From: an uncultured Pirellula sp.
GTDB lineage: Bacteria > Planctomycetota > Planctomycetia > Pirellulales > Pirellulaceae
Direction of reading: 5' to 3'
NCBI GenBank assembly: GCA_903892355.1
Contig: CAITIE010000088.1
Span: forward strand, 1 to 64,000
Length of the DNA: 64,000 nucleotides
The notes under the pieces were generated by a model, which worked only from the letters and a program-made list of their open reading frames with translations, made no database searches and had not been told where the DNA came from. This document shows positions 1 through 64,000 of this stretch, piece by piece. The stretch's first letter is position 1. Every line of letters begins with the position of its first letter. The position numbers and the translations under genes were made by a program.

Positions 1-485
1 AAGCGACCTGTGCATTCATCTTGCCGGTTGGCTAACCGAGCAATCGGTTCAGCCAAAGCTCGCATAAACCAAGAGGGATTGCTGAGCCGCTCACGGATTT
101 CAACGATACGACCTCGATCACCCACCATGGCATCAATCTGGCTTTGGGTAGGCTGCCCCAAGAACTCATCGACCCGTTGACCAGGAAACAGACTCAGCCA
201 TCGCCTAGCGATTTCATGATCGGACCAGGTGGAAACCACATCCGGACGAGTGCGCAAGATGACATGCATGTGGTTGGAAAGGATGGCATAGGTTAGGACA
301 TCCACCCCGAAGATGGAGGCGATGCACTCAAGCCGTTCACGGATCCATTCCCGACGGAACTCGTAGTTTTTCCCGCTTACCGGGTCCTCGCCGGCCAAGA
401 ACGCACGACGCACGCATCGCTGAACGCAATGGACGATACAGACCTCATTCGGATCAAATAGTTCAGCACGCAATGGTCTAGGCAT
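1..485 (-). CDS. Y1 (REP-associated/IS200-like) transposase, 5' part, cut by left edge
   Basis: This open frame starts at an ATG complementary to 483-485 and reads leftwards off the window without a stop. The protein begins MPRPLRAELFDPNEVC and contains an H-x-H motif in the phrase LSNHMHVILR. That is the metal-binding HUH motif of single-strand-processing Y1 transposases. The later phrase SWFMRALAEPIARLANR resembles the RAYT family (REP-associated tyrosine transposases), where it lies near the catalytic tyrosine. RAYT proteins act on small palindromic REP elements and are usually single chromosomal genes, not parts of complete insertion sequences. The C-terminal part is missing here, so activity cannot be judged. 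No flanking inverted repeats are visible on the right side. Confidence 0.8.
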   Translation of the reverse strand, partial: MPRPLRAELFDPNEVCIVHCVQRCVRRAFLAGEDPVSGKNYEFRREWIRERLECIASIFGVDVLTYAILSNHMHVILRTRPDVVSTWSDHEIARRWLSLFPGQRVDEFLGQPTQSQIDAMVGDRGRIVEIRERLSNPSWFMRALAEPIARLANRQDECTGR

Positions 486-778
486 CTGGCATCTCCGGTG
501 CCACTAAATCCTACCCAAACCGCGCATCTTGTGAAGTAGGTGGGTGGCACCTAATGGATGATCCTTGGCGCTCGTCAACAAATAGAATGCAAATACAGTC
601 CAGTTCGGACCGGTTAGGCTAGAAGGTCCGATGGTGTGCTCGGTATGTTTATCGTCATTGTTTTCGTACTCAGGGTGTGGGATTTGGCTTGGTGGGAAGT
701 GTTTCCGCACACGTCACAACCCAAGCTCCCCAATGAAGCCCGTGTTCCTCAATTCTCACGATTTCGAAAAGAAAACCT
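486..778. other. Divergent intergenic region between transposase and sulfatase
   Basis: A 293-base spacer between two divergent genes. Short open frames cross it on both strands, but none has a recognisable protein or a convincing start. Promoters for both neighbours must lie here. No clear -35/-10 pair or REP-like palindrome was recognised. Confidence 0.5.
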
Positions 779-2350
779 ATGAGTTTGCCGCAATCCCTTT
801 TCATCAGGTCCGCCACTGACGTTATTTTGAGAGGCATATGTGCTGCATTCGTAGCGATTGGTGGGGCCGCGCGAGGCGATGAGGTAGATCCAAGGCCGAA
901 CGTTGTGTTGATTTTGGCGGATGATCTCGGATATGGAGATGTTGGTTGTTACAACGATCAGGCCAAAGTTGCCACACCCAACCTCGATCGGTTAGCCCGC
1001 GAGGGTATGCGGTTTACCGATGCACACAGCCCGTGCACCGTTTGTACTCCAACACGCTATGGGTTGCTAACCGGCCAAATGCCCTTTCGAGTTCGTAACG
1101 GTGGCGCGGTTTTCGCGGGAATTGGAGGTCCATCTTTGATAGCTCCCGGTCGGTTTACGTTGCCCGGAATGCTGAAGGACTGCGGGTACGCGACGGCATG
1201 CGTTGGTAAATGGCACGTTGGGATGACGTTCCTTGATCGAAATGGGCAGCCTGTACGCGGTAATGGCGTGGAAGCAGTTCGGCAAGTCGATTTCAGCAGG
1301 CCTATCCAAGGAGGACCGACGGACCACGGGTTCCAGTCTTTCTTCGGGACGGCGTGTTGCCCGACAACTGACTGGCTATATGCGTTTATCGAAGATGATC
1401 GCGTGAGAACACCACCGTTGGGACTATTGGACAAATCTCAATTGCCTAAGCACCCGTACGCGAATGACTGTCGTCAGGGACTAATTGCCCCGGACTTTCC
1501 CATGGAAGAAGTAGATCTTGTTTTTCTTCGCAAGAGCCAGGAGTTCTTGGAGCGGCATGTAGCTACCTCACCGGAGAAGCCGTTCTTTCTTTATCACTGC
1601 ACGCAAGCCGTGCATCTGCCTTCGTTTGCGGCCAAGCAGTATCAGGGCAAATCGGGTGCGGGGCCTCACGGCGATTTTATCCATGAACTGGATGCGATCG
1701 TGGGCGAACTCTTGTCGACGCTCGAGCGACTGGGAGTTGCCGAAAATACTATTGTTATTTTCACCAGCGACAATGGCCCTGAAGTGGCGAGCGTCGTCAA
1801 CATGCGCAAGGATTATCAGCACGATGGCGCGAGACCTTGGCGTGGGATCAAGCGGGATCAATGGGAGGGGGGGCATCGAGTACCTTTTCTGGTTCGATGG
1901 CCTGGTCATATTCCGGCGAATTCTATGAGTATGCAGCTAACCAGTTTGACGGACATTACCGCGACGGTTGCAGCGATTTCTAAGATCAAAATTCCCGAAG
2001 ATGCAGCGGAGGATAGTTTCGATCTTTTCCCGGCGTGGCTTGACCCGACCCATCCACAAATTCGACCCTATTTGCTGACTCAAGCCTTTGGGGGTATTCG
2101 AACGTTGTCGATTCGCAAAGGGGATTGGAAATACATCGATCACACAGGATCGGGGGGCAATCGTTATGAAAGCGATGCGAGCTTGAAGTCGTTCGAGATT
2201 CCGGATGATACTCGCAATGCTAAGGGACAACTCTATGATTTGGCATCTGATCCGGGGGAACGGCATAACCTTTTCGAAACGTTTCCGGAACGGGTCGAGG
2301 AACTGAAAGGGTTGTTGGAGAAATCTAAGGTTGCGGGACGAAGTCGATGA
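779..2350 (+). CDS. Secreted sulfatase (arylsulfatase A-like)
   Basis: A 523-residue type I sulfatase that hydrolyses sulfate esters, in planctomycetes typically on sulfated polysaccharides. A signal-like N-terminus with a hydrophobic stretch near residues 18-32 precedes the mature domain at about residue 36. The metal-binding start motif NVVLILADDLGYGDVG is followed by the maturation motif CTPTRYGLLTG. Its Cys89 would be converted to formylglycine (C-x-P-x-R class). Further family motifs are GKWHVG and the acid motif FTSDNGPE. The C-terminal subdomain contains the usual GQLYDLASDPGERHNLFE phrase. The length is normal for the family. No formylglycine-generating enzyme lies in the window. The substrate cannot be predicted. 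The gene stands alone between the transposase and tRNA-Pro. Confidence 0.93.
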   Translation: MSLPQSLFIRSATDVILRGICAAFVAIGGAARGDEVDPRPNVVLILADDLGYGDVGCYNDQAKVATPNLDRLAREGMRFTDAHSPCTVCTPTRYGLLTGQMPFRVRNGGAVFAGIGGPSLIAPGRFTLPGMLKDCGYATACVGKWHVGMTFLDRNGQPVRGNGVEAVRQVDFSRPIQGGPTDHGFQSFFGTACCPTTDWLYAFIEDDRVRTPPLGLLDKSQLPKHPYANDCRQGLIAPDFPMEEVDLVFLRKSQEFLERHVATSPEKPFFLYHCTQAVHLPSFAAKQYQGKSGAGPHGDFIHELDAIVGELLSTLERLGVAENTIVIFTSDNGPEVASVVNMRKDYQHDGARPWRGIKRDQWEGGHRVPFLVRWPGHIPANSMSMQLTSLTDITATVAAISKIKIPEDAAEDSFDLFPAWLDPTHPQIRPYLLTQAFGGIRTLSIRKGDWKYIDHTGSGGNRYESDASLKSFEIPDDTRNAKGQLYDLASDPGERHNLFETFPERVEELKGLLEKSKVAGRSR

Positions 2351-2719
2351 GGCTTGTTCTCGGACTATGTTTTTTACTCTGACGACAACAGCTCTCGCCA
2401 GGAGCCAAAAACGATGGAGTCCATCGTAAACCTTTGGGATCCACTGCTTTCTCTTCGCGACTTCGCGTGAGGCTGATCTGAGAACATCGTGGCACGACGC
2501 TCCGCCGTCCTATTTCCCCCACGCATTTCCTTATCCTGCGTTCGTACGAATACCCACGCTACGCAGTAGCGATGAAGCCTTAGGTGGCGCGGACTATGCC
2601 GCAAAACGAAGAATCCTCGAAATCCTTTGTTTGAACTGCTCGCTGGTTGACGTAAGTCTAAGCGTATCAATGAGAAAGCCCTTTGACCTGTTGGCCAAAG
2701 GGCTCATTTTGAAAGATAG
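2351..2719. other. Intergenic region between sulfatase and tRNA-Pro
   Basis: About 370 bases without a supported gene. Minus-strand open frames here lack any recognisable domain. The stretch includes a phrase rich in ttcgcgacttcgcgtga that resembles short intergenic repeats of bacterial genomes. One copy alone cannot show that it is a repeat. The tRNA terminator hairpin lies at its right end. Confidence 0.5.
2677..2704 (-). terminator. Terminator-like hairpin downstream of tRNA-Pro
   Basis: The arms agccctttg (2677-2685) and caaagggct (2696-2704) form a perfect 9-bp stem with a 10-base loop. On the minus strand the stem is followed by a pyrimidine-rich tail (TTCTCATT). It lies 15 bases beyond the 3' end of the tRNA, so it probably ends that transcript. 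On the plus strand the tail is attttg, so it could also stop readthrough from the sulfatase. Confidence 0.6.
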
Positions 2720-2794
2720 TCGGGGTGATAGGATTCGAACCTACGACCCTCTGGTCCCAAACCAGATGCGCTAGCCAGACTGCGCTACACCCCG
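2720..2794 (-). tRNA. tRNA-Pro (anticodon TGG)
   Basis: Read on the minus strand, the acceptor arms CGGGGTG and CACCCCG pair perfectly. The anticodon stem TCTGG/CCAGA encloses the loop TTTGGGA, giving anticodon TGG (proline). The T arm contains the GGTTCGAATCC consensus and the D arm contains AGCGCAGTCTGGCTAGCGC. The discriminator base is A and CCA is not encoded. The cloverleaf was folded by eye and all four arms are present. Confidence 0.97.
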
Positions 2795-3022
2795 GAAAGT
2801 TCAATGTTTACACCAACCTCGCGGATTCCGCTAGGGCATTCTCGTACTTCCCCCTCCACATTCTTTAACCGGAAATTTCCAGTCGCCGAAATCTCAAAAA
2901 AAACTCGGTTTTCAGGACCGCGCGAAAGCTCTATTAAGAGAGCTGATGGACTGTTGAGGTTCGCTTGATTTTGGGGCAAATCCTTTTATCTGAGTGGGAA
3001 AAAAGGCGCTCAACAGGCTTTC

Positions 3023-3730
3023 TCAGCTGTGCGGTTGGCAGGTTGTGATCGCTCTATCTAGCGGCTCGTCACCGGTTCCAATCTCTCGAGCCAATTCCCG
3101 CAAAAATACTTTCAGGAACTCGGTGCGGCGAACCGCCTCGCCGCGTCCCGCAGCCGTTTTCATGGTTTCATGAAGCCCGAGCAGTTTCGCAAAAAAGTGA
3201 TCGACTGATTGCTCGGTGTCGCGGGGCGGTCGAGTCACCGGAAAAGGTTCGGTAGGTTCATATAGTCGCTGGCCCATCGAGCCGCCGGTCATCAAGCATC
3301 TGGCCAGTCCGATCGCTCCCAATGCTTCCAACCGATCCGCGTCTTGGACGATCTCCGCTTCGAGAGTCTTGCACGGTATGCCAGCTGAAAAACTGTGGGC
3401 TTCAATGCAGTGAGTGATTTCGGCGATCCACCGATTCTCATACCCAATCGCCATAAGAAACTCGGAGGCCTCGGTAGCGGCCAACCGCGATGCTTGGGAA
3501 CGCATTGGAGAATTTTTGGGAACACTTACGCAATCATGCAGCCAGGCGGCAGGAAGTATGACTTCAAGGTGTGCAACGCTCCCCTCTGCGAGCTTGATCG
3601 CGTTGCTGACGACGCGCTGTACATGCTCGATGCCATGCCCGGAATCGACTCCATGCATCTGAACGTCGAGGAACTCGCGGAATCGTAGCAGCCACAGCTC
3701 ATTCCATGCTTCTACTGTCACGCTGTGCAT
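3023..3730 (-). CDS. HD-domain phosphohydrolase
   Basis: A 235-residue cytosolic protein of the HD superfamily, metal-dependent phosphohydrolases often acting on nucleotides. The metal-binding motifs are in order: H in GHGIEHVQRVV (about residue 33), the HD pair in AAWLHDCV (about 65), and the downstream D in IVQDADRLEALGAIG (about 130). The sequence resembles the YedJ/YpgQ group of small stand-alone HD hydrolases, and the length fits. It is the last gene of a minus-strand series, 139 bases after trpC. The substrate cannot be predicted from sequence alone. Confidence 0.85.
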   Translation of the reverse strand: MHSVTVEAWNELWLLRFREFLDVQMHGVDSGHGIEHVQRVVSNAIKLAEGSVAHLEVILPAAWLHDCVSVPKNSPMRSQASRLAATEASEFLMAIGYENRWIAEITHCIEAHSFSAGIPCKTLEAEIVQDADRLEALGAIGLARCLMTGGSMGQRLYEPTEPFPVTRPPRDTEQSVDHFFAKLLGLHETMKTAAGRGEAVRRTEFLKVFLRELAREIGTGDEPLDRAITTCQPHS

Positions 3731-3869
3731 TCGCTTCTCGTTTCGCTCGTAGCCAATCTTGAATCTTCGTAGACGGTCCTATGGGTCGCAACGGAGAGAT
3801 TTCCATCCGCAACAACATCGCGACTGGATTATTTCGCTGGAATGTTGGATTCATTGTGCCAATGTGGGC

Positions 3870-4682
3870 TCAGTGACCGGTTGGCGAAGGAGGATCCCAG
3901 GGTGGATCTAGCAGATTGATCACCGCGTGTCGCACGTCACCTTGACGCATCAATGATTCCCCAACCAACATCGCATCGATTCCCGCAGCTCTCAGCAGTT
4001 TTACGTCATCATGCGTAAAAATTCCACTCTCCGCGACAACCGTTACATCCGACGGAATGTTCGGTCGCAGTCGAATGACATGTTCCAGGTCGACAGCGAA
4101 CGTATTGAGGTCTCGGTTATTGACACCTAACAATTTGGTTCCGGTGGCTAAGACTCGATCGAGGTGGATTGGATCGTACAGCTCGATAAGGGCGGTCATT
4201 CCCAAAGAAACAATCAGCTTGTAGAGATGATCGAGTTCGTCCCCTGGTAAGCATTCCGCGATCAGCAAAACGGCATCCGCGCCTGCAACGCGGGCTTCGT
4301 AAACTTGATACTCATCGAGGATGAAATCTTTGCGCAAGACCGGAATCGCGATCCGTTCGCGAATCTTGGTCATATAGTCGAGTCGACCTTGGAAGAACGG
4401 TTCATCCGTGAGAACACTGATCGCAGCGGCACCGCCGGCTTCATATTCGACCGCGATGTCAACCGGCTGGAAGTTGGGTCGGATGAGTCCTTTCGAAGGA
4501 CTGGCTTTCTTGACCTCAGCGATCAGCCGCATCGAATCATGACCACGCAACGCCGCAAGAAAGTCTCTCGTTGGCAGTGCGCTGCCAACAGAAGCCTTGA
4601 GGGAGTCCATGTCCCGTCGTTTCTTGACTAGCGCGATTTCTTCGCGCTTGCTTGCGACGATTCGATCTAGAACCGTTGTCAT
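3870..4682 (-). CDS. trpC: Indole-3-glycerol-phosphate synthase
   Basis: A 270-residue (beta/alpha)8 enzyme that closes the indole ring of CdRP to form indole-3-glycerol phosphate, the fourth step of the tryptophan branch. Recognised motifs are EVKKASPSKG (substrate and catalytic lysine region, about residue 56), VLRKDFILDEYQVYEA (about 115), GVNNRDL (about 186) and VVAESGIF (about 216). It is monofunctional, because no TrpF domain follows. The start codon overlaps the stop of the upstream Dabb gene in an ATGA arrangement, indicating translational coupling. No other trp genes are nearby, so the pathway is dispersed in this genome, as in many planctomycetes (inference). Confidence 0.97.
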   Translation of the reverse strand: MTTVLDRIVASKREEIALVKKRRDMDSLKASVGSALPTRDFLAALRGHDSMRLIAEVKKASPSKGLIRPNFQPVDIAVEYEAGGAAAISVLTDEPFFQGRLDYMTKIRERIAIPVLRKDFILDEYQVYEARVAGADAVLLIAECLPGDELDHLYKLIVSLGMTALIELYDPIHLDRVLATGTKLLGVNNRDLNTFAVDLEHVIRLRPNIPSDVTVVAESGIFTHDDVKLLRAAGIDAMLVGESLMRQGDVRHAVINLLDPPWDPPSPTGH

Positions 4683-4996
4683 GATGGGATCAAGTCCGAG
4701 TCGAAGACGCGTACCTGCTTCCAGTTGGGCTTTTGCTCTTCGATAAACTTCAGGTGGCGTGGCTCGGTTTGGTAAACATCGTGAGCAGCACGATTGGCGA
4801 ATACCACATTGATTGTCACGTCGTAGCCATGGTCGTTCACGGGGCGAGCGAGCTCGCGATTCAGCGTTCCCACGGAAAAATACACAACGCCTTCGTGATC
4901 GCTGAGGTATTTGTGGCAGGCGTTGACCAATTCCTGCACTTTGGCGGGCGATGAATCGTTTAACGTGAAGTAAACCATGTGGGACAAAGGAGCCAT
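4679..4996 (-). CDS. Dabb-family (stress-responsive alpha/beta barrel) protein
   Basis: A 105-residue protein with the Dabb ferredoxin-like fold. The typical N-terminus is HMVYFTLNDSSPAKVQELV. A mid-section with GVVYFSVGTL is followed by GYDVTINVVFANRAAHDVYQ, and a C-terminal HLKFIEEQKPNWKQVRVFD completes the domain. Family members form dimeric barrels and include plant stress proteins, cyclases and putative monooxygenases, so no reaction can be assigned. The gene overlaps trpC by 4 bases and follows purF by 57 bases. This suggests it is co-transcribed with biosynthetic genes, but no functional link is established. Confidence 0.85.
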   Translation of the reverse strand: MAPLSHMVYFTLNDSSPAKVQELVNACHKYLSDHEGVVYFSVGTLNRELARPVNDHGYDVTINVVFANRAAHDVYQTEPRHLKFIEEQKPNWKQVRVFDSDLIPS

Positions 4997-5053
4997 GATG
5001 ATCTCAAGCTAGGTAACATGAAGGGGGGAATTATGCGAGGTTTAGGATCGAAG

Positions 5054-6652
5054 CTACGTAATCGCTGGTACTGGCTTCGTTTCGTAGGTTCGGGACGCTT
5101 GATGCCCGAGTTTGTAGTTTTCTTGAGCGATCCCGTATAGTCGTTGGCCAACAGGGGTTGGGTAGGTGCCTGTGATGCATGCACGGCAAAGGTGATCGGC
5201 TGGCAGATCGATAGCTCGAGCGATGGATTCGACAGGCAGATAACGCAGGGAGTCGCATTCTAACTGAGCGGCCATCTTTCGTTGGACTTCGTCGGTCAGC
5301 ACACCGTCCTCCATGAACTTCGGCGCGTAAAGTTCCTCGATGGTGGACATGTCGATTCCGTAGAAGCATGGCGCGATGATAGGTGGGCAAGCCACGCGTA
5401 CGTGGATCTCTTTGGCTCCGCCTAGTTCCCGGATGCGGTTGAGGAGCACCTTCATGGTTGTCGAGCGAACGATGGAGTCCTCGACCAGGATGACGCGTTT
5501 CCCCTCGAGTACTTCTCGGAGCGGAGTGTATTTCATTGCCGCTTTCACTTTTCGGGCTCGGTTGCCTTCGATGAAGGTACGGCCGGAATAGCGATTGCGA
5601 ATGAGACCCTCGCGGCACGGGATGCCCAGGCAGTAAGCCATCGAGTCCGCGGCAGCCTTGCTCGTGTCTGGAACGGGGACAACAATTGTGTCGCTATCGA
5701 TCTCAATTTCCTTGCGGGCCATTTCTAGCTTCGCCAGTTCCTCACCTAGACGTGTTCGCGACAGATATACGCTTCGGTCGTCGAGCGTACTTGCTACGTT
5801 TGCGAAGTAAATCCACTCGAAGAAACAATGCTTAGGGTTTACTTCGGTCGCATATCGATGCGTCGATAAGCCAGCGGATGAGACGAGCATGCAGGTACCT
5901 GGCTCCACCGAATGGATCATCGAGCGGTCGAAGCCGAGGTTGAGGAGGGCAACACTTTCGCTGGCTGCAGCGAAGAAGGCACCATCGAACGCGTAACAAA
6001 GGGGTTTGATTCCCAATGGATCCCTCGCCAATAGGAGTTCTCCTTTAGCGTTGAGCAATGCGAGCGAATACGCCCCGTCGAAACTTTTCGCCGCGGCAGC
6101 GAATACATCCACCAAGCTTTTGTTTGGGTTGACCGTCAATTCGCGACCGATCTCGTGAAGGATGATTTCGGTGTCGGTGTCGCGGGCTAGATGGTGGTCC
6201 CCTTCCCGGGTCAATCGTTCTTTGAGCTCAGGGTAATTTGCAAGTTGCCCATTGAAGCAGAAGCTGAACCATTTGTGCTTATGGATGTGCTGGCGTTCAA
6301 AGGGCTGTGCATAATTGCGGTCGTCTTGGCCGCAGGTCGCGTATCGCACGTGGCCGATCGAGGCTAGACCTGCCAGTTGGTGCATGATCGCTTCGTGTTT
6401 TCCACGATGCGACAAGCGGAAGACTTCGCTCACCGTTCCGATATCTTTATGCGTTTCAAGCAATTGCGATTGGGTAGGATTGTAGCTAGTCATCCCCGCG
6501 GCCAATTGCCCTCGGTTTTGAATATCCTGCAACATGCGGGGCAAAAGATAGGACACTGCGTTGCGTCCGACCTCTGCGCATAAAGGGCTTTCGGGGCCGG
6601 TCGGCAAATGGTAGACAGCAGCTACCCCGCACTCGTGATGAAGTTCGCTCAT
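5054..6652 (-). CDS. purF: Amidophosphoribosyltransferase
   Basis: This enzyme transfers glutamine-derived ammonia to PRPP, the first step of purine synthesis. I place the start at the ATG ending at 6652, giving MSELHHECG and 532 residues. A 7-residue propeptide would then be removed to expose the nucleophile Cys8, as in Bacillus-type PurF. The longer frame upstream adds an unconserved stretch. The glutaminase domain has GHVRYATCG, FNGQL and DTDTEIIL. The transferase domain has ILVEDSIVRSTT. Cysteines in KHCFFEW, APCFYGIDMST and the C-terminal CRAC match the 4Fe-4S ligands of the Bacillus enzyme (from memory of that family). Unusual are RGQLAAGM where RGQEGAGI is common, and ED/RS replacing DD/RG in the PRPP loop. 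It is probably the true PurF, though a paralogue is possible. Confidence 0.9.
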   Translation of the reverse strand: MSELHHECGVAAVYHLPTGPESPLCAEVGRNAVSYLLPRMLQDIQNRGQLAAGMTSYNPTQSQLLETHKDIGTVSEVFRLSHRGKHEAIMHQLAGLASIGHVRYATCGQDDRNYAQPFERQHIHKHKWFSFCFNGQLANYPELKERLTREGDHHLARDTDTEIILHEIGRELTVNPNKSLVDVFAAAAKSFDGAYSLALLNAKGELLLARDPLGIKPLCYAFDGAFFAAASESVALLNLGFDRSMIHSVEPGTCMLVSSAGLSTHRYATEVNPKHCFFEWIYFANVASTLDDRSVYLSRTRLGEELAKLEMARKEIEIDSDTIVVPVPDTSKAAADSMAYCLGIPCREGLIRNRYSGRTFIEGNRARKVKAAMKYTPLREVLEGKRVILVEDSIVRSTTMKVLLNRIRELGGAKEIHVRVACPPIIAPCFYGIDMSTIEELYAPKFMEDGVLTDEVQRKMAAQLECDSLRYLPVESIARAIDLPADHLCRACITGTYPTPVGQRLYGIAQENYKLGHQASRTYETKPVPAIT

Positions 6653-6812
6653 AGGGGATTCATGGGTCGAGGATACACTCGGCAACACAGTCGACAATGG
6701 TAGCGGATCGACCGTGACTCGAAAACCGCTAAAGCACGCGTGGCACACAAACCGCTAGAAGAATCCCCTGGAGGGCGGCCAGCGAAAACGGAACAGGGGT
6801 TTTATTCCGGTT

Positions 6813-8012
6813 TTACGTCGTAGTTCGCGACATCTGGGAAATATCGAGTACTTGTGGTTCGCGTTCTCGCAAACGACGGAGTTGTCCGCATGCGGCTTGG
6901 ATGTCGTCCCCTTTGCGTTGCCGGAACATTACATTGACGCCGCCGTCGAGCAAGGTGCGACGAAACTGCAGCACCGCTTCGGGAGATGGTGTTTCGTAGG
7001 GCAAACCGGGTACGGGATTGTACGGAATGACATTGAGCATTGCGGTTCGTCCGCGAAGAAGCTGTACCAATTGCCGTGCGCACAGTACGGAATCATTGAG
7101 TCCACCTAGGAGAACGTATTCGAACGTCAGGCGTCTTCGGGTTTTGTCAAAATATCTATCGGCTGCATTGAGGATTGCGTCAATCCCGGTATTTTTGTTG
7201 ACCGGTACCAACCGATTTCGAAGCTCATCGTTTGGGGCGTGCAGGCTGATTGCGAGCTGATATGGAGCATCGGCTGCTGCGAGTTTATCGATTGCAGGGG
7301 GTAGCCCGACGGTGCTGATGGTGATTCTACGAGGGCTGATCCCAAGTCCCAGGTCGGTGTCTTTAGCTAGTTCCAACGCGTCGAGGACGCGGGGTAAATT
7401 CGCAAGTGGTTCCCCCATCCCCATCATGACGATATGGCTGAGCCGCTCGTCCGGCTCGAGCAATTGCTGGAGTTTGAGCATTTGCTCAAGGATTTCCCCT
7501 CGTGTTAGATTCCGTTCGACGCCATCCAAGCCGCTCGCACAAAACACACAACCCATGGCACAGCCGACTTGGCTGCTGACGCAAATCGAGCGACGCGGAC
7601 CATCTCGCAGCAAGACGCACTCGATACGCCCTCCATCGGCGAGTTGCAGCAAGAGTTTTTCCGTGCCGTCGGATGAGTGTTGATGTGCCGCTGTTGTGGA
7701 GCGGAAAATCTCAAATGCCAAATCCAGTTGTTTGCGAAGATCCTTTGGCAGATCCGTCATCTGCTCAAACGTGTTTGCACGACGTTGGTAGATCCAGCGA
7801 AAAATTTGTCCCGCGCGAAATTTCGGAAACGAACGTTCTGCGAGCCACTGCGTTAGCTGTGGCATCGTCCAGTCGAGGATCGAAATTCTTTCAGCAGTGT
7901 CGGCCGATTGACCGCCAGCTGAGGATTGAGCGTCGGCCGAGGATTGAGCGTCGGCCGAGGATTGAGCGTCAGGAGTGGGGCGAGTTGCATTAGGACCTGA
8001 ATTGGTGTTCAT
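6813..8012 (-). CDS. rlmN: 23S rRNA (adenine2503-C2)-methyltransferase, radical SAM
   Basis: A 399-residue dual-specificity RNA methylase that methylates A2503 of 23S rRNA and A37 of some tRNAs. The radical-SAM cluster motif is CAMGCVFC. Preceding it is the adaptor region WLAERSFPKFRAGQIFRW. Later motifs are MGMGEPLANL, ISTVGLPPAI, LAISLHAPND and LTFEYVLLGGLNDS, all typical of RlmN. The N-terminus carries an extra segment of about 45 residues containing a repeated hexapeptide (DAQSSA), encoded by an 18-bp tandem repeat (7921-7971). The repeat is in frame and lies before the conserved domain, so it should be harmless. The gene lies 160 bases downstream of recQ and 160 bases upstream of purF on the same strand. 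Confidence 0.96.
   Translation of the reverse strand: MNTNSGPNATRPTPDAQSSADAQSSADAQSSAGGQSADTAERISILDWTMPQLTQWLAERSFPKFRAGQIFRWIYQRRANTFEQMTDLPKDLRKQLDLAFEIFRSTTAAHQHSSDGTEKLLLQLADGGRIECVLLRDGPRRSICVSSQVGCAMGCVFCASGLDGVERNLTRGEILEQMLKLQQLLEPDERLSHIVMMGMGEPLANLPRVLDALELAKDTDLGLGISPRRITISTVGLPPAIDKLAAADAPYQLAISLHAPNDELRNRLVPVNKNTGIDAILNAADRYFDKTRRRLTFEYVLLGGLNDSVLCARQLVQLLRGRTAMLNVIPYNPVPGLPYETPSPEAVLQFRRTLLDGGVNVMFRQRKGDDIQAACGQLRRLREREPQVLDISQMSRTTT
7921..7971. repeat. 18-bp tandem repeat inside rlmN
   Basis: The unit gaggattgagcgtcggcc occurs at 7921-7938 and 7939-7956, followed by 15 matching bases at 7957-7971. The copies are identical, which suggests recent slippage or duplication. Each unit adds six residues (DAQSSA) to the N-terminal tail of RlmN and keeps the frame. 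Confidence 0.95.
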
Positions 8013-8173
8013 GAGAGTGCTTTTGGTCGATTGCGGCCCAGATGCGGGATTGGTATCGCGTTCTAACGCGATCGGATCGGCTTGGATCAGGAGTTGCCGG
8101 TCTGTAGTAATACTTTAGTCCTGACGGGATTTTTAGCCATCGCCGATTTCGGTTTAGTCTCGGTCGAATGCAG

Positions 8174-11100
8174 CTAACTCTTGTTGTTCTTCAGCCATTG
8201 CTGGATAAAAGGCCACAGGCTAGAAAAAACTTGCAGAACGGCCGGGGGATGCCCGCTGACTCCGTTGTTCGCCTGAATCTCTTTGATTGCGAGGATGGTT
8301 CTGCGGTCAAAGAGCTGATCGATCGTCACGTGTTCTCCTGACTGCATGGCAACGGTTAAATCCGCCAAGATCGAATCGGGGGTCTTGCCCCGAATCAGAG
8401 CGCATTCGCCTAGTCTGTATCCGTGGCGAGCCATCCTCAAGGTCCATTGCCAATCCGAGATGATTGGTTGGTCGACCCGCATTTGAGTTGCGTCACCTCC
8501 TCGAGGCAACGGTAAATCGGACAGTCCACGCGTTGTGGTGAGATCAGCGTCGATGGCCGAATCTGGGGTAGCCTTAGTGCCCGACTTCTTCAAATCGAAC
8601 TCACGGGATGGCTCGTACGGGGTATGCGATCCGGACGGGACTGCTGTGGCGGACGTTGAGGAGGCCACCGACGGTTCGGTTTCCCGTGGTCGCTTTGGCG
8701 AGCGGTTGGAGGATTCGGAGGTTGATTGCGGTAAGGTTGTTGGAGGTGGTGTTTTCGAGGTGGTGGCAGATTGAATTGCAGTGAGAACATACCGGATCAT
8801 CGCTTCTGGGATTTGCATCGCATCGGATTGACAGCGCGTTCCCAACTCGCTCAAGGATATCGTCAACTTGCCCATTTTGAGTTCGGAAAGAATCACGAGG
8901 CCGTGGTCGAGCATGGTATCGATCAATCCGCTCGCGTGCGACTTTTTCCAGTCTCTCAACAACCCAAACTCAGGAAGCCGTTGCAATCGAAGCCCTGCCA
9001 CCGCTTTGCTCTCGGTTCCCGAGAAGTGTTGGGTCAAAACGGTTTTGCTCAAGTATCCGTGTGTCCGCTCGATGGCACCTAGAACGATTTGAATGTACTG
9101 GACGGCGGCTCGTGTATCTTGGGAATCGGTATTGGTGATGGAAGCATCTGAAGAGCCTTCGCGCGTCGGTTGCTCACGTTTAGCGTCGGATACGATGGGC
9201 GTTGCTGCAGCATCTTTTGCATCGTGCGGCTTATCGGAGATTCCGTGGAGCGGCCGTGTGGGTGGTGATACCACGATCACATTGGAAATCGGCTCCCCCG
9301 TCTGCTTTGGCTCCCCCGTAGGTATTAGTACCTCCGTAGAACCAGTGGGATCGCTACTGCTGAGCGTGTGGTCGAGTCCATCTTCGGACGAGGATTTTTT
9401 TCCGCCTTTGTCTTTCTTGCCCTTTTTGGAACTAACCGATGAGGAAGCGCTCGTGGTAGTGGGCATGCGTGGCCAACCGGAGCGGCCTTGGCAGCGATCG
9501 CAAAGTTTGCATTGGGTGGCTGATTTGTCCCCAAAGTATTCGAGAATGGTGAGTTGTCGGCATTTTTGGGATCGAGCGTACGCGACCATTTGGTCCAGTT
9601 TTTCGTAGTCCGCTTTTTTTCGCGCCGCAAGTGCCGCATGATCGATTTTGAGGTCATCGAAATGGATATTCCGTTTTCGGAAGTGGATTGCGCGACCGCG
9701 AAATGGAGGGACATATTCAAAATCGTCGAGCTTGCAGAGTTCCCGAAGGTGCCGAGACATGGTGTCTCGATCCATTTGCAATTGCTCCATCATCCATCTC
9801 GGGTGGATATACACCGCTTCATCGCGACGGTCACCGATGGCTTTTTCGACCGTTCGCATCACCGTTCGACGCACGTTGGCATCGCGTGGCAATAGATCGA
9901 CGAATGACTGCATGCGGCTGCTGAGTCGAAACATGGCTAAGCCACCTGCGACCTCGAGTCGTTCAAGCACATCCGTCCGCCCGAGAACTTGGAGAGCAGA
10001 ATTGATTGCTTCGGACGATGCACTTTGCCCAATCTGTTCTCGAATCTCGTCAGCGGTCAATTCGATGGGATCCTCCGGGCGGTTGGCGAGGAACTCATAG
10101 AGCGATTGCATCAACTCTCGCGATGGGTTGGCGTTCTCGATGAAGAATTCTTGGATGTAGCGGTCTTGTGTGCTGTAGAGGAGCACGCATTGCGATTGCA
10201 ATCCATCGCGACCAGCCCGGCCGGCTTCTTGGTAATAAGCTTCCAGCGTACCAGGCATGTTGTAGTGGACGACGTAACGCAGGTCCGATTTATCGATCCC
10301 CATGCCGAATGCGTTGGTTGCAACGATGGCCTTGAGTTCCCCAGCCATGAATTTGTCTTGGATCAATTTGCGTTGTTCGGGGAGCAAGCCCGCGTGGTAG
10401 GCACCTACGTTGAGCTTGAGTTCCTTAGCCAATTGATCGACCAGAGCCTCGCATCTTTTGCGAGTCGCGACATAGATGATCCCCGATTCATTTCGACCTT
10501 CGAGGAACTGGTGTAGCTGTCGATCTTTCTCGCGATCGCTCATGCACTGGACCGATCCAAAGTGCAAGTTGTCCCGCGCGAAACCTGTGATGAACGTTCG
10601 CGACGACTCCATCTGCAAACTTTTAAGGATGTCAGCGCGAACGCGTGGGGTTGCGGTTGCGGTCAATGCGATGGTTTGCACATTCCCGAGTGCTTCTCGG
10701 AAACGACCGAGCCGCTGGTAATCGGGACGGAAATCATGCCCCCATTCGCTGATGCAATGGGCTTCGTCGATGGCCAATAATTGAATCGGTGTGGCGCGGA
10801 TCGAATCCAGGAACCTTTGATTTCGAAGTCGCTCCGGCGCAACGTAGACCATCGAAAATCGGCCCGAGGAGACTTGTTCAAGCCGCTCGTTCTGTTCTTG
10901 GGGTGAAAGGGAGCTGTTGATCAATGTTGCCCGGATACCCCGCTTTTGGAGTCCGTCAACTTGGTCCTTCATCAAGGCGATCAGGGGGGAAACCACGATC
11001 GTCAATCCAGGCCGGACCAAGCTGGGAAGCTGGTAACAGAGGCTTTTCCCGCCCCCTGTCGGCATGACGCAAAGGCAATCATTGCCCGAAATAACATGCT

Positions 11101-11191
11101 CGATGACCTCTTTTTGTCCTTTGCGGAAACTCGACAAGCCGAATTTGCTCAATGCGGCCGTTAAATCGAGAGTTGCTGGGGATACAGTCAT
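8174..11191 (-). CDS. recQ: ATP-dependent DNA helicase RecQ with extended C-terminus
   Basis: A 3'-5' DNA helicase used in recombination and repair. I choose the ATG ending at 11191 (MTVSPATLDLT, about 1005 residues), because the 39 residues upstream are unconserved. Helicase motifs are FRKGQKEVI, CVMPTGGGKS (Walker A), AIDEAHCISEWGHDFRP (DEAH box), ATNAFGMGIDKSD and YYQEAGRAGRDG. A zinc subdomain follows with Cys in QKCRQLTILEYFG and CKLCDRC. A Ser/Lys/Gly/Thr-rich linker of about 120 residues precedes an RQC winged-helix domain (YIQIVLGAIERTHGYLSKTV). A second disordered linker precedes a terminal helix-turn-helix domain (DSILADLTVAMQSGEHVTI) of the type found at the end of some RecQ proteins. 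E. coli RecQ is about 610 residues, so most of the extra length is linker. No HRDC domain was recognised. Confidence 0.94.
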   Translation of the reverse strand: MTVSPATLDLTAALSKFGLSSFRKGQKEVIEHVISGNDCLCVMPTGGGKSLCYQLPSLVRPGLTIVVSPLIALMKDQVDGLQKRGIRATLINSSLSPQEQNERLEQVSSGRFSMVYVAPERLRNQRFLDSIRATPIQLLAIDEAHCISEWGHDFRPDYQRLGRFREALGNVQTIALTATATPRVRADILKSLQMESSRTFITGFARDNLHFGSVQCMSDREKDRQLHQFLEGRNESGIIYVATRKRCEALVDQLAKELKLNVGAYHAGLLPEQRKLIQDKFMAGELKAIVATNAFGMGIDKSDLRYVVHYNMPGTLEAYYQEAGRAGRDGLQSQCVLLYSTQDRYIQEFFIENANPSRELMQSLYEFLANRPEDPIELTADEIREQIGQSASSEAINSALQVLGRTDVLERLEVAGGLAMFRLSSRMQSFVDLLPRDANVRRTVMRTVEKAIGDRRDEAVYIHPRWMMEQLQMDRDTMSRHLRELCKLDDFEYVPPFRGRAIHFRKRNIHFDDLKIDHAALAARKKADYEKLDQMVAYARSQKCRQLTILEYFGDKSATQCKLCDRCQGRSGWPRMPTTTSASSSVSSKKGKKDKGGKKSSSEDGLDHTLSSSDPTGSTEVLIPTGEPKQTGEPISNVIVVSPPTRPLHGISDKPHDAKDAAATPIVSDAKREQPTREGSSDASITNTDSQDTRAAVQYIQIVLGAIERTHGYLSKTVLTQHFSGTESKAVAGLRLQRLPEFGLLRDWKKSHASGLIDTMLDHGLVILSELKMGKLTISLSELGTRCQSDAMQIPEAMIRYVLTAIQSATTSKTPPPTTLPQSTSESSNRSPKRPRETEPSVASSTSATAVPSGSHTPYEPSREFDLKKSGTKATPDSAIDADLTTTRGLSDLPLPRGGDATQMRVDQPIISDWQWTLRMARHGYRLGECALIRGKTPDSILADLTVAMQSGEHVTIDQLFDRRTILAIKEIQANNGVSGHPPAVLQVFSSLWPFIQQWLKNNKS

Positions 11192-11560
11192 GGACACGAC
11201 GGGTTTTTGGCGAAATTGAGAAAGCAGAGGGGACGGAGGAAACGGTTGGATCCGATGCGAAAAGGGTCGTGCGGCAAGGCCTAGCGGCGACGCCTTTAGG
11301 CAAATCACCCCATCGACTGTTGCATCAAGATCGCGGACCTAAGGAACGCATTGAAGACTCCCGATTCGTAAAAATACGGTTACGCAGCCCCCTGCACCAG
11401 CCCCGGCGACGGGTGGCTGGTCCCCGGAACATTCAGAAAAACCGAAAAACCCTTATTCAACTTAGCTAGCGTAATAGGAGCCCGTCCCGTACCGAGTTAA
11501 ACTTGATCGGTACACCGTTGGACCCCTGCACCTAGAAGCTCCTTTCGACCATCCGCGGAA
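11192..11560. other. Divergent promoter region between recQ and the 11561 gene
   Basis: About 370 bases between divergent genes. The left 118 bases are also readable as an unconserved N-terminal extension of recQ. The rest contains ccagccccggcgacgggtgg-type GC-rich sequence and an A/T-rich patch near 11440-11460. No consensus promoter, riboswitch or gene could be identified. Confidence 0.45.
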
Positions 11561-13882
11561 ATGAACTCAAGACACCTGGTATTCTGTATCGCTTGGTCCG
11601 TTTTTGCCGTTAGCGCACTCTGCGCCCAGGATCCATTCGACGATCCCATGGCCGATGCGAGCGATGCTGCGACCACTGGTAAGGGTGGGATCGGGAACTC
11701 AGCTACGGAAGGAGCTCGGACGAGGGCCAGCGCGCTCGAACGCGACGCGGTTGTCCGATCGTTGCGGGCGAATCCGCCATCGACCCCGATCGAACTGGCG
11801 AAAGCGGTGCAACTGATGGCGCGGATTCAGCGTTGGGATGAGGTGGCACTTTGGCTCGATGAGCTGGCTCGGGTTCCGTTGGATCCTTCGACCGCAGTAG
11901 ACGTGCTGCAAGGGGCCGGGAGCAAAACATGGGTGGATATCGAGAAGAATGCGAATCGCTTCAACCAACAGCAGCTAGCAACGGTCGCGAAAATTCGAAA
12001 GTCCGCGGACGAGTCGATTCACTCAACTTCCACGTTGGGCGAGAGCATCAAACTGCTGCAAAGCGCGTCGCAGGCGGATCGGCTTAAGGGGTTTCAATCC
12101 ATCAAGTCTGCCGGAAACTCGGGCATCACCGCAATCTTGAACGCGGTGATGTCGGACAAGGGGCTTGTTCCTAATCCGTCGATGGTCGAAGCTTATTCGT
12201 TGCTAGGGAGTCGAGCCACGAGGGCTTGGCAAGTAGCGATGACCAGTGTTCACGACGACGCCCGCAATCGATTGGTGCAACTGGTTGCCAGAGCACCCAA
12301 GCCCGACATGGGTTGCGAATTGCTTGCCGCGTTGCATGACCCCGCGATCTCTGAGGAAAACAAGAAGGCGATCAAGCAATCGTTGCTGGACCGTGCGCAA
12401 GCTATTCCCGCGGCGGTGCAGGTGTATCGATACTGCTTGACGCAGGTTGACAAATCGATAGCGAGTTATCGCAACCATTTGATGCTTGCAGAACTCGATA
12501 CCGAAACGGGCTGGGCGCTGCTGCGGGACGGACGCACCGTCGAAGAGCAGAACGCCACTCCAGCTCAGTTGTATTTGGATCGGGCATCCCAAGCTGCCAT
12601 CGCTTCATTGCGACTCGCTGCTGCCAGCGATGTTGCGTCAGCCAAGGCGGTTGCGGCGCATTTGGAGGCGTCAGCGCGCCGTGGAGAGGTCGATATGACC
12701 GGGAACGTGGCGTTTCAAAAGATCCTTCCGGAATCGCTCCGAGATAGCCATGAGTTCGCGTGTTTGGTCGCAGATGCAGCGAAAGCGGAGCAGCTCATCG
12801 GAGCGCAATCGATCGCGACCTCAAATTTGACCCGATGGGCCGGCCCACTGATCCCGGTTGCAGTTCGAGAACGATTGGTGGCGAACACGAAGTCCGGACA
12901 TCCCTTTGTCCGATATACAGCTGCCACCGCGTTGATGAACACGATATTGGCCTTGGAGGATGAGAAACAAGCAAGTGAGCCGCGGGCGGGCGGGGAGCCA
13001 TCGGATGCCGGCAGCAACTCTGTAATGGTTGAAAAGAATACACCCTCCGGTGCATCCTGGTATGGATTCGATGGCCGCAGCAGGATCGACACCGTCGGCT
13101 TGGAAATGCAGCAATTGGCGGCGGAACCGTTGGTCTTGATCGTTGGCGGAAGCAGCTCGCTCCGTTCCCACGTTCACAGCTTGGTTGACCAGTTGGGGTA
13201 CCAATACATGGAGGCGTCGTCGGTTCACGATGTATTTGCGGCGTTGCGGGCCGCGGTTCCTATTGAGTTAATCGTCATCGTCGACCATGTCCGCGACAGC
13301 GACCTCGGGCAGCTGATCCAGCGGATTCGAGCCAATCCGTCCACCTCGACCGTTCCCATAGCCTTGCTTGCTGATTCTCTAAGCAGAGGAGAGCATTCTG
13401 TCGCGGCTGCGGATCATCGGGTCGTAATGGGTGGGGTTCCCCCCGAAGCCGAGGGATTGGGGGACGTTCTCCGGCAGATCGATTCCTTTGAAGACATGCC
13501 TCGAACCGAGACTGAGCAAAGGATCTTATGGCGTGAATCGGCAATCAATTACCTCAAAAGGATGCATCCTAATTCTCTCCAAAAAGGTGCCAATACGTTT
13601 GTAAGTTTAACCGCCTCAAGTCGCGAAGAGCAGCAAAACTTATTGCGGATCATTGCCGATGCGGCGGAGTCGACTGCCAAACGCGAGCAGGCAAGCCAAA
13701 TTTTTGTGCAGTCGGTGCGCCGTTTTGGGCTGTTGATCACTACCGAGATGGCGAATGCTCAGTACGATGTGTATAACGCGAGGGGTGAGATCGAGCCGGT
13801 GACCCGCGCGGTACTTGGGCGGGTCTTGGATGCGATCGAAGCTTCGAACGGGCAGAAATCGTGGTCGGACATTGCGCCCTAG
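11561..13882 (+). CDS. Exported helical-repeat protein with degenerate receiver-like domain
   Basis: A 773-residue protein I do not recognise as a named family. The N-terminus MNSRHLVFCIAWSVFAVSALC followed by AQDPFDDP looks like a cleavable signal peptide. Residues of about 60-490 are Ala/Leu-rich helices, likely HEAT- or TPR-like repeats. Residues of about 520-640 resemble a response-regulator receiver: strand LVLIVGGSSSLRSHVH, helix, ELIVIVDHVRDSDLGQLIQR and then VPIALLAD. The acidic pair after strand 1 is replaced by GG, and the conserved Lys is not evident. It is therefore probably a pseudo-receiver that cannot be phosphorylated normally. Residues 650-773 are helical. The next gene, 60 bases downstream, is a sigma-54 activator without a receiver. 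An exported receiver-like fold is unusual, and the signal peptide call is by eye. Confidence 0.6.
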   Translation: MNSRHLVFCIAWSVFAVSALCAQDPFDDPMADASDAATTGKGGIGNSATEGARTRASALERDAVVRSLRANPPSTPIELAKAVQLMARIQRWDEVALWLDELARVPLDPSTAVDVLQGAGSKTWVDIEKNANRFNQQQLATVAKIRKSADESIHSTSTLGESIKLLQSASQADRLKGFQSIKSAGNSGITAILNAVMSDKGLVPNPSMVEAYSLLGSRATRAWQVAMTSVHDDARNRLVQLVARAPKPDMGCELLAALHDPAISEENKKAIKQSLLDRAQAIPAAVQVYRYCLTQVDKSIASYRNHLMLAELDTETGWALLRDGRTVEEQNATPAQLYLDRASQAAIASLRLAAASDVASAKAVAAHLEASARRGEVDMTGNVAFQKILPESLRDSHEFACLVADAAKAEQLIGAQSIATSNLTRWAGPLIPVAVRERLVANTKSGHPFVRYTAATALMNTILALEDEKQASEPRAGGEPSDAGSNSVMVEKNTPSGASWYGFDGRSRIDTVGLEMQQLAAEPLVLIVGGSSSLRSHVHSLVDQLGYQYMEASSVHDVFAALRAAVPIELIVIVDHVRDSDLGQLIQRIRANPSTSTVPIALLADSLSRGEHSVAAADHRVVMGGVPPEAEGLGDVLRQIDSFEDMPRTETEQRILWRESAINYLKRMHPNSLQKGANTFVSLTASSREEQQNLLRIIADAAESTAKREQASQIFVQSVRRFGLLITTEMANAQYDVYNARGEIEPVTRAVLGRVLDAIEASNGQKSWSDIAP

Positions 13883-13942
13883 ACGTTCGGGAGACGAACG
13901 ACTTCATCATCTCTCTGGCTCAACGATAAACCGATCGAGCCG

Positions 13943-15037
13943 ATGGCAAGTTTGGGAACAGACTCTGGAAAAGCAAAGCATCTCGGCAATACCCTGTTGC
14001 CTGGTGTGATCGGCTCGTCCCCAGCCATGTGTGAGGTAGCTCGCGTGACCCGGCGCGTTGCGATGACAAATGCTTCGGTGTTGCTGTTAGGCGAGACAGG
14101 GACGGGTAAAGAAGTGATCGCGAATGCGATTCACCAATTAAGCAACCGCGTCGGTGGGCCATTTGTGAAAGTGAACTGCGGCGCCCTCAGCGAGAGTTTG
14201 CTTGAGAGCGAGCTGTTCGGCCATGTGCGCGGCGCATTCACCGGTGCTGTCGGCAACCGGGCTGGCCGGTTCGAGGCTGCTCACACGGGCACGATATTTC
14301 TTGACGAGATCAACAGCACGTCGTTGCACCTGCAAGTCAAATTGCTGCGGGTTTTGCAGCAAAAAGAATTTGAACGGGTGGGCGATACCGAGACGGTAAC
14401 CGTCGATACGAGGCTGATCGCTGCTAGCAATCGGGATTTGGCAGAGGAAATTCGCGAGGAGCGGTTTCGCGAAGATTTGTATTGGCGATTGAACGTCGTG
14501 CCGATCGAGCTTCCCCCCCTTCGCAAACGTAGGGAAGACATTCCGGCATTGGTGGCGTATTTTCTTCAGCAGTACAGTCAGCAAAATGAACGCTATGTGG
14601 TCCATATCCAGCGCGAGGCCATGCAGGCCCTTCAGGAATATCATTGGCCTGGAAATGTTCGGGAATTACAGAATTACGTAGAGCGCGCGGTGGTGATGTC
14701 GGAGTCGGATGAGTTAACCGTTGAATTACTTCCCGGTGAGGTTACCGGGTCCCAGCCCGTGCAGCGGTTTAGCACATCCTCCAGCATTCCGCTCGATTTT
14801 GAATCATTGGCGGTTCAGTTGGTAGCCGAAGGTATACGATTAGACCAACCTGACGGGACCGATTTGCACTCGAAGGTTGTCGATAAGGTTGAGAAGGAGT
14901 TGATATCGCAGGTCCTTCAGGCGTGTGCGTATGTGCAGACGAAAGCAGCGACCAGACTCGGTATCAACCGCAATACACTTCACAAAAAAATGAAGGACTA
15001 CAACCTCGATGAGGGGGATGCGACCCCCGAGGCGTGA
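13943..15037 (+). CDS. Sigma-54-dependent transcriptional activator (AAA+ and Fis HTH, no receiver)
   Basis: A 364-residue NtrC-class enhancer-binding protein that remodels sigma-54 RNA polymerase using ATP. The AAA+ domain begins near residue 22. Walker A is LLLGETGTGKE (residues 47-57), the sigma-54 contact loop is GAFTGA (97-102), Walker B is GTIFLDEI, and REDLYWRLNVVPIELPPLR and WPGNVRELQNYVERAVVMS follow. The C-terminal Fis helix-turn-helix is AATRLGINRNTLHKKM. There is no N-terminal receiver, GAF or PAS domain, so any input must come from another protein, as with PspF. It lies 60 bases after the gene for an exported pseudo-receiver protein and probably shares its transcript. Its target genes are unknown. 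Confidence 0.93.
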   Translation: MASLGTDSGKAKHLGNTLLPGVIGSSPAMCEVARVTRRVAMTNASVLLLGETGTGKEVIANAIHQLSNRVGGPFVKVNCGALSESLLESELFGHVRGAFTGAVGNRAGRFEAAHTGTIFLDEINSTSLHLQVKLLRVLQQKEFERVGDTETVTVDTRLIAASNRDLAEEIREERFREDLYWRLNVVPIELPPLRKRREDIPALVAYFLQQYSQQNERYVVHIQREAMQALQEYHWPGNVRELQNYVERAVVMSESDELTVELLPGEVTGSQPVQRFSTSSSIPLDFESLAVQLVAEGIRLDQPDGTDLHSKVVDKVEKELISQVLQACAYVQTKAATRLGINRNTLHKKMKDYNLDEGDATPEA

Positions 15038-15160
15038 ATGCTCATCGGTTGATCGATAAAACCCGACACCAATCTGCGGGTATCGAAGCCATGCGTGTCG
15101 AACGACAAGCGTTCATGTACGAGTCCGAAAATCCATTTGGAACCATCAAGGATCCCGAGC

Positions 15161-16369
15161 ATGCCTCACCGATTCAGTACGATTCAAGCGGCCGTTGAAG
15201 CGATTGCTGCTGGCAAGGTCGTCATTGTTCTCGACGATGAAGATCGCGAAAACGAAGGTGATTATGTCTGTGCGGCCGAGCGAGTTACCACGGAGAATAT
15301 CAACTTCATGCTCGCCGGGCATGGCCAGTTGTGCTGCTCCATTCTGCCCACAGTTTCAAAACGCCTCGAACTGCGTCCGCTGGTCGAGGAAAACACGTCA
15401 CCGCTCACTACGGCATTCATGACTCCGCTTGATTTCACGGGTTGCAAGACCGGTATCACGGCAGCAGAGCGTGCGGAAACCATTCGACGGCTCGCATCGG
15501 AGACCACCAAGCCCGAGGATTTCGTACGGCCTGGACACGTATACCCTCTATTGGCCAAAGAGGGTGGCGTGCTGCGGCGGGCAGGGCATACAGAAGCCTC
15601 TATGGATTTGGCCCGTATGGCTGGATTGGCACCTGCCGGCGTGCTCTGCGAGATTTTGAACGCAGAAGGGGATCGTGCGACACGAGATGAATTAGTAGAA
15701 CTCGCCCGCAAGCATCAACTGGAGATCATCACCGTTGAGCAACTTATTTCGCATCGTCGAGTTAGCGAGAAACTGGTTTCGCGTTCGGCCCAATGCCCGC
15801 TCCCGACCAAGTACGGAAATTTTGAAATCACGGTCTACGATGTGCAATTTGAAACCCAGGAGCCCATCGCATTGTCGCTCGGCAAGCTGGATGACCCCAG
15901 CTTAGGGCCGCCGCTGGTTCGAATGCATAGCAGCTGCTTTACCGGAGATTTGGTGGCTTCGCTTCGATGCGATTGCGGAGATCAGCTTCATCTGGCCCTC
16001 GAAGCGATCGCTCGCGAAGGGCGAGGCGTCTTGGTTTACCTCCCGCAGGAAGGACGAGGAATCGGCTTGGCCCAAAAAATTCGAGCATATGCACTTCAAG
16101 ACGAGGGGCTCGACACGGTCGAGGCCAATCATCGGTTGGGGTTTAAAGCAGACATGCGGGATTATGGGGTCGGGATCCAGATACTCAAGGATCTAGGCCT
16201 TCGAGACATACGTTTATTGACCAACAACCCCAAGAAAACCGAAGCCTTCAATTTGAGAGGATTTGATCTAACGGTGGTGGATCAAGTGCCCATCATTTCC
16301 CAGGCCAATGAACATAATGCGAGCTATTTAGCAACCAAACGGGACAAAATGGGGCACTTGCTCCCGTAG
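15161..16369 (+). CDS. ribBA: Bifunctional DHBP synthase / GTP cyclohydrolase II
   Basis: A 402-residue enzyme that makes both precursors of riboflavin. The N-terminal RibB half converts ribulose 5-phosphate to dihydroxybutanone phosphate (motifs DDEDRENEGD, HTEASMDLARMAG). The C-terminal RibA half opens GTP (motifs HSSCFTGDLVASLRCDCGDQ for zinc and substrate, PQEGRGIGLAQKIRAY, LTNNPKK). I start at ATG 15161 (MPHRFSTIQAAVEAI), where homology begins. A frame extending 66 bases upstream is not supported. It lies 123 bases after the sigma-54 activator. No other riboflavin genes and no FMN riboswitch were seen nearby. Confidence 0.96.
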   Translation: MPHRFSTIQAAVEAIAAGKVVIVLDDEDRENEGDYVCAAERVTTENINFMLAGHGQLCCSILPTVSKRLELRPLVEENTSPLTTAFMTPLDFTGCKTGITAAERAETIRRLASETTKPEDFVRPGHVYPLLAKEGGVLRRAGHTEASMDLARMAGLAPAGVLCEILNAEGDRATRDELVELARKHQLEIITVEQLISHRRVSEKLVSRSAQCPLPTKYGNFEITVYDVQFETQEPIALSLGKLDDPSLGPPLVRMHSSCFTGDLVASLRCDCGDQLHLALEAIAREGRGVLVYLPQEGRGIGLAQKIRAYALQDEGLDTVEANHRLGFKADMRDYGVGIQILKDLGLRDIRLLTNNPKKTEAFNLRGFDLTVVDQVPIISQANEHNASYLATKRDKMGHLLP

Positions 16370-16516
16370 CCTGCGAGTCGGATCCACGGACGGGTGTGAA
16401 TCGGTTACATTCTTCGCTGAGCATGCGAGCGTCAGTCAGCCCGTATCCGAGCGAAAGTACGCGTTGGCGCAAATTCCGAAGCCAACGTTTCTGTTGTTAT
16501 TCAAACCACTTTGATC

Positions 16517-16855
16517 ATGTCCGAACCTAAGATCCGACCCCACGTTATTGTGAAACCTCCAAAGCATCTCGATGCAGCTACCTCGGGGCCGCTTGAGAAG
16601 GAAATCAATATATCAGCCACACAACCAGGGATAATCGTCATCCTCGATATGACAGATGTTGCGTTCGTTAGTAGCGCAGGCATCCGTTTTTTGCTTGTTA
16701 CCAAAGACAGGCTCCGAAAGCTCGGTGGCGAGTTGTGGCTGGCGAAAGTCAACAGTAACGTCCTCGAGGTTCTCGCGATTTGTGCCCTCGATCGAGTGCT
16801 GATCATTCGAGACTCCGTCGAACAGACACTTGCTGAGTTAGCACAATCCCATTAA
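16517..16855 (+). CDS. STAS-domain protein (anti-sigma factor antagonist type)
   Basis: A 112-residue single STAS domain resembling SpoIIAA/RsbV. Such proteins bind anti-sigma or switch kinases and are controlled by phosphorylation of one serine. The core LDMTDVAFVSSAGIRFLL (about residues 43-60) carries the serine pair at 52-53 where phosphorylation normally occurs. The ATG at 16517 is preferred to the TTG two codons earlier. No cognate RsbW-like kinase lies nearby, so its partner is elsewhere. The beta-carbonic anhydrase gene follows after 30 bases, suggesting one transcript, without an obvious functional reason. Confidence 0.88.
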   Translation: MSEPKIRPHVIVKPPKHLDAATSGPLEKEINISATQPGIIVILDMTDVAFVSSAGIRFLLVTKDRLRKLGGELWLAKVNSNVLEVLAICALDRVLIIRDSVEQTLAELAQSH

Positions 16856-16885
16856 CCGCCCATTCCTCTGATAGATCGCAGTGCA

Positions 16886-17533
16886 ATGTCTACCGAAAAA
16901 TCCCGTGATCCGCTGGATGTCGATCTGGCCCAGATGCCTGGACAAGGCCTCAGCAAAGAAGATGCTTTCTTGCGGATCCTCGATGGGCATTGGCGGTATC
17001 TCGATAACCAGCGAAGGAACGTTACGACCACGGAGGAGGATCGAAATCGGCATGCGCAAGGACAGTATCCATTCGCCGCCATCTTAGGTTGTGCGGATTC
17101 CCGTGTTTCTCCAGAAGTTATTTTCGATCAGGGGCAGGGCGATTTATTTGTGGTTCGAGTGGCCGGCAATGTCGTTGGAGATTTTGAGGTCGCCAGCTTA
17201 GAGTATGCCATTGAGCATTTGGGGGTGAGCCTCGTAATTGTGATGGGGCATGAGAAATGCGGCGCGGTCAAGAGCGCTATTGCGACTCGAGAGGCGCCCG
17301 GCGCTATCGGCAAATTGCTCCAGCAGATTTATCCTGCCGTGGACGAAGCCAAAAACATGGAAGGGGATCTTCTCGCTCTCGCTGTTCGTTGCCACGTGAG
17401 TCGATGCGTGGATCTGCTGGTCGAGCAGAGCCCTTCGATCGCGTCACGCGTGACCGATGGACGATTGCGCGTCATAGGATTGATCTACGATTTGGGCTCA
17501 GGCGATCTCGATATTCGCAATACACGCGGTTAA
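16886..17533 (+). CDS. Beta-class carbonic anhydrase
   Basis: A 215-residue zinc enzyme that interconverts CO2 and bicarbonate in the cytoplasm. Zinc ligands are Cys69 in GCADSR, His122 and Cys125 in GHEKCGAV, with the Asp71-Arg73 dyad of the active site. DLFVVRVAGNVV and SLEYAIEHLGV are further family motifs. The length and the absence of a signal peptide fit a soluble bacterial beta-CA. The C-terminal phrase LRVIGLIYDLGSGDLD is typical. It follows the STAS gene closely. Confidence 0.95.
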   Translation: MSTEKSRDPLDVDLAQMPGQGLSKEDAFLRILDGHWRYLDNQRRNVTTTEEDRNRHAQGQYPFAAILGCADSRVSPEVIFDQGQGDLFVVRVAGNVVGDFEVASLEYAIEHLGVSLVIVMGHEKCGAVKSAIATREAPGAIGKLLQQIYPAVDEAKNMEGDLLALAVRCHVSRCVDLLVEQSPSIASRVTDGRLRVIGLIYDLGSGDLDIRNTRG

Positions 17534-18030
17534 TCGACTCTTGACATCGCCTACCGCAAAACACTAAACGCAGACTTCCGCCATGAGAGCCTTGGCGGAC
17601 CGCCAACGCCTCGCGATTTCTCTTCGTGTTACGCACATTCGAAATGGCGAGCTTCGTTGAATGGACCTCGCTCGACAGTCCGGGGAACGTTTTGAACGTC
17701 TTGCATATTTTATGGTCGTTTCATGCCTTTTCAGCAACGATGGATGCGTTAATGTGTCTTCGAAAAGGAACTGCGACATCTCGTTCTTGGTAGTTTGCGA
17801 TCCTCACGTATTGCGCCTCTTATTACCGCTAATGAGGTGATTGAGGTAGGGCTGCGTTCCCTTAGCGATTCCTCGCGTCAATAATTCGTTAGGAAATCTT
17901 TCGCAATCGTTTGACTCACCTTAATCGTAAAGCAGACTTGTTCGTCCACAATGGAGGGCGTCGGCCCTCAACCCAGTAAAAACATTGGATTTCACAACGT
18001 AACGTGTTTTAATATTGCAGAGGTGTTGCG
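17534..18030. other. Intergenic region upstream of the chemotaxis cluster
   Basis: Nearly 500 bases without a supported gene. A 71-codon minus-strand frame (17564-17779) has no recognisable content. The region contains a perfect palindrome at 17592-17606 and a 6-bp hairpin, gagggc/gccctc, at 17954-17969, inside the probable cheY leader. The 3' end is AT-rich (tttaatattg), and an AGAGG ribosome-binding site precedes cheY. The promoter for the che operon presumably lies here. A TTGACT at 17911 lacks a convincing -10 partner. Confidence 0.5.
17592..17606. promoter_or_regulatory. Perfect 15-bp palindrome, possible operator
   Basis: ttggcgg, a single central base and ccgccaa form a dyad with 7-bp arms. 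It is 58 bases after the carbonic anhydrase stop and over 400 bases before cheY. Such a dyad may bind a dimeric regulator or simply be a short stem at the 3' end of the upstream transcript. No T-run follows, so it is not a standard terminator. Confidence 0.3.
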
Positions 18031-18390
18031 ATGAAGATATTGGTTGCTGATGATTCGGGAATCATGCGAAAGATCATCATCCGTTCACTACATTCGATCG
18101 GCATGACGGACGTGGTAGAGGCTGCGAATGGGCGCGAAGCGGTTGAATTATTCAAACTGCATGGACCCGATTTGGTGTTAACCGATTGGAATATGCCCGA
18201 AATGACGGGGCTTGAAGTCGTCCAGGAATTGCGAGGGTTGGGAAGTCAAATCCCGATCATCATGATCACGACCGAAGCGCAGCAACGTCAAGTCATCGCG
18301 GCGATTCAAGCAGGTTGCACGGATTACCTGACCAAGCCGTTCGAAGCAGATTTTCTTCGAGAGAAGCTGGACAAATACATCACGGTTTAG
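18031..18390 (+). CDS. cheY: Chemotaxis response regulator CheY
   Basis: A 119-residue stand-alone receiver. The acidic pair Asp7-Asp8 (VADDSG), phospho-acceptor Asp52 (LTDWNMPEMTG), Thr80 (MITTEA) and Lys102 (LTKPF) are all present. The intact active site and position at the head of a che cluster make CheY, the motor-binding output regulator, the natural call. When phosphorylated by CheA it would change motor behaviour. An AGAGG ribosome-binding site lies eight bases before the ATG. It is first in a seven-gene same-strand series. Confidence 0.95.
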   Translation: MKILVADDSGIMRKIIIRSLHSIGMTDVVEAANGREAVELFKLHGPDLVLTDWNMPEMTGLEVVQELRGLGSQIPIIMITTEAQQRQVIAAIQAGCTDYLTKPFEADFLREKLDKYITV

Positions 18391-18498
18391 TGACGCCGGG
18401 ATTTCTTAGTTTAGCTAACGATATTTGTATTTAACGTGGTAACACGCGTGCTGGCTGAAGGTGCGCGCCGACCCAAACCATAACCTTAGAGATTCAAG

Positions 18499-18999
18499 AT
18501 GACTTCAACCGTTCAAGAGAGCCTCGGCATCAGCAAGGATCGATGGGTGATCGTCGGCCCATTCGTGCAATGCACGCAAGATGTCTTTTCGATGATGCTG
18601 CAGTGGGACGTCTCTCTCGAAGGAGTTGCAGAGAAGGCCGGCTTTCAATCAAAGCATGATTGCAGTGGCTTCATCGGTTTATCCGGTGGAATGAAAGGCT
18701 CAATCGTCGTCAGTGTGGGTCGTGAAGTTGCGTTCGCGGCAGCGGAAGCCTTTACCGGAGTTCGTCCGACATCCATCGACTCCGTCGTAAAGGATCTCGT
18801 CGGAGAACTGACCAACATGATCGCTGGCTCGAGCAAGGATCGGCTTGGATTTGCCGGTATTTCATTGAGTTTGCCCACCGTTGTTGCGGGGAATGAACAT
18901 TCGATCTGGTTTCACACGGGTGCCACCGTCGAGATCCTTCACTTTTCTTCACCGTACGGTCCTTTCTCCGTTGAAGTCGGGATCCGAAACGACTTGTAA
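18499..18999 (+). CDS. cheX: CheX-family CheY-P phosphatase
   Basis: A 166-residue CheC/CheX-type protein. The sequence VKDLVGELTNMIAGSSKDRL (about residues 96-115) holds the single E-x-x-N phosphatase motif (ELTN) that characterises CheX. CheC has two such motifs. CheX dimers dephosphorylate CheY-P and so end the signal. The GFIGLSGGMKGSIVVSVG strand pair is typical of the fold. Placement between cheY and cheA supports the role. No cheZ, cheC or cheD is seen. Confidence 0.87.
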   Translation: MTSTVQESLGISKDRWVIVGPFVQCTQDVFSMMLQWDVSLEGVAEKAGFQSKHDCSGFIGLSGGMKGSIVVSVGREVAFAAAEAFTGVRPTSIDSVVKDLVGELTNMIAGSSKDRLGFAGISLSLPTVVAGNEHSIWFHTGATVEILHFSSPYGPFSVEVGIRNDL

Positions 19000-19062
19000 T
19001 GCGAACATTAATTCGTTTGAAAGACACAGACATAAACCACTTCGTGTGGAACGGATACGAGT

Positions 19063-21882
19063 ATGACGATTCAAGATGATGAATTGCAAAAAGAATTTGT
19101 GATCGAGTCGCTCGAACACCTTGCGTCGGTGGAAACACAGCTCCTCGAGCTCGAGTCGGATGATGATTCCATAGATCTCGATAAGATCAATAACGTTTTT
19201 CGCGCGATCCACTCCATCAAAGGAGTCGCAGGATTTCTGAGTTTAGATACACTCGAAAGTTTAGCGCACCGCGAGGAAGAGGTGCTCAATCGCTTGCGAA
19301 ATCGCGAGTTGCGTCCGACGCATGATGTCATTAACACCCTTCTTAAGGCCACGGATCGACTTAGGTCGTTGCTCGATTCCATCGAATCGTCCAACTCCGA
19401 GGATGTGTCGGATCATATTGACGCTCTCGAGAAGCTACTCGCGGATTCGTCGATTGAAACTTCTGTTTCGGATTCATCCGAGCCCAGCCATGTTGAGCAT
19501 TGCCGCGCCGTGGAAATGGAGCTGGTAACGACGGACGGTCCAATGCCAGAAACATCAGCGCCGCAGGAACCTTCAGCGCCCGAGGCTCCGTCGGAAGCAG
19601 GTCGAAAGAATGCGACCGGATTGCGCGATTTTCTCATCGAGAGTTTCGATCATCTCGAACAGATCGAGGCCTATTTGGTGGCACTTGAAAGCAACCCCGG
19701 AAGCCAAGATGTGCTCAATGCGATCTACCGGGTGTTCCATTCTCTCAAGGGGTCCAGCGACTTTCTCGGGTTCCAACGCACCGCTGCGGTTGCGCATGCA
19801 TCTGAAGGAATCATGAGCGAATTGAGAGCGGGTAGATTGGTTTACAACACGCCAGTCGCTAATTGCATGTTTCAGGTTCTCGATCACCTACGGAAACAGA
19901 TCAGCAGGATCGAGCAATTGCACGGTGAGGGAATCGACGATGTAGAACCGGTTTTGGAGTGCATCCAGGATGTGCTACGGGTTATGGATCACGGTTCTAG
20001 GGTGCCGGTAAAGTTGGACTCGAAACGAACGCCAGCACCCCAGGGTATACCAGCGTCTTTACCACACGCGTTGGAGTCGTCAAAGATTGCAAGCGATTCT
20101 GCGCCAGGAGTTGCTAAACCCAGCACTCCTAAACCGACTCCAGCGAAGCCATCGCCGTCGAACAATCCCGAGGGCGCGGCTCCATCGGCATCGGAAAGTA
20201 CGATTCGAGTCGATGTCTCCCTTCTCGACAAGCTCATGACGCGTGTTGGCGAATTGGTGCTAGCCCGAAACCAAATTTTGCAATTTGCAGGCAAACTAGC
20301 TGACAACGATTTGATCAGCGCCACACAGCGACTCAATCTGATCACCACGGAACTCCAGGAAGGGGTTATGAAAACCCGAATGCAACCGATCGGGAACATT
20401 TGGAGCAAGCTGCCGAGATTGGTCCGGGATCTCGCCGAGACTTGTGGCAAGCGGGTCCGGATCGAGATGCAAGGGAAGGATACCGAGCTCGATAAGACCA
20501 TCATCGAGGCGATCAAAGATCCGCTCACGCATTTGGTTCGAAACACAGTGGATCACGGTATCGAACGCCCGGAAGTACGTGTGGAATGCGATAAGCCCGA
20601 GGAGGGATGCTTGTACCTGCAGGCGTACCATGAAGGGGGACAGGTCAACATCGAAATCTCGGACGATGGTGCCGGGCTGAATCTCGCAAAAATCCGAACT
20701 AAAGCGGTTGAAAAGGGGCTGATCACCCCGGATCAAGCGAGCAAGCTCAGCGATCACGATACTGCTCAGTTGATTTTTCTCCCGGGATTCTCGACCGCTG
20801 ACAAGGTATCGAATGTCTCCGGGCGAGGCGTGGGCATGGATGTGGTGAAAACCAATATCGAGAAAATCGGCGGGACAATCGACCTGCAATCGACCGAAGG
20901 TCTAGGGACCTCCATCAAGATCAAAATCCCCTTGACCCTCGCGATCATCCCAGCCTTGATCATCACGAACAATGGGAACCGATTCGCGATTCCACAAGTC
21001 AATTTGTCGGAGTTGGTTCGCGTCGATACGACGACCTCCGAAACACAAATCGAATGGATTCACGGAACACCCGTGTATCGCTTGCGAGGACAGCTTTTGC
21101 CCTTGGTGTTTTTGCATCAGATACTGGGTAGGTCAGCAGGTGGACAAAACGTGTCCGAGTCGGTCAACATTGTTGTGCTCCGCGTTGATGGTCGGCAATT
21201 TGGACTCGTGGTTGACCGAATCAACGATACGGAGGAGATCGTGGTGAAGCCGATGGGCAAACTGCTGAAGCACATTCCTGTTTTCGCAGGGGCTACGATC
21301 ATGGGAGATGGAAAGGTTGCACTAATCCTGGACGTGTTGGGGTTGGCATCGAAGTCGACCATTGTTTCTAAAGATGCGAACCGAACGGGATATCATTCGT
21401 CAGCGAACGCTGCGAACGCGAAGATCACTCCTACACGGCAGATGGTTATTTGTTCCAGCGAGGACCGACGATTGGCACTGCCGATCTCGCAAGTTGCCCG
21501 ATTGGAGAAGATCCCAGTCAAGGAAATCGAACATACCGATAATCGGGAAGTGGTGCAGTATCGAAACAGTATTCTGCCGTTGATCCGATTATGCGAGTCC
21601 CTTGGGATCCGCGACACCACCCCATCGAGTGATGGATTGATGGATGTCATCATCTATGAAGAAAACTCCCGAACCTATGGTTTGGTGGTTCATCGAATCG
21701 TAGACATTGTCGATGCGACCATCGACGAATTGCAACCCTGTAATCACAAGGCATTGCTAGGCTCTACGGTTATCCATGGGCACGTCACTGAGGTTGTCAA
21801 CTTGCCCGCAATTATCCAAAGGGAGTTCCTAGGAATCATGCCGAATGCATCGGAAGGCGAACAGAGGAGTTGCCCAGAATGA
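19063..21882 (+). CDS. cheA: Chemotaxis histidine kinase CheA with two Hpt and two CheW domains
   Basis: A 939-residue cytosolic kinase. The first Hpt domain (about residues 1-125) has phospho-acceptor His50 in FRAIHSIKG. A second Hpt (about 185-310) has His226 in VFHSLKG. A Pro/Ser/Ala-rich linker (310-380) leads to the dimerisation domain (VDVSLLDKLMTRVGELVLAR), then the ATP-binding domain with HLVRNTVDHGIE, ISDDGAGL and GRGVGMDVVK. The C-terminus contains one CheW-like domain (about 620-770) and a second one (about 790-930, starting RQMVICSSEDRRLALP). Standard CheA has one Hpt and one CheW domain. The protein would autophosphorylate under receptor control and pass phosphate to CheY and CheB. 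Its stop overlaps the cheW start in an ATGA. Confidence 0.96.
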   Translation: MTIQDDELQKEFVIESLEHLASVETQLLELESDDDSIDLDKINNVFRAIHSIKGVAGFLSLDTLESLAHREEEVLNRLRNRELRPTHDVINTLLKATDRLRSLLDSIESSNSEDVSDHIDALEKLLADSSIETSVSDSSEPSHVEHCRAVEMELVTTDGPMPETSAPQEPSAPEAPSEAGRKNATGLRDFLIESFDHLEQIEAYLVALESNPGSQDVLNAIYRVFHSLKGSSDFLGFQRTAAVAHASEGIMSELRAGRLVYNTPVANCMFQVLDHLRKQISRIEQLHGEGIDDVEPVLECIQDVLRVMDHGSRVPVKLDSKRTPAPQGIPASLPHALESSKIASDSAPGVAKPSTPKPTPAKPSPSNNPEGAAPSASESTIRVDVSLLDKLMTRVGELVLARNQILQFAGKLADNDLISATQRLNLITTELQEGVMKTRMQPIGNIWSKLPRLVRDLAETCGKRVRIEMQGKDTELDKTIIEAIKDPLTHLVRNTVDHGIERPEVRVECDKPEEGCLYLQAYHEGGQVNIEISDDGAGLNLAKIRTKAVEKGLITPDQASKLSDHDTAQLIFLPGFSTADKVSNVSGRGVGMDVVKTNIEKIGGTIDLQSTEGLGTSIKIKIPLTLAIIPALIITNNGNRFAIPQVNLSELVRVDTTTSETQIEWIHGTPVYRLRGQLLPLVFLHQILGRSAGGQNVSESVNIVVLRVDGRQFGLVVDRINDTEEIVVKPMGKLLKHIPVFAGATIMGDGKVALILDVLGLASKSTIVSKDANRTGYHSSANAANAKITPTRQMVICSSEDRRLALPISQVARLEKIPVKEIEHTDNREVVQYRNSILPLIRLCESLGIRDTTPSSDGLMDVIIYEENSRTYGLVVHRIVDIVDATIDELQPCNHKALLGSTVIHGHVTEVVNLPAIIQREFLGIMPNASEGEQRSCPE

Positions 21883-22319
21883 ACGACGAAACGCGATTGT
21901 GCACATTCTTCTTAGACCAGCAAATGTACGGAATTGACGTCCGTTCTGTTCAAGAAGTGATTCGTTACCAAGAGATGACCGAGGTTCCACTCGCGCCGGA
22001 ATCAGTGGTGGGATTGATCAACCTTCGAGGGCAAATCGTTACAGCGATCGACCTGAGGAAGCGGCTCAAACTGCCACAGCGCGGGGGGGATGCACTTCCG
22101 ATGAATGTGGTGATTCATGGAGAAGATGGTGCGATCAGTCTCTTGGTGGACCAGATTGGCGATGTGCAGTCCATCCTCCCGGAGAATTACGAGAGCCCAC
22201 CAGACACGATGAGTTCATCGTCGAGGGAATTAATACGAGGGACATACAAACTCAAGGATCGCTTATTACTGGTTTTGAACACGGAAAAAACGACGCGCTT
22301 CTCGGATGGGAGCGACTAG
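21879..22319 (+). CDS. cheW: Chemotaxis coupling protein CheW
   Basis: A 146-residue single CheW domain that links receptor and CheA in the signalling array. Motifs are LCTFFLDQQMYGIDVRSVQE near the N-terminus and PESVVGLINLRGQIVTAIDL at about residue 43, which is the receptor- and CheA-contact region. ISLLVDQIGDVQSI follows. I start at ATG 21879, whose ATGA overlaps the cheA stop and implies coupled translation. A frame starting three codons earlier is less likely. The length is normal. Confidence 0.95.
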   Translation: MNDETRLCTFFLDQQMYGIDVRSVQEVIRYQEMTEVPLAPESVVGLINLRGQIVTAIDLRKRLKLPQRGGDALPMNVVIHGEDGAISLLVDQIGDVQSILPENYESPPDTMSSSSRELIRGTYKLKDRLLLVLNTEKTTRFSDGSD

Positions 22320-22419
22320 CAATCGACAGTAGAAGTCGTCCCATCCCTTAGTACTCGAACTATCCAACCCCAACAATCTCAATCAACTTCCAATAGCTCA
22401 ATCATTTAGGAACGATACC

Positions 22420-24927
22420 ATGGCAAATGCAACCAGCCCTCGCAGCAAAACATCGGCTTCTCGAAAGAATCCGGAACCGCAGAAACTCAATGGAAAGCCT
22501 CGCAGCGCGAAGCGATCCTCGCCGAGCTATGAAGATCAATGGAATGCGGTGAGCCTTCTGCAATTGACCGCTGAGTTTGATCTGGACGGCACTTTGCTCG
22601 AAGCGAACAACAAGTTCTGCCAAGTATTTGGATACACGCAGCAACAGTTGCAAAATACTAACCATGATTTATTCATCCGTGAGAAGGATCGCGACGAAAC
22701 CAACAAGCTATGGCAAGCGATGCTGTTGGGACAATCCCAGTCGGGGGAGTACCAACGCGTGGGTGTCGACGGTAAAGAAGTTTGGCTTCAAGCCGTCTAC
22801 GCAGTGATCTGCGACGCGAGGAATAAGCCAGAGCGAATTGTCTTGATCGCGACAGATGTATCCGACCGGAAATTGATGCAAGCTGAACTCGACGATCTTC
22901 GTGTTCGCTCGCAAGTTATCAACATGACCAGTATCGTTTCCGAAGCTGATCTGCGAGGGGATATCCTTTCTATCAACGAGAAGTTTGTTGAAATCTCGAA
23001 GTACTCGCGGGAGGAATTGCTCGGAAAACCTCATAACACAACCCGTCACCCCGACATGTCCAAGGAGGTGTTCAAGGAGATGTGGGCGACCATTGGTCGA
23101 GGCAAGCCATTCCGAGGCATCATCAAGAACCGAGCAAAAGACGGAACTCCTTATTACGTCGATGCTGTGATCGCACCGGTGATGGGACCTAATGGAAAAC
23201 CGGTGAAGTATATCGGGATCCGTTACGACATCACTGCCGCCGAGATTGAGAGGCAAAACGCCAAGGGAATCCTGAACGCAGTCGATCGCGCCTTTGCATT
23301 TATGGAAATCAGCACAACCGGCGACGTTATTTCAGTGAACGAAAACTTCCAAAAGGTTCTCTCCTACCGCGAAGATGAACTCATCGGAAAGAATCTTCGC
23401 AGCCTCTTCGAGACCGAGTATGCGAACTCGCAAGCGTACGCTTCGTTCTGGAAGGAATTAAGCAATGGTCAAACCCAATCTGGAATCTTTACTTACATTA
23501 GCAAGGATGGCCGAGAAGTTTGGGTCCAATCGGTTTTCGCTGCTGTCACCGACGAGATGGGGCGGATCGCGAAATTTGTGAACATTTGTACCGATGTCAC
23601 CGGCGAGAAACTTCGGATCGCTGATTTCGAAGGGCAAATGGAAGCGGTCGGAAAATCGCAGGCCGTTATCGAGTACAGCTTGGATGGGAAAGTTCTGAAA
23701 GCGAATAACAACTATTTGAAAACTCTCGGCTATTCCTTCGAAGAGATCAAGGGACGTCATCACAGCATGTTCGTCACCGAAGCTGAGGCGCAAAGCCCGC
23801 AGTATCGTGAGCTCTGGGCCAAGCTCAACCGGGGTGAGTTTGAAGGTAATGATTACAAGCGTGTCGGGAAGGGTGGCAAGGATGTCTTCGTTCAATCCTC
23901 GTTCAACCCAATCTTTGATTTGAAAGGGAAGCCGTTCAAGGTTGTCGAATATGCGACGGACGTAACTCTCACGGTGTCGACCCGAAATGAGATGCGAGCT
24001 AAAGTGGACTACTTGCTCGAACTCGCTTCGAATGGAGATCTTACTCAAGAAATCACGGCTACCGGTGATGATGCCATCAGCCAAATCTGCCGCGGACTCG
24101 GTAACTTCTTTAGCGATTTGCGGAACACAATCTCCTCGATGGCAGATAACGCATCGGCATTGTCTGGTGCGTCGGAACAACTCTCTACTGTCAGCAACCA
24201 AATGTCGTTGAACGCGGAGGAAACTTCGACACAAGCGACCATTTCCTCAGCAGCTGCCGAGCAAATCAGTCAAAACGTTCAGACGGTTTCTACCGGGGTG
24301 GATGAATTGAACTCGGCAATCCGTGAAATCGCACTCAATGCAACGGAGTCCGCAAAGGTGTCTCAACAAGCAGTCTTGATCGCTAACAATACCAACAGCA
24401 CCATCGAGAAGCTCGGAGCGAGCAGCACTGAGATCGGTAAAGTTGTCAAGGTGATCACGTCGATCGCGGAGCAAACCAATCTTTTGGCCCTCAATGCCAC
24501 CATCGAAGCCGCACGGGCTGGAGAGGCGGGCAAGGGATTCGCCGTCGTTGCAAACGAGGTCAAAGAGCTCGCCAAGGAAACCGCGAAAGCGACGGAAGAT
24601 ATCAGTCGAAAGATCGAAACCATTCAGAGCGATACCAAAGGCGCTGTCGATGCGATTCGTCAGATCAGCGATGTCATCAATCAAATTAATGATATTTCGA
24701 ATACGATCGCAAGTGCGGTTGAGGAACAGACCGCGACGGCTAATGAGATGGGACGCAACGTGTTCGAAGCCGCTAAAGGCACGGGAGAAATCGCGAAGAA
24801 TATCGCTAGTGTCGCCTCTACGGCCGAAAGTACGACGCACGGAGCTAACAATACCAAGCAAGCTGCCGCGGAGTTGGCGCGAATGGCGACTGAGTTGCAT
24901 CAGTTGGTTTCTCGATTCAAGTACTAA
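22420..24927 (+). CDS. Soluble methyl-accepting chemotaxis protein with four PAS domains
   Basis: An 835-residue receptor without any transmembrane segment, so it should sit in the cytoplasm. After a Lys/Ser-rich tail of about 45 residues, four PAS units follow in tandem (roughly 50-165, 165-285, 285-405 and 405-525). Unit 2 ([18 protein letters not shown], then [15 protein letters not shown]) strongly resembles the FAD-binding PAS of the aerotaxis receptor Aer. Units 1, 3 and 4 share the pattern [12 protein letters not shown]. The signalling domain has the canonical tip [20 protein letters not shown] followed by [15 protein letters not shown]. Position in the cluster makes it the local CheA input. 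An internal redox, oxygen or small-molecule stimulus is inferred; the ligand is unknown. Confidence 0.95.
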
Positions 24928-25044
24928 TCGCTGATTTGCCATGGATCGGTTACCGCAAGGACTGTCTGGGTGGTTTCCTTGCCATCCAGGCAGTCGTGCT
25001 TACTAGATCGAGTTGACTTGACGTTAGGAAGTGGTAGGTGTGGC

Positions 25045-26163
25045 ATGGCAAGAATACGTGCATTGGTCGTCGATGACTCAACAGTCGTTCGACGAATGCT
25101 TACAGAGATCATCAGTGACAGTGATGATTTCGAGGTCGCAGGAACCGCGGCCAATGGCAAAATCGCTCTGGCAAAAATCCCTCAGTTGCTTCCTGATGTT
25201 GTCACGCTAGACATGGAGATGCCTGAGATGGGAGGACTGGAAACGATCAAGGAGATCCGGAGATCGTATCCTACGCTTCCAATTGTTCTATTCAGCGCGT
25301 TTGTAGCGAGCGAAGGAAAAGAGACACGCAATGCCATCAGTTGCGGTGCGAACGATTTTGTGACCAAGCCAACGAAGGCTGGTAGTCCCGAACATGCGAA
25401 AGTATTGGTTCGCAATGAACTGCTTCCGAAGTTGCGCAAGCTTCATCGGCAGGTGCGAAACAATCATGGAACCGATCGGGCACCATTGCAAACCGCATCC
25501 GTATTGTCACCGGCAGCAACGATTCCCCCGGTTCGACCTGCACAGCCGATTGCACCTCGGAAGAAAGCGATTTCTCCTATCGAAATGATCGCGATCGGAG
25601 TGTCTACCGGAGGGCCGAACGCATTGAGTCACGTTCTGTCAAAACTCGATCGCGATCTGCCAGTTCCAATTGTCATCGTACAGCATATGCCGCCAGTGTT
25701 CACCAAACACTTGGCCGATCGACTGTCCAATACATCTCCCTTATTAGTCCGAGAGGGGGCCTCAGGCGTCGAACTGAATCCCGGAGAGGTATGGATAGCA
25801 CCAGGTGATTATCACATGACTGTCCAGAAGAGCGGAAACAGTTTTTATCTCAACACGAATCAAGGTCCTCCGGAGAACTCGTGTCGACCAGCGGTGGATG
25901 TCCTGTTCCGCTCCGTTGCTGAGTGCTGCGGGTCCGGGGCGTTGGGATGTGTACTTACAGGGATGGGACAAGACGGCTTGCGAGGCGCCGAGGTTCTTCG
26001 GAATGCAGGCGCGTACGTGATTGCCCAAGACGAAGCTTCGTCTGTTGTTTGGGGAATGCCACGTGCCGTAGTGCATGCTGGATTGGCTGATGAAATTCTT
26101 CCTCTCGATCGAGTCGCTGAGGAAATCGCGTTGCAGGTGAGCCGCTCGAGGGCTCGATCCTGA
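25045..26163 (+). CDS. cheB: Chemotaxis protein-glutamate methylesterase CheB
   Basis: A 372-residue adaptation enzyme that removes methyl groups from receptor glutamates and deamidates glutamines. The receiver domain (about 1-125) has LVVDDS and phospho-Asp in VTLDMEMPEMGG. The methylesterase domain (about 185-370) has catalytic Ser in IGVSTGGPNA, His in VQHMPPVFTKHLADRL and Asp in LTGMGQDGLRGAE. I choose ATG 25045 because MARIRALVVDDS is the natural receiver start and a purine-rich aggaagtggtaggtg precedes it. The frame open 75 bases upstream is not conserved. It lies 118 bases after the receptor gene. Confidence 0.95.
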   Translation: MARIRALVVDDSTVVRRMLTEIISDSDDFEVAGTAANGKIALAKIPQLLPDVVTLDMEMPEMGGLETIKEIRRSYPTLPIVLFSAFVASEGKETRNAISCGANDFVTKPTKAGSPEHAKVLVRNELLPKLRKLHRQVRNNHGTDRAPLQTASVLSPAATIPPVRPAQPIAPRKKAISPIEMIAIGVSTGGPNALSHVLSKLDRDLPVPIVIVQHMPPVFTKHLADRLSNTSPLLVREGASGVELNPGEVWIAPGDYHMTVQKSGNSFYLNTNQGPPENSCRPAVDVLFRSVAECCGSGALGCVLTGMGQDGLRGAEVLRNAGAYVIAQDEASSVVWGMPRAVVHAGLADEILPLDRVAEEIALQVSRSRARS

Positions 26164-26250
26164 TGTCAGGTGATTGCGTTGGAATGCGAACGGGCTACTT
26201 TGCTGCGTTGGCAACTACTCCTTCCGTTTTTCGTTTCTCGGAGATGAAGT

Positions 26251-27108
26251 ATGAATAGCGTCGCCACTACCACCTCTCTTCGTTCCACCGACTTCGATTT
26301 CGTATCGTCGTTGATCCGAAGTCAGAGTGCCATCGTGCTAAACCGAGATAAGGAATATCTGGTTGAGTCACGCCTAATGCCAGTGGCCAGAGCGCATGGA
26401 TTTGAATCAGTGACGCACTTGATTTGCCACCTCCGAGCAAGGCCCCAAAAGCACATTACGGACAAAGTCGTCGATGCGATGACCGTGAATGAAACGAGTT
26501 TTTTTCGGGATCAGAGCCCTTTTGATGCTCTGCGTTTGCACTTAATACCAGAGCTATTAAAGACAAAAACAGCCGATAAAACACTCTCGATTTGGTCCAA
26601 CGCCTGTTCGAGCGGGCAAGAGATCTATTCCATTGCCATGTTGTTGCTGGAAAATTTCCCGCAATTGAAAACATGGAAACTGCGTTTGTTGGCGACAGAC
26701 TTATCCGATCAGATGCTGGCTCGGGCCAGACGCGGGTGCTTCAATTCAACCGAGGTATCCCGAGGCTTGCCGAAGGAATTGCTGACTAAGTATTTTAAAC
26801 AACAAGGCGATGTTTGGCAGATCTCGGATATTTTGCGGGGAATGGTTGAGTTTCGCAAAGTGAACTTGATCGAGCCCTGGCTTCCATCGCTCCAAAAAAT
26901 GGACATCATTTTCCTTAGGAACGTGCTGATCTACTTTGATACGGAAACGAAAGCTCAGGTCCTTACGAAAGTTCGCGGGTCCCTCAGCGACAACGGATTC
27001 CTTTTCCTGGGGAACGCGGAAACGATTCTCAACTTAAAAGCGCCGTTCCGGCGAGAGATTATTTCAAATTCGACGGTGTATCGAGCTGCTCCGATCGTTA
27101 AGGATTAG
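26251..27108 (+). CDS. cheR: Chemotaxis protein methyltransferase CheR
   Basis: A 285-residue SAM-dependent enzyme that methylates receptor glutamates. The N-terminal helical domain is followed by the hallmark VNETSFFRD (about residue 80), SIWSNACSSGQEIYSIAM (SAM-binding, about 113), LLATDLSDQML and IIFLRNVLIYFD. C-terminal FLFLGNAET completes the catalytic domain. There is no TPR extension and no receptor-tethering element beyond the core. It is the last gene of the che series. No flagellar gene follows in the window. Confidence 0.96.
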   Translation: MNSVATTTSLRSTDFDFVSSLIRSQSAIVLNRDKEYLVESRLMPVARAHGFESVTHLICHLRARPQKHITDKVVDAMTVNETSFFRDQSPFDALRLHLIPELLKTKTADKTLSIWSNACSSGQEIYSIAMLLLENFPQLKTWKLRLLATDLSDQMLARARRGCFNSTEVSRGLPKELLTKYFKQQGDVWQISDILRGMVEFRKVNLIEPWLPSLQKMDIIFLRNVLIYFDTETKAQVLTKVRGSLSDNGFLFLGNAETILNLKAPFRREIISNSTVYRAAPIVKD

Positions 27109-27132
27109 CGGGGTTTTGATGGATGTGACTTC

Positions 27133-28803
27133 CTAGCCCCAAAGCGCAGACGCGAAAAGGGCGGGAAGCCTGGTTGCAACGGGTCGCTGGTAGAGCGAAA
27201 CCAACCGCCTTGCGGTAGACAATGCATTGCCGTGCGTTGAAAACCAGACTGGCTTCGGGAAATTTACCAGCGGTCCTTTGAGAATCGCTTTGTCGTATTG
27301 ATCCAAAAGGAATGTGTTGTGGACACTTCCGATTCCACTCTCCGCATGATCCAGCGTGGCCCCAGGATATCCGCCCCAAGGTGGCGTCAGCAAGCTATAG
27401 GCTAAGGCAGACCATTGATTGATACAAACACTACCATAACGCATCCCAAGAAGAATCCGGCGGAGTAGTTCGGAGTGTTTGGATGCAAAAGAATCAGGAA
27501 GTGTTATCGAAGCACAAAGAGTGCCCGACAGCCGATCGTTCGCAAACTCAACCGCGGCCTCCAGAAAGTCTTCCGGATCCGCCCCGTCGATCGCGATCTC
27601 CGCGCACACCCCGACAAATGATTCTTCACAGAACAGCAGCGGGCGTTCCTCGATGCGTTGGTTCGTCAGGAACGTCCATGGAAGTGAATTGTGGTCATCG
27701 ACGTCAGTATTCAGGCCTGTGGCGCGACGAAATCGCTCGAGAGAACCGGGATAGTACGCTGGGCGTCGTGGAGTGTTCTCGAGGTACTTGCGAATCAAGC
27801 TAAGAAATGTATCGCGTTGACGCCACTGTGGCCAAGTGATAACGACGCGGGTGGACAAGCAATTGTATGCGGCGTTATTAGTGATCGAGGAGGCAATGTG
27901 CTGTGCTTGGGAGTGCAATTGCTTGGCCGTATACTCTCCTGGGACCACGATCCATGGGGAGACATTCCCGAGCTCGCTCGTAATAGGTTTGTCGAGAAAC
28001 GGTCTCGCCTCCGCTTTGCGTTGCTCCCGCTCCTCGGGACTTTTCCCCCAAACAATCGCGTCGTGGGATTGGATGGAGCCCGTGATATGGATGTCGGTAA
28101 CTTTCGGATGATGAATCAGTTCATGTCCCACAGATCCGTCACCGGTGATGATGCACAGCATCCCAGCGGAGATCATCGGTTCAAAGGCGTGCTCAAAGAT
28201 GGGCTTGAGATACTCGTTTACTGGATTCATTTTAAGTATCACACGCGCTCGATCGAACAAGATTCGATGCAAACTGTCTGTCGCTGGGACACTCGATACG
28301 TTTCCTGCTCCAAGTATCGCAGATACACGACTCGAGGACTTACCTCTAGCTGCGTCTAAGAGTCTTCCATGAATGTCGGTTGCTTCCACCCCTTCTTGCA
28401 TGAGTACCGTTGCGGATAACCCAAGAAAGGTAGTTCGGTCCCACAGTTGATTCGTAGGGAAAATGGGAACGACGACGCGTTGATCTTGGTTGGTCCGTAT
28501 TCGTCCCGGCAAGGAGGGTTTGCCTTGAAGTGAGATCTGTTCAAGCGTCTTAGATGCAAGATGCAGGAATCGTGCCACCACAACTGGGCCGGCTAGCATT
28601 TCCTCGGCTAGCACATCGCGTCGACCATTGCATTGCTTTGCATTAGCTCCAACCTCCGACCATTCCTCGGCAACTTCAACGACTGCCTCGATACAGCGAT
28701 GGCAAAGCGCGATCCGATAGTCGAGCGAAAAGGTCTTGTCCATTGAGGATGGATTGTTCGCGATAGAATGGGTAACTGATGCGATTGCGGATTCGATGGA
28801 CAT
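27133..28803 (-). CDS. Aldehyde dehydrogenase superfamily protein
   Basis: A 556-residue NAD(P)-dependent dehydrogenase-like protein. The catalytic glutamate region is ITSELGNVSPWIVV and the catalytic cysteine is in NNAAYNCLSTRVVI. The cofactor region includes VTDIHITGS. I place the start at the ATG ending at 28803 (MSIESAIASVTHSI), because the preceding 26 residues look unconserved. The sequence is divergent from classic ALDHs, with an unusual N-terminal half, so the substrate is unknown. Some proteins of this kind are annotated as acyl-CoA reductase-like. It converges on cheR with only 24 bases between stops and has no same-strand neighbour. Confidence 0.82.
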   Translation of the reverse strand: MSIESAIASVTHSIANNPSSMDKTFSLDYRIALCHRCIEAVVEVAEEWSEVGANAKQCNGRRDVLAEEMLAGPVVVARFLHLASKTLEQISLQGKPSLPGRIRTNQDQRVVVPIFPTNQLWDRTTFLGLSATVLMQEGVEATDIHGRLLDAARGKSSSRVSAILGAGNVSSVPATDSLHRILFDRARVILKMNPVNEYLKPIFEHAFEPMISAGMLCIITGDGSVGHELIHHPKVTDIHITGSIQSHDAIVWGKSPEEREQRKAEARPFLDKPITSELGNVSPWIVVPGEYTAKQLHSQAQHIASSITNNAAYNCLSTRVVITWPQWRQRDTFLSLIRKYLENTPRRPAYYPGSLERFRRATGLNTDVDDHNSLPWTFLTNQRIEERPLLFCEESFVGVCAEIAIDGADPEDFLEAAVEFANDRLSGTLCASITLPDSFASKHSELLRRILLGMRYGSVCINQWSALAYSLLTPPWGGYPGATLDHAESGIGSVHNTFLLDQYDKAILKGPLVNFPKPVWFSTHGNALSTARRLVSLYQRPVATRLPALFASALWG

Positions 28804-29164
28804 CACTAACTCATTCGGCTTGGGATGGTTACAAAGGTGTGATTTGCATGTGTGCCGTTCCCCATCGAGGCAGATTTGCACATGGAATTCGAACGGCGGT
28901 TGGGTAAAAACGGAGGAGAGAGAGGGGCAAGATCCACTTGATCGAACCCGCGTCTACTTCACCGTATTCTCGCTTCCAACACGGTACCCGCAGCATTCGC
29001 CTTAGGAGTTTCATCCGTGGGATGGGGGTGAATTTTCAGTTTTTGCCGTTTGCTGAGTCTAAATTTTATGGGGTTGTGCTACAAGACGGGCGATGGCAGA
29101 TAAATGCCGACAGCGGTAATGATTTGTTCGACTTTCCTATCATCGTTGGTCGGTCCATAATTAC
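28804..29164. other. Divergent intergenic region, ALDH-like / GH2
   Basis: About 360 bases between divergent genes. Only short unconserved frames are present. It should hold both promoters and the leader of the GH2 gene, whose start codon is itself uncertain. No operator or riboswitch was recognised. Confidence 0.45.
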
Positions 29165-32100
29165 GTGGGCGTCCACGCCACGAAACTTTGTCCAAGCTCG
29201 AAAGTGCAGATAGTGTTGAAAATTCGTTTTTCAGAGACGTGTTTCTTCTCGAGACGTCCTACTCCTCGGGTTTTGTTCTTCGCATGGACTTGGTGCATTG
29301 CATGGGTGGCGTGGCACATCCCATCGGTCGTGGTTGCCCAATTCCCCAACGGGAACTCCATTCTGGTCGATGGAGATCAACGCGATCATCTACGGATTAT
29401 TGCCAGCCAAGTTCCGCCGGCGACGAAGGTGGAGGGTCTCAGCGTGAGTTCGCTCGACGAGGGCTGGGAGTTTCGTCGAGACGGGGAAACTCATTGGAAA
29501 CCGGTTCGAGTTCCGGCCACGTTCGAGTCCCATGAGGGAGTTCTCTTTGATGGTGTAGGCTGGTATCGAAGAACATGGAAGCGAATGGAGCTCGACGTGT
29601 CAACTCAACACTTGCAAGCGTTGGTGCGATTTCAAGGTTCAGCGACAAAAACGAAGGTCTGGTGCAATGGAGAATTGGTAGCCGAACATTTAGGAGGTTG
29701 GACCCCGTTCGTCTGCGATATTTCGAAGTTTCTATTCAAGCAATTTTCGGAGAACGAAACGAGCAGGGACGCGGATAGCGATGATCTGCCAATCGTGGAA
29801 TCGAGCACCGAGAAAGCCTTGAACGATTCAGTGGAATTGTTGGTCCACGTCGACGAACTGGTTGGGCATAACTCCCAAGGGTTTCTGCCAGTGTTTGCGC
29901 CCCATTTCGGTGGGCTTTGGAAGCCTGTGGAACTATTGATTCGGTACCCGGTGGGAATCGATGCTGAGCGTGTTCATGTATGGGGGGATCTGGAATCATC
30001 GATGTTGAATTACGACGTGCCCTTACGTTGCTATGACCTGCCAGCTATCCGTAACTTCCTGGATGCAAGGAAAACATATTTCGTCCGTATTGAGCACGCA
30101 CCCGCACCAAAGCGGGCCGTCGATCCGGGAGATAGCGATACCGCAACCGAACCTGCGCATCGAGTGTGGGCACAGACAGTTCGAATGCTGACACCAGCAG
30201 AGCTGAACCGATTGCTCGACGAAGGCGTGTGCGCGCTGTCGGGTTCGATCCATGTGCCAGAGCCGATCGTTTGGGCCCCGGAGTCCCCTGGGCTATATGA
30301 CCTTAGGATCTCGATTCGAGAAGGCGCACTGGATGAATCGGTGGTTGTGGATGGTAATGATCCTGCGGAACTGCATTGGTTTCATACCAAGGCTGCGTTT
30401 CGAAGCTTTCGTGCCGACGGTGATCAACTCTTTCTCAACGGTAAGCCGTTGGCCATTCGAGGGGTTTTGAATTGGGGTTACGCTCCGCCAAGTACCGCAC
30501 CGAGCCTGGACCCCAATCATTGGCGGGCCGAGTTGCAATTGGTGAAGGATTATGGGTTCAATCTGGTCAAGTTCTGCCTGTGGATTCCTCCAAAAGGGTA
30601 TTTGGAGATGGCCGACGAAATGGGCGTGCTCGTGTGGATGGAGTATCCAACATGGCATTCAAAATGGACGAAGGATCAGCTACCGACGTTATCTCGTGAA
30701 TTTGATGAGTTTTTCTTTTATGACCGCAATCACCCAAGCGTGATTCTGCGCAGTCTCACGTGTGAGACGGGGCCCAGCGCCGACATTGAGGTTATCCGCG
30801 CTCTTTATGATCAATGCCATGACCGAATTCCAAATTCCGTCGTTGAAGACGACAGCAGTTGGATTCAGTGGAATCGAGTGAATGATTTTTATGATGATCA
30901 TCCTTACGGAAACAATCATACCTGGTCCGCAACGTTAGATAGTTTGAAGCGATATATCGCTGACCACGGTAAGAAACCCCTGGTGCTAGGTGAGGCCATT
31001 GCTGCGGATACTTGGGTTGTACCGAACTCGCTGGATTCTCAGATCGGAAACTCGCCGACGGAGTTATTGCAGAATGTAAAGCGAGGCGATCTCGAGCAGG
31101 CGTTTTGGTTGCCCCTCGCGTACCGCTCCAACCAAGAATGGGCAGAGGCCCGAACTCGAGACATGGGTGGTGAAGCGGTGACTCGTCTCGAAGCGGATTC
31201 AAAGCGGTATGCGATGTTGATGCGAAAGTATCAAATCGAATCCTACCGCAACCAAATTCCATTCGGTGGCTACGTCGTTTCGGTGATCAGGGATTTTCCG
31301 TTCGCCGCAATGGGATTGTTGGATTATCGGGGCATGCCGAAATGGGAAAACGATGTTTGGAATTGGCATGGCGCGCACATGTTCGTCGTGAAGACACCCG
31401 GTGACCGGCGTAGCTTTTGGGCGGACGCCCCTTTTCAGGGAAAGATATTCCTCGAGGGGAGCTTTGGCGTCCCCGCCCGGCGCACGGAAGGCGACGGTCT
31501 CGCTAGTACGCCGAAAGGGACGCCGCCACTCGATTTGTTGCTGCGGCAAACATGGACCTGCGGAGATCGAGTAATTCAATTTATTCGAACTCTCGATGTT
31601 TCAGCATTCGAACGAGTGGACCCAACTGCCTCGGGGGATAGCCGAGTTGAGGATGCTCGTTGGAGGTTAAAGCCGTTTGATGTGATTTCCCGTTTTGACG
31701 ACTCTGATACAGCGGTAGTGAGCGATCTGAGAAACTCCTCTGAATGTTGGAATCTTGAAATTCGATTGATGGATGGAGATACAACACTCTGCCAAAACAA
31801 TTGGGATTTTTGGCGGTTGCCCAAACCGAGCAAACTCAGCGATGAGGATCGTGGAAGAATCTCTTTGAGCATTCAAGGGAATTGCTCGACAGCAGTTCGG
31901 AAAGCTCTCGAATTTGTTGATTCTGAGTTAGGGTTGCAATCTGAGCTTGGTATCAACGTCGTCGAAGAGCGTTCTGCAGTGCATGAGCGCGCGGGGATTG
32001 CCATCCAAATCGCGAGTCGATTCGATCGAGAGCTTGTTGATTTTCTTGAGCAAGGCGGGCGGGTACTGATGCTACCGGATGGCCAGAGCGGTAGCTTTCC

Positions 32101-33004
32101 TCTTACCGATCATTGGTTCCTTCGAGGCGGTCCTATTGTCAACTCCGAATCTTCTTGGAATCAGCGCCATCCGATGGTGAGAGATTTGCAGCATTTTGAT
32201 TTAGCAGGGCGCGTTGTACCTGATGTAGCGTGGTTGGATGAAATGACTCCTATGGTGATGTTGTGGGATAACCATGACATTGCATCGGTTAAAACACATG
32301 GTCTCGTATTCGCGTGCCGTTTTGGCAAGGGGCTTCTTCTAGTGGATGCCTTGCAGCATGGCGACGCTGCGAATGCAGCGGGGATGACCATGTTGGCGGA
32401 TGATTTGCGCTGGTTGGTCGAACAAGGCATGGTCGAGTCAGATCATACGAGCAAAAAATCCCGTATTGCCGAAATGGAACCAGAGTCGATACGGAGCATT
32501 AGGGACAAATTGCAGGAGAAGGTGATCAGTCTCATCGATCTGGATTGGCGTTTTCTTCCCGATCCTAAGAATGAGGGGATCGAGCGTGGTTGGAATAAAC
32601 TCGAACTCGAAACTAGCGAATCTGCGGATTGGAAAGAGATTCGTATTGGTAAACATTGGGATGCTCAAGGCTATGGTGGATTGGACGGTTGGGCTTGGTA
32701 TCGCGTGGATATCCCTATTCCTGTCGATTGGCGTGAGGGAGCGTTATACCTTTGGGTGGATGGAGCGGACGATTACATCGAAGTGTTTGCGGATGGCGAA
32801 CTCATCGGATCCTCGGGAGATCGTGAAGCACGAGAGACGGCATTTGAACAACGCAGCAGTTTCAAGCTAGCGGATCGAGGGCCAGAGAGAGAGGTTGTTA
32901 CGATTGCTATTCGGGTCGAGGATTGGCAAGGTGCAGGTGGATTGTTCCGACCGATCTGGCTGTCGAATATCGACCGTCGGGATCGTCGAGAGCGTTTGAA
33001 GTAG
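29165..33004 (+). CDS. Exported glycoside hydrolase family 2 protein, multidomain
   Basis: A protein of up to 1279 residues. No ATG exists near the start. The frame opens at GTG 29165, but GTG 29213 or TTG 29216 would place the hydrophobic segment VLFFAWTWCIAWVAW closer to the N-terminus, as in a signal peptide. A GH2 sugar-binding domain follows (about 90-250, YRRTWKRMEL), then an immunoglobulin-like linker and a TIM barrel from about 410 (LFLNGKPLAIRGVLNWG). Glu534 in LTCETG and Glu610 in VLGEAI are 76 residues apart, matching the acid/base-nucleophile spacing of LacZ. Asn normally precedes the acid/base, and here it is Cys. A GATase-like region (about 900-1080) and a C-terminal beta-sandwich (about 1125-1270) follow. 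Substrate unknown. Confidence 0.85.
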   Translation: MGVHATKLCPSSKVQIVLKIRFSETCFFSRRPTPRVLFFAWTWCIAWVAWHIPSVVVAQFPNGNSILVDGDQRDHLRIIASQVPPATKVEGLSVSSLDEGWEFRRDGETHWKPVRVPATFESHEGVLFDGVGWYRRTWKRMELDVSTQHLQALVRFQGSATKTKVWCNGELVAEHLGGWTPFVCDISKFLFKQFSENETSRDADSDDLPIVESSTEKALNDSVELLVHVDELVGHNSQGFLPVFAPHFGGLWKPVELLIRYPVGIDAERVHVWGDLESSMLNYDVPLRCYDLPAIRNFLDARKTYFVRIEHAPAPKRAVDPGDSDTATEPAHRVWAQTVRMLTPAELNRLLDEGVCALSGSIHVPEPIVWAPESPGLYDLRISIREGALDESVVVDGNDPAELHWFHTKAAFRSFRADGDQLFLNGKPLAIRGVLNWGYAPPSTAPSLDPNHWRAELQLVKDYGFNLVKFCLWIPPKGYLEMADEMGVLVWMEYPTWHSKWTKDQLPTLSREFDEFFFYDRNHPSVILRSLTCETGPSADIEVIRALYDQCHDRIPNSVVEDDSSWIQWNRVNDFYDDHPYGNNHTWSATLDSLKRYIADHGKKPLVLGEAIAADTWVVPNSLDSQIGNSPTELLQNVKRGDLEQAFWLPLAYRSNQEWAEARTRDMGGEAVTRLEADSKRYAMLMRKYQIESYRNQIPFGGYVVSVIRDFPFAAMGLLDYRGMPKWENDVWNWHGAHMFVVKTPGDRRSFWADAPFQGKIFLEGSFGVPARRTEGDGLASTPKGTPPLDLLLRQTWTCGDRVIQFIRTLDVSAFERVDPTASGDSRVEDARWRLKPFDVISRFDDSDTAVVSDLRNSSECWNLEIRLMDGDTTLCQNNWDFWRLPKPSKLSDEDRGRISLSIQGNCSTAVRKALEFVDSELGLQSELGINVVEERSAVHERAGIAIQIASRFDRELVDFLEQGGRVLMLPDGQSGSFPLTDHWFLRGGPIVNSESSWNQRHPMVRDLQHFDLAGRVVPDVAWLDEMTPMVMLWDNHDIASVKTHGLVFACRFGKGLLLVDALQHGDAANAAGMTMLADDLRWLVEQGMVESDHTSKKSRIAEMEPESIRSIRDKLQEKVISLIDLDWRFLPDPKNEGIERGWNKLELETSESADWKEIRIGKHWDAQGYGGLDGWAWYRVDIPIPVDWREGALYLWVDGADDYIEVFADGELIGSSGDREARETAFEQRSSFKLADRGPEREVVTIAIRVEDWQGAGGLFRPIWLSNIDRRDRRERLK

Positions 33005-33450
33005 GACAGATAGTTCCTTCGTGCAACCTTAAAACCCGCCGATTGCAAGCGAAAGGCAATGGGCCTCATGAAGAGGCAGCGTTGTTGCATCGCTATGAGT
33101 CAAGAACGACCTGTTCTTGCGCATTGTTTTGGGATGCTGCATCAATAACCCCGACTGCATTGCGTCTCTTCTTTTTCTTCTGATCCATAAAAGGTTGCTG
33201 CGGTTGCTTTTGAGTTCGGGGTGATCTGAAAAAAGTGGGCATGGTTCCGTGAAATAATCGCGTCGAGGGCAAGCTGAAATGACAGTGGGTCCTTGAGGCT
33301 ACCCAATGTCCATATGCCATGGAAGGGTGAATGATCGCTACGTGCGATACAGGTGCTACCAATGTGTCCCATCTGGGGGGATCGTGTTCCGGCAATCCAA
33401 CCTCGTTAGCGCCCGTGACCTAGGCTAAATGACAGTACGGTAATACCTGT
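33005..33450. other. Intergenic region between GH2 and acyltransferase genes
   Basis: 446 bases with no supported gene. A 100-codon minus-strand frame at 33093-33395 has a Lys-rich, low-complexity middle and no recognisable domain, so it is not called. A/T-rich and C/T-rich tracts occur near 33160-33180. The right end must contain the promoter of the acyltransferase gene. A structured RNA cannot be excluded by eye. Confidence 0.4.
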
Positions 33451-34554
33451 GTGGTGAAATTGATGTTGCAAACGTTACGATCGGAAGATGAGTTAGGACC
33501 ATGGCTCGATGACTGGAGACGGTTGGCGGGTGGGATACCATTTCGCCAACCGGAATGGTTGTTGCCGTGGTTTCGAAATTTCTCAAACGAGTCGTCTGAA
33601 CTTCACATCACGATTGCGACGGATGAGGAGGGGAGGCTTCGCGCTTTGGTTCCCCTCTATTTTGATGCATCGTCCCAGGCACTTCGCTTGTTAGGAGATG
33701 GGCTTGTTTGTAGCGACTATACGGGGGTTCTATCGGATGATCATTATCTCGATGGGAATCTCTTGACACTCGTCGTTGATTATCTCCTCGGGGACTCAAC
33801 GGATGTTTCGCTGTGGAAGACAATCTATTTCGAAGCGATCGATCCTACCGATAGAGAACTACAATGGATTCGGAGGGAACTGACCTCTCGCAAGGCAAAC
33901 CTTTTCGAGACTAATTCAGCGAATACATGGGCTGTGGATCTGGGTGAAGGTTGGAGCCATTTTTTAGCATCGGTTTCGAAGAACTCTCGCAAGACATTCC
34001 GAAAACGAGCGGAGGATTTGGGAAAAGTCCGGGTACGATGGGTAAGCGATTTCCAGGACTTTGAAGAGTTCTTACCGATCTTGATCGAACTTCATCAACG
34101 CCGCCGTCAATCGGTGGGTGATCCTGGTTGTTTTGCCGACCATCGATTCGAGCCATTTCTTAGCGAGGTGGCCTCGGGTTTGATCGCGAGGAATCAGTTA
34201 CAAGCGTTCACACTGTGGATGAATGACGCTCCAATCGCCGCAGAGATCGGATTCCGCTCTCGAGACCGATGGTTCTGCTATCAGTCTGGAATCGATCCCG
34301 ACTATCTAGAGCACGAGCCAGGTAAGCTCGCAAATGTCTTTATTCTTCGCGATGCTGAGAGGTTTGGGATACGATACGTTGATTTCTTGAGAGGGGATGA
34401 GCCTTACAAGCAACTTCTCAAAGCGAATCCAACACCTGTACAAGATTGGATCTTCACTCGACCAAATCTTGACGGAGCCGCACGACACTTCTGGATGAGT
34501 TCTCGTGACAAAGTGAAGCACTTGGCGAGGCAGGTGATTCGTAAGGTTCGGTAA
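33451..34554 (+). CDS. CelD/BcsL-like GNAT acyltransferase
   Basis: A 367-residue protein of the BioF2-like (Acetyltransf_6) group, associated with exopolysaccharide synthesis. Landmarks are FRQPEWLLPWFRNF near the N-terminus, FLASVSKNSRKTFRKRAEDL in the middle, GDPGCFADHRFEPFL, and the C-terminal core IRYVDFLRGDEPYKQLL. The start is uncertain: GTG at 33451 or 33454, or ATG at 33463, are all possible. It is paralogous to the gene at 41970-43115, which shares GCFA and RGDE-YK motifs in the same order. It stands alone, convergent with the H-NOX kinase. The acyl donor and acceptor are unknown. Confidence 0.8.
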   Translation: MVKLMLQTLRSEDELGPWLDDWRRLAGGIPFRQPEWLLPWFRNFSNESSELHITIATDEEGRLRALVPLYFDASSQALRLLGDGLVCSDYTGVLSDDHYLDGNLLTLVVDYLLGDSTDVSLWKTIYFEAIDPTDRELQWIRRELTSRKANLFETNSANTWAVDLGEGWSHFLASVSKNSRKTFRKRAEDLGKVRVRWVSDFQDFEEFLPILIELHQRRRQSVGDPGCFADHRFEPFLSEVASGLIARNQLQAFTLWMNDAPIAAEIGFRSRDRWFCYQSGIDPDYLEHEPGKLANVFILRDAERFGIRYVDFLRGDEPYKQLLKANPTPVQDWIFTRPNLDGAARHFWMSSRDKVKHLARQVIRKVR

Positions 34555-34603
34555 AGAATTACGGGAGACCAATCGAACGGCTAGTGTCCGATCGGGGTAA
34601 TGT

Positions 34604-36184
34604 TTATTCCCCTGCCGAAGTTTCGAACTGTTCGAGTCGGGATGCTACCTCAGACATAGATTCTGGTCTTTTCGTTTTGTCTTTCTCCAACATGGCCATG
34701 ACAAAATTTGACAGAGACTCCGGAATGCTCGCAATCGAAGAGGGTGGGTCTGGAATCCCCGAGACGGTCGGGAATTCATCTCCGTTTTCTGTTTTTGAAA
34801 ATGGCTGTTGGCCGCAAAGCATCCAATACAGGATACAACCCAGACTGAAAATGTCACATCGTACGTCGAGACCCACCTCACCGCGAACTTGTTCCGGGGC
34901 CATGTACGACGGAGTCCCGATGACACCACCGACTCGCGTAATTCCACTGGACTTACTTCCGGCTTTTGGGATTGCTCTCACCAAACCGAAATCCAAAAGT
35001 TTCACTCGGTCCGACGGGGATTCGAGCCAAACATTGCCAGGTTTCAAATCACGATGGATATAATCGATTTTGTGAAGGGCTTGAACTCCATACGCGATCT
35101 CTTTCCCAATCCTGAGAGCCTCTGGGAATGGAATGCTGCCGCCATGACTAAGTCGCTCTTCCAGCGAGATCCCTTGAAGGCACTCCATCACCATAAACGG
35201 TAGATCGTTAATCGTTCCGATATCGTGAACTGTTGCTACCTGGGGACACACGATCGCGACCATCGCTTTGGCTTCGCGAAGAAATCGCAATCGAACCGAC
35301 TCAATGTTGAGTAGCGAAGGGCGTAGTAGTTTAATGGCAACGGTCCGACCGAGTCGTGTGTCTTCCGCTTGATAAACGATCCCCATGCCACCTGCCCCGA
35401 GTAATCTCACGACTCGAAAATGGTTGATCATCGAGATCTGGTTGCTAGCGTTGACGTGTACGAGCAGCTTGATGGCGTTGATGTCCGCTTGGATTGAAGT
35501 GTCGAGAGGTGCATTATTTCCAGCTCCAACTGAAAATTCAAGTTTCTGGGCGTCGTCGACCTTTTCTTGTAGATCTCTAGAATCGATAACCTGCGTGTTT
35601 TCTGAAGATAGTGGCCCATCGGTACCAATCGTATCGTCGTAGGATGCGATCTTTGTAATTTCGAACACACAGTAAGGCGCCCCGTCGAGCATGCACGCAG
35701 TCTTCTCGATGGTGATTACTTCGCGATAATACCTCGCTACTCCGTCGACGATACCTCGCAGCAGACCACACATTTGGCGGTGCGAAGAGTAAATGATCTG
35801 TATCCTATCTTTACCGTCACGGATGCAGTCGAGTACGGGTGGATGGGCGCCTGGGTTGCCGACTCTCACTGCAGAATGGATGATTCCCTCGACGTTTTCA
35901 ATCAAGTCGATCGTACCCCAGTTCTGGGGGAGGCGATTCCGGTAGAGGTTCATCAAATCAGGCGCAATCCCACGACCGATGGTGGTGAGGACTTCTTGCG
36001 TGGGCAGTTCCAGCAATTTCGCCGCGGCACCGACGATCGCTATCGCATCTTCATCGGGGTACGATTTTGCTGGGCTATAGGATTTCCCATCGACACCTGC
36101 TTCCGACGTCAATGATTTCCAGACATCGTTCCCGAATTCTTTTTGGACAAATTTTTGGACGTAGGTAAATACGAGTCCATGCAT
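34604..36184 (-). CDS. H-NOX (haem NO-binding) domain fused to Ser/Thr protein kinase
   Basis: A 526-residue soluble protein. Residues 1-180 form an H-NOX/HNOB domain: start MHGLVFTYVQKFVQKEFG, SYPDED (41-46), haem-ligand His103 in VEGIIHSAV, Pro115-Pro116, and the propionate-binding Y-x-S-x-R as Tyr132-Ser134-Arg136 (YSSHR). These are one residue from the numbering of Thermoanaerobacter H-NOX (His102; Tyr131/Ser133/Arg135). The distal tyrosine of O2-binding members aligns with Leu141, so NO selectivity is predicted. A linker (180-255) precedes a complete Hanks kinase: GAGGMGIVY, Lys285, Glu304, HRDLKPGN (377-384), DFG (398-400) and APE (429-431). No membrane segment or C-terminal extension is present. 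The inferred role is haem/NO control of Ser/Thr phosphorylation. It follows a cyanophycinase-like gene by 141 bases. Confidence 0.9.
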   Translation of the reverse strand: MHGLVFTYVQKFVQKEFGNDVWKSLTSEAGVDGKSYSPAKSYPDEDAIAIVGAAAKLLELPTQEVLTTIGRGIAPDLMNLYRNRLPQNWGTIDLIENVEGIIHSAVRVGNPGAHPPVLDCIRDGKDRIQIIYSSHRQMCGLLRGIVDGVARYYREVITIEKTACMLDGAPYCVFEITKIASYDDTIGTDGPLSSENTQVIDSRDLQEKVDDAQKLEFSVGAGNNAPLDTSIQADINAIKLLVHVNASNQISMINHFRVVRLLGAGGMGIVYQAEDTRLGRTVAIKLLRPSLLNIESVRLRFLREAKAMVAIVCPQVATVHDIGTINDLPFMVMECLQGISLEERLSHGGSIPFPEALRIGKEIAYGVQALHKIDYIHRDLKPGNVWLESPSDRVKLLDFGLVRAIPKAGSKSSGITRVGGVIGTPSYMAPEQVRGEVGLDVRCDIFSLGCILYWMLCGQQPFSKTENGDEFPTVSGIPDPPSSIASIPESLSNFVMAMLEKDKTKRPESMSEVASRLEQFETSAGE

Positions 36185-36325
36185 TTTTATTTTCCGTGTC
36201 TTTTCGCGTTCGGAAAGCGGGTTTTATTTGACGAAATAATACAGTAAATGGATTCAACTAAGTGCACTCGACTTGAACTTTCAATGTTTTTTCGAGCACA
36301 CGTTTTTTTCGGGGGAATGTTTTTC

Positions 36326-38017
36326 TCAGGTTGGTTCGAAACTCCAGGTTTCGAAGTTAAACACCTGTGATGCGTTTCCAGCTTGCTCGTCAATCTTCGG
36401 ATCGGGTTCTGTATTTGATCCTGACGCAGCATAGAAAAAGACTCGCCCTTTGCCGACAATTTCCGCGGTCGATTTACGGACAATGATGGCGGTCGCCTCA
36501 TCGATGCCGATTCCTAGCATTTGGGGGTAGGTTTGGACGAGTGACCGCAGGTCCTTTTGTCTGCCCCGTTGGGAAAAATGCTGGTCGATGGCAACGCCGC
36601 GGATAAACCCGAGTCCGCCCCGTTCGTACCCAGGTGCCATGATGCGAAAATTCTCGATGGGGGTGGCGCGAGCCAAGTAATTGCCTTGGATGGACGCTCC
36701 CGCCGAGGAGCCACCGACAATGCCGCCCCGGTTCACAACCTCCAGCATCAACTGATGGGCCTTGGTCCCATAGTACGAATCCGCCAAATTCCATTGTCTA
36801 CCACCGCCAAACCAAATTCCCGTTGCCGATTGGAGTGGCTCGAGAAATGCATCGTCTTCGTTGGCTTGGACACGATTCTTAGTATGGAGCATCGAGCATT
36901 GTTGAACTCCCATCGATCTCCAAACCTCCAGCATCCCCGCGTCGCGAGTTGCATCATCTTCTTCCAAGCAGGGAACGTAGACGAGTTTGGCTTGCTTTCC
37001 ACCCGCGATCTCAACGAAACGGGCCATCAATCCATCGGGCATTCCCCCACCCCCGACGATCACGAGTGTCCCATTTTCGATCCGCGGCGTTATCCTGTCC
37101 GGGGGAGGAAATTGCTCAAGTGTTCGGTCGATGGCTTCGCGGCGCCATTGTGTCCAATCCGCCATCCATGACTCCGGGTCAGCCGATTCGAAGCTGGAAC
37201 GCTCCCGAATCACATGGGAACGGGATTGTAGATGATCTCCCGCTGGAAGTTGCAACTTCGCATACCCCGGTCCATGAACCAGCAGTTTTCGCCCTCGCAG
37301 CACCATCGCTGTGTTCCGGCTCAATTCCACAATCACGGACTTTAAGTCCGGCGAGATCATTGCTTTACCATCTTCGATAACAGCTGCTGTACGGGTGCTA
37401 GTTAATGGATCAACGCCCTGACTAGGATTAGGATCAGTGCCATGAGATTCATCACCTGGGACTAGGAGAAATCCATCGGGAATCAGATTCAGGCCATTCG
37501 GTGAAATCGGTTTGCCTGAACGTGCAGGAGCTACGAATTTTCCAGCAATGGCTGCGATGGCACCCACCAAGCAAACCGTACCACCCGAATCAACTCTCTG
37601 GCGAAGCATTCCTCTCGCGCGTTGGAGTTCGTCCTCGGGTATCTGCCAAGGGTGCCGCTCATCGCACCATACCCAAACATCGGATGGTGAATCGGATAGT
37701 TCCTCAAAACCTTGGCGCGTCTCGACGTTTAGTTCGAAGGGCGCGACTGCTTGCTGTACGGAATCGACCGGTTCCTTGGTGCCGAAAACAATCCATTTTT
37801 GTTGCCCTGGGCCACCAATCCCACTTCGAATGGTCTTGGGCTTCTGAAGCCATGCAACCAAACCTTTGGGTGAGTCGGTGACAACGACAGTTCCTTGAAT
37901 TGCTAAGTCGACAGGCCATTCCGAAAATCGATCTGCAACAGACGGCTGGGCTATCGCCGTTTCTGTGATGGTCGTGAGCAGAAAAAAGAAGAGCAACAAC
38001 TGCTTTGTGTAGGTCAT
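36326..38017 (-). CDS. Exported cyanophycinase-like (peptidase S51) protein with N-terminal extension
   Basis: A 563-residue protein. I choose the ATG ending at 38017, giving MTYTKQLLLFFFLLTT followed by TETAIAQ, a clear signal peptide. Residues of about 30-290 form an unassigned domain. From about 300 the cyanophycinase/S51 fold is evident: GTLVIVGGGGMPDG, LVYVPCLEEDD, IWFGGGRQWNLADSYY, the serine elbow GGSSAGASIQG, and IDQHFSQRGRQKDLRSL. Cyanophycinases cleave beta-Asp-Arg dipeptides from cyanophycin, but many secreted relatives are alpha- or beta-aspartyl peptidases. No cyanophycin synthetase lies nearby, so the substrate is open. It probably precedes the H-NOX kinase in one transcript. 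Confidence 0.85.
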   Translation of the reverse strand: MTYTKQLLLFFFLLTTITETAIAQPSVADRFSEWPVDLAIQGTVVVTDSPKGLVAWLQKPKTIRSGIGGPGQQKWIVFGTKEPVDSVQQAVAPFELNVETRQGFEELSDSPSDVWVWCDERHPWQIPEDELQRARGMLRQRVDSGGTVCLVGAIAAIAGKFVAPARSGKPISPNGLNLIPDGFLLVPGDESHGTDPNPSQGVDPLTSTRTAAVIEDGKAMISPDLKSVIVELSRNTAMVLRGRKLLVHGPGYAKLQLPAGDHLQSRSHVIRERSSFESADPESWMADWTQWRREAIDRTLEQFPPPDRITPRIENGTLVIVGGGGMPDGLMARFVEIAGGKQAKLVYVPCLEEDDATRDAGMLEVWRSMGVQQCSMLHTKNRVQANEDDAFLEPLQSATGIWFGGGRQWNLADSYYGTKAHQLMLEVVNRGGIVGGSSAGASIQGNYLARATPIENFRIMAPGYERGGLGFIRGVAIDQHFSQRGRQKDLRSLVQTYPQMLGIGIDEATAIIVRKSTAEIVGKGRVFFYAASGSNTEPDPKIDEQAGNASQVFNFETWSFEPT

Positions 38018-38224
38018 GTTTTTACCATCAGCGAGCGATGCGGAAACCCCTATGGAAATACTTGCTTCATGGCCCGTTTCCAAAGGTATTGTGTTTTTCG
38101 GGCTGTCATTGACGTAAGTGCTTCAAAAGCGATTCGTAAGGCGACCTGGGTTTGCGATTCAGTCGGCGCTGTGTTCGATCGGAAATCCATAGTCCTTCAA
38201 ATGGGTCGGTGATTCAAGATCCAA

Positions 38225-38255
38225 CAAAAACGGGGAAGGTGTAAGCCTTCCCCGT
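38225..38255 (-). terminator. Rho-independent terminator after the zinc metallopeptidase
   Basis: acggggaagg (38230-38239) and ccttccccgt (38246-38255) form a perfect 10-bp GC-rich stem with a 6-base loop. On the minus strand it is followed by TTTTTG. It lies 50 bases downstream of the metallopeptidase stop, in the correct orientation. Confidence 0.9.
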
Positions 38256-38305
38256 GCACGTCTATTGTTGAATCAGCGTTGTCATTTCCGCCATCCAATC
38301 CGACA

Positions 38306-39196
38306 TCACATATTTTTCGGATCGAGCTGATCGGGTGGGAGTTCGAAGAATTTCATCATTCCTTCGAGATCGCCCGACTTGAGTCCTTCGGTGAACCAAT
38401 AAGCCCGCTGTTCAGCACTACCGTGGGTGAAGGCTTCTTCGCGGATTCGCCCTGTCGCCTTTTTTTGCAGAACGTCATCCCCAATAGCTTTTGCGGTTTT
38501 GATCGCATCGCCGATATCCCCTTTTTCAAGAATCTGCTTGGAGGCTTGGGCATGGTGCGCCCAAACGCCGGCGAGATAGTCGGCTTGAAGTTCTAGCCGC
38601 ACGCTCAATGCGTTCGCTTGCTCTTTGCTCGATTGCATCTGCATACGTTGGACTTTAGAGGATAGTCCTAGCAGATTTTGAACGTGGTGGCCTACCTCGT
38701 GGGCGATGACATAAGCCATGGCAAATTCACCTTTTGCCTTGAGGTCACGTTCCATGACTCGGAAGAAGTCAAAGTCGAGATAGACGTTCTTGTCCCCTGG
38801 GCAGTAGAACGGGCCTACTGCGGCGGAAGCATCCCCGCAGGCCGTTCGTACAGCGCCGGTGAACACGACGAGTTTGGGCTCTTCGTACCGAGCCCCGAGT
38901 TGCTCTCGGAACAGTTTGTTCCAGACATCTTCATTGTCCTTGAGCACGACCGACACGAACTTTTTCAGGTTCGCATCTTTATCGTTTTCTGGGGTCAATG
39001 GACCCTGCGCTTGCTTCGACGGCATCTGCTGACCAGCTTGTTCGAGCAGTTGCCGTGGGTTCGCACCCAGCAGCATCGAGATGACAATCGAGAGGATAAG
39101 GAACATCACACCGCCGCCGGCTAATCCAGCGACTGGCATGGCGGAACCTCGTCGATCTTCGACATTTTGCGACTCTTCACGACCTTCCCAGCGCAT
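38306..39196 (-). CDS. YpfJ-type neutral zinc metallopeptidase, membrane-anchored
   Basis: A 296-residue protein. The start at the ATG ending at 39196 gives MRWEGREESQNVEDRRG, the characteristic opening of the family. The frame upstream is not conserved. One transmembrane segment (about residues 25-45, LAGGGVMFLILSIVISMLLG) is followed by a periplasmic catalytic domain with the zinc motif HEVGHHV in AYVIAHEVGHHVQNLLG. Further family signatures are FYCPGDKNVYLDFDFF and LELQADYLAGVWAHHA, which supplies the third ligand region, and HGSAEQRAYWF near the end. Physiological substrates are not known for the family. A strong terminator follows. Confidence 0.93.
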   Translation of the reverse strand: MRWEGREESQNVEDRRGSAMPVAGLAGGGVMFLILSIVISMLLGANPRQLLEQAGQQMPSKQAQGPLTPENDKDANLKKFVSVVLKDNEDVWNKLFREQLGARYEEPKLVVFTGAVRTACGDASAAVGPFYCPGDKNVYLDFDFFRVMERDLKAKGEFAMAYVIAHEVGHHVQNLLGLSSKVQRMQMQSSKEQANALSVRLELQADYLAGVWAHHAQASKQILEKGDIGDAIKTAKAIGDDVLQKKATGRIREEAFTHGSAEQRAYWFTEGLKSGDLEGMMKFFELPPDQLDPKNM

Positions 39197-39564
39197 TCTT
39201 TTACAATCCCTACCAAGAACTGATTTCGAGGAAACCGCGCGGCTTAGACGGTGCGGCGCGTGCACGAATTTTTTACGGCGTGACACGTGCCGAAATTTTA
39301 GCCAGTTTCGTCGGTTCCGGCTTGGGGGGCGGGGTTAAAAAAACAAGAATCCTGGGCGCGCGACTCGGCTCGGTGCGAGTGGAGGAGGCTCGATCACGCA
39401 AAAATACCTAATTCAACTGCATTACTGGTAAGCGAGAGAGAGTTTTGTGGTGAGGCCGTTGTGCGATCGCCAGTGGGACACCTGTAAATCCCGTCGCTTT
39501 GGCGAAAGTCGCTGAGGCAGGCTTAGGGTCGATCGGTGGGGTGTAGCTGGTGAGCGCTGTCCGT
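39197..39564. other. Intergenic region between metallopeptidase and sugar transferase
   Basis: About 370 bases with no supported gene. It includes the promoter region of the metallopeptidase on the right of its start and the 3' trailer of the sugar transferase. A short A-tract (ggttaaaaaaacaag) lies near 39334. No terminator-quality hairpin was identified for the sugar transferase. Confidence 0.4.
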
Positions 39565-41055
39565 TCAGTACGCTTCGTGTTTCAGAACCACGTAAAACGT
39601 CTTGAGGATAATTTTCAGATCCATCCAGAGGGACCATTCTCGGATGTAGCGATGGTCAAGCTGGATTCTTGCCTCCATTTTCTCCAAGGTATCGGTTTCC
39701 CCGCGGCTTCCGAGGACTTGTGCAAGCCCCGTGATTCCCGGCTTGACCTTGTGCCGCATCATGTAACCTCGGATGAGTGAGCGATATTGCTCATTGTGAG
39801 CCGATGCGTGCGGACGTGGACCCACCAACGACATGGATCCACCGATTACGTTGAACAACTGAGGTAGCTCGTCGAGCGAGGTTCGGCGGAGAATGCGTCC
39901 GATAGGGGTTACTCGCGGATCCCCTTTCGTCGCCTGCTTGACAACAGGACCGTTATCGCAAGCTCGCATGGAGCGAAATTTCCAAACGAGGATTTCTTTG
40001 CCATCGAGTCCATATCGTTTCTGTAGGAAAAAGATTGGGCCTGGAGATGATAGTTTTACCAGCAACGCACAAGCGATCATGAGTGGCGAAACCATCACCA
40101 ATCCGAAAACGCTGAGCGCGAGATCCAAGCCTCGCTTGAGCCACCCGTCCACTCCGTAAATAGGCGACTCAAAGACACTCACAACGGGGAGGCCTCCGAC
40201 GTGCATCCAGCGCGAGTGGAGCAATTCAAAAACGAAAAAATCCGGGACGATGTAGACGGACACGGTTGAGTTTGCCAACTGGTCGAGAAGCGATTGAATT
40301 CTTTTTTCGGCACGCATGGGTAGTGTTACTAAAACGGTGTCGATCTCCCCTTTTCCGATTGCGGAAAGAAGATCCGATGTTTGCCCCATGAACGGGGGCG
40401 ACATGTTTGTCACGTCCACATTGCGGGCTACCGCGCGATCATCAAAGAAGCCCACTACGGTCATTCCGCAATCCTTGGATGTCAAGGCATTGGATGCGAT
40501 TTGCAAACCTAATTTGTTGAAACCCACGATCGCGGTCTTTCGTGTGCCCACTCCGAATTTTGATAAGGACTCGAGGAGTCCACGAACCATCATATGGGTG
40601 CATGTTACTATCAATCCGCCACCGGCAAACCAATAAAGGATGGTCGATCGGGCGAAGGTCTCCGTGGTTCTGGTGAGCATCCCCAGCACGAGCAGAACAA
40701 AAAATGTTGAAATCCATGACACCGCGATAAGCCCGACTTCGATGTCCGCGGATCGACCTCTACTGGGCCGATAGATTCCGAAAAACTCACCGGACAAGAA
40801 CAGGCCGACACAGGCAACCAATCCAACGGTTAGCGATGACTCATGGACCGTCTGGCTGGCAAGCCATTGCAGTACGGACAACGAGGCAATAGTAGTAACC
40901 GAATCCATTGCGTGCAAAACGAAGGGCATCGCAGATTTGGTGTAACGGATCGTTGGGTTTGCCATAACCAGCTCACGGAGGACAGATTTAGGATCGCGCG
41001 AATTGAGTTCGAACCGTGGCGTTCGTTCCTGGATGGTTTCACTCCTGGATGGCAT
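39565..41055 (-). CDS. Exopolysaccharide undecaprenyl-phosphate sugar phosphotransferase (WcaJ/WbaP type)
   Basis: A 496-residue membrane enzyme that starts polysaccharide chains by moving a sugar phosphate onto undecaprenyl phosphate. The N-terminal half has four to five membrane segments. A Rossmann-like region follows (TAIVGFNKLGLQIASNAL). The catalytic C-terminus has KRGLDLALSVFGLV, the FRSMR motif, RRTSLDELPQLFNVIGG, MSLVGPRP, KVKPGITGLAQV and GETDTLEKMEARIQLDHRYI. That full set is typical of the glucose-1-phosphate-transferring WcaJ group. I use the ATG ending at 41055, because the open frame begins at a TTG 42 bases earlier. It diverges from the GT2 gene on the plus strand. Confidence 0.93.
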   Translation of the reverse strand: MPSRSETIQERTPRFELNSRDPKSVLRELVMANPTIRYTKSAMPFVLHAMDSVTTIASLSVLQWLASQTVHESSLTVGLVACVGLFLSGEFFGIYRPSRGRSADIEVGLIAVSWISTFFVLLVLGMLTRTTETFARSTILYWFAGGGLIVTCTHMMVRGLLESLSKFGVGTRKTAIVGFNKLGLQIASNALTSKDCGMTVVGFFDDRAVARNVDVTNMSPPFMGQTSDLLSAIGKGEIDTVLVTLPMRAEKRIQSLLDQLANSTVSVYIVPDFFVFELLHSRWMHVGGLPVVSVFESPIYGVDGWLKRGLDLALSVFGLVMVSPLMIACALLVKLSSPGPIFFLQKRYGLDGKEILVWKFRSMRACDNGPVVKQATKGDPRVTPIGRILRRTSLDELPQLFNVIGGSMSLVGPRPHASAHNEQYRSLIRGYMMRHKVKPGITGLAQVLGSRGETDTLEKMEARIQLDHRYIREWSLWMDLKIILKTFYVVLKHEAY

Positions 41056-41322
41056 TGCCACGTACTGGAGGTTAGGTTGCGGTGACGCGGAGTGCAAAAA
41101 GCCAGTCGAAGGAGTTTAGGAATAGCACGCTGGAAAAACCGCTACGATCCGAACTGTCCGTGCATTCGAAATCGTTCACCATCTGCTCAATCCCGCAAAA
41201 GAACCTGCCGATGACCTCGGGGTGTCCCTCCATCGCATCTTGGGGATGATTGTTTTCGCTGTCGACCGTGCCTCGTCGGTGATTTTCTCGATCGTCTCCA
41301 CTTCGTAACGTCGAGTCCATCC

Positions 41323-41949
41323 ATGCGTGAATCGCTGAGTATCGTTCTTCCAGTTCGAGATCGTCAGTCTTCTATTCAATCGAGAACGGAAGATTTGTTG
41401 GAACTTTTGTGCGAGCTTAGCGACGACGTGCAGATTCTTTTGGTGGATGACCATTCAAGCGATGCTACGCCGGAGATTTTGGATGATTTGCGGCGGACCT
41501 ATCCGCAGGTGGATGTGATACGGCATCCGAGGTCCCTGGGGCCCTCCCAGGCCGCCGAATCGGTCCTGCACAAAGCCCGAGGCGAATTCATTTTTCTGCA
41601 TCAATCCTATGATCAGGTTGATTTTGAGGAAGTGATGCAGCTGTGGCAATTGCGTCGCGATGATCAGCTCGTGATCGCTCGAGCGGCAACACGAGTCCGC
41701 CGCATCGATCAAAGACTCTTTCAGCGGTTGCAGGATTGGGGGCGACGATTGGAGGAGCAGTGGCCTGTTGCTCGAAGCGTAGCACACGGTCTACAAATGA
41801 TGAAACGCGAAGGGGTCCAGGGACTCAGTCAAATTCGCGATACCTCGAGCGAACTCGAAGTCACCCATCAGTCGCACCGTCGAATCTCAGGTCCTAAATT
41901 TGGACAGTTGGAGCCTGCGTCGAAATCGACGCGTGTTCCAACCCGCTAA
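41323..41949 (+). CDS. Small glycosyltransferase family 2-like protein
   Basis: A 208-residue protein with the GT-A nucleotide-sugar-binding half of GT2: SLSIVLPVRDRQSSIQSRTE, VQILLVDDHSSDATPEIL and VDVIRHPRSLGPSQAAESVL, then GEFIFLHQSYDQVDFEEV. Normal GT2 enzymes are longer and have a clear DxD motif after the phrase for the donor. Here the corresponding position reads HQSYDQVD, and the acceptor domain is short and Arg/Gln-rich. It may be a truncated, non-catalytic or atypical member. The location beside the sugar transferase and the acyltransferase suggests a part in exopolysaccharide synthesis. Confidence 0.75.
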   Translation: MRESLSIVLPVRDRQSSIQSRTEDLLELLCELSDDVQILLVDDHSSDATPEILDDLRRTYPQVDVIRHPRSLGPSQAAESVLHKARGEFIFLHQSYDQVDFEEVMQLWQLRRDDQLVIARAATRVRRIDQRLFQRLQDWGRRLEEQWPVARSVAHGLQMMKREGVQGLSQIRDTSSELEVTHQSHRRISGPKFGQLEPASKSTRVPTR

Positions 41950-41969
41950 TACCACCCTCTCGGCACTAG

Positions 41970-43115
41970 CTAATTTGCCCGTGCTGGCGTTTCGGTTTCC
42001 ACGGGAGCAGATTGCGATCGCAGTCGGTCGCGAAGGTGCTTGGCAGTCTCGTAAACTGCTTTTCTTACCCGTCCTACGATGCGCGGAGAAGGTATCACCC
42101 ATCGCTGCTGCGGAGTTGGTTCACAATGCAATCGCTGTTTGTACTCCTCGTCGCCACGCATGTAGTCGACGTATTTCAATCCGTTTCTAGCAGCTTGATT
42201 GATCAAAAACGCTTGCAGCTTCCACCCAGGCTTGATTTCTGCATGGTGCGGATTCATGGCGGTCAAGTAGATCGATAGGGTGTTTCCATTGACGAAACTT
42301 AAGGCCCCGGCCGCTTCGCTCCCCTCCCACGTCAACGTGGATACAATAACTGACGGTGCTGTCGCGGGTATCTCGGTTTCTTTGGTCCATCGTTTCGAAA
42401 CATAAGCCGAAACGAATCTTGTAAATTGATCGTTGGCGAAACAACCGGATACACCAACGCTCTTCCAACGCGCTTGATGCAACTCTTCGATGATTCTCAA
42501 GTCTTTGGCAGATTGTTCTGGGGTAGCTGCGGTTCGAAATCCGAGGATTCCCGCCTCCTGTTCCTGCTTCGCGAGCTTGACCATCTTTCGCAGGCGAGTT
42601 GACCAGATATGGTCTCCGTCAGGTCCCGGTTGCAATTTGAGTATCCAGCAACTCGACTCGGTGCGCCGGTCGATCTCGATGGGTTGACGGTTCTGTAGTG
42701 CCTCCGCAAAGGCATTCATCGCAACGTTGTTGGCTCGAATTCCGTCTAGATCCATATAGTCCCAACGCAATTCGTTGGAACCGAGAAGATGGTCCGCAAA
42801 GGCGCCCGCCACACGCACACTATGCTGTTCGTTGCAAAGGATCCCGAGGTCATCGGAGCAGATTTTGTCGCTTCCCACCATCTCGAGGGTTCGCCCGGTC
42901 CATGGCCGGTAACGCTCGAAAAGCGGGAGAATGCCAATGACCTGATCCCCTTCCTCGGCAACGAGAACACGCACCTTACCTTTCCCTTGGTAGGTTTCGA
43001 TCCACTGCGATTGCCAATCCCAAGAACGCATCCAATGCCCCATGGCCAATCGGTCCCAATCCATGCGTAAGGAATCGAGTTCTGGCAGGGATTTGATTAA
43101 CGAAACGTTTACCAT
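41970..43115 (-). CDS. CelD/BcsL-like GNAT acyltransferase, second copy
   Basis: A 381-residue BioF2-like acyltransferase. I start at the ATG ending at 43115 (MVNVSLIKSLPELDSLRMDW), since the preceding 27 residues are unconserved. Landmarks are WMRSWDWQSQWIETY, LRKMVKLAKQEQEAG, GVSGCFANDQFTRFVSAY and LKYVDYMRGDEEYKQRL. It is a divergent paralogue of the 33451-34554 gene, with the same motif order. The next gene upstream on this strand is a GT39-like membrane protein 138 bases away, so the two may be co-transcribed. A role in decorating polysaccharide or lipid precursors is inferred from family and neighbours. Confidence 0.82.
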   Translation of the reverse strand: MVNVSLIKSLPELDSLRMDWDRLAMGHWMRSWDWQSQWIETYQGKGKVRVLVAEEGDQVIGILPLFERYRPWTGRTLEMVGSDKICSDDLGILCNEQHSVRVAGAFADHLLGSNELRWDYMDLDGIRANNVAMNAFAEALQNRQPIEIDRRTESSCWILKLQPGPDGDHIWSTRLRKMVKLAKQEQEAGILGFRTAATPEQSAKDLRIIEELHQARWKSVGVSGCFANDQFTRFVSAYVSKRWTKETEIPATAPSVIVSTLTWEGSEAAGALSFVNGNTLSIYLTAMNPHHAEIKPGWKLQAFLINQAARNGLKYVDYMRGDEEYKQRLHCEPTPQQRWVIPSPRIVGRVRKAVYETAKHLRDRLRSQSAPVETETPARAN

Positions 43116-43253
43116 ACGGTGGCCTGGAGCACGTGGTCGCGGAGCACACAACGGAGCAATAAAACACACCCAAGGGTAGGTCCTGTCCACGCTCACGCGG
43201 TCGGTTTTTCAATTACCTGAACAAACATACAAGCCGCGGAGGTTGTGCAATCG

Positions 43254-44588
43254 TTACTTTCGGTACAAAGATCGTAATCGTGCGACCATCGCTCCTAGGA
43301 TGCCACAGACCCCAATCGCCGCAACCGCATAAAGAACTCCGTAGAGCGGTACCAGAAACCGGCCGCCCGTTTCATAAAGGCATAGGATGGTAAGAGTATT
43401 TATGATCGGAAGACCGATCAGCCATGTCGATTCGCGGCGACGATGCATCAGCAATGTTATGAACCCGGCGAGGATGCCGATCCGCCAAAAGAGGCTTGGC
43501 CCGAAAAAGGGACCCCAATGGGTGGCTATCCGCATCGCGAGCAACCGCGGCATTTCCGCCAGATGGTTTTGAATCCAGTCGCGGGTTTCTAGGCTTGCCC
43601 GATCGGCTAGGGCTACTTCCCGTTGTGCGGCACTCCACTCCTTTGAATTTGGATCCTCCGATAACGCCTTCTGAATCCGATCCTCGGCATCGCTATGCCA
43701 ATTGCCGTGGTCGGCTAATGCTTCATCGCTGTACCCACCGCGCAAACTCGCCGCCCCTTGGCCACCTAACGGCATCCACCGATCCAAGACAGCGATGTTT
43801 CGAACCCACCACGGCGCGACGAGCACCAGAAAGCCCAAGAGAAAAAACAAACTTCGTTGCCAATGCCGTGGTCGAGCGCTGAACCATACCATTGCAAAGA
43901 GGCCTGGTACCCAGAATGCGACGAGTGATCGCGTCAGAACGAGCAAGGCGGTTAACAAGGATAACAGCAAGATGAGTCGCCAAAGCCGCGTTTGCGAATC
44001 GGTATCGATCAACGCGATCCCAGTTGCGACAACGAGCGTGGTCAAGCAAAGAGCAATTGGTTCTGTGAGAAAGTCGATGCTGTAGGTTCGAATCGTACGA
44101 TCCATCAATGCCAACACGATGGTTATCACAGCCGCAATGTTTGAAACCGATTTCTTAGGAGTGATACGGGCGGTGATGGATACGGCGATGCCTACCGAAA
44201 CCGCACCTGCCAACGCAGTGAACATGGCCGATAGCAAGCGAATCGTAGCGAACGCGGCTGGTCCCCTCGGTATCAAGCAATAGATTAGCGAAATCAAAGC
44301 TGGGTAAAGGGGGGGACGCGACGCCGTGGGACCTGGCCAGTCGCTTCTCGTTAGTTGGGTGTACTGCGTTGCGTCAGGGTCGCGCAAGTATGGTTCTTGC
44401 CATCGTGGATCCTGCCAAGCAAACTGAAACCCTTCGCCGCGGTGAAGGCTGTACCCGAGCGTTTCGTAATCTGGACCATCTCCGTGGGGGAGTGGGGGGC
44501 GAGCGAAGTGCGGATTTGTGGCGATCCAGCCAACATGCCAAGGTACCAACACGGCAATGGCTACTGCAAACCAAAGCTTTGGGCCCAT
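43254..44588 (-). CDS. GT39-like polytopic membrane glycosyltransferase
   Basis: A 444-residue membrane protein with about nine to ten hydrophobic segments. The N-terminus has the first membrane helix (MGPKLWFAVAIAVLVPWHVG) and then a periplasmic loop containing HGDGPDYETLGYSLHRGEGF, resembling the acidic catalytic loop of ArnT/Pmt-like (GT39) enzymes. ASRPPLYPALISLIY follows. Such enzymes use polyprenyl-phosphate sugars as donors. A soluble stretch around residues 275-350 includes many charged residues. It begins 31 bases after the stop of the exported secretin-like gene, so the two are probably one transcript. Confidence 0.78.
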   Translation of the reverse strand: MGPKLWFAVAIAVLVPWHVGWIATNPHFARPPLPHGDGPDYETLGYSLHRGEGFQFAWQDPRWQEPYLRDPDATQYTQLTRSDWPGPTASRPPLYPALISLIYCLIPRGPAAFATIRLLSAMFTALAGAVSVGIAVSITARITPKKSVSNIAAVITIVLALMDRTIRTYSIDFLTEPIALCLTTLVVATGIALIDTDSQTRLWRLILLLSLLTALLVLTRSLVAFWVPGLFAMVWFSARPRHWQRSLFFLLGFLVLVAPWWVRNIAVLDRWMPLGGQGAASLRGGYSDEALADHGNWHSDAEDRIQKALSEDPNSKEWSAAQREVALADRASLETRDWIQNHLAEMPRLLAMRIATHWGPFFGPSLFWRIGILAGFITLLMHRRRESTWLIGLPIINTLTILCLYETGGRFLVPLYGVLYAVAAIGVCGILGAMVARLRSLYRK

Positions 44589-44619
44589 GTCCGATGATGT
44601 CCCCGATCATGATGGATGA

Positions 44620-46107
44620 TCAGTAACGTCCCCGGGATACTCCGGAAGCGTTGCCGAGATTTGGAACGGATGCCGCGCCACCTTGAGCTCCGGTGGGCGT
44701 CACCGGTTGCGATACCGACGCGGAACCAGAACCTTTGTATTCCAAGATCAAGAGAGCGTCGTTGCGCTGGCTCGAAATGTTTGGAATGATTCTGTTAAGG
44801 CCCAGGATATTTGGGGCTCCGCCTGTTAGCAACGTGTTTTGGACATTTCCCGTTGGTGCTGCAACAACTCCGCAGGAAAGAACAAGGACCTGATCTGTCG
44901 GCCAGCGGAACCGTTCATGAAGTCGCCATGACACGAGCTGCGGCACTTCGACTTGCATAGTCACACCCGGTGTCGGTGAATCGATCGGTACCGTGTTCAG
45001 CTTTTCGACTTGATCGATATCGCATTTAAACATCACATCGAGCGTTTTTCCATCGAGGCTCAGTAACGGGCTAAACACCATGCGATATCCCTCTTGGATC
45101 TCGCCGTAACTGGGCGTGACGGGTGGATACGGCGAAGTGGTGTTTGGAAGATACTCTTTCAGAAAATTCCTCGAGCGTAGCTGCTCGAGATTTTGCGATT
45201 GCCCATGCACCATGTTCACATCTGCGGACTGGATTTCGCGGGCATCTTGCCGTTGCCGAAGTTGTGCCATGAAGATCGCTGCATTTTCCTTCGACATTAG
45301 CCACGCTTGGACGCCTGGCGTTCGCGATGGGGCGGACCGCATCAACGGGAGGGCCTTGGATCGCCAATTTGGATTCCCGATCGCAACGAGCTTGATTCCG
45401 AACACCTGTGGCGTGTTGTTTCCGTTGACAAACCGTTCGTAGACTTGTGCGACAACTTTCTGCATTCCTGCATTGTGGTACACCCGCAGCGTCGATCGAT
45501 CGGCGGTGAGGATACCCATCGGCTCGTTAAACCATACATCGCTCCCTGTTTCCCGCACGATCCAATCGATCACCGCCTGCTGTGGCCGGTCGACTCCCTT
45601 GAGCGCCTGGCAATACGGGCGTATGTCGTACTCGACCCAGTACTGACCACTGCCGTTCGGTAAATCTAATTTGCCTGGAGTTTTTACCCCGGTCGCTGAT
45701 GCTGCCGCCCCAGAAGTATCGCTTTGGCGAAGGGTCTCGATCGACGGAACGGACGGCACATTACCTCCCGACGTACCGGCCGTGCCGGTCAACCCACTGC
45801 CACTTCCTGAAGTGGCCGGAGCCGCTGAGGATGACGCGTTTATTGGTTGCGCGGTGCTCGGCTGCGAAGCTCCCAATGTTGGTGCAGCAATAGTGGATGG
45901 CTGATTGGTTGGGCTAGAGGAAGGGGGTGAACTCAAGGAGCCGCTAGGGACACTCGGTAACGTTGCCGGTGGCTGAGCGTGGGTTGCTCCCGCGTAGAGC
46001 AGGGCACTGCCAAAGGCAATCACTCCCAAAAGCGAGCGTATAAAGCGATGCACGCGGTTTAACCGCTTGGTATTTTTCGATTTTCGATGATGAACGTTTT
46101 GATTCAT
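44620..46107 (-). CDS. Exported protein with Ser/Pro-rich linker and secretin-like C-terminal region
   Basis: A 495-residue protein. ATG at 46107 (MNQNVHHRKSKNTKRLNRV) is preferred to the GTG three codons earlier. A signal peptide (FIRSLLGVIAFGSALLYAG, then ATHAQ) precedes a low-complexity Ser/Pro/Thr/Gly linker of about 90 residues. A middle domain (YDIRPYCQALKGVDRPQQAV) is followed by a part that resembles the shape of a secretin domain: EGYRMVFSPLLSLDGKTLDV, a ring-forming-like VSWRLHERFRWPTDQVLVLS, and a final RNDALLILEYKG. That resemblance is weak and by eye only. I do not recognise a named family. It may be an envelope protein linked to the adjacent polysaccharide genes. Confidence 0.6.
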   Translation of the reverse strand: MNQNVHHRKSKNTKRLNRVHRFIRSLLGVIAFGSALLYAGATHAQPPATLPSVPSGSLSSPPSSSPTNQPSTIAAPTLGASQPSTAQPINASSSAAPATSGSGSGLTGTAGTSGGNVPSVPSIETLRQSDTSGAAASATGVKTPGKLDLPNGSGQYWVEYDIRPYCQALKGVDRPQQAVIDWIVRETGSDVWFNEPMGILTADRSTLRVYHNAGMQKVVAQVYERFVNGNNTPQVFGIKLVAIGNPNWRSKALPLMRSAPSRTPGVQAWLMSKENAAIFMAQLRQRQDAREIQSADVNMVHGQSQNLEQLRSRNFLKEYLPNTTSPYPPVTPSYGEIQEGYRMVFSPLLSLDGKTLDVMFKCDIDQVEKLNTVPIDSPTPGVTMQVEVPQLVSWRLHERFRWPTDQVLVLSCGVVAAPTGNVQNTLLTGGAPNILGLNRIIPNISSQRNDALLILEYKGSGSASVSQPVTPTGAQGGAASVPNLGNASGVSRGRY

Positions 46108-46131
46108 GCGCAACACCTATAACCAACCGTA

Positions 46132-46161
46132 GTATCGATGTATTTGGTATCGATGTATTTT
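46132..46161. repeat. 15-bp tandem repeat upstream of the exported protein
   Basis: gtatcgatgtatttg (46132-46146) is followed directly by gtatcgatgtatttt (46147-46161). The copies differ only in the last base. They lie 25 bases upstream of the start codon at 46107 on the minus strand, so they may sit in the promoter or leader. Confidence 0.85.
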
Positions 46162-46240
46162 CAGCGTAGTCCGTACCCGCAATAGGAAGCACCGCCGCGA
46201 ACACGAGGTGCAGCTCCGTCACCTCATGGGCCTTCCAATG

Positions 46241-46272
46241 AAAAAAGCCCACCGAGTGATACTCGATGGGCT
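46241..46272 (-). terminator. Rho-independent terminator after the DUF1080 gene
   Basis: The arms at 46246-46257 and 46261-46272 form a 12-bp stem with one mismatch and a three-base loop. Read on the minus strand, AGCCCATCGAGT pairs with ACTCGGTGGGCT and is followed by TTTTTT. It lies about 120 bases beyond the DUF1080 stop and upstream of the next gene. Confidence 0.88.
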
Positions 46273-46391
46273 CGTTTGGGGGCAATAGTAAAAGTCGGTA
46301 GTCTGAGTCGAAGAAGCCTCGACGCTGGCGCAACCTTAGGATAGCACATTCATGCCTTAGTCCATCCCTACGCCAGTCGTCTTGTTGCTAG

Positions 46392-47456
46392 CTATTTAAG
46401 CACGTCCCCGATATTGATCTTGCCTCGCTCTTTCTTTTCGATGGTGGGCGGCTTTGCTTCGGGTTTGTCCGCTACGATCCAGATATTCCTGAAAGCTACA
46501 GGGTTTCCGTGATCTTGGAGGTACAGCGGTCCCCCTTCTTTGATCTCGCCCGATGTCCCCCCCGGGGTTTCGCGGGGAAGCTCGAGATCGTCGTGAATGA
46601 GAACACCGTTTTGCCGGATGGTGACGCGAGCATTGCTTGTCTTCTTGCCATCGTCACCGAATTTAGGGGCGGTGAAATCGATATCGTAGGTTTGCCAAGA
46701 GAGAGGCGGAAAGCACATATTCAGTCGAGGCTGAGCGATTTGATAGATCCCGCCGCACTCGTTGTTTTCACCTCGCAATCCAAACGAGTCGAGAACCTGA
46801 AGTTCGTAGCGGCCTTGGATGTAGACACCGCTGTTCCCTCGGCCTTGGCCGGAATCCGACGGCTGGAATGGGGTGCGAAACTCGATGTGGAGCTTGTGGT
46901 CTTGGAAGGTTTCGCGACTGGTGCATCCAACTCCGAGGAGCTTTTCGTCGATGAGCTTTCCACCTTGGAATCCATCTGCATTGGAACCGTCAAACAGAAT
47001 CGTGGCTCCCTTTGGAGGGGCCATGCCGAGTGTTTTACTTTCCCTTTTGATCTTGGAGAGTTCGCCTAACTTCTTGCCTTCACTATCACTGACAATGAGG
47101 GACCCACCGTCGATCGTTAGCTTGAATCCATCTCCCTTACCGGCGGACTGTTTGTCGTCGACTTGCGCGCGGCATTGTTTTGTAGCCTCACGACCTTTGA
47201 AGCCATCCCCGGGCAACCCGCCTTGGAGCAAATGCACATCGAGTTCCTTCGGGCCGACAGCGATCACTTGGGCTCCCCATGTTCCGTTCCACGACTCGAT
47301 AACACCTAAGTATTCGCCTTGAAGGGTGTAAAGTAACCCAGCAGCTTCAGCAGACGTGTACGTATCGCCCGCCAAAGCACTTTGTGGGAGCATTCCGAAG
47401 CCCGCGACGGGTAGGGCGAAACTAAGACCGAGCATGATGAGCGATCGACGAAGCAT
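46392..47456 (-). CDS. Exported DUF1080 (3-keto-disaccharide hydrolase) protein
   Basis: A 354-residue protein. ATG at 47456 (MLRRSLIMLGLSFALPVAGF, ending SALAG) gives a clean signal peptide. The upstream 11 codons are not needed. Residues of about 30-130 form an extra domain unique to a subset. The DUF1080 jelly-roll follows from about 145 (ATILFDGSNADGFQGGKLID), with HKLHIEFRTPFQPS, the signature RGNSGVYIQGRYELQVLDSF, NECGGIYQI and GPLYLQDHGNPVAFRNIWI. This family, abundant in planctomycetes, is thought to act on 3-keto sugars and glycosides in the envelope. A strong terminator follows. Confidence 0.9.
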   Translation of the reverse strand: MLRRSLIMLGLSFALPVAGFGMLPQSALAGDTYTSAEAAGLLYTLQGEYLGVIESWNGTWGAQVIAVGPKELDVHLLQGGLPGDGFKGREATKQCRAQVDDKQSAGKGDGFKLTIDGGSLIVSDSEGKKLGELSKIKRESKTLGMAPPKGATILFDGSNADGFQGGKLIDEKLLGVGCTSRETFQDHKLHIEFRTPFQPSDSGQGRGNSGVYIQGRYELQVLDSFGLRGENNECGGIYQIAQPRLNMCFPPLSWQTYDIDFTAPKFGDDGKKTSNARVTIRQNGVLIHDDLELPRETPGGTSGEIKEGGPLYLQDHGNPVAFRNIWIVADKPEAKPPTIEKKERGKINIGDVLK

Positions 47457-47739
47457 AGATAGAAACCCTTTCGGATTGTGTTCTTTCAAACGATGGTCGT
47501 TAAACGGCTACTTGAACAAGGAGGAGTCGGTTCTCGAAGTGTGCGGTGAGGTTTTTTCGGAATCCGTCATCGCAGCGCGTTACGTTCACTATACACATCT
47601 GCGCTCATTCCGCATCTATTTCTGATTAGTTTTCCGAAGTCGGCTTTCGAATAGATGGGCCGAGGCCAGGCTGTCCAAGCGGTGGTGAGCTAGGTCGGGT
47701 TGGCGGTGGCGCCTGGCAGGGTTTTGTCCCCGTGCTCGG

Positions 47740-49095
47740 TTAGGCAAAATGAGCGGTGAGTGCGCGGCGGTACTCCATTTCGCTCTTGGGAAAGAGGGAG
47801 TTGAACGATTCGCTCGGGACTGCGCCATGTTGAAACCTTCTCTTGGGATAGGTGGGCATGTCTATACCCGTGATCGCTCGGACACCGCGGCTTACGATTT
47901 CACCTTTGAGTTGGTACAGCCGTTCGTGGTCCCAATCGGTCAAGTCGATGAACGGGATTCCTTCGGCAACGTTGATAACGCTGGGCAAGGCGAATGGACT
48001 GAAACCGGAAAAGCCGAGTTTAGCCGCAGGTGCCCACGATCGTACGTGCCCTCGACTTTGCCCACCGCTATACACCAGCGAGTGCTTGATCGCATGGACC
48101 CCCCAGCCTTCTTGATACAGCATCAAATTGTTGAGAACACTTCGAATAGTGAGTTCAGGGTTTTCCTCAATGGGATAATCTTTCAGATTTTCATCACCTC
48201 CATCACCGTCGATCAGATACTTCCAGTCCGGATATCGATCACGGATGCCTTGGCATAATGCCAACGCCATGGTGGCGCTTTGAACATCGAGGGGCTTGTA
48301 GTCCTCGATCCATCGCACTGCTTTTCGCCAGTCCAAGGACGATTCAGGTGCATCGATAATCTCGAGCAGCATTGTCAAGCCGCACTGGGAAACAAACTCG
48401 TGGGCTTGGGCTGCGTCTTGGGAACGGCCTTCCACTCCGAGAGTAAATGCTTTCAATCGGGTGGGCGCAATTCCCCTTTTGAGGAGAAGGTGATTCAGCA
48501 CGATCAGCACAGCCCCACTGTCGATGCCACCTGAAAAGAGAACGCCGATGGGAGATACAGTGTCGATCGCGCTAAGCCAGCGATCGCATTCGATCGCCAA
48601 CTGACCGATGTACGCCGATCCGATCGCATCCAAATCTGTCGAGAGCCGATTGCGTTGCGGCGTGAAGTAACGCGTGTACTGCGGGTTGGGATCTGGGCAG
48701 CCGATCAATTCGAGTTCCACCACGTAGTGAGCCGGAACCATGCGTGTGTAGGACGGGTGGAATTGATCGTCCAGTCCCATCTCGGTGAGTTTGTTGCGAA
48801 TGTCCTGGATTTGCTCTGCAACGATCAAACACGGTCCATCGGCTTTCTTAGCTAAGAAATACCGCATAGGCCGACCAATGGATCGGGCCATACGCACCTT
48901 CTTGCCCTCGGATACACAGACCGCAAATTGCCCGTCGATTTCACCCACGGCATCCGCTCGACCGGTAAGCACCCGCCGTTCTGCTTCCTCTTGGTCCATG
49001 TTGAGGAAAATATTCCCTTTGGGATCCATCAAATTGTCGATGCGAGACAGGTACTGGAAGTTCGAATGTTGTGACGGATGGTCTTGCGGGATCAT
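47740..49095 (-). CDS. Asparagine-synthetase-like ATP-dependent ligase lacking the glutaminase cysteine
   Basis: A 451-residue protein. The C-terminal synthetase domain (about 190-450) has the ATP pyrophosphatase loop VLFSGGIDSGAVL, FTLGVEGRSQDAAQAHEF, LDVQSATMALALCQ and IDGDGGDENLKDYP, as in AsnB. The N-terminal domain keeps the glutaminase fold outline (DAVGEIDGQFAVCVSEG), but the protein begins MIPQDHPSQHSN. There is no Cys2, so glutamine cannot be hydrolysed in the usual way. That pattern also occurs in beta-lactam synthetase and carbapenam synthetase, which activate a carboxylate for an internal amine. The product is unknown. It follows the phosphate transporter by 55 bases. Confidence 0.85.
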   Translation of the reverse strand: MIPQDHPSQHSNFQYLSRIDNLMDPKGNIFLNMDQEEAERRVLTGRADAVGEIDGQFAVCVSEGKKVRMARSIGRPMRYFLAKKADGPCLIVAEQIQDIRNKLTEMGLDDQFHPSYTRMVPAHYVVELELIGCPDPNPQYTRYFTPQRNRLSTDLDAIGSAYIGQLAIECDRWLSAIDTVSPIGVLFSGGIDSGAVLIVLNHLLLKRGIAPTRLKAFTLGVEGRSQDAAQAHEFVSQCGLTMLLEIIDAPESSLDWRKAVRWIEDYKPLDVQSATMALALCQGIRDRYPDWKYLIDGDGGDENLKDYPIEENPELTIRSVLNNLMLYQEGWGVHAIKHSLVYSGGQSRGHVRSWAPAAKLGFSGFSPFALPSVINVAEGIPFIDLTDWDHERLYQLKGEIVSRGVRAITGIDMPTYPKRRFQHGAVPSESFNSLFPKSEMEYRRALTAHFA

Positions 49096-49150
49096 GGCTT
49101 TCCTATGGTGGACAACAGCGTTTCGATGGCGTCGGTTTATCCACAGCCTG

Positions 49151-50554
49151 TTAAGGGAAAAGGTACCGGAATAGTAGAAAGAGTGTACCGGACATAGTCA
49201 AGCAAACGGGAAAGGTCAGGACCCATGCCAACAAAATTTTGTAGATGGTGCCCCGCTGGAGGTTTGCGGTACCTCCGGAAGCGAACATCGCACCCGCGAT
49301 TCCTGACGAGAGGACTTGGGTGGTGCTGACTGGGAGACCGAGGTAGGTCGAAGCCGCAATCGTGCTCGCTGCTACCAACTCCGCCGACGCTCCTTGTGCG
49401 TATGTTAAGTGGGTTTTTCCGATCTTTTCGCCAATGGTGACAACGATCCTTTTCCAACCGATCATAGTTCCAATTCCGAGTGATAATGCGATCAGAAGAA
49501 TGACCCAAACCGGTGCGTACTCCGTCGCCCCGTTGAACTTGTTGAGCGTCGCAATCAACGGTGCTAACTCGGTGGTTCCCTCCGGGTCCTTGCTTTGAAG
49601 CTTCTTGATTGCATCCTTCAAAACCAGAATATGTCGTCGTACTTCAAATCGCTCCAGCGACTCCGCGCTGGATCCGTTGGACGCTACGAGGTCGCGGATT
49701 TCTTGCATCTCCGGTTTGATTTTCTCCACTGCCACCCCAACCATCGTCTTGCTTTGGCCTGCCTCCGATGCTGCGATCGCGTCATAGGCATCGACGGTTT
49801 CTTGAAGCTGACTTACCAGTTGCTCATTGGAGTAGCGGTCTGAAATAGCGAAATAGGACGGAACGATTCCGATGAGAACGAGCATCATCAAGCCGATCCC
49901 TTTTTGCCCGTCGTTCGAACCATGCGAATAGGAGACCAGTCCGCAGGTGCAGATTAAAACTAACCGGATCCAGAATGGCGGTTTTTCGTCGCCATCGGGA
50001 GGTGAAAAGATTTGCCGCTTATTCGACACGGTCCATCGAAGGATCGACATGAGGAGAATCGCGAGCAAGAAACCGAACAGGGGCGAGATCAATAGTGAGC
50101 CCGCAACTTCGGAGGCTTTGCTCCAGTTAACAGCAGCATCACCAGTGCCGGGAAGCAAACTGTAGGCGACACCGCAGCCTAAGATGGAGCCGACCAAAGT
50201 GTGGGTGCTCGAGCATGGGATCCCAAAGAGCCATGTTCCCAGATTCCAGAAGATAGCTGTCAGCAAAATCGCTCCGACCATGCTCAAGCTGTGCGCGGTT
50301 TTCTGATCCACGAGCGTCTCTACCGGCAGCATGCTCACAATTCCAACAGCCACCGCGGTCCCACCGAGAAGCACTCCTAATCCGTTGAGGATCCCAGAGA
50401 AAATAACCGCAACCTGCGGTTTGAGGGTGTTGGTGTAGATGACCGTTGCAACCGCGTTCGCCGTGTCGTGGAATCCATTGATGAACTCGAAGACACAGAC
50501 GCAAAAAATGCAGAGAAACAGCAATAAGCTCAATCCGACGTCTAGCCCAAACAT
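49151..50554 (-). CDS. Inorganic phosphate transporter, Pit family
   Basis: A 467-residue polytopic inner-membrane protein of the Pho4/PiT family, driven by cation symport. The N-terminal signature is FINGFHDTANAVATVIYT and the repeat half has YAQGASAELVAASTIAA. The central cytoplasmic loop (about residues 230-330) is hydrophilic and helical (QLQETVDAYDAIAASEA). A further motif is SHGSNDGQKGIGLMM. The end ALSLGIGTMIGWKRIVVTIG is typical. No phoU-like gene is adjacent. It may be co-transcribed with the asparagine-synthetase-like gene downstream. Confidence 0.93.
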   Translation of the reverse strand: MFGLDVGLSLLLFLCIFCVCVFEFINGFHDTANAVATVIYTNTLKPQVAVIFSGILNGLGVLLGGTAVAVGIVSMLPVETLVDQKTAHSLSMVGAILLTAIFWNLGTWLFGIPCSSTHTLVGSILGCGVAYSLLPGTGDAAVNWSKASEVAGSLLISPLFGFLLAILLMSILRWTVSNKRQIFSPPDGDEKPPFWIRLVLICTCGLVSYSHGSNDGQKGIGLMMLVLIGIVPSYFAISDRYSNEQLVSQLQETVDAYDAIAASEAGQSKTMVGVAVEKIKPEMQEIRDLVASNGSSAESLERFEVRRHILVLKDAIKKLQSKDPEGTTELAPLIATLNKFNGATEYAPVWVILLIALSLGIGTMIGWKRIVVTIGEKIGKTHLTYAQGASAELVAASTIAASTYLGLPVSTTQVLSSGIAGAMFASGGTANLQRGTIYKILLAWVLTFPVCLTMSGTLFLLFRYLFP

Positions 50555-50674
50555 GGGGAGTCACTCGTTTATGAGAACTTGTGAGGAGATTTAATAGGGT
50601 TTCACCACAATAAAGCTTATGAGACAATGCCGACCTGCAACACCCCCAACACCGTTTTGGCACATTCCTTTGGT

Positions 50675-50702
50675 CCATTATCTCGCACCATTATCTCGCA
50701 CC
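50675..50702. repeat. 13-bp tandem repeat just before the 50703 gene
   Basis: ccattatctcgca occurs at 50675-50687 and again at 50688-50700. The ATG at 50703 lies immediately after, within the start of a third partial copy (ccat). The duplication therefore sits in the leader of the small unknown gene. Confidence 0.85.
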
Positions 50703-51026
50703 ATGATCAGTCGCTCCCATGCGTTGGCTCTCCTATCCTTGTGCGACGGGAACGAAATATGGTCCGTTGAATACTGTCGCGCGCAGCGCGTGCCTGAGAG
50801 TTGGATCGGTGAACTTGCCGATGCGTTTGAGAGTGGATTTGATTCGGATATCGATACGATTTACTTCGCTGAAAAGCCGGTCAATCACTACGAAGGAATC
50901 CTCGCCGTCGATCTGGCGATGAAGTTAGCAGCGGTTCTCGGCGTATCCACAACACGCTTTTTAGGAGCGTCACGCGATCGAGATGCAATCGTGAGGGAAA
51001 TCCGCGAGTCGCTCGAGGAAGGGTAG
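50703..51026 (+). CDS. Small conserved-looking protein of unknown function
   Basis: A 107-residue protein starting MISRSHALALLSLCDGNEIW. It is acidic, helical in appearance and has no signal peptide or membrane segment. The phrases CRAQRVPESWIGELADAFES and YEGILAVDLAMKLAAVLGV suggest a folded helical domain, perhaps a nucleic-acid- or partner-binding adaptor. I do not recognise a family. The frame is open 84 bases further upstream, but that part is Pro-rich and unlikely to be translated. It diverges from the phosphate transporter and converges on the beta-propeller gene. Confidence 0.6.
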   Translation: MISRSHALALLSLCDGNEIWSVEYCRAQRVPESWIGELADAFESGFDSDIDTIYFAEKPVNHYEGILAVDLAMKLAAVLGVSTTRFLGASRDRDAIVREIRESLEEG

Positions 51027-51084
51027 TGGTACGCCTTTCCGCCGATCCTTTTTCATAGAAACTTCATGGAGTTGAGGAACAGCG

Positions 51085-51108
51085 CTCACGCCGTTCCTCA
51101 CGCCGTTC
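51085..51108. repeat. 12-bp tandem repeat in the convergent intergenic region
   Basis: ctcacgccgttc occurs at 51085-51096 and 51097-51108, followed by a third partial copy (ctcacg). The same stretch pairs with an upstream gaggaac to give a 7-bp stem, but no T-run follows on either strand. Confidence 0.85.
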
Positions 51109-51128
51109 CTCACGGTGGTCTTTGGAAA

Positions 51129-52421
51129 TCAAAGAGAGTTTCCAAGGCAGACGATTTGTTCCTGCCGGGATCCGCTAGCCGAAGTCGCAATTCGGAAATA
51201 GATCCGGCCATCGGAAAAGGTAGGGGTCGCAAAGGTTTCATCACCGAGTGAATTGGTGGCCAACAAACGAAACCGCTCCGAGGTCGCTTCGTAGACATAC
51301 GTTTTACCCACTTCGCTGGTGGCGTAGATGCGATTCCCCGCGAGAACAGGAGAGGCGCTGAAATCTCCGCCGAGCCGGCCCTTCCACAATTCCTTACCGG
51401 TTGCTGCATCCCAGCATACCGCGATGCCAGCATCCAGGACTCCGTAAAGATGCTTGTTCCGGATGACTAGAGACGGAACATAGAGTCGATCGGTAGTTTC
51501 CCAAGCGATCTCGCCTTGACGGTCGGCGCGGTAGGCAGCGAGGTGATTGCGAGGGTAGCCACCTGAGGAGTATACGTGGACGCCATCGGTTACGGTGGTG
51601 GTTACGCATTCGGTCGTCGCTCCTTCGCGGCTCCAGATCGTGTCGCCGGTACTCGGTTCCAAACTGATCACTTCATCGCATCCGATCAAGATCAATTGAT
51701 CGCGGTCGGCGATGCGGTGTACGATGGCCGAGGGGTAGTTGGGGTTCGATGGACGCTCACGTTTCCAAATCATTAGACCATGTTCGCGATCGTAGGCGGC
51801 AATGGCGCCGTTCCCTTTGGTGTCGGCCACTACGATGACCAGATTCTTGTAAAGCAGAGGAGATGCTGCGAAGCCTTGATGGACTTGGTAGTCGCACAAT
51901 ACCGTTTGCCACGCCATCTTCCCGTCCATAGTTAAAGTGCTTAGCACTACTTTGCCGGCGTTTGCGAATGGAATGTAGAGATGCTTTCCATCGCATGCGA
52001 TGGTGCTCGAGGCTCCCGATGACTTCGCGTTTTTGGTCATGGCGCCCGATTCATGGATGATCTTTTTCCAGAGATGCTTGCCGGTTTCTCGGTCTAACGC
52101 CAATACGCCTTGGCTACCAGATGTTTCATCGCAAAAAGCGATGTAAATGCGATCCGCAACGAGAATCGGTGAGCCGTGTCCGCGGCCTGGAACATCGCTT
52201 CGCCACATCACATTCTTTTCGTTGTCCCACTCGAGCGGATACTCTTGCCTCGAGTCGGCTTCACCCATTGCCGTCGGACCTCGCCACCATGCCCAATCCC
52301 GCTCACCCATCGCGGGGTAATCCTGCGCGGAGGCATTGGTCGTCAGTGCGACCAACGACCCACAATGGATTAAGAATGCGAGACCGAAAACGGTTACCAA
52401 GGGTGCGAGCGAGGCCTTCAT
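51129..52421 (-). CDS. Exported PQQ-like beta-propeller repeat protein
   Basis: A 430-residue protein. ATG at 52421 gives MKASLAPLVTVFGLAFLIHC and then TTNASAQDYP, a signal peptide; the 55 codons upstream are not conserved. The mature part begins WAWWRGPTAMGEADSRQEYP, the usual opening of planctomycete PQQ-like propellers. Repeated blades read GVLALDRETGKHLWKKI, AAYDREHGLMIWKR, SLEPSTGDTIWSREG and AVCWDAATGKELWKGRLGG. These WD40-like blades resemble BamB and quinoprotein dehydrogenases, but no dehydrogenase active-site residues are evident. A scaffold or binding role is more likely. It lies 121 bases after the ABC transporter gene on the same strand. Confidence 0.9.
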   Translation of the reverse strand: MKASLAPLVTVFGLAFLIHCGSLVALTTNASAQDYPAMGERDWAWWRGPTAMGEADSRQEYPLEWDNEKNVMWRSDVPGRGHGSPILVADRIYIAFCDETSGSQGVLALDRETGKHLWKKIIHESGAMTKNAKSSGASSTIACDGKHLYIPFANAGKVVLSTLTMDGKMAWQTVLCDYQVHQGFAASPLLYKNLVIVVADTKGNGAIAAYDREHGLMIWKRERPSNPNYPSAIVHRIADRDQLILIGCDEVISLEPSTGDTIWSREGATTECVTTTVTDGVHVYSSGGYPRNHLAAYRADRQGEIAWETTDRLYVPSLVIRNKHLYGVLDAGIAVCWDAATGKELWKGRLGGDFSASPVLAGNRIYATSEVGKTYVYEATSERFRLLATNSLGDETFATPTFSDGRIYFRIATSASGSRQEQIVCLGNSL

Positions 52422-52542
52422 GGTGAAACTGCTTTCCAAGAACGGATGTCGAAGGAAGGTTTGTAAGGGTTGTGTTTCCAATAGATGCAATCGGCTGGGA
52501 ATGGGCGGCCAGTCAGCAGGACGATGCCGATTGATCCATCCA

Positions 52543-54933
52543 TCATGAATCTGCGTTTTCGAGGGCGTCGATGGTGTCCCCAGCATTCATCTGCTTTTGC
52601 GCCTGATTGAGCCGGAAGTAGGTTCCTCCCAAGGCGAGGAGTTGCTCGTGGTTGCCGATCTCCGTGACGCGACCTCGTTCGAGCACCACGATACGGTTTG
52701 CTTTACGCAGTGTGCTGATCCGATGCGCGATCGCAATGGTGGTACGGCCTTGGACCAGCACATCGAGGGCTTCTTGGATTTCGCGTTCGGTCTCTGTGTC
52801 CACGGCCGAGGTGGCTTCGTCGAGGATCAGGATTCGAGGATCGGTCAATAGAGCCCGAGCGATCGATATTCGTTGTCGTTCTCCGCCGGAGAGAGATTGT
52901 CCGCGTTCCCCGACTAGCGAGTCGTAACCATCGGTGAGTTTCAGGATGAAGTCGTGTGCTTTGGCGGCCCGCGCTGCGGCGATGATTTGTTCGCGAGTGG
53001 CCTCAGGGCGGCCGTACGCGATGTTCTCGGCGATCGATCCGAAAAAGAGGAAGGGTTCTTGAAGGACGATTCCTATGTTGCTTCGGTACTCGGAGATAGG
53101 AAAATTGCGAATATCGGTACCATCGACTACGATCGACCCGTTGGCGACATCGTAGAAGCGGCATACCAGATTTACGAGGGTGCTTTTGCCGGCACCACTA
53201 GGGCCTACCAACCCGATCATCTCCCCAGGTTCGATCGTTAGATCCACATCATGGATCACCTGTCGGGAGCCGTAGCTAAAAGTGATTTTGCGGATTTCAA
53301 TCCTGCCTTGCAATCGACCTGGATGCACGGGCTTGGTCGGTTCCGCAACGCTAGGCACTCGATCAAGAATCTCAAAGATGCGATGGGTTGCGGCTGCAGT
53401 CCGCTGTGCATTCGCTAGGAGTCGACTCATGTCGTCGAGCCTCAAGTACAACCGTGAAACCCACATGATGAAGACGGACAGATCGCCAACGGTGATTCCT
53501 TTGCGGAAAATTTGGTAGGCGCCAAAGCCATAGATAACGAGAAGACCAATATCGGTTAAGAACGTGATGATAGGCGAAAATGCTGCCCAAAGACGATTGA
53601 CCCGATCGTTAGCATGAAGGACATGGTCATTGCGTTGTTGGAATCGGGCGACTTCGCGATGTTCCTGAGCGAACGCCTTCACAACACGGATGCCGGGAAT
53701 GGTGTCTGCCAACACGTTGACCATCTCGGCCCATGCCGAGCTTCCTCGAGCAAAGCCAGCCCTCATGCGAGCTTGGACGCGCGCTACGATCCAGGCGATG
53801 AACGGGAATGGCAACAGTCCCACTAAGGCCATCTTGGGATCCAACCAAAAGAGGAGAACCGCGGTGATCAAAATCATGATCAAGTCGGTGGCGAAGTCCA
53901 CCGCATGGATCGATAGGAAATCGCAGATCCGCTGGGTATCATTGCTGACCCGCGAGATCAAATCGCCGGTTCGCTTCCCCCCAAAAAACTCCAACGACAA
54001 CCTTTGGAGATGTTCATAAGTTGCATTCCGGAGGTCGGCGCTGACTCGCTCGCTAACGCTGGAAAGTACATACGTTTTCGCCCATCCGAGAGCCCAACTC
54101 AATAGGGCCGCCAATACCATCCCGCCGAGCAGCCAAGGCACCAAGCCAAAGTCTGCGGGCTTTTCGTTTTGGTAGGGGATCAAGACATCGTCCATCAACG
54201 GCTTGGTAAGCAATGGTGGAATCATCGCCGCCGAAGTGCTGAGCACCGTCAACACGAATCCCAGCAGAATCATCCAGAATCGAGGCTTGGCGAATCGAAC
54301 CAAACGCAAAAGTGAACGTGTTGTGTCGGGGACAGCGGTAGGAGCGCAATTGCTGCAAAGGACTTGGCCTTCCAACATCGGTCCACCGCACGATGGACAA
54401 ACCGATCCCGTGCTTTCCAATTCGGTTCCAGACCGAAGCCTGCGAAAATCCGTGACGAGCGTCGCCGCCCCATTGATTTGGGAGGCCGTGTACCGCCACG
54501 CTGAAACCAAACAGGAACGGTCGACCAACTCGAGCGATCCAAGACCAGCGCGATCGATTTTTCTCAGCTCAAGCCCATCATAAAAATCCCAGCGCTTCCA
54601 AGAAACCGAATCGCTCTTTTCCAGAGTGGCCGGCAGCAGGGCAGTGGCCGGCAGCAGGGCAGTGGCCGGCAGCAGGGCGGATTTGGCGTGGTGCGGATCG
54701 ATAACTTCATGCGCTATAAGTCCTAAGTTGGTCAGGATTACGATACCTCGACCAAACCGAAGCTGTTCGGTCAAGTTCGGTTCAAACCATGAAACGATCT
54801 TCTCGTCGCTTCTAAGGAGCGGCTTCATGGCGGCTTGCCACGCCTCATCCCATTGCTGAGGCAATTCGAGGGTCCCCGAGGGAGTCATGGATTGTCTTTC
54901 CGAAACGCTCATCTGATTCCAATCAATCTCCAT
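52543..54933 (-). CDS. ABC exporter (membrane plus ATPase) with N-terminal zinc-ribbon domain
   Basis: A 796-residue half-transporter. The first 200 residues are extra: a PH-like region (GRGIVILTNLGLIAHEVID), a repeated LLPATA segment, and a zinc ribbon with CPSCGG and CSNC. Six membrane helices follow (about 225-505), with LSLEFFGGKRTGDLISRVSN as the coupling region. The nucleotide-binding domain has Walker A GPSGAGKST, Q-loop VLQEP, signature LSGGERQRISIARALL, Walker B ILILDEATSAVD and the switch His in IAIAHRIST. All catalytic residues are present. Substrates of such MsbA/LmrA-type exporters cannot be told from sequence. A small membrane protein lies upstream and a beta-propeller gene downstream on the same strand. 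Confidence 0.93.
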   Translation of the reverse strand: MEIDWNQMSVSERQSMTPSGTLELPQQWDEAWQAAMKPLLRSDEKIVSWFEPNLTEQLRFGRGIVILTNLGLIAHEVIDPHHAKSALLPATALLPATALLPATLEKSDSVSWKRWDFYDGLELRKIDRAGLGSLELVDRSCLVSAWRYTASQINGAATLVTDFRRLRSGTELESTGSVCPSCGGPMLEGQVLCSNCAPTAVPDTTRSLLRLVRFAKPRFWMILLGFVLTVLSTSAAMIPPLLTKPLMDDVLIPYQNEKPADFGLVPWLLGGMVLAALLSWALGWAKTYVLSSVSERVSADLRNATYEHLQRLSLEFFGGKRTGDLISRVSNDTQRICDFLSIHAVDFATDLIMILITAVLLFWLDPKMALVGLLPFPFIAWIVARVQARMRAGFARGSSAWAEMVNVLADTIPGIRVVKAFAQEHREVARFQQRNDHVLHANDRVNRLWAAFSPIITFLTDIGLLVIYGFGAYQIFRKGITVGDLSVFIMWVSRLYLRLDDMSRLLANAQRTAAATHRIFEILDRVPSVAEPTKPVHPGRLQGRIEIRKITFSYGSRQVIHDVDLTIEPGEMIGLVGPSGAGKSTLVNLVCRFYDVANGSIVVDGTDIRNFPISEYRSNIGIVLQEPFLFFGSIAENIAYGRPEATREQIIAAARAAKAHDFILKLTDGYDSLVGERGQSLSGGERQRISIARALLTDPRILILDEATSAVDTETEREIQEALDVLVQGRTTIAIAHRISTLRKANRIVVLERGRVTEIGNHEQLLALGGTYFRLNQAQKQMNAGDTIDALENADS
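54625..54678. repeat. 18-bp triple repeat inside the ABC exporter gene
   Basis: Three identical copies of agtggccggcagcagggc lie at 54625-54642, 54643-54660 and 54661-54678. On the minus strand they encode the repeated hexapeptide LLPATA and preserve the frame. Exact identity implies recent duplication or slippage. Confidence 0.96.
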
Positions 54934-54934
54934 A

Positions 54935-54960
54935 CCTTAGCTCGGGACCTTAGCTCGGGT
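54935..54960. repeat. 13-bp tandem repeat upstream of the ABC exporter
   Basis: ccttagctcggga (54935-54947) is followed by ccttagctcgggt (54948-54960). It begins two bases before the ABC start codon on the minus strand and so occupies the ribosome-binding region. Confidence 0.8.
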
Positions 54961-55050
54961 CTACCATCGACCTGCTCGACCGTCGGCAGGATGGTGCGCC
55001 AGAACCTCCACGCATCAGACCCCAACTATCCCAGCCGCAGCGACCATGGG

Positions 55051-55479
55051 TTATGAACCTGCCGATTTGGTATCAGAAGCGGTTCCCTGCGCCTCGGCGG
55101 CTTGCCTCGCTTTTCTTGCGGAGATAAATGACTCAATGCAAAGAAACACATAGGTCACGCAAAGGATAACCATCGCCCAGACCATGCTGACCGGTAGCCA
55201 ATCCACAGTCTCTTGCCGGAGCACTTTCAAAATCTGGGGAATACCGCGGCCGAGTGCGGCCAATGCTCCGAGGAGTCCCAGGGTGACGGCGGCGTGCATC
55301 AGGTGCTTGCGCAGGGCAGGTTTCAGGAGTGAAAACAGCCCAAGCAGAATCAGTGGAACGCCTACGAAGGTGGGAATGAAGACGCTGAAACTTTCAATTC
55401 GCCCGTTGTAAACCCAAACAAAAATCGTAAGGAAACTTAGCAAAAGCCCGAAAACAACGGTGATTATTGGCATACCCAT
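55051..55479 (-). CDS. Small polytopic membrane protein of unknown function
   Basis: A 142-residue protein with four predicted membrane helices: ITVVFGLLLSFLTIFVWVY, FIPTFVGVPLILLGLFSLL, LMHAAVTLGLLGALAALG and SMVWAMVILCVTYVFLCI. A short basic and polar tail follows (ARKARQAAEAQGTASD). I do not recognise a named domain, although similar small four-helix proteins are frequent in planctomycetes. The start may be the ATG at 55479 or the one two codons later. It precedes the ABC exporter by 117 bases on the same strand. Confidence 0.75.
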   Translation of the reverse strand: MGMPIITVVFGLLLSFLTIFVWVYNGRIESFSVFIPTFVGVPLILLGLFSLLKPALRKHLMHAAVTLGLLGALAALGRGIPQILKVLRQETVDWLPVSMVWAMVILCVTYVFLCIESFISARKARQAAEAQGTASDTKSAGS

Positions 55480-55820
55480 TCCCTGATGAAGAATTTAAAA
55501 ATCAGTCCCATCCAAGCTCAACCGATCGTTGACGCTCGAATTCTTGCAACGTAAAGTGAATAGTAAGTTAGCACTGCAAGCTTTGCGAGGGCTCCCACAC
55601 CCTGCCTCCGACTGGAAATCCTACAGATTCACCCGTAGGAGCCTCGTTCGGAGGCTTTCCCTGCGTCCCACCTCCTGGGAGGCAATCACTGCTTGTGATG
55701 CAAATTCCTTGTACTTTTTTGCTTTGCTATTTCGCCAGTTTTCCGTTCGTTTTTTCCGTTCGTTGATCCCGTTTCCTCTCATCTCCCAACAATCGCCCTA
55801 GATTGCGAACGAGGTTCTTT
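55480..55820. other. Divergent intergenic region, small membrane protein / FHA protein
   Basis: About 340 bases. A 90-codon plus-strand frame (55529-55801) is Arg/Ser-rich and has no supporting features. A duplicated ttttccgttcgt occurs at about 55739-55764. No clear promoter or structured RNA was recognised. Confidence 0.45.
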
Positions 55821-56246
55821 ATGGCCGACTATGGATTTTTGGTCCCGACCGGTGGCGGAGAAGACATTCCGCTCAAAAAAGAACGGATTTTGATTGGCCG
55901 CCGCGAAAACTGCGACATTGTTCTTAGGTTTTCAAACGTTTCCGGTCAGCATTGCCGGATGACGCTCGAACAAGGCTACTGGTTCATCAAGGACCTTGAT
56001 AGCCGCAATGGAACCAAGGTGAACGGGTACCGCATCACCCGCAAACGGTGCGACCCGGGGGTCCTTATTTCGATCGCCAAGCATCAGTATGAGATTCGAT
56101 ATAACCCCGAAGAACTCGGGGCCAGTGGACCGCCACCGGGAGATGATGAACAAGTCGAATTGTCGCTCCGATCCTCGTTGATGGAGCGAGCGGGGCTCGA
56201 CCGCCGCGGAAAAGACGACCGCGGCGCGAACAAATCGGACGACTGA
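55821..56246 (+). CDS. FHA-domain protein
   Basis: A 141-residue protein built around one forkhead-associated domain, which binds phosphothreonine peptides. The ATG at 55821 gives MADYGFLVPTGGGEDIPLKK; the six codons upstream are less likely. FHA landmarks are Gly26-Arg27 in LIGRREN, SGQH (41-44) in place of the usual SxxH, and Asn63-Gly64 in LDSRNGTKVNG. A C-terminal tail of about 45 residues is charged and probably disordered. A partner of Ser/Thr kinases is the usual role. The H-NOX kinase in this window is one candidate writer, but nothing links them directly. Confidence 0.92.
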   Translation: MADYGFLVPTGGGEDIPLKKERILIGRRENCDIVLRFSNVSGQHCRMTLEQGYWFIKDLDSRNGTKVNGYRITRKRCDPGVLISIAKHQYEIRYNPEELGASGPPPGDDEQVELSLRSSLMERAGLDRRGKDDRGANKSDD

Positions 56247-56334
56247 TTCGAAGTGTTCCTGGAGGTGGACCAACTCGGATCAAGGCGTTCAGAACAGAAC
56301 GCCGGTTTTGGCTCCTCGGTTTCCGCCTATTCCC

Positions 56335-56652
56335 TCATTCTGCTTGTGGGAGGTCGACGAAAATCTCGTCTCCCTGAATCGTAACGGGATACGTATCTGT
56401 TTTGATCTTGGGGTTATCCATCCACGTCCCATCGGTCAATTGGAATCGCCATGCATGCCATGGGCACGCGACGCATCCGTCGTGAATCCAACCCGCGGAA
56501 AGGGATGCGCCTTGGTGAGGGCAGAAATCATCCATCGCATAAAACTTCCCTTCAACCTGAAAGACAGCGATCATCCGATCGCCAACGGGAAATGCCCGGC
56601 CTTCGTTTTCTGGAATCTCTGTCGTTTTCGCAATCGCTATCAGGTTAGGCAC
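56335..56652 (-). CDS. Rieske [2Fe-2S] ferredoxin-like protein
   Basis: A 105-residue single Rieske domain. Cluster ligands are Cys44-His46 in CPHQGASL and Cys63-His66 in CPWHAW. The surrounding YAMDDFCPHQGASLSAG and DGTWMDNPKIKTDTYPV match the ferredoxin subunits of NirD and aromatic-ring dioxygenase type. The start appears to be GTG at 56652, inside the last codons of the CinA-like gene (8-base overlap), which suggests translational coupling. No oxygenase or nitrite reductase large subunit is adjacent, so it probably serves as a free electron carrier. Confidence 0.9.
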   Translation of the reverse strand: MPNLIAIAKTTEIPENEGRAFPVGDRMIAVFQVEGKFYAMDDFCPHQGASLSAGWIHDGCVACPWHAWRFQLTDGTWMDNPKIKTDTYPVTIQGDEIFVDLPQAE

Positions 56653-57925
56653 GAGATAATTCCAATCGCAAGAAGTTAAGTGCGGATTTTGCTAACCGAT
56701 GGTAAAGGACTTCGGGGTGCCCACCGATCGAAATGGTGGTCGAAGCAGGGGGCTTTCCTGCGACGGCTAGGCACATCGTGAAGTCGGTATGTGGTAGTCC
56801 CGCTCCACGCGTGACTTCTTCGAGCGTTGGATACGTACCCACGGCCAATACCACGTCGATGTTGCGTTCATTCAGCATCGATTCCGCAGCGCGTTTCAAA
56901 AGATCTGTGAGCTGTGAATGGGTATTTGGCAGCGTTGCTGAAATCGATAAACGGGAATGAAGCTCTCGTTCGCTCGCACACCAGTCTGCAGCGCGTAGAC
57001 CGAACGGACCACCGTCCTGTTCTTGAGACATCATCGGGGCAATCCAGCAGCCTGCTCCTACCTCGAGCAGACCCAATCGCAGTTTTCGGTCTGAAAGGAG
57101 GCGATGAACTGCTTGATGCAATTCCACGTTTCCTTCTCCGAAAATCAGTTGCCCCAAGGTTCCTCGGACTTCATCGATGGTCGGTTGGATCAGACGTTGA
57201 AACTCCGATTCCGTAGCGGTTTGAGCCGCGATGCGAAGCGTAATCGTAGCCTTGGAAACGGTGATGCCGACACGCGGATCGCGATCGCGTGCGATCAAAT
57301 TAGGAAGAAGCTGCTCCACGTCGCTTTCGCCGATCCCGAAAAGCTTCAGGCTATGAAACCGCAAGCGGTCCTGCCCTGCCCCCATCTCCTCGCAAAGCCT
57401 TTTCTCCACTGTGTGCTCGAGCATTTCGAGCATCTCCGCCGGCACGCCAGGCAATGCAAAGATTCGGCACTGCTTCGTCGATCCCTCCGGTATGCTCGTG
57501 GTCACAGCCAAGTCGATTCCTGGGGCTGTGCCGTGTGGATTGTCGATAATCTTCGAACCACGAGGAAACATCGCTTGAACGCGATTGCGTTCCGGCATCG
57601 GTCGTTTCCGTTGCGCGAACAAGGACTCGATGTGTTGCATCGCCTCTTCACGAAATTCAAGCGGGCAGTGGAATGCCTCCGCCATCGCTTCACGCGTCAA
57701 ATCGTCCGCGGTTGGCCCTAAACCTCCACTGGCGATAACGATGTCCGCCCGCGCTGCGGCGATACGAAACGCTGCGATGTTGTCAGCGAGGGTGTCACCT
57801 ACCGTCGTGTGGAAATGGACTTTGATGCCGATATCGCCGAGCCTCAAACTGATCGCTTGGGTGTTGGTGTCGAGTCGGACTCCACTGGTGAGTTCGTCTC
57901 CGATGGAAATGATTTCCGCGATCAT
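56645..57925 (-). CDS. CinA-like protein with degenerate C-terminal amidase domain
   Basis: A 426-residue protein. The N-terminal MoCF/COG1058 domain is well preserved: AEIISIGDELTSGVRLDTNT, IVIASGGLGPTADDLTREAM, FPRGSKIIDNPHGTAPGI and RIFALPGVPAEMLEM. In standard CinA this half is an ADP-ribose pyrophosphatase and the C-terminal half is a nicotinamide-nucleotide amidase whose active serine lies in an ESCTGG motif. Here the matching place reads LLEVGAGCWIAP, so the amidase serine is absent and that half is probably inactive or has another role. It overlaps the Rieske gene by 8 bases. Confidence 0.88.
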   Translation of the reverse strand: MIAEIISIGDELTSGVRLDTNTQAISLRLGDIGIKVHFHTTVGDTLADNIAAFRIAAARADIVIASGGLGPTADDLTREAMAEAFHCPLEFREEAMQHIESLFAQRKRPMPERNRVQAMFPRGSKIIDNPHGTAPGIDLAVTTSIPEGSTKQCRIFALPGVPAEMLEMLEHTVEKRLCEEMGAGQDRLRFHSLKLFGIGESDVEQLLPNLIARDRDPRVGITVSKATITLRIAAQTATESEFQRLIQPTIDEVRGTLGQLIFGEGNVELHQAVHRLLSDRKLRLGLLEVGAGCWIAPMMSQEQDGGPFGLRAADWCASERELHSRLSISATLPNTHSQLTDLLKRAAESMLNERNIDVVLAVGTYPTLEEVTRGAGLPHTDFTMCLAVAGKPPASTTISIGGHPEVLYHRLAKSALNFLRLELSRA

Positions 57926-58009
57926 GAATAGTCCGTGTGACGCTTGTGCCGCTAAAAAGTGAATGGAATTGGTCGCTGAATTTCAACGATGGTGCCGTAC
58001 TGATGAGGC

Positions 58010-59176
58010 TCATTGTAGATTCGTGTCCATCGATGAAAAACTGCAAAGATGGGCCTCGGCAACCCATTGTGGGCAACTCCATACTAAAAAGAACATCGCT
58101 TCCTTGCACCACTTAGAAACGGGATGGTTTTCCAAGAAACCAGCTCCTTTAGCCGCAGCGAGAGCGGCTTGCGTCGATTGCAAGGCAAGATCGTTGCATT
58201 GTTTTCGAAGGGCATTGGAGTCGCTGGGAGGGTTTCCGTCCTCGATCGACACCAGTTTTTCGTAAAGTCCCTCCCATGCGTTCACAAGGTTCTCCGCGTA
58301 GGGCTTTAGGTTCGGCCTGTTCTTTGATTCGGTATCGAGCCAATCGATTGCGCAGGCCGCCAAACCCAAAGCCAATGCGCTGGTTTGGGCACCTCCCGCT
58401 CCGGAATTGGACGTGGGACTTTTGGACTGGGACGCCGCCATCACATTGTCACACGGGCCATGCAGAAGATGCGCATCGCTCAGTTCCACTCCATCCAAAT
58501 GCACCTCATCGGTGCAACTGCTGCTCAGCGCGAGCAATTCCATCCCTTGACCCGGCTTCACACCCGCGGTCGAAGTAGGGAGCAGAAACAGCAGTTCTCT
58601 AGCGTGAGCAGGCGTGGGCATCACGGCATCGCTGTTTCGAGAGATCTCGCTATTTTCGGTCGGTGCCCTTTCCACGGCACCGACAACAATGTAGTCCGAG
58701 GAAAATGCACCCGTCACCCACGGAATACTGCCATGGAGAATCCATCGTTCCCCATCCGCCCGAACGTTATCCACCCTATCCGCTTGATCCACACGAGCCG
58801 CTTGCCCCGCCTTATTTGCATGAACGGCCCGATACGCTTGAACCGGTGGAGTCGAGAGGTGGCGACGGCTGGTTGTTAGATGGCTGATCCCCACGGTCGC
58901 AAAGGCTTCGCCCGATCGAATTTCACGAAGCCAACGGTCGCGACTCGAGTGATTGCTCGACTCAATACGCCGAATCGCCGCGTGTCGTTGCGTCATGATA
59001 AACGCGGTGGTCAAGCAACCGAAAGCGAGGGCGACGTAGTAAGCAAGCGTATTTTTCGGAAAATCGGGCCATTCATTTTCAAACTGAGCGCATAGCCGAA
59101 TCGTCTCCGTTGGAAAACAGTCCCGCCCTCGAAGCCGATGGGTGTTTCGCGCAAGCGACACAGCTAATGCTTCCAT
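58010..59176 (-). CDS. Divergent acyl-CoA dehydrogenase-like protein
   Basis: A 388-residue protein with the layout of the acyl-CoA dehydrogenase superfamily: helical N-terminus (LAYYVALAFGCLTTAFIMTQ), a beta middle section (GEAFATVGISHLTTSRRHL, ILHGSIPWVTGAFSSDYIVV, the FAD-contact region) and a helical C-terminus. The start at the ATG ending at 59176 is preferred, because the frame extends 90 bases further only to a TTG. Several conserved ACAD residues are hard to place, including the usual catalytic Glu, so enzymatic activity is uncertain. A repetitive AARVDQADRVDNVRAD segment interrupts the middle domain. It precedes the CinA-like gene by 84 bases on the same strand. Confidence 0.65.
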   Translation of the reverse strand: MEALAVSLARNTHRLRGRDCFPTETIRLCAQFENEWPDFPKNTLAYYVALAFGCLTTAFIMTQRHAAIRRIESSNHSSRDRWLREIRSGEAFATVGISHLTTSRRHLSTPPVQAYRAVHANKAGQAARVDQADRVDNVRADGERWILHGSIPWVTGAFSSDYIVVGAVERAPTENSEISRNSDAVMPTPAHARELLFLLPTSTAGVKPGQGMELLALSSSCTDEVHLDGVELSDAHLLHGPCDNVMAASQSKSPTSNSGAGGAQTSALALGLAACAIDWLDTESKNRPNLKPYAENLVNAWEGLYEKLVSIEDGNPPSDSNALRKQCNDLALQSTQAALAAAKGAGFLENHPVSKWCKEAMFFLVWSCPQWVAEAHLCSFSSMDTNLQ

Positions 59177-59417
59177 TCCAGGTGCTTTATCGAGGATACG
59201 GCTTGCAAATGGGCTCACTGAGTACCTCAGCAGGTCGGGGTGAATTGGCAGGGGCGTTAAACTCAACGCAGTTTACCAAGCCTGCGTGTTGTGCGGTGGG
59301 CGGGGCGACTGGCGCAATCCCTACCTTTGAACCATTCGTGTCATTTCGTTATAAACAGAGAATCTTGATTTTGAAGGAACTACGCGGACGATACTCCAAG
59401 CGTTGGTTGTCCACGGC

Positions 59418-61682
59418 ATGAATGCTGTGTTCGATATCACAATTTTGGAAGGTACCGCGACAGCTGGAACGGGAGCGTACATGACGCAAATCGATTATTC
59501 GGTGGGGGGGGAATTGGCGACATCAGGCATTGCTAGCGAAATCGACGCCGAAGCATTGTATGAAAAGTGCATGGTGCTCGCGCATAACCTTTGGTGGAGC
59601 TGGCAACCCGAGGTGACTAATTTATTCCGCGACATCGATCCGATTCGTTGGCGGCAATTGGACCACAACCCGATCGCGCTGCTGCGCGAGTTCACCCCGG
59701 ATCGTCTTGCAATCCGCGCAAGCGAGATGGTTTTACACAGCCGCGTCAATTATGCCTATCGCCGGCTTCATGAATACCTGGAATCGTCCAACACGTGGGC
59801 TCAGACGAATGCCGGTGTTTTGGGCAGCAAGCCAGTCGCTTACTTTTCCGCAGAGTTTGGTTTGCACGAATCTTTGCCCGTGTACTCGGGTGGTTTGGGC
59901 GTTCTGTCGGGCGACCATGTCAAGAGTGCCAGCGGCCTCGGGGTCCCCTTGGTCGGGATCGGGCTTTACTATTCGCATGGTTATTTCAAGCAGGCCCTCA
60001 GTGGGGATGGCTATCAAAAGGAAGAGTACTTTGAAACCAAAGTCGAGGATCTTCCACTCGAAGCGGCGCTTCTACCCGACGGGACACCGTTGGTGGTCGG
60101 AATCGATACGAGGAATGGGCGGTTATTGGCCAAGGTATGGCGGGTCCAGGTAGGGCGAGTCCGGTTGTTCTTGCTCGACTGCAATGTGGAGGGGAACCGG
60201 CCTGAGGATCGCGAATTGACCAGTCGTCTCTACGGTGGCGATGAGCGAACACGTATCCGTCAGGAACTCGTTTTGGGCGTTGGTGGCGTCAGGGCGCTGA
60301 GAGCACTGGGCATTACCCCTGGCGCATACCATCTTAACGAAGGCCACAGCGCATTTGCTCCGCTTGAAGTTATCCGCGAGCGGATGTTCGACGACGGCAT
60401 GTCGTTCGATGATGCCTGTCGCGAAGTATCCCAAGCGACGATCTTCACAACCCACACCCCGGTACCCGCTGGTCACGACCGGTTCTCAGGTGCTCTCATC
60501 GAGGAGCACCTCGGCCCACTTCGCGATCTTTTAGGCATTAGCCATGACCACTTGATGAGCATCGGGCGTGTCCAAACCTCCGATCCGAATGAACCGTTCT
60601 GCATGACGGTTATCGGGTTGAAACTATCGCGGACAGCGAATGCCGTCAGCCAATTGCACGGACATATCTCGCGACGGATGTGGCGATCGCTGTGGCCGCA
60701 GCGCGAGGAAAACAACATTCCGATCGGCCACATCACGAATGGTGTTCACATCGAGAGTTGGCTGGCTGGCCAGATGCAGCAACTCTACGACCGCCATTTT
60801 CCAGCCAATTGGAAAACGCACATGGGTGAGCCTGATGTTTGGCAGTTCATCCACAGCGTCGATCCAGGGGAGTTGTGGGAGACTCACAACGCGCTAAAGA
60901 ATCTCTTGCTCTCATTCGTTCGCCGACGCGTCTCGCGGCAATGCCGCCGGCGTGGGGAAAGCGATGAGATCATCGAAGCAGCACGCAGTGTTTTGAGCCC
61001 GAACGTTTTGACGATTGGGTTCGGTCGGCGATTCGCAACATACAAGCGTGCTAATTTGATCTTCTCAAATTTGGATCGGATCGCAGGGTTGATCAACAAT
61101 CCAGATCGTCCGGTGCAACTGATTTTCGCGGGCAAAGCGCATCCGAAGGACGAACCAGGGAAGCGGTTCATCCAAGAGATTGCCAATCTGCGCCATGATT
61201 CTCGCTTCGCTGGCAAAGTGGCCTTCATCGAGGACTACGATATCAACGTTTGCCGTCACTTGATCCAAGGGGTCGATGTGTGGTTGAATAACCCGCGACG
61301 ACCACTCGAGGCCTCAGGAACCAGCGGTCAAAAGACGGTTCTCAACGGTGGACTCAATTGCAGTATTTTGGACGGATGGTGGGCCGAGGCCTACGATGGC
61401 TCCAACGGTTTTGCGATCGGGAAGGGAACCAGTCATTCCGAAGATCGAATCACCGACACCCGCGATTCGGATTATCTCTACGAGACACTGGAACAGAGTG
61501 TCATCCCAACGTTCTACGATCGGGATCGGGATGGGTTGCCCCGTAGCTGGATCAAGATGATGATGAACAGCATCAGCACGTTGGCTTGGCGATTCAGTAG
61601 CCATCGCATGGTGATGGATTACACTCGCGTCGCTTATGTGCCCGCCTCCGGCGGTTTAAGCTGCGAGATCAAGGTCCGTTAA
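59418..61682 (+). CDS. glgP: Alpha-glucan phosphorylase, GlgP family (GT35)
   Basis: A 754-residue enzyme that releases glucose 1-phosphate from glycogen or maltodextrin. An N-terminal DUF3417 region (MVLAHNLWWSWQPEVTNLF) marks the short, non-mammalian phosphorylase type. Motifs are VAYFSAEFGLHESLPVYSGG, AYHLNEGHSAFAPLE, TIFTTHTPVPAGHDRF, IPIGHITNGVHIESWL, VLTIGFGRRFATYKRA and VWLNNPRRPLEASGTSGQKT, which contains the PLP lysine. Gln replaces the more usual Met in that motif. The start may be ATG 59418 or ATG 59481; the latter has a GGGAG six bases upstream. It is monocistronic in this window. Confidence 0.93.
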   Translation: MNAVFDITILEGTATAGTGAYMTQIDYSVGGELATSGIASEIDAEALYEKCMVLAHNLWWSWQPEVTNLFRDIDPIRWRQLDHNPIALLREFTPDRLAIRASEMVLHSRVNYAYRRLHEYLESSNTWAQTNAGVLGSKPVAYFSAEFGLHESLPVYSGGLGVLSGDHVKSASGLGVPLVGIGLYYSHGYFKQALSGDGYQKEEYFETKVEDLPLEAALLPDGTPLVVGIDTRNGRLLAKVWRVQVGRVRLFLLDCNVEGNRPEDRELTSRLYGGDERTRIRQELVLGVGGVRALRALGITPGAYHLNEGHSAFAPLEVIRERMFDDGMSFDDACREVSQATIFTTHTPVPAGHDRFSGALIEEHLGPLRDLLGISHDHLMSIGRVQTSDPNEPFCMTVIGLKLSRTANAVSQLHGHISRRMWRSLWPQREENNIPIGHITNGVHIESWLAGQMQQLYDRHFPANWKTHMGEPDVWQFIHSVDPGELWETHNALKNLLLSFVRRRVSRQCRRRGESDEIIEAARSVLSPNVLTIGFGRRFATYKRANLIFSNLDRIAGLINNPDRPVQLIFAGKAHPKDEPGKRFIQEIANLRHDSRFAGKVAFIEDYDINVCRHLIQGVDVWLNNPRRPLEASGTSGQKTVLNGGLNCSILDGWWAEAYDGSNGFAIGKGTSHSEDRITDTRDSDYLYETLEQSVIPTFYDRDRDGLPRSWIKMMMNSISTLAWRFSSHRMVMDYTRVAYVPASGGLSCEIKVR

Positions 61683-61685
61683 AGA

Positions 61686-61739
61686 CCCGTCGCTTTCAAA
61701 AGTCCCGTCAGTTTCAAAAGTCCTGTCACTTTCAGGCCT
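61686..61739. repeat. Imperfect 18-bp triple repeat after glgP
   Basis: Units at 61686-61703 (cccgtcgctttcaaaagt), 61704-61721 (cccgtcagtttcaaaagt) and 61722-61739 (cctgtcactttcaggcct). The first two differ at two positions and the third has drifted, so this array is older than the perfect ones elsewhere in the window. Confidence 0.85.
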
Positions 61740-61760
61740 TACCAGGTTGCGAATCCTGGT

Positions 61761-61799
61761 CTGGCCCGGTTAGCTGGCCCGGTTCGCTGGCCCGGTTAG
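61761..61799. repeat. 13-bp triple repeat after glgP
   Basis: ctggcccggttag occurs at 61761-61773 and 61787-61799, with ctggcccggttcg between them at 61774-61786. The 13-bp unit is not a multiple of three, consistent with its non-coding place. Confidence 0.9.
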
Positions 61800-62141
61800 C
61801 TACCACTCGTTCTTTGCTACCCCAAAGCGTGACCCTTCCTCCGTGTTGGTCACGCTTTCTTTGTTGGTGGCTGCAGTGAACTGCTCTGGACTTCCAGCTC
61901 TCCGGCTTGCCAACGGATCATCCGGCATATTCAGAAGTGGCCAGATTGGAAAAATCGCTGCGAACGGAGCAAACGGACCAACCGTGGGAGCAATAACTAG
62001 AAAGTAAACGAAGAAAGATGGTTCGGTAACGCCTGTTTGTGCTGGGGATACTAGAAGCAATGGTGGAGAGGCGTGTGGCAGATCGTCGCCCGGGCCCAAA
62101 ACACACTACCAAGACTTCCTCGCATCTTTGATTGGGACAGC

Positions 62142-62960
62142 ATGAGCCTACAGACGACCGAATATTTGAAATCACAGCACGCCCACGTGAGCTCGAACCT
62201 TCTCACCGCGAGAAACCTCGCCTTAGCAACCGGCACTATCGCAATTATTCTGTGCTACAGCTTCAACACCAACGCAACCGAATTGAGGATCTTTGATTGG
62301 AAATGCGTGGGCCTGGGTGTGATTGCTGGCGGCTGGGGGATTTCCGAGTTTCGTCGACGCAAGCTTGAAAGCCATCTGAATGAATTGAATGATACAATCG
62401 TAGTCGACCCTGTTACTGGGTTGGCAAACAGGAACTTTTTGAAACAGGAATTGCGCCGGCATTTGTCCCAATTCCAACGGCAGGATTCACCGTTTGCGAT
62501 CATGCTGTTCGACATCAATGACTTCCGCCAAGTGAATATGCAATTTGGGCACGAGGCAGGAGATTCCGTACTCCGGTCGGTGACCAGCGTGGTGAAGGCA
62601 TCGGTTCGGGATATGGACTCGTTGATCCGATACGGATCCGACTCTTTCATTGCAGTCCTTCCCGGCACCAAGCTGACCGAGGCTGAGCATATTGCAAAAC
62701 GCGTCTCCTGCGCGATCGCCGAGATGGCGGTTCCCTACCAAGACCGATGGATCCGCGTCACTGCGAATGCAGGGGTTGCGACTGCTGTGCCCCTGGATGT
62801 TGAAGAGTCGATCCTTCGTCGAGCAGAACAGTCCTTGGCTGTTTCTCAGCGCAACGATTCCAATTCTCAGCGCAACGATTCCAACTTGCAATCAGCACGC
62901 GACAGCGAAATTAAGTGCATGGGGATCGAGGATTACCGAGAAGCGACGATTGCTGGCTAG
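62142..62960 (+). CDS. Membrane-anchored GGDEF-domain protein with degenerate active site
   Basis: A 272-residue protein. ATG 62142 (MSLQTTEYLKSQHAHVSSNL) is preferred over the frame 69 bases upstream. One or two membrane helices (LALATGTIAIILCYSF; VGLGVIAGGWGISEF) precede a GGDEF domain from about residue 85: DPVTGLANRNFLKQELRRHL, FAIMLFDINDFRQVNMQFGH, and then RYGSDSFIAVLP where active diguanylate cyclases have RYGGDEF. The Gly-Gly-Asp-Glu core is therefore GSDS and cyclase activity is unlikely. A c-di-GMP-binding or scaffold role is possible. The C-terminal tail contains a repeated SQRNDSN heptapeptide. A terminator follows. Confidence 0.9.
   Translation: MSLQTTEYLKSQHAHVSSNLLTARNLALATGTIAIILCYSFNTNATELRIFDWKCVGLGVIAGGWGISEFRRRKLESHLNELNDTIVVDPVTGLANRNFLKQELRRHLSQFQRQDSPFAIMLFDINDFRQVNMQFGHEAGDSVLRSVTSVVKASVRDMDSLIRYGSDSFIAVLPGTKLTEAEHIAKRVSCAIAEMAVPYQDRWIRVTANAGVATAVPLDVEESILRRAEQSLAVSQRNDSNSQRNDSNLQSARDSEIKCMGIEDYREATIAG
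62844..62885. repeat. 21-bp tandem repeat at the 3' end of the GGDEF gene
   Basis: tctcagcgcaacgattccaat (62844-62864) is followed by a copy (62865-62885) differing only in the last base. Seven residues, SQRNDSN, are duplicated in frame near the C-terminus. Confidence 0.93.
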
Positions 62961-63076
62961 ATGGTCGCAAGCCTGTGGATTGCGAGAGCTTGTCCAAATA
63001 GTTCACGAGGGGCAACGGCCAGCACTGGAGCGGTATCCCGAAGAAATCACACAAGGCCGAATTTTACCCGCAGGAG

Positions 63077-63120
63077 AGGAATGGGCAAACCGTAGAGTCT
63101 GCCCATTCCTTTCTTTGTTT
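63077..63120 (+). terminator. Rho-independent terminator after the GGDEF gene
   Basis: aggaatgggca (63077-63087) and tgcccattcct (63100-63110) form a perfect 11-bp stem with a 12-base loop. A T-rich tail, ttctttgttt, follows on the plus strand. It lies about 115 bases after the GGDEF stop. The minus-strand tail is not T-rich, so clpB is not ended by it in the standard way. Confidence 0.88.
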
Positions 63121-63181
63121 TGCGTCCACGAATACAGACCTGCAAGAACCGTTGGCAACTCGCAACTAGTCTCAACTCGCC

Positions 63182-64000
63182 TCAACTAGGCAGTGTCTGG
63201 ATCTTGTAGTGGTCGTCTACAAAATCGACATGGATACTTCCACCGTCGTGGTCGTCCCGCTTGAGCAACTCTGTGGCGATTTGGTTTTGCAACCGTCGTT
63301 GAATGACTCTTTTGAGCGGTCTCGCCCCAAACACGGGGTCGTAGCCTTCGTTGGCAATCGCGTCGATTGCGCGGTCGGTCACGGACAGTTTGAAATGGAT
63401 CTCGCTCAATTGCTTTTCTAATCGTTTCAGTTGCAAGCCCACAATCTTCCGAATTTGATCCTTGCGAAGTGGTTCGAAGATGATGGTATCGTCGATCCGA
63501 TTCAGGAACTCGGGGAGGAACCTCGCTTTGAGCGATTCCTGGACTGCGACCTGCATTTCCTCGGTTCCGCCACCTTCGTCAGCGATGCGTTGGATCATCT
63601 GGCTTCCGACGTTGCTGGTCATGACCACGATGGTGTTCGTGAAATCGACTGTCCGGTTTTGGCCATCGGTTAATCGGCCATCGTCCAGCAACTGAAGCAG
63701 GATATTGAACACATCGTTATGCGCCTTTTCGATTTCATCGAGCAGGACAACGCTGTAAGGGCGGCGTCGAACCGCTTCGGTCAACTGGCCACCTTCTTCG
63801 TAACCGATATATCCCGGAGGGGCGCCGACGAGACGACTGACGGTGTGCCGTTCCATGAACTCGCTCATGTCAATTCGCACCATCGCGTTTTCATCATCGA
63901 ACATTACTTCTGCTAACGCTTTGCATAGTTCTGTCTTTCCAACCCCAGTTGGGCCCAGGAACAAGAAAGAGCCGATCGGTCGGTTGGCATCACTGAGGCC
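63182..64000 (-). CDS. clpB: ATP-dependent chaperone ClpB, C-terminal part, cut by right edge
   Basis: The frame enters from the right edge and ends at 63182, giving 272 residues of the second AAA+ domain. Visible motifs are [20 protein letters not shown] (Walker A), [56 protein letters not shown] (Walker B), [33 protein letters not shown] and [20 protein letters not shown]. These match ClpB more than ClpA or ClpC, and no ClpP-docking IGF/L loop is seen in this part. ClpB works with DnaK to rescue aggregated proteins. The N-terminal, first AAA+ and coiled-coil regions lie outside the window. Confidence 0.93.

Follow-up and report, generated by a model that had tools for sequence, protein, structure and literature searches.

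Bacterial H-NOX domains pass their signal to histidine kinases, cyclic-di-GMP enzymes or chemoreceptors in the systems described by PMC12329717, PMC8846402 and PMC8738867 (the literature on H-NOX and on planctomycete kinases is cited here from portions of its text). One gene in the window, the 64,000-nucleotide stretch of contig CAITIE010000088.1 from an uncultured Pirellula sp. that we analyzed, instead places such a domain at the head of an apparent Ser/Thr kinase, and raises the question of whether the protein is an isolated oddity or a member of a family and, if the latter, what it might sense. Computation finds two domains in one chain, with haem, hinge, thiol and catalytic residues intact, no membrane-like segment, and relatives whose H-NOX parts form one clade.

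An H-NOX Domain and a Hanks-Type Kinase in One Frame

The gene and its parts are as follows.

34604..36184, minus strand: CDS of the H-NOX Ser/Thr kinase (526 amino acids, ATG start, stop codon at 34604-34606)
35645..36184, minus strand: H-NOX (HNOB) domain, residues 1-180 (Pfam HNOB at residues 2-160; PDB H-NOX matches by sequence and fold)
35435..35644, minus strand: linker, residues 181-250 (mostly low confidence in the predicted structure, with a predicted helix at 229-246 before the kinase)
34640..35434, minus strand: PknB-like Hanks Ser/Thr kinase domain, residues 251-515 (Pfam Pkinase at 257-510; PDB PknB at 3.1e-42; catalytic residues)

The initial annotation proposed that an H-NOX domain is joined directly to a Hanks-type kinase, and Pfam matches to both halves bear this out. 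A match of the N-terminal part to HNOB (PF07700) had been set beforehand as a test; it was found with an E-value of 2.2e-31 and 109.4 bits, against a curated cut-off of 25.5. Two further Pfam matches, one to V4R (residues 133-177) and a weak one to MetOD1, extend over its final part. With a profile built from related loci, which had the window protein among its members, the domain scores 214.4 bits, and 1,000 shuffles of the same residues reach 7.8 bits at most. The closest solved H-NOX proteins by sequence are those of S. woodyi (6ocv, 3e-16) and S. oneidensis (2kii, 1.2e-15), the latter being among the best PDB matches by fold as well. When residues 1-180 were modeled from the single sequence (mean pLDDT 70.7), a fold search gave 46 PDB matches at E ≤ 0.001, all of them H-NOX or soluble guanylate cyclase chains (TM 0.60–0.76 by query); a few titles lack such wording, and those entries were found under the H-NOX sequence matches. 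As far as the fold goes, the predicted structure thus agrees with the annotation.

Pkinase matches with an E-value of 1.9e-43 and 149.2 bits (cut-off 31.7), and weaker kinase-like Pfam matches overlap the same region. All the catalytic motifs are intact, as had been claimed, from the Gly loop through K285, E304, HRD (377-379), K381, N384 and DFG (398-400) to E431 of APE. Among PDB structures the kinase part is closest to M. tuberculosis PknB, whose first activation-loop Thr lines up with Thr416. By fold and motifs it would be a Hanks-type Ser/Thr kinase, with phosphotransfer to Ser or Thr predicted. NCBIfam models gave only sub-cut-off matches, the best being the PASTA kinase Stk1/PknB (NF033483), which is confined to the kinase domain and, at 233.9 bits against 450, falls short of assigning the protein to that family. 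No histidine kinase domain, as an HnoK-type output would have, appeared in the Pfam scan of the protein. A full-length model from a 36-sequence alignment (mean pLDDT 74.4, pTM 0.56) has PknB as its best match, with pLDDT below 50 in the linker at residues 183-232 and 234-250.

A Conserved Family in Planctomycetes

The protein had been presented as a single case, with a survey of HNOB plus Pkinase architectures across Planctomycetota suggested as a check. That survey shows it to be a member of a conserved family. In a sample of the host's order, HNOB occurs in 70 of 296 genomes (24 of 122 genera), and with all 76 places fetched, 51 of the 70 have H-NOX and kinase in one frame, a count that includes one genome (G147) with a haem-less copy only and some frames cut by contig ends. 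Two further genomes of the order (G150 and G302) have the fusion interrupted by a frame change or contig end. Within the host genus, 14 of 27 genomes have HNOB: ten are fused, including one (G017) with the gene split over two contigs, and four have short unfused frames only. The host genome itself has a single HNOB match; the kinase part has 46, a number in which some frames are counted as two pieces. A sample of the phylum yielded HNOB in 42 of 392 genomes. At the places examined there, G360 (three copies) is the only genome besides the host with haem-competent fusions, and the fusion in G423 is haem-less; the 14 HNOB places outside the examined set lie in frames of 129–233 amino acids, too small to include a kinase.

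A pattern scan of a genome collection covering 84,980 species returned 43 loci, each from a planctomycete MAG, with patterns that are specific to this subfamily, so that other phyla may hold H-NOX kinases outside them. These loci overlap the genome samples, and the two sets are not independent. We read 41 of the 43: 32 encode complete H-NOX kinases whose catalytic loop has the usual form, three (L131, L162 and L165) are complete with a changed catalytic-loop letter, four (L135, L142, L144 and L146) are cut by contig ends, and one (L132) is interrupted by a frame change. At L129 the frame stops after 187 amino acids near a contig end.

Several relatives have features of their own. G360 is a 12.3-Mb genome of another class of the phylum, and one of its H-NOX kinases (L069, L117 and L118) has a linker of ~280 residues. 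The frame at L081:4470-6662 extends ~230 residues beyond the H-NOX start on the upstream side; this extension, which matches no Pfam family, is probably just open frame. At L082 (G147) the H-NOX frame is broken by a TGA and the kinase frame lies further along, the mark of a decayed or mis-assembled relative.

Haem, Hinge, and Catalytic Residues

Conservation was read from two alignments. The first consists of 36 proteins, namely the window protein and 35 of the 43 pattern-scan loci, chosen as complete frames with a kinase; 34 of the others are 32%–44% identical to the window protein, and one is 95% identical. The second compares 61 fused H-NOX rows with 59 rows without an in-frame kinase, of which two (L111 and L115) are interrupted fusions, leaving 57 unfused rows; duplicates (L001, L116 and L125) and partial domains of fewer than 140 residues (L014, L082, L090, L114 and L124) were left out before counting. 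The haem residues lie as follows.

35876..35878, minus strand: His103, predicted proximal haem ligand (60/61 fused rows, 58/59 other rows)
35777..35791, minus strand: YSSHR (Tyr132, Ser134, Arg136), the YxSxR haem motif (each of the three residues in 60/61 fused rows)

His103, Pro115-Pro116, Tyr132, Ser134, Arg136 and Leu141 all stand where the initial annotation placed them. Pro115 is kept, like His103 and the three motif residues, in 60 of the 61 fused rows, the exception in each case being L119, and Gly70 and Gly144 are kept in all 61. In the first alignment, these seven residues and three cysteines (Cys139, Cys164 and Cys172) are common to all 36 proteins, as are K285, E304, HRD, N384, DFG and E431; K381 is present in 34 of 36. 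Position 416 is Thr in 31 and Ser in five of these complete proteins; a larger, partly incomplete set of 63 rows has Thr in 52, Ser in one, gaps in four and a few other letters.

O2-binding H-NOX proteins have a Tyr in the distal pocket, which in Tt H-NOX we take to be position 140. The window protein has Leu141, and across the 61 fused rows this position is Leu in 57, Met in two, Gly in one, Val in one and Tyr in none. NO binding without O2 binding had been predicted from Leu141. The missing distal Tyr holds family-wide, and a preference for NO over O2 fits the rule given in part of PMC8738867, that a non-polar distal position suits NO rather than O2; both halves of the claim stay predictions, including that the protein would not hold O2 at its haem. 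Gly70 and Gly144 would be the counterparts of the hinge glycines described in sections of PMC7108781 and PMC8738867, the transfer of numbering being ours.

Two kinases, at L114:3580-5277 and L119:2996-4999 (both on the minus strand), have a degenerate H-NOX-like N-terminus without the haem His. HNOB matches L114 at 3.6e-09, over positions 3-78 only, and L119 at 3.3e-11; L119 also bears C-terminal TPR repeats. These proteins may be haem-less descendants that sense something else.

Trees of the Two Domains

The tree built from 120 H-NOX domains groups all 61 fused rows, together with the two interrupted fusions, in a single clade (support 100/99) that includes no further row; L119 sits within it on a very long branch, and its placement is unsure. 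The kinase tree has 24 kinases of H-NOX-linked frames, chosen from 64 such frames and two named ones (L114 included), together with 21 of the 29 other host kinases fetched, eight long-branched ones having been left out. The 24 are not a clade in the best tree. Constraining the H-NOX-linked kinases together is borderline rejected (p-AU 0.041), but is not rejected with the three G360 copies removed (p-AU 0.396). A single origin is thus seen for the H-NOX side, and is less clear for the kinase side and so for the fusion as a whole. It is possible that the kinase was swapped in the G360 lineage, and that the kinases of L069, L117 and L118 come from a different kinase lineage.

Three Cysteines Retained in the Fused Domains

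The cysteines common to the fused proteins went unnoticed in the initial annotation, and their retention is a new observation here.

35768..35770, minus strand: Cys139, predicted zinc/redox ligand (60/61 fused rows; matches Cys139 of S. oneidensis H-NOX, PMC7108781 in part)
35693..35695, minus strand: Cys164, predicted zinc/redox ligand (60/61 fused rows)
35669..35671, minus strand: Cys172, predicted zinc/redox ligand (60/61 fused rows)

All three occur together in 60 of 61 fused rows versus four of 57 unfused planctomycete H-NOX domains (Fisher's exact test, 1.5e-27), an enrichment that counts as one evolutionary event rather than 60, given that the fused rows are one clade. The single fused row without the trio is again L119. 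The unfused domains with the three-Cys site are L061, L113, L120 and L121, in three of which Arg136 is replaced by Asn or His.

The zinc ligands of S. oneidensis H-NOX are Cys139, Cys164, Cys172 and His161, according to the portion of PMC7108781 consulted. The window protein has the three cysteines of the zinc/redox H-NOX proteins (groups 2 and 3 in that portion), but where these have His or Gln as fourth ligand at position 161 it has Lys. In the 61 fused rows the position is Glu in 48, Lys in six, His in three, Gln in three and Ser in one, so that His or Gln is found in six. With Lys in the window protein and Glu in most of its relatives, the fourth position argues against a simple transfer of the zinc/redox site from known H-NOX proteins. 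The cysteines and glycine hinges have both been implicated in the switching of characterized H-NOX proteins (parts of PMC7108781 and PMC12329717). V. cholerae H-NOX is activated by oxidation of the cysteines (PMC7108781, in part); in Caulobacter, thiol oxidation activates H-NOX, which then inhibits the partner kinase, and NO binding does not inhibit it (PMC12329717, in part). Since the Caulobacter site is driven by thiol oxidation and not by NO, the redox alternative, which the initial annotation mentioned beside NO, deserves equal weight.

Genomic Setting and NO Metabolism

Over 19-residue spans, the hydropathy of the window protein peaks at 1.39, which gives no membrane-like segment and would suit a cytosolic gas sensor. 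Values of at least 1.6 are reached by two of 63 fused rows versus 23 of the 29 other kinase frames of the host genome (those being cut at locus ends). The gene lies near genes for a peptidase S51, a zinc metallopeptidase, a sugar transferase and a GNAT acetyltransferase. An operon or family-wide partner gene was considered and rejected, as no neighbor is common to the 44 loci compared (the 43 and the window). Recurrent neighbors, in clusters named from one representative each, are histidyl-tRNA synthetase (19 loci, including the nearer relative L130, where it is ~3 kb away), a DUF4159 protein (18 loci) and an upstream gene without a Pfam match (16 loci); another group of loci has an aldo/keto reductase (six) and an HD-domain gene (five) upstream. 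The window is in none of these clusters. The gene without any Pfam match lies just upstream of the fused gene in 16 of 44 loci, for instance at L155:3683-4852.

No NirK exceeded the cut-off in the 27 genus genomes, weak sub-cut-off matches being confined to G014 and G024, neither of which is the host. The NosZ model also gave nothing over its cut-off in these 27, a weak result, as it found nothing in 14 control genomes either. NO synthase had no match in the host genome. A 28-bit cytochrome d1 match in the host, above the family cut-off, was rejected as NirS, as it covers only model positions 38-169 inside a 1150-amino-acid frame. Of the two COX1-family genes of the host, one codes for a cbb3 subunit I/II (over cut-off) and the other for a CtaD-like aa3 subunit (658 bits versus a cut-off of 671). 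The host genome is a draft (158 contigs, 96.9% completeness), so single absences are not proof. It has no convincing NO source, and NO, if it is the signal, would come from outside.

Elsewhere in the genus, third COX1-family genes in four genomes were considered as candidate NO reductases. Those of G015 and G026 match cbb3 models best, below cut-off, and those of G014 and G021 receive no NCBIfam name at 1e-10. The latter are COX1-family proteins of 745 and 795 amino acids (L200:1-2235 in G014 and L203:622-3006 in G021), possibly quinol NO reductases.

What the Kinase May Sense

The reading that we favor, with moderate confidence, is that of a cytosolic sensor kinase of the one-component kind, whose activity would be set by movement of the H-NOX hinge upon NO binding to the haem, oxidation of the cysteine site, or both. 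The N-terminal domain would bind haem through His103; NO binding there and/or oxidation of the Cys139/Cys164/Cys172 zinc site would be the input, swinging the two H-NOX halves about the Gly70 and Gly144 hinges. This movement would pass via the flexible linker and short helix to the kinase N-lobe, where it would determine whether the kinase dimerizes and phosphorylates first its own activation loop (the Thr416 region) and afterwards target proteins in trans. Haem and zinc occupancy, the ligand, dimerization and signal transfer are the parts that we infer. The signal could activate or inhibit the kinase. H-NOX-NO activates guanylate cyclase. In related systems studied before Caulobacter it inhibits a histidine kinase, according to part of PMC12329717. 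A one-component sensor with Ser/Thr phosphorylation as output was already the interpretation of the initial annotation; the architecture and the intact kinase support it, and its preference for NO gives way to an equal weighting of NO and redox. Several results count against such a switch: position 161 does not retain the fourth zinc ligand, the model is of low confidence in the linker (overall pTM 0.56), there is neither a conserved neighbor gene nor a convincing NO source, and haem residues have been lost in some kinase-linked H-NOX domains (L114 and L119). More tentatively, and falling a little short of an even chance, the domain may read both its haem (NO) and its zinc-thiol site (oxidants) and give Ser/Thr phosphorylation directly, which would make it a new class of one-component sensor.

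Sensors of NO alone or of redox state alone are one-signal versions of the switch just described, and their probabilities overlap with its own. That oxidation of Cys139, Cys164 and Cys172 drives the switch, with the haem secondary as in Caulobacter H-NOX, is rather unlikely as the whole account. The distribution of the trio between fused and other rows speaks for it, as does the host's resemblance to the Caulobacter case (PMC12329717, in part), with oxidases of the cbb3 and aa3-like kinds and without a convincing nitrite reductase; yet the conservation of His103 and YxSxR, which a haem-independent sensor would not need, equals that of the cysteines, and the fourth ligand has drifted. We rate just slightly lower a pure NO sensor kinase, in which the haem alone senses, as in soluble guanylate cyclase, and the cysteines hold a structural zinc. 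The haem motif, the hinges and the non-polar distal position are kept throughout the family, and three-Cys H-NOX proteins of other bacteria also respond to NO (PMC12329717, in part), but the searches for NirK in the genus and for NO synthase and NirS in the host speak against it, and a trio found in so few of the other sampled planctomycete H-NOX domains suggests that zinc is not needed for the fold.

A third possibility takes its logic, by analogy, from HRI, the eukaryotic haem-regulated eIF2alpha kinase: the protein might sense haem availability or haem redox state. H-NOX domains usually hold haem tightly, which with the retained gas-sensing residues makes this improbable, despite a haem domain directly N-terminal to a Ser/Thr kinase and the ability of V. 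cholerae H-NOX to work haem-free (PMC7108781, in part). Degenerate H-NOX–kinase frames do exist, and L114 and L119 lack the haem His; a non-functional fusion or assembly artefact is nevertheless hardly credible, as the same architecture recurs in many assemblies and genera and the haem residues and nearly all catalytic residues are kept in the 36 complete proteins.

Significance and Comparison with Known Systems

Our search of titles and abstract openings in the open-access literature found no report of an H-NOX Ser/Thr kinase among the papers listed, a scope that mostly leaves out subscription journals and so does not prove priority; nor did it find H-NOX paired with Planctomycet or with STYKc. 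A survey of Planctomycetota Ser/Thr kinases (PMC11032199) names 105 accessory domain groups; heme and nitric oxide are absent from its main text, and HNOB may stand in its supplementary tables. The S-helix paper (PMC1592074) names HNOB, with 'threonine kinase' absent from the portion consulted, and the corresponding portion of the Acanthamoeba genome paper (PMC4053784) describes H-NOX proteins not joined to guanylyl cyclases and names no kinase fusion.

The H-NOX Ser/Thr kinase would be a new output for a known sensor family, and a conserved one would add to the outputs of bacterial H-NOX signaling. Being a single chain, it would allow the movement from H-NOX to effector to be studied without a partner complex; as of 2022 no high-resolution structure of H-NOX with a partner existed (PMC8738867, in part). 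The retained cysteines make NO versus redox directly testable by point variants. Planctomycetes are rich in Ser/Thr kinases and would gain one with a predictable kind of input, and a fusion common to many of their genomes could let them answer NO or oxidants by phosphorylating proteins. If true, this would be an NO- or oxidant-to-phosphoprotein route that bypasses two-component and c-di-GMP signaling, in cells without an apparent NO source of their own.

The H-NOX/HnoK systems of Shewanella oneidensis and Vibrio cholerae likewise have the proximal His, the hinge glycines and a zinc site with three cysteines (PMC7108781, in part), but their H-NOX is separate and acts on a histidine kinase, whereas the window protein carries it in one chain with a Hanks Ser/Thr kinase, and their fourth zinc ligand is His or Gln, here Lys161. 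Caulobacter vibrioides, an aerobe not known to denitrify, also has a three-Cys H-NOX, with a separate histidine kinase and His160 as the likely fourth ligand (PMC12329717, in part), in contrast to the fused kinase described here. The H-NOX methyl-accepting chemotaxis proteins of anaerobes are fused to their output as well; Tt H-NOX has a distal Tyr and binds O2 (PMC8738867, in part), where the window protein has Leu141 and a kinase output. In soluble guanylate cyclase beta1, too, H-NOX stands at the N-terminus of a larger enzyme. That protein has a nucleotide cyclase output with PAS-like and helical parts between, whereas here a mostly disordered linker and a kinase follow. PknB-type Hanks kinases share the catalytic domain; PknB itself spans the membrane and carries PASTA repeats outside the cell, and in the planctomycete protein a soluble haem sensor is predicted to be attached instead.
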